From: Candidatus Hydrogenedentes bacterium CG07_land_8_20_14_0_80_42_17
GTDB lineage: Bacteria > UBA8481
NCBI GenBank assembly: GCA_002780065.1
Contig: PEWQ01000004.1
Coordinates: forward strand, 5,994 to 11,381
DNA: 5,388 nucleotides
Direction: 5' to 3'
Shown here in pieces: positions 1 to 5,388 of this stretch. A program made the translations under genes and the position numbers. The stretch's first letter is position 1. Every line of letters begins with the position of its first letter. The notes under the pieces are model-generated. The model had not been told where the DNA came from, did no database searches, and worked only from the letters and a program-made list of their open reading frames with translations.

Positions 1-200
1 GATGCTTTTTTTTCAGACTTTGCAGACTTAGCAGAATCCTTAGAGAACCAGCCGGAACCTTTCAAATGAAAAGCAGATAGTGATATTTTGCGTTCAGCTT
101 TTTCTCCGCATTTAGGACAGACAGAAACAGGTTTCGCCACAAAGGATTGCATCTTTTCAAAGTGATGCCCTTTACGGCATAGATATTCATATATGGGCAT
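1..200 (-). CDS. FmdB-family zinc-ribbon protein, C-terminus cut off by window edge
   Basis: The minus strand reads from ATG at 200-198 through 66 sense codons to the window edge with no stop. The protein begins MPIYEYLCRKGHHFE, continues with a CPKCG knuckle (C28 and C31), then has AFHLKGSGW (residues 43-51) and a Lys/Ser/Ala-rich tail. This is the layout of the small FmdB/CxxC-CxxC-SSSS family of putative regulatory zinc ribbons: an MPxYEY start, two metal knuckles, an F-x-L/I-x-G-x-G-W segment and a low-complexity tail. The molecular role of most members is unknown. The first knuckle is unusual: only C8 is present and the usual second cysteine is replaced by the GHH segment, so H12 or H13 may complete the zinc site. 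An AGGAG at 210-214 lies 9 nt upstream and supports this start. It is divergent from the flagellar operon, so a flagellar role is not implied. Confidence 0.88.
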   Translation of the reverse strand, partial: MPIYEYLCRKGHHFEKMQSFVAKPVSVCPKCGEKAERKISLSAFHLKGSGWFSKDSAKSAKSEKKA

Positions 201-209
201 TTCACTTCA

Positions 210-214
210 CTCCT
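210..214 (-). promoter_or_regulatory. Shine-Dalgarno of the FmdB-like gene
   Basis: The minus strand reads AGGAG here, 9 nt before the ATG at 200. It fixes the start codon. It contrasts with flgN, flgK, flgL and fliW on the other strand, which have no clear SD. Confidence 0.75.
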
Positions 215-248
215 TTTTTAGGGATAACTAATAAATTTCAATAGTAAT

Positions 249-276
249 AAGATACGAATTTGACATATAAAGTCAA
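249..276 (-). promoter_or_regulatory. Candidate sigma70-type promoter for the FmdB-like gene
   Basis: On the minus strand TTGACT (276-271, 5 of 6 to the -35 consensus) is followed after 16 nt by TATCTT (254-249, 4 of 6 to the -10). Transcription would start near 242, giving a leader of about 40 nt that contains the AGGAG. Spacing and matches are reasonable, but this is by eye in an AT-rich region. Confidence 0.4.
260..276. repeat. Inverted repeat TTGAC-N7-GTCAA in the divergent promoter region
   Basis: TTGAC at 260-264 and GTCAA at 272-276 are perfect 5-bp inverted arms around ATATAAA. Each arm is also a -35-like element: TTGACA on the plus strand and TTGACT on the minus strand. The site sits between the divergent FmdB-like gene and flgN. 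It could be an operator for a dimeric regulator or simply two overlapping -35 boxes. The plus-strand TTGACA has only a weak -10 (TACTTC at 283-288, 17-nt spacer). Confidence 0.35.
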
Positions 277-305
277 TTTCTTTACTTCAGAAAAAGTTTA
301 AAAAA

Positions 306-313
306 GTCGATAA
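306..313 (+). promoter_or_regulatory. Possible sigma28-like -10 element upstream of flgN
   Basis: GTCGATAA matches 7 of 8 positions of the flagellar sigma factor (FliA/SigD) -10 element GCCGATAA. It ends 8 nt before the flgN ATG, so the transcript would start at or very near the start codon, which would fit the missing SD. Against it, the sequence 11 nt upstream (TCAGAAAA, 287-294) does not resemble the TAAAGTTT -35 element. An AAAAGTTT (292-299) exists but is only 6 nt away. Confidence 0.28.
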
Positions 314-321
314 GAAAAAGC

Positions 322-795
322 ATGAGCGTAGATTTAAATAACTTTGAAGTTCTTTTGCGAGAAGAGCGGGCACTTTACACGAGAATACTCGAAAAATTAA
401 ATGAACTCATTAAAGCGGGACGAATGAAGGACGGAGACAAAATTTCAGAGATTACTTCCGAGCTAATAACTATTGAATCAGATGCATCGCGGCGCGAAGA
501 AGAAATGACTGATTTGGTACATAAGACCGCAGAAAAGATTGGTATAGAGCCGACAAATTTCAAATTGAGTTTACTTGATAAAGAAGGCAAATATGTTTCC
601 GGAATTGACGAATTGAGAAGGCTTGTGAGTGAAGTTGCCAGGTCAGCGGCTGAAGCAAGCGGAGTTCTATCTGCTAATGTTGAGATAATAGAAGAGACAG
701 TTAAGATACTTGAAAGTCTCGATGCTCGAGCAGGCGGATACGGCCCGGAAAAAGCGAAACCATTTAGCTCAAAATTACTGGATCGGTCGGCGTAA
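322..795 (+). CDS. flgN: FlgN, export chaperone for hook-filament junction proteins
   Basis: This 157-residue protein fits the FlgN family. FlgN is a cytoplasmic, mainly helical chaperone that binds the C-termini of FlgK and FlgL and delivers them to the flagellar type III export gate. The sequence shows a long charged helix at about residues 4-33, further helical stretches to about 72, a helix at about 95-135, and a C-terminal SSKLLDRSA tail of the kind seen on many FlgN proteins. There is no signal peptide or membrane segment. Sequence conservation in the family is low, so the call rests on length, helical character, tail and position directly before flgK and flgL. The ATG has no SD; the upstream bases are only A-rich, so initiation may be leaderless or SD-independent. 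The stop TAA is immediately followed by the flgK ATG. In Bacillus-type operons flgM precedes flgN; here the divergent FmdB-like gene takes that place. Confidence 0.85.
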   Translation: MSVDLNNFEVLLREERALYTRILEKLNELIKAGRMKDGDKISEITSELITIESDASRREEEMTDLVHKTAEKIGIEPTNFKLSLLDKEGKYVSGIDELRRLVSEVARSAAEASGVLSANVEIIEETVKILESLDARAGGYGPEKAKPFSSKLLDRSA

Positions 796-2667
796 ATGTC
801 GAATGGAACTTTAGCTTTATCGATAGGCAAATCATCGCTCCAAGCGCATCAGCGCGCTCTGGAGACTGTTTCTCAGAATTTAGCGAATGCAAATACTGAG
901 GGTTATGCTCGAAAGGTTGTAAACTTTAAGAGCAACGCTTCCATAAATTTGCCGGACGTTCAAGGACCGGTTTATTTTTCACAGATAGGAACCGGTGTTT
1001 CGATCGGAAGAATTGAATCCGTTAGAGACCTTGTATTGAACGGCCGCATAAGGGATTTAGTGGGGCAGGAGTCTGAGAGCGAAGAGACCAAGAACATATT
1101 GGATCGAGTCGAGGCGCTTTTTACCGGAGAGGTAGACATCGCGAAGAGCATGGACGATTTCTTTTCAGCGATAAACGATCTTGCCGGAGCGCCGGACTCA
1201 TTGACAGTTCGGTCAGTCGTGAGAGCCCGCGGTGAAGAACTCACAAATCTTATCCGCTCCGCATCTGCAGGACTCGAAGAGATACGATCAGATTTATCGG
1301 CTCAAGTTTCCGACAAGGTTTCAAAGATAAATACAATTTCGCAGGAATTTACTCGGCTGAATGAAGAGGCTGGAGCGATGGCTTCAGCTGGAATGCCGAC
1401 GAACGATTACGAAGACAGAAGGCAGGTTCTTTTGGAACAGCTTTCCGAATTCGGAAATGTGCAGACTGTTTCAGGGCCGGCGGAATCTCTAACTGTTCTT
1501 CTTGGCGGACAGGTAATAGTGCAGGGGCTGCAGTCATTTGACGTCACGATAAGGAATGATTCATCGAATTCCCAATTACCTCAATTAGCGGTCGGCAACG
1601 GTCCAAATGACGTAATGACTTTCACGAGCGGAACTTTGAAAGCATGGTCGGATCTTCGCGATAATGTTTTGCCGGATATCATGGGAAATCTTGACGAGCT
1701 GGCAATTACTTTGTCGCAGTCATTCAACACGATTCACAGAACAGGGTTTGGACTCGATGGAACCACAGGTGTAAACTTTTTCGATTTAGGTTCGAGTGAG
1801 ACAGGGGAGACAAGGCCGTGGAGTATTCGCGGGTCAGAATTCGTTCCCGAGATAGACAAGCCGCTAGACGGAGACTCAAGCACAACTCAGCCCGAAAACT
1901 TTGAATTGAATCCTATCGGCAAAGGAAGTTTTATTTTGAACGGGCGTTCAATTACGTATGACGGAGCGACAGATTCATTAGAGGACATAGTTGCTCGAAT
2001 AAATTCGACAGGCACGGGAGTTTACGCTTCGATAACACCGGAAAACAGATTACAGCTCGATGCAATGCGCGGGAAGGATTACGTCATAGAGACAATGGCG
2101 GACAGCGGCGGAAACTTTTTGGAGCGGCTCGGAATTCTCGATGCCGACAAAGCGTATCCGCCTCCGAGTTATGTAAATCCTCCGACCTCGATCTTTTCAG
2201 GAACTGTGACATTGAGGCCAAAAGACAGTGCCGCATCGAGAATACAAATTTCGAGTGTAATAAAAAATAATTTAAATGCGATCGCGGCGGCGAAAGGTGA
2301 TGATCTCAGCGCGCCACCCGACGGTGTAGGAGATGTTTCGCGCGGACCTGGCGACGGAGGAAATGCAATTCTTCTCGCCGCATTGCGCGAGTCGAATACG
2401 ATGGAAGGCGGGACAGGAACATATAACGATTTTGTAATCGGCATGTTGGGAGAAATCGGAGTAGAAGCCGGCGCTGCGGAACGGTCACAAACGGCACTAG
2501 ATGCCCAGATAACTCAGCTGAAGTCGCGGCGCGAAGAGATACAGGGCGTATCCATCGATGAAGAGATGATTAATATGATCAAGTATCAGCGCGGATTCGA
2601 AGCCGCGGCAAGAATCATCTCAACGATGGATCAGGTTCTTCAGACTTTGATAGCGCTCGGCCGATGA
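796..2667 (+). CDS. flgK: FlgK, flagellar hook-associated protein 1 (hook-filament junction)
   Basis: The 623-residue protein is FlgK, which is secreted and forms the first junction ring between hook and filament. Residues 1-47 carry the rod/hook-family N-terminal motif, with NLANANTEGYARK at 28-40. Residues 145-220 form the helical D1 region, followed by TSGTLKAWSDLRDNVLP (277-293) and a long LAITLSQSFNTIHRTG helix (302-317). The C-terminus has GDGGNAILLAAL (519-530), a D0 coiled-coil region from about 560, and GVSIDEEMINMIKYQRGFEAAARII (584-608), all typical of FlgK. E. coli FlgK has 547 residues. The extra length lies mainly in the middle, where residues 374-447 resemble the flagellin IN module: GSFILNGRSITY, then a SLEDIVARIN helix, then GVYASI and a closing LGI. 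There is no SD. The ATG follows the flgN stop directly, suggesting translational coupling, and the stop overlaps the flgL start in ATGA. Confidence 0.97.
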   Translation: MSNGTLALSIGKSSLQAHQRALETVSQNLANANTEGYARKVVNFKSNASINLPDVQGPVYFSQIGTGVSIGRIESVRDLVLNGRIRDLVGQESESEETKNILDRVEALFTGEVDIAKSMDDFFSAINDLAGAPDSLTVRSVVRARGEELTNLIRSASAGLEEIRSDLSAQVSDKVSKINTISQEFTRLNEEAGAMASAGMPTNDYEDRRQVLLEQLSEFGNVQTVSGPAESLTVLLGGQVIVQGLQSFDVTIRNDSSNSQLPQLAVGNGPNDVMTFTSGTLKAWSDLRDNVLPDIMGNLDELAITLSQSFNTIHRTGFGLDGTTGVNFFDLGSSETGETRPWSIRGSEFVPEIDKPLDGDSSTTQPENFELNPIGKGSFILNGRSITYDGATDSLEDIVARINSTGTGVYASITPENRLQLDAMRGKDYVIETMADSGGNFLERLGILDADKAYPPPSYVNPPTSIFSGTVTLRPKDSAASRIQISSVIKNNLNAIAAAKGDDLSAPPDGVGDVSRGPGDGGNAILLAALRESNTMEGGTGTYNDFVIGMLGEIGVEAGAAERSQTALDAQITQLKSRREEIQGVSIDEEMINMIKYQRGFEAAARIISTMDQVLQTLIALGR

Positions 2668-4301
2668 ACAGAGTTTCTTTTAGCAGAATGGTAATGAACT
2701 CTCAAGATTATACTCGTTTGAATTCGGAGAAACTTTTAGATTTGCAGAGACAGTTATCAACAGGAAAAAAGATTGAGAAGGCGAGTGATGATCCTGACGT
2801 TGCGGCTCGTTCGAAGAGATTGCAGAATCGATTACGCCGTGACGAGCAGTTGGTTCGGAACATAGAAAACACATCGCACATGATCGGAGAAGCCGAGACT
2901 CAGATGAGCAGTGTGGTAGAACAGCTACAACGTGTGAGGACATTGACGCTTCAGGCAGTGAATGCGCCTATGACTACTGCCGACATGGCTCTCATTGCTA
3001 CTGAAATTAATCAGCAGTTGGAAGGAATGCTTCGAACAGGAAATACGAAAGTTGGTGGAAAGACTCTTTTTGGCGGAGCAGAAACTGATCAAGATGCTTT
3101 TACCGCTGCACGTAACGGAATTGGAGAGATCGAATCCGTTTCGTATCAGGGAGACGATGTAGAACTCGGAGTCGAGATGCAGGGCGTGATACCAATAACG
3201 TGGCCGGGTTCACGAATATTTTCAAAAGGCCCGATGATTTTGAAGAATACGAACCAGACTTGGAATGGATCGAGCGTATCGAATTATGCGGATCGGGAAA
3301 TATCTGCCGCTTTTGTGCCGTCTTCCGGAGTTATGGAAGGCTCGATGCGAATAAACGGAAAATTAATAAATTATGATCTCGATGGAAATCCTACTTCAGG
3401 TGAGGGAGACAGTCTTCTCGATATAGCCAGGGCAATAAACGATGGAGATGCCGGAGTGAGAGCTGAAGTATCAGGTTCTATGCAAGGCACTACTGGAGTT
3501 TCTACTCCTCTTCAGAATTTTTCGACAGAGTTTGTGGGTTTCCAAAATGGAACAATAAAAATTAATGGTTCCAGTATGAATGTGACGAATGAAGATACAA
3601 TTTTTACTTTAGCGAATCGAATTAATTCTCTTCAGGCTAATACCGGCGTGACCGCTGATGTTTACGATGCGAATGGAGAAAAGGTAGACGGTATTCCAAA
3701 TGTGCCTGAAGCAACTCAACCATTGTATTTGAGATTGAACGGCGGAGTAGAGATAGAAGACAATGGAAGCTCAGATTCGAACATCATGCAGATTTTGGGA
3801 ATCACTTCTACGCCGCCTGAAAATTCCGGAAGAAACCTTTCAGGGAATGTTATAGAAAATTATGCTATTAAAATTTCAGGCGACAAACCCGGCCCATTTT
3901 CGATAGAAGATGCTTCAGGAAGTATAGTGAAGGATTTAGGATTGACATCAGGAGTCGTATCCGGCGGTGATATCTTTTCGACATTAATTTCTTTACGCGA
4001 CAAATTACGTGAAGGAGATAGCAGTTATGCCAGAGATGCATTATTGCCCGAGATTGACAGCGCAATGGACTCGGTTGAAGTCTACCGCACCGAAGCGGGA
4101 GTCAGAACTAATCTTCTGGATACACGCAAATCGAGGCTTGAAGAGGTAATTACGAACAACACGAAGTTATTGAGCGATGTCGAGGATGTTGATTTAGCGG
4201 AAGTAATTACGGAATTGAGAAATCAGGAAAATACTCAAACCGCCGCATTGAGAGCTGTTTCAGATGTATTGAAACTAAGCCTATTGAATTATCTCGGATA
4301 A
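2664..4301 (+). CDS. flgL: FlgL, flagellar hook-associated protein 3, enlarged
   Basis: This 545-residue protein is FlgL, the second junction protein, which contacts flagellin. It is homologous to flagellin at both ends. The N-terminal coiled coil includes LSTGKKIEKASDDPDVAARS (31-50) and a long helix to about 126, then GGKTLFGGAETDQDAF (131-146). The C-terminal helical domain begins near 438 and ends DVDLAEVITELRNQ (508-521) plus a terminal LKLSLLNYLG. E. coli FlgL has 317 residues, so about 230 residues are extra. Much of this can be read as two flagellin-IN-like modules: residues 224-270 (SMRINGKLINYD, LLDIARAIN, GVRAEV) and 292-381 (TIKINGSSMNV, IFTLANRIN, GVTADV, closing LGI). The MNRVSFSRMV start is normal for FlgL. 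The ATG overlaps the flgK TGA by 4 nt and has no SD, so reinitiation is likely. A flagellin is the only alternative; position after flgK and the GGKTLFGG segment favour FlgL. Confidence 0.95.
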   Translation: MNRVSFSRMVMNSQDYTRLNSEKLLDLQRQLSTGKKIEKASDDPDVAARSKRLQNRLRRDEQLVRNIENTSHMIGEAETQMSSVVEQLQRVRTLTLQAVNAPMTTADMALIATEINQQLEGMLRTGNTKVGGKTLFGGAETDQDAFTAARNGIGEIESVSYQGDDVELGVEMQGVIPITWPGSRIFSKGPMILKNTNQTWNGSSVSNYADREISAAFVPSSGVMEGSMRINGKLINYDLDGNPTSGEGDSLLDIARAINDGDAGVRAEVSGSMQGTTGVSTPLQNFSTEFVGFQNGTIKINGSSMNVTNEDTIFTLANRINSLQANTGVTADVYDANGEKVDGIPNVPEATQPLYLRLNGGVEIEDNGSSDSNIMQILGITSTPPENSGRNLSGNVIENYAIKISGDKPGPFSIEDASGSIVKDLGLTSGVVSGGDIFSTLISLRDKLREGDSSYARDALLPEIDSAMDSVEVYRTEAGVRTNLLDTRKSRLEEVITNNTKLLSDVEDVDLAEVITELRNQENTQTAALRAVSDVLKLSLLNYLG

Positions 4302-4319
4302 TCGTGTAATTTACGCACA

Positions 4320-4790
4320 ATGACAACTTCAGAAAATAAGCGTTTGATAAAGACGAGGTTCGGCAAAGAAGTAGAGATCACTGATAAGAACCTTGTAACT
4401 ATAAAAGATGGCTTACTCGGATTCGAGACTTATGAATCTTATGCCGTGATACCGCACGGAGATGAAAGCCCTTTTTTGTGGCTTCAATCATTGGATGAAC
4501 CTCAACTTGCATTCATAACTATTGATCCTCGCATATTTGCTCAAGATTACGTACCAAATTTTTCCGAGAATGAATTATCTTCGATAGAATTGACTTCAAT
4601 TTCTGAAGCTGTACTTTTGGCGATTGTAGTTATACCGGACGATCCGAAATTAATGACAGCTAATCTTCAGGCCCCGATAGTGCTCAATGCAAAGAACCGC
4701 CAAGGCAAGCAGATGATATCTTCTTCTCAAGAACATAAAGTCAGACATTACATACTCGGTAAAAACGGCGAACCTCCGGAGAAGAAGTAA
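4320..4790 (+). CDS. fliW: FliW, flagellar assembly factor and CsrA antagonist
   Basis: The 156-residue protein matches FliW, a cytoplasmic protein that binds unassembled flagellin or CsrA. When flagellin is exported, FliW is freed, inactivates CsrA and allows flagellin translation. Family landmarks are TRFGKEVEI (12-20), [11 protein letters not shown] (28-38, compare the common F-x-GLPGFE motif), [21 protein letters not shown] (50-70, usual pattern wLQSldxPxlaFxvxdP), DYVP (76-79), a hydrophobic strand [10 protein letters not shown] (97-106) and [23 protein letters not shown] (111-133, usual pattern tvNLxaPivin...gxQ). Length is near the family norm of about 140-150 with a short charged tail. 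There is no SD in the 18 nt after flgL, so coupling to flgL or SD-independent initiation is likely. Its stop overlaps the csrA start (TAATG), which should keep the two antagonists co-expressed. Confidence 0.96.
4774..4781 (+). promoter_or_regulatory. Shine-Dalgarno of csrA within a palindrome
   Basis: CTCCGGAG is self-complementary and contains GGAG (4778-4781), placed 8 nt before the csrA ATG. It lies inside the last codons of fliW. It is the only clear SD for any gene from flgN to csrA. The palindrome is too short to fold on itself as a hairpin, and it matches the CsrA consensus only at GGA. Confidence 0.65.
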
Positions 4791-5038
4791 TGCTCGTTCT
4801 AGCTCGGCATTTGAATGAGTCGATAATAATCGGCGATGACATTGAGATTGTTGTTGTCTCTGTTCAGCACGATCAGGTAAAGCTTGGAATTAAGGCGCCT
4901 AGAAATATTTCAGTTCATCGCAAGGAAGTTTACGATGAGATTCAGCGCGAGAACAGACTTGCGGCAGATGCCCGCGGTGATCTGTCAAAAGGCGCGGAAC
5001 TGCTGAAGCAGAGATTTAAGGACGAAAAGAATCAATAG
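4790..5038 (+). CDS. csrA: CsrA, RNA-binding translational regulator of the FliW-responsive type
   Basis: The 82-residue protein is CsrA, a homodimer that binds GGA-containing hairpins in mRNA leaders and usually blocks ribosome binding. The core runs [15 protein letters not shown] (1-15), GDQV-like [11 protein letters not shown] (27-37) and [15 protein letters not shown] (41-55). Residues known to contact RNA, L4 and R44, are present. N55 is also present; in Bacillus subtilis CsrA this residue is needed for recognition by FliW. E. coli CsrA has 61 residues and B. subtilis CsrA 74. The charged helical C-terminal extension here (about 56-82) is like that of CsrA proteins from FliW-containing bacteria, in which the extension takes part in FliW binding. 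The start overlaps the fliW stop and has a good SD. Its expected local target is the flagellin leader just downstream. Confidence 0.97.
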
Positions 5039-5108
5039 CGCAAAAAAATTATTTTGTTTCGAAAATTGTAAATCACTTAAAAAAAGTTGTTATGTAAAAA
5101 AAGGAAAT

Positions 5109-5135
5109 TACCGATATAGAATATAAGGCTGATAA
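5109..5135 (+). promoter_or_regulatory. Weak candidate flagellar promoter for flagellin
   Basis: GCTGATAA at 5128-5135 matches 7 of 8 positions of the sigma28 -10 element GCCGATAA. The octamer 11 nt upstream (TACCGATA, 5109-5116) matches TAAAGTTT at only 4 of 8 positions. A second -10-like octamer, ACCGATAT (5110-5117), overlaps it but also lacks a proper -35. If the first is used, the flagellin leader would be about 190 nt. The flagellin gene is normally sigma28-dependent, so a promoter is expected here, but none is a convincing match. Confidence 0.25.
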
Positions 5136-5175
5136 TAGCCGAATCCAGTTTATTGGAACAGCAATACTTTTATTA

Positions 5176-5205
5176 TTCAGGCTGGTCCAGACTGAAAGGA
5201 GGTTG
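5176..5205 (+). promoter_or_regulatory. Near-palindrome followed by an orphan Shine-Dalgarno
   Basis: TTCAG (5176-5180) pairs with CTGAA (5192-5196). Inside, after a G-A mismatch, CT pairs with AG around a GGTCC loop. The overlapping sequence AAAGGAGG (5195-5202) is an excellent anti-SD match, but it has no usable start codon at normal spacing: TTG at 5203 touches it and is followed at once by TAA. Bases 5194-5205 can also pair continuously with 5251-5262 (12 bp including three G-U pairs). It may be a ribosome standby or decoy site, or a structural switch element. Confidence 0.4.
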
Positions 5206-5293
5206 TAAAAAAATAGGGTAAGGCTGGCGAGGCCAATGGAATTATCTTAGCAGTTTCCTTTCCTTATAAGAGGGTCGAGGGTTTCTAACTTGA

Positions 5294-5313
5294 TCCGGGC
5301 ATGGATGCCCGGG
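5294..5313 (+). promoter_or_regulatory. Candidate CsrA-binding hairpin 1 in the flagellin leader
   Basis: CCGGGC (5295-5300) and GCCCGG (5307-5312) form a perfect 6-bp GC stem, extended by a U-G pair, around the hexaloop AUGGAU. The core CAUGGAUG matches the CsrA/RsmE consensus CANGGANG at all fixed positions. The GGA (5303-5305) is displayed in an ANGGAN loop closed by C-G, the arrangement preferred by this family. The flanking pair is G-C rather than the A-U of the extended consensus. It lies upstream of the SD, like the first CsrA site of Bacillus hag. Confidence 0.7.
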
Positions 5314-5317
5314 TGTA

Positions 5318-5333
5318 GGTTCAAGGAGGAACC
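5318..5333 (+). promoter_or_regulatory. Candidate CsrA-binding hairpin 2 with the flagellin Shine-Dalgarno in its loop
   Basis: GGTTC (5318-5322) and GAACC (5329-5333) form a perfect 5-bp stem around AAGGAG. UCAAGGAGGA (5321-5330) matches all positions of the extended CsrA/RsmE consensus (A/U)CANGGANG(U/A), again as an ANGGAN hexaloop closed by C-G. The loop and adjacent base contain AGGAGG (5324-5329), the SD, 6 nt before the flagellin ATG. CsrA bound here would directly block the 30S subunit. The GGA lies 22 nt from the GGA of hairpin 1, a spacing that one CsrA dimer could bridge. Confidence 0.75.
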
Positions 5334-5335
5334 CC

Positions 5336-5388
5336 ATGGCAGGATTTAGAGTAGTAACAAATGTGCCCGCAATTTTTTCTCAACGGCA
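5336..5388 (+). CDS. Flagellin, N-terminus only (cut off by window edge)
   Basis: Seventeen codons are visible, reading MAGFRVVTNVPAIFSQR. This fits the flagellin N-terminal signature (FR-[IV]-x-TNV-x-A-[LI]-x-x-QR, compare MALRINTNVAALNAQR). The N-terminal D0 segment carries the export information and later packs in the filament core. A strong SD (AGGAGG) lies 6 nt upstream. Position directly after csrA matches hag in Bacillus. The first residues differ from the commonest MxFRINTN form (VVTN instead of INTN). With only 17 residues I cannot tell which flagellin paralogue this is, or whether it is the major filament subunit. Confidence 0.85.
   Translation, partial: MAGFRVVTNVPAIFSQR

Follow-up and report, generated by a model that had tools for sequence, protein, structure and literature searches.

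In the flaA mRNA of Campylobacter jejuni, the protein CsrA binds two GGA hexaloops that lie 21 nt apart, the second of them over the ribosome-binding site, as seen by footprinting (Dugar et al. 2016, PMC4894983). Mutations in these loops raise FlaA and weaken CsrA binding four- to tenfold, and the optimal spacing for bridging by a CsrA dimer is given as 18 nt (PMC4894983). In Bacillus subtilis, according to PMC7652899, CsrA uses two sites in the hag leader, one of which covers the Shine-Dalgarno sequence (SD), and FliW released upon Hag export antagonizes CsrA; the sites are placed at A51-A55 (BS1) and C75-G82 (BS2) by Yakhnin 2007 and Mukherjee 2011, as cited in PMC7652899 and PMC8523840. The contact of FliW with CsrA requires V51 and N55 of the latter, which adjoin the RNA-binding residue R44 (PMC7829508). 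FliW-CsrA control has also been described for fliC of Clostridioides difficile, with predicted sites BS1 TGACAAGGATGT and BS2 CTAAGGAGGG upstream of the flagellin (PMC8523840); these were predicted by analogy with hag, and no hairpin analysis was found in the main text of that paper. Finally, in flaB3 and flaB4 of Leptospira a hexaloop predicted 6-7 nt 5' of the start codon presents a GGA, and their CsrA interaction was seen in gel shifts (PMC8668096).

The stretch of DNA analyzed here (5,388 nt, hereafter the window) lies at one end of contig C17 of a draft genome of Candidatus Hydrogenedentes (G000; 2.39 Mb in 207 contigs), and encodes, in this order, a flgN-like gene, flgK, flgL, fliW, csrA and a flagellin. 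In B. subtilis, too, fliW-csrA presumably adjoins flgL, near flagellin. The flgN-like call is weak and below the Pfam cut-off. All the following genes lie on the + strand: flgK (796..2667; PF22638 FlgK_D1, E=4.9e-50); flgL, encoding the hook-filament junction protein (2664..4301), which was assigned by its Flagellin_N and Flagellin_C matches and the order flgK-flgL-fliW-csrA; fliW (4320..4790; 156 aa; PF02623, E=5.3e-37); and csrA (4790..5038; 82 aa; PF02599, E=4e-25), the only csrA found in this genome. The sequence-only reading had set csrA and fliW immediately upstream of flagellin, and the Pfam assignments agree. The encoded CsrA has a C-terminal extension and carries R44, I51 and N55 at the positions assigned by PMC7829508. 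A gap of 297 nt separates csrA from the flagellin gene (MAGFRVVTNVPAIFSQR..., 5336..5388, + strand, ATG at 5336-5338), of which 17 codons are visible before the contig ends together with the window (11381); its identity follows from a syntenic full-length ortholog (MAGFRINTNIPAIFSQRQLG...) in a second genome, G001. A candidate sigma-28-type promoter, TAAA-N12-CCGATAT, was recognized by sequence alone at 5095..5117 (+), with a spacer shorter than usual, and GCCGATAA/CCGATAA boxes also occur upstream of the paralogs L008, L009, L015 and L017. The flagellin leader may be about 210 nt long, which would place both hairpins described below within the transcript. Two further elements were observed in the window. 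Positions 3-200 on the - strand encode the start of an FmdB-like zinc-ribbon protein (MPIYEYLCRKGHHFEKMQ...), divergent from the flagellar operon. Within the leader, a long stem-loop is predicted at 5194-5263, in which GAAAGGAGG (5194-5202) pairs with CAGUUUCCUUUCC (5251-5263); it holds a second SD-like AAAGGAGG with no start codon at normal spacing, and the corresponding leader in G001 also carries GAAAGGAGG and CGCCUUUCC.

Immediately before the flagellin start the + strand can form two adjacent hairpins, at the coordinates originally proposed to within a base pair of stem. The upstream hairpin, HP1 (5293..5314), is a putative anchor site for CsrA with the loop AUGGAU at 5301-5306 (GGA 5303-5305) and a stem of 8 bp (5293-5300 with 5307-5314), made up of 6 G-C pairs, a U-G and an A-U. 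The downstream hairpin, HP2 (5318..5333), has a stem of 5 bp (5318-5322 with 5329-5333) and the loop AAGGAG at 5323-5328 (GGA 5325-5327), which falls inside the flagellin SD, AAGGAGG (5323..5329), 6 nt 5' of the ATG. A C-G pair closes both ANGGAN hexaloops, both meet the CANGGANG core, and the two are the only CANGGANG hairpins with a stem of at least 5 bp on either strand of the window. The claim that HP2 matches a full 10-position consensus was overstated: it agrees with the SELEX consensus RUACARGGAUGU at 9/12 positions, and HP1 at 8/12. The GGA motifs are 22 nt apart, within the range that one CsrA dimer can bridge, judging from the 21 nt of flaA. A role in transcription termination was considered and rejected, as neither hairpin has a T-run on its 3' side and the + strand shows no terminator in 4300-5388. 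An Rfam scan of 4950-5388 with 4227 covariance models gave nothing above threshold, the best result being a sub-threshold CRISPR-repeat match at HP1 on the other strand (E=1.8).

This arrangement closely parallels that of C. jejuni flaA, with two adjacent stem-loops, GGA hexaloops resembling CANGGANG, the second hexaloop over the ribosome-binding site, a sigma-28-transcribed flagellin (here with a candidate promoter only) and FliW as antagonist (here a putative one); compensatory changes seen among Campylobacter species likewise have their counterpart among the leaders described below. The two differ in that C. jejuni has fliW apart from csrA and a leader of 45 nt, whereas the window has the order fliW-csrA-flagellin and what may be a longer leader, in which an extended SD-pairing helix is predicted to compete with HP2. 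The hag leader shares the two sites, one over the SD, and presumably the FliW partner-switch, the comparison being one of site positions. In Leptospira flaB3 and flaB4, by contrast, a single site is described and no bridging pair, and the effects of CsrA are opposite in two Leptospira species.

Searches at the levels of family, class and phylum yielded one other genome, G001, of the same order and another family, and the survey described below therefore took a wider set. No relative emerged when named genomes were scanned with the FliW protein by itself; an alignment scan of named genomes gave two loci, one on contig RFFU01000110.1 of a Candidatus Hydrogenedentota MAG and one in a distant 'Deltaproteobacteria' MAG, the latter with no flagellin just downstream and left out of later comparison. 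G001 retains the order flgL-fliW-csrA-flagellin, with 50% identity to the window in FliW and 67% in CsrA. The leader of its ortholog (L013) retains both GGA loops, 23 nt apart as against 22 nt in the window, on different stems: HP1 is GCCGAAC-AAGGAC-GUUCGGC, its stem altered by paired substitutions, and HP2 is UUC-AAGGAG-GAA with outer G-C pairs past a bulge. Genome G000 has five further filament-type flagellins, three of which show an SD hairpin with the same type of loop on unrelated stems, namely L009 (CAAACC-AAGGAG-GGUUUG), L008 (ACGCC-AAGGAG-GGCGU) and L005 (UCACC-ACGGAG-GGUGA, which also has an upstream hairpin AAUGUC-AGGGAU-GACAUU). Comparable hairpins precede G001 flagellins in L012 (CACC-AAGGAG-GGUG), L015 (GGCGAC-ACGGAG-GUCGCC, followed by an ACACGGAGGU SD site) and L017 (CGUCC-ACGGAA-GGGCG), while inspection of the leaders L006, L007, L014, L016 and L018 revealed no clear hairpin forms. 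Thus the GGA loops are conserved, both in the ortholog and the SD loop in paralogs, on stems that differ and covary.

Our survey drew on 52 genomes, each group of them from a different family and almost all from beyond the phylum, and covered 121 flagellin leaders; its breadth can be counted in families, though not in phyla. An HP1-type hairpin was defined as an ANGGAN loop on a stem of at least 4 bp at -65 to -22, and an HP2-type hairpin as one at -20 to -9. In the 109 leaders from the 43 genomes with CsrA, HP1-type hairpins were present in 40 and HP2-type hairpins in 32, as against flank-shuffle means of 1.17 (maximum 4) and 1.52 (maximum 5), respectively. Sliding the loop register by 1-4 nt left 0-4 hairpins in the survey, and permuted loop motifs gave 0-1. 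Among 163 non-flagellin genes with SDs on the fetched loci, HP1 was absent and HP2 occurred twice, once at a csrA gene and once at a second reading frame that adjoins the start of a flagellin. At least one hairpin was found in 32/43 genomes with CsrA versus 2/9 without clear CsrA (p=0.005), this control being small (12 genes) and including G006, whose CsrA match is a 23-residue fragment; about a quarter of the surveyed genomes with CsrA have neither hairpin at the 4-bp threshold. Similarly, CANGGANG occurs at -65..-22 in 53/111 leaders of genomes with FliW and in 0/10 of those lacking it (p=0.0023). All surveyed hairpin pairs except one space their GGA motifs 17-33 nt apart. Some individual genomes stand out: the flagellated G079 and G118 have FliW and no detected CsrA, G118 still with CsrA-like hairpins (its csrA may be missing from an incomplete assembly), and G136 has nine csrA matches and no FliW, and the single leader tested from its flagellins lacks such hairpins.

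The sequence-only reading had suggested an alignment of orthologous leaders for covariation, and this comparison bore it out across many families, with stems covarying around constant GGA loops. Sites were chosen on loop sequence alone, which avoids selection for stems. Among 52 HP1 sites (CANGGANG), 81.1% of cells were paired, compared with 51.8% after shuffling and no more than 43.6% after sliding (0/500 shuffles as good), and the covariation score was 0.670 versus 0.177; stem pairs 2-6 beat 2000/2000 shuffles, and only three shuffles were not beaten by pair 7. In the 107 HP2 sites (ANGGAN close to the SD), covariation is seen at pairs 1-3 (0/2000 shuffles) and more weakly at pairs 4-5, which beat nearly all, and HP2 is therefore typically a stem of 3-5 bp. 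Nineteen leaders with both hairpins were aligned (A3); 92.9% of their cells are paired, a figure biased by their being chosen partly on stems. The covariance model built from this alignment matched 62 of 386 genomes at E<=0.01, and among the 30 loci fetched, 15/15 of those from genomes outside the training set directly precede a flagellin, in ten untrained families.

Other loci with hairpins of this type, or with a match to the model, were also encountered. In G001, L187 (C72:15500-15542) is a perfect two-hairpin putative CsrA site (GGCACC-AGGGAG-GGUGCC and GAUUAC-AAGGAG-GUAAUC), which is located a short way 3' of an FmdB-like zinc-ribbon gene and ahead of an open frame of 63 aa that lacks any Pfam match; it is possibly a new CsrA target or a sponge. 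A weak model match (E=0.09) in the same genome, L189 (C106:111938-111982), lies upstream of a DUF5610 gene whose SD is AAGGAG. The csrA gene of G010, a genome with csrA and fliW and no flagellin match, has its SD in a hairpin of this kind (L034; GCC-AAGGAG-GGC), which suggests autoregulation of CsrA there.

In light of the hairpins, their covariation, the linkage to csrA and fliW, the wide conservation and the co-occurrence with FliW and CsrA, all of which are observed, we consider it highly probable that the leader functions as a cis-acting operator through which CsrA controls translation of the flagellin mRNA. The proposal of a CsrA/FliW-controlled leader thereby gains support at the level of sequence, from the conserved loops, the covarying stems and the retention of R44, I51 and N55 in CsrA. 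By analogy with B. subtilis and C. jejuni, CsrA binding, bridging, repression and relief by FliW would operate in the Hydrogenedentes leader as follows. One CsrA dimer, anchored on the stable HP1 hexaloop, would bridge the 22 nt to HP2 and bind its ANGGAG hexaloop; this loop being the SD, its occupancy would bar the 30S subunit and flagellin synthesis would stop. After completion of the hook, export of flagellin would free FliW, which would bind CsrA on its C-terminal side, near I51/N55, and release the leader.

Binding of CsrA could in principle serve another end, with the hairpins acting mainly as a sponge that titrates CsrA, or as an activating or stabilizing site, rather than as a repressor site. 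Indeed, the flaA leader of C. jejuni titrates CsrA besides being repressed by it (PMC4894983), and overexpression of CsrA raised the levels of flaB mRNAs in L. interrogans, so that repression is not guaranteed (PMC8668096). Nevertheless, CsrA bound at HP2 would cover the SD and should thereby prevent initiation, and sites of the same layout repress in both B. subtilis (PMC7652899) and C. jejuni (PMC4894983); hence we regard a predominantly titrating or activating role as unlikely.

The folding predictions raise a different issue. In 5270-5345, HP1 is predicted with a pair probability of 1.00, as in every context, whereas HP2 has a probability of about 0, as it also does in longer pieces of the leader, and approaches 1 only in a fold of 5290-5345 by itself. 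Hence the earlier description of both sites as unusually well formed stands for HP1, which is very stable, and fails for HP2, for which a longer helix is a competitor. The minimum-energy fold lacks HP2 because a candidate anti-SD arm, GGGUUUCUAACUUGA (5279..5293, +), pairs with 5321-5334 and buries the SD; forcing HP2 costs 5-6 kcal/mol relative to this helix. In the same fold the A and U of the HP1 loop can pair to leave a UGGA tetraloop, at an opening cost of 0.7 kcal/mol. Exclusion of HP2 by a longer helix is likewise predicted for the ortholog in G001, whose upstream arm GAGGGUUCC aligns with GAGGGUUUC of the window leader. In the paralogs L005, L008, L009 and L012 the HP2 probability is 0.8-1.0; it is low in many of the surveyed leaders too.

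Such predictions might be taken to mean that the SD hairpin, the helix 5279-5293 x 5321-5334, or both limit translation by structure alone, in an intrinsic or temperature-dependent manner, with CsrA uninvolved or secondary, and the helix, as the predicted minimum-energy fold that pairs the SD and recurs in G001, is an argument for it. This would leave unexplained why HP1, situated away from the SD, has an invariant CANGGANG core, as well as the exact ANGGAN register and the co-occurrence with FliW and CsrA. Moreover, the anti-SD arm is mildly unusual and not significant by itself (41/500 and 68/500 shuffles of the upstream sequence were as good), and as part of a general design it was rejected, only 1/19 leaders beating all shuffles. 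Control by structure alone accordingly appears slightly less plausible still than titration or activation. Under the CsrA operator reading, the bound form would need HP2 instead of the longer helix, and CsrA binding may help to select it. Either the folding energies mislead, or the window and G001 orthologs would switch between an SD-paired and a CsrA-bound state, a two-state switch that these models weakly suggest. Chance, by which an SD flanked by a short palindrome happens to lie beside an unrelated stable hairpin, can draw on the mere 5 bp of HP2 and on GGA being inherent in SDs, yet it is practically negligible given that random sequence is expected to yield only 0.037 CANGGANG hairpins with stems of at least 5 bp per strand of the window, that stems are compensatory in the ortholog and paralogs, and that the survey nulls fall far below the observed counts.

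As a single locus, the leader belongs to a known kind, that of Campylobacter flaA and Bacillus hag, and what is new is the breadth: the two-hairpin design recurs on entirely different stems before flagellins in many distantly related bacteria. A literature search confined to open-licence papers, which is no proof of novelty, returned no report of such a leader structure across phyla. We lean somewhat towards the view that it represents an uncatalogued and very widespread class of cis-regulatory RNA, in which an anchor CANGGANG hairpin about 24-55 nt 5' of the start is combined with an SD-in-hexaloop hairpin, the register being kept across most flagellated bacteria with FliW and CsrA while every stem base changes; in this phylum it would be joined to an SD-pairing arm as a two-state switch.

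Global regulation in gammaproteobacteria is what CsrA is best known for, and arguments about its ancestral role have drawn mainly on the distribution of genes and on a few model species. If the class is as widespread as proposed, flagellin homeostasis would be the likely ancestral job of CsrA. The present analysis follows the target RNA, and not just the proteins, by its covariation across dozens of families, among them a candidate phylum (represented by two genomes). The resulting covariance model can pick out flagellins under probable CsrA control, and perhaps further targets of CsrA, directly from sequence, and it makes the question of the ancestral function testable on the RNA itself.
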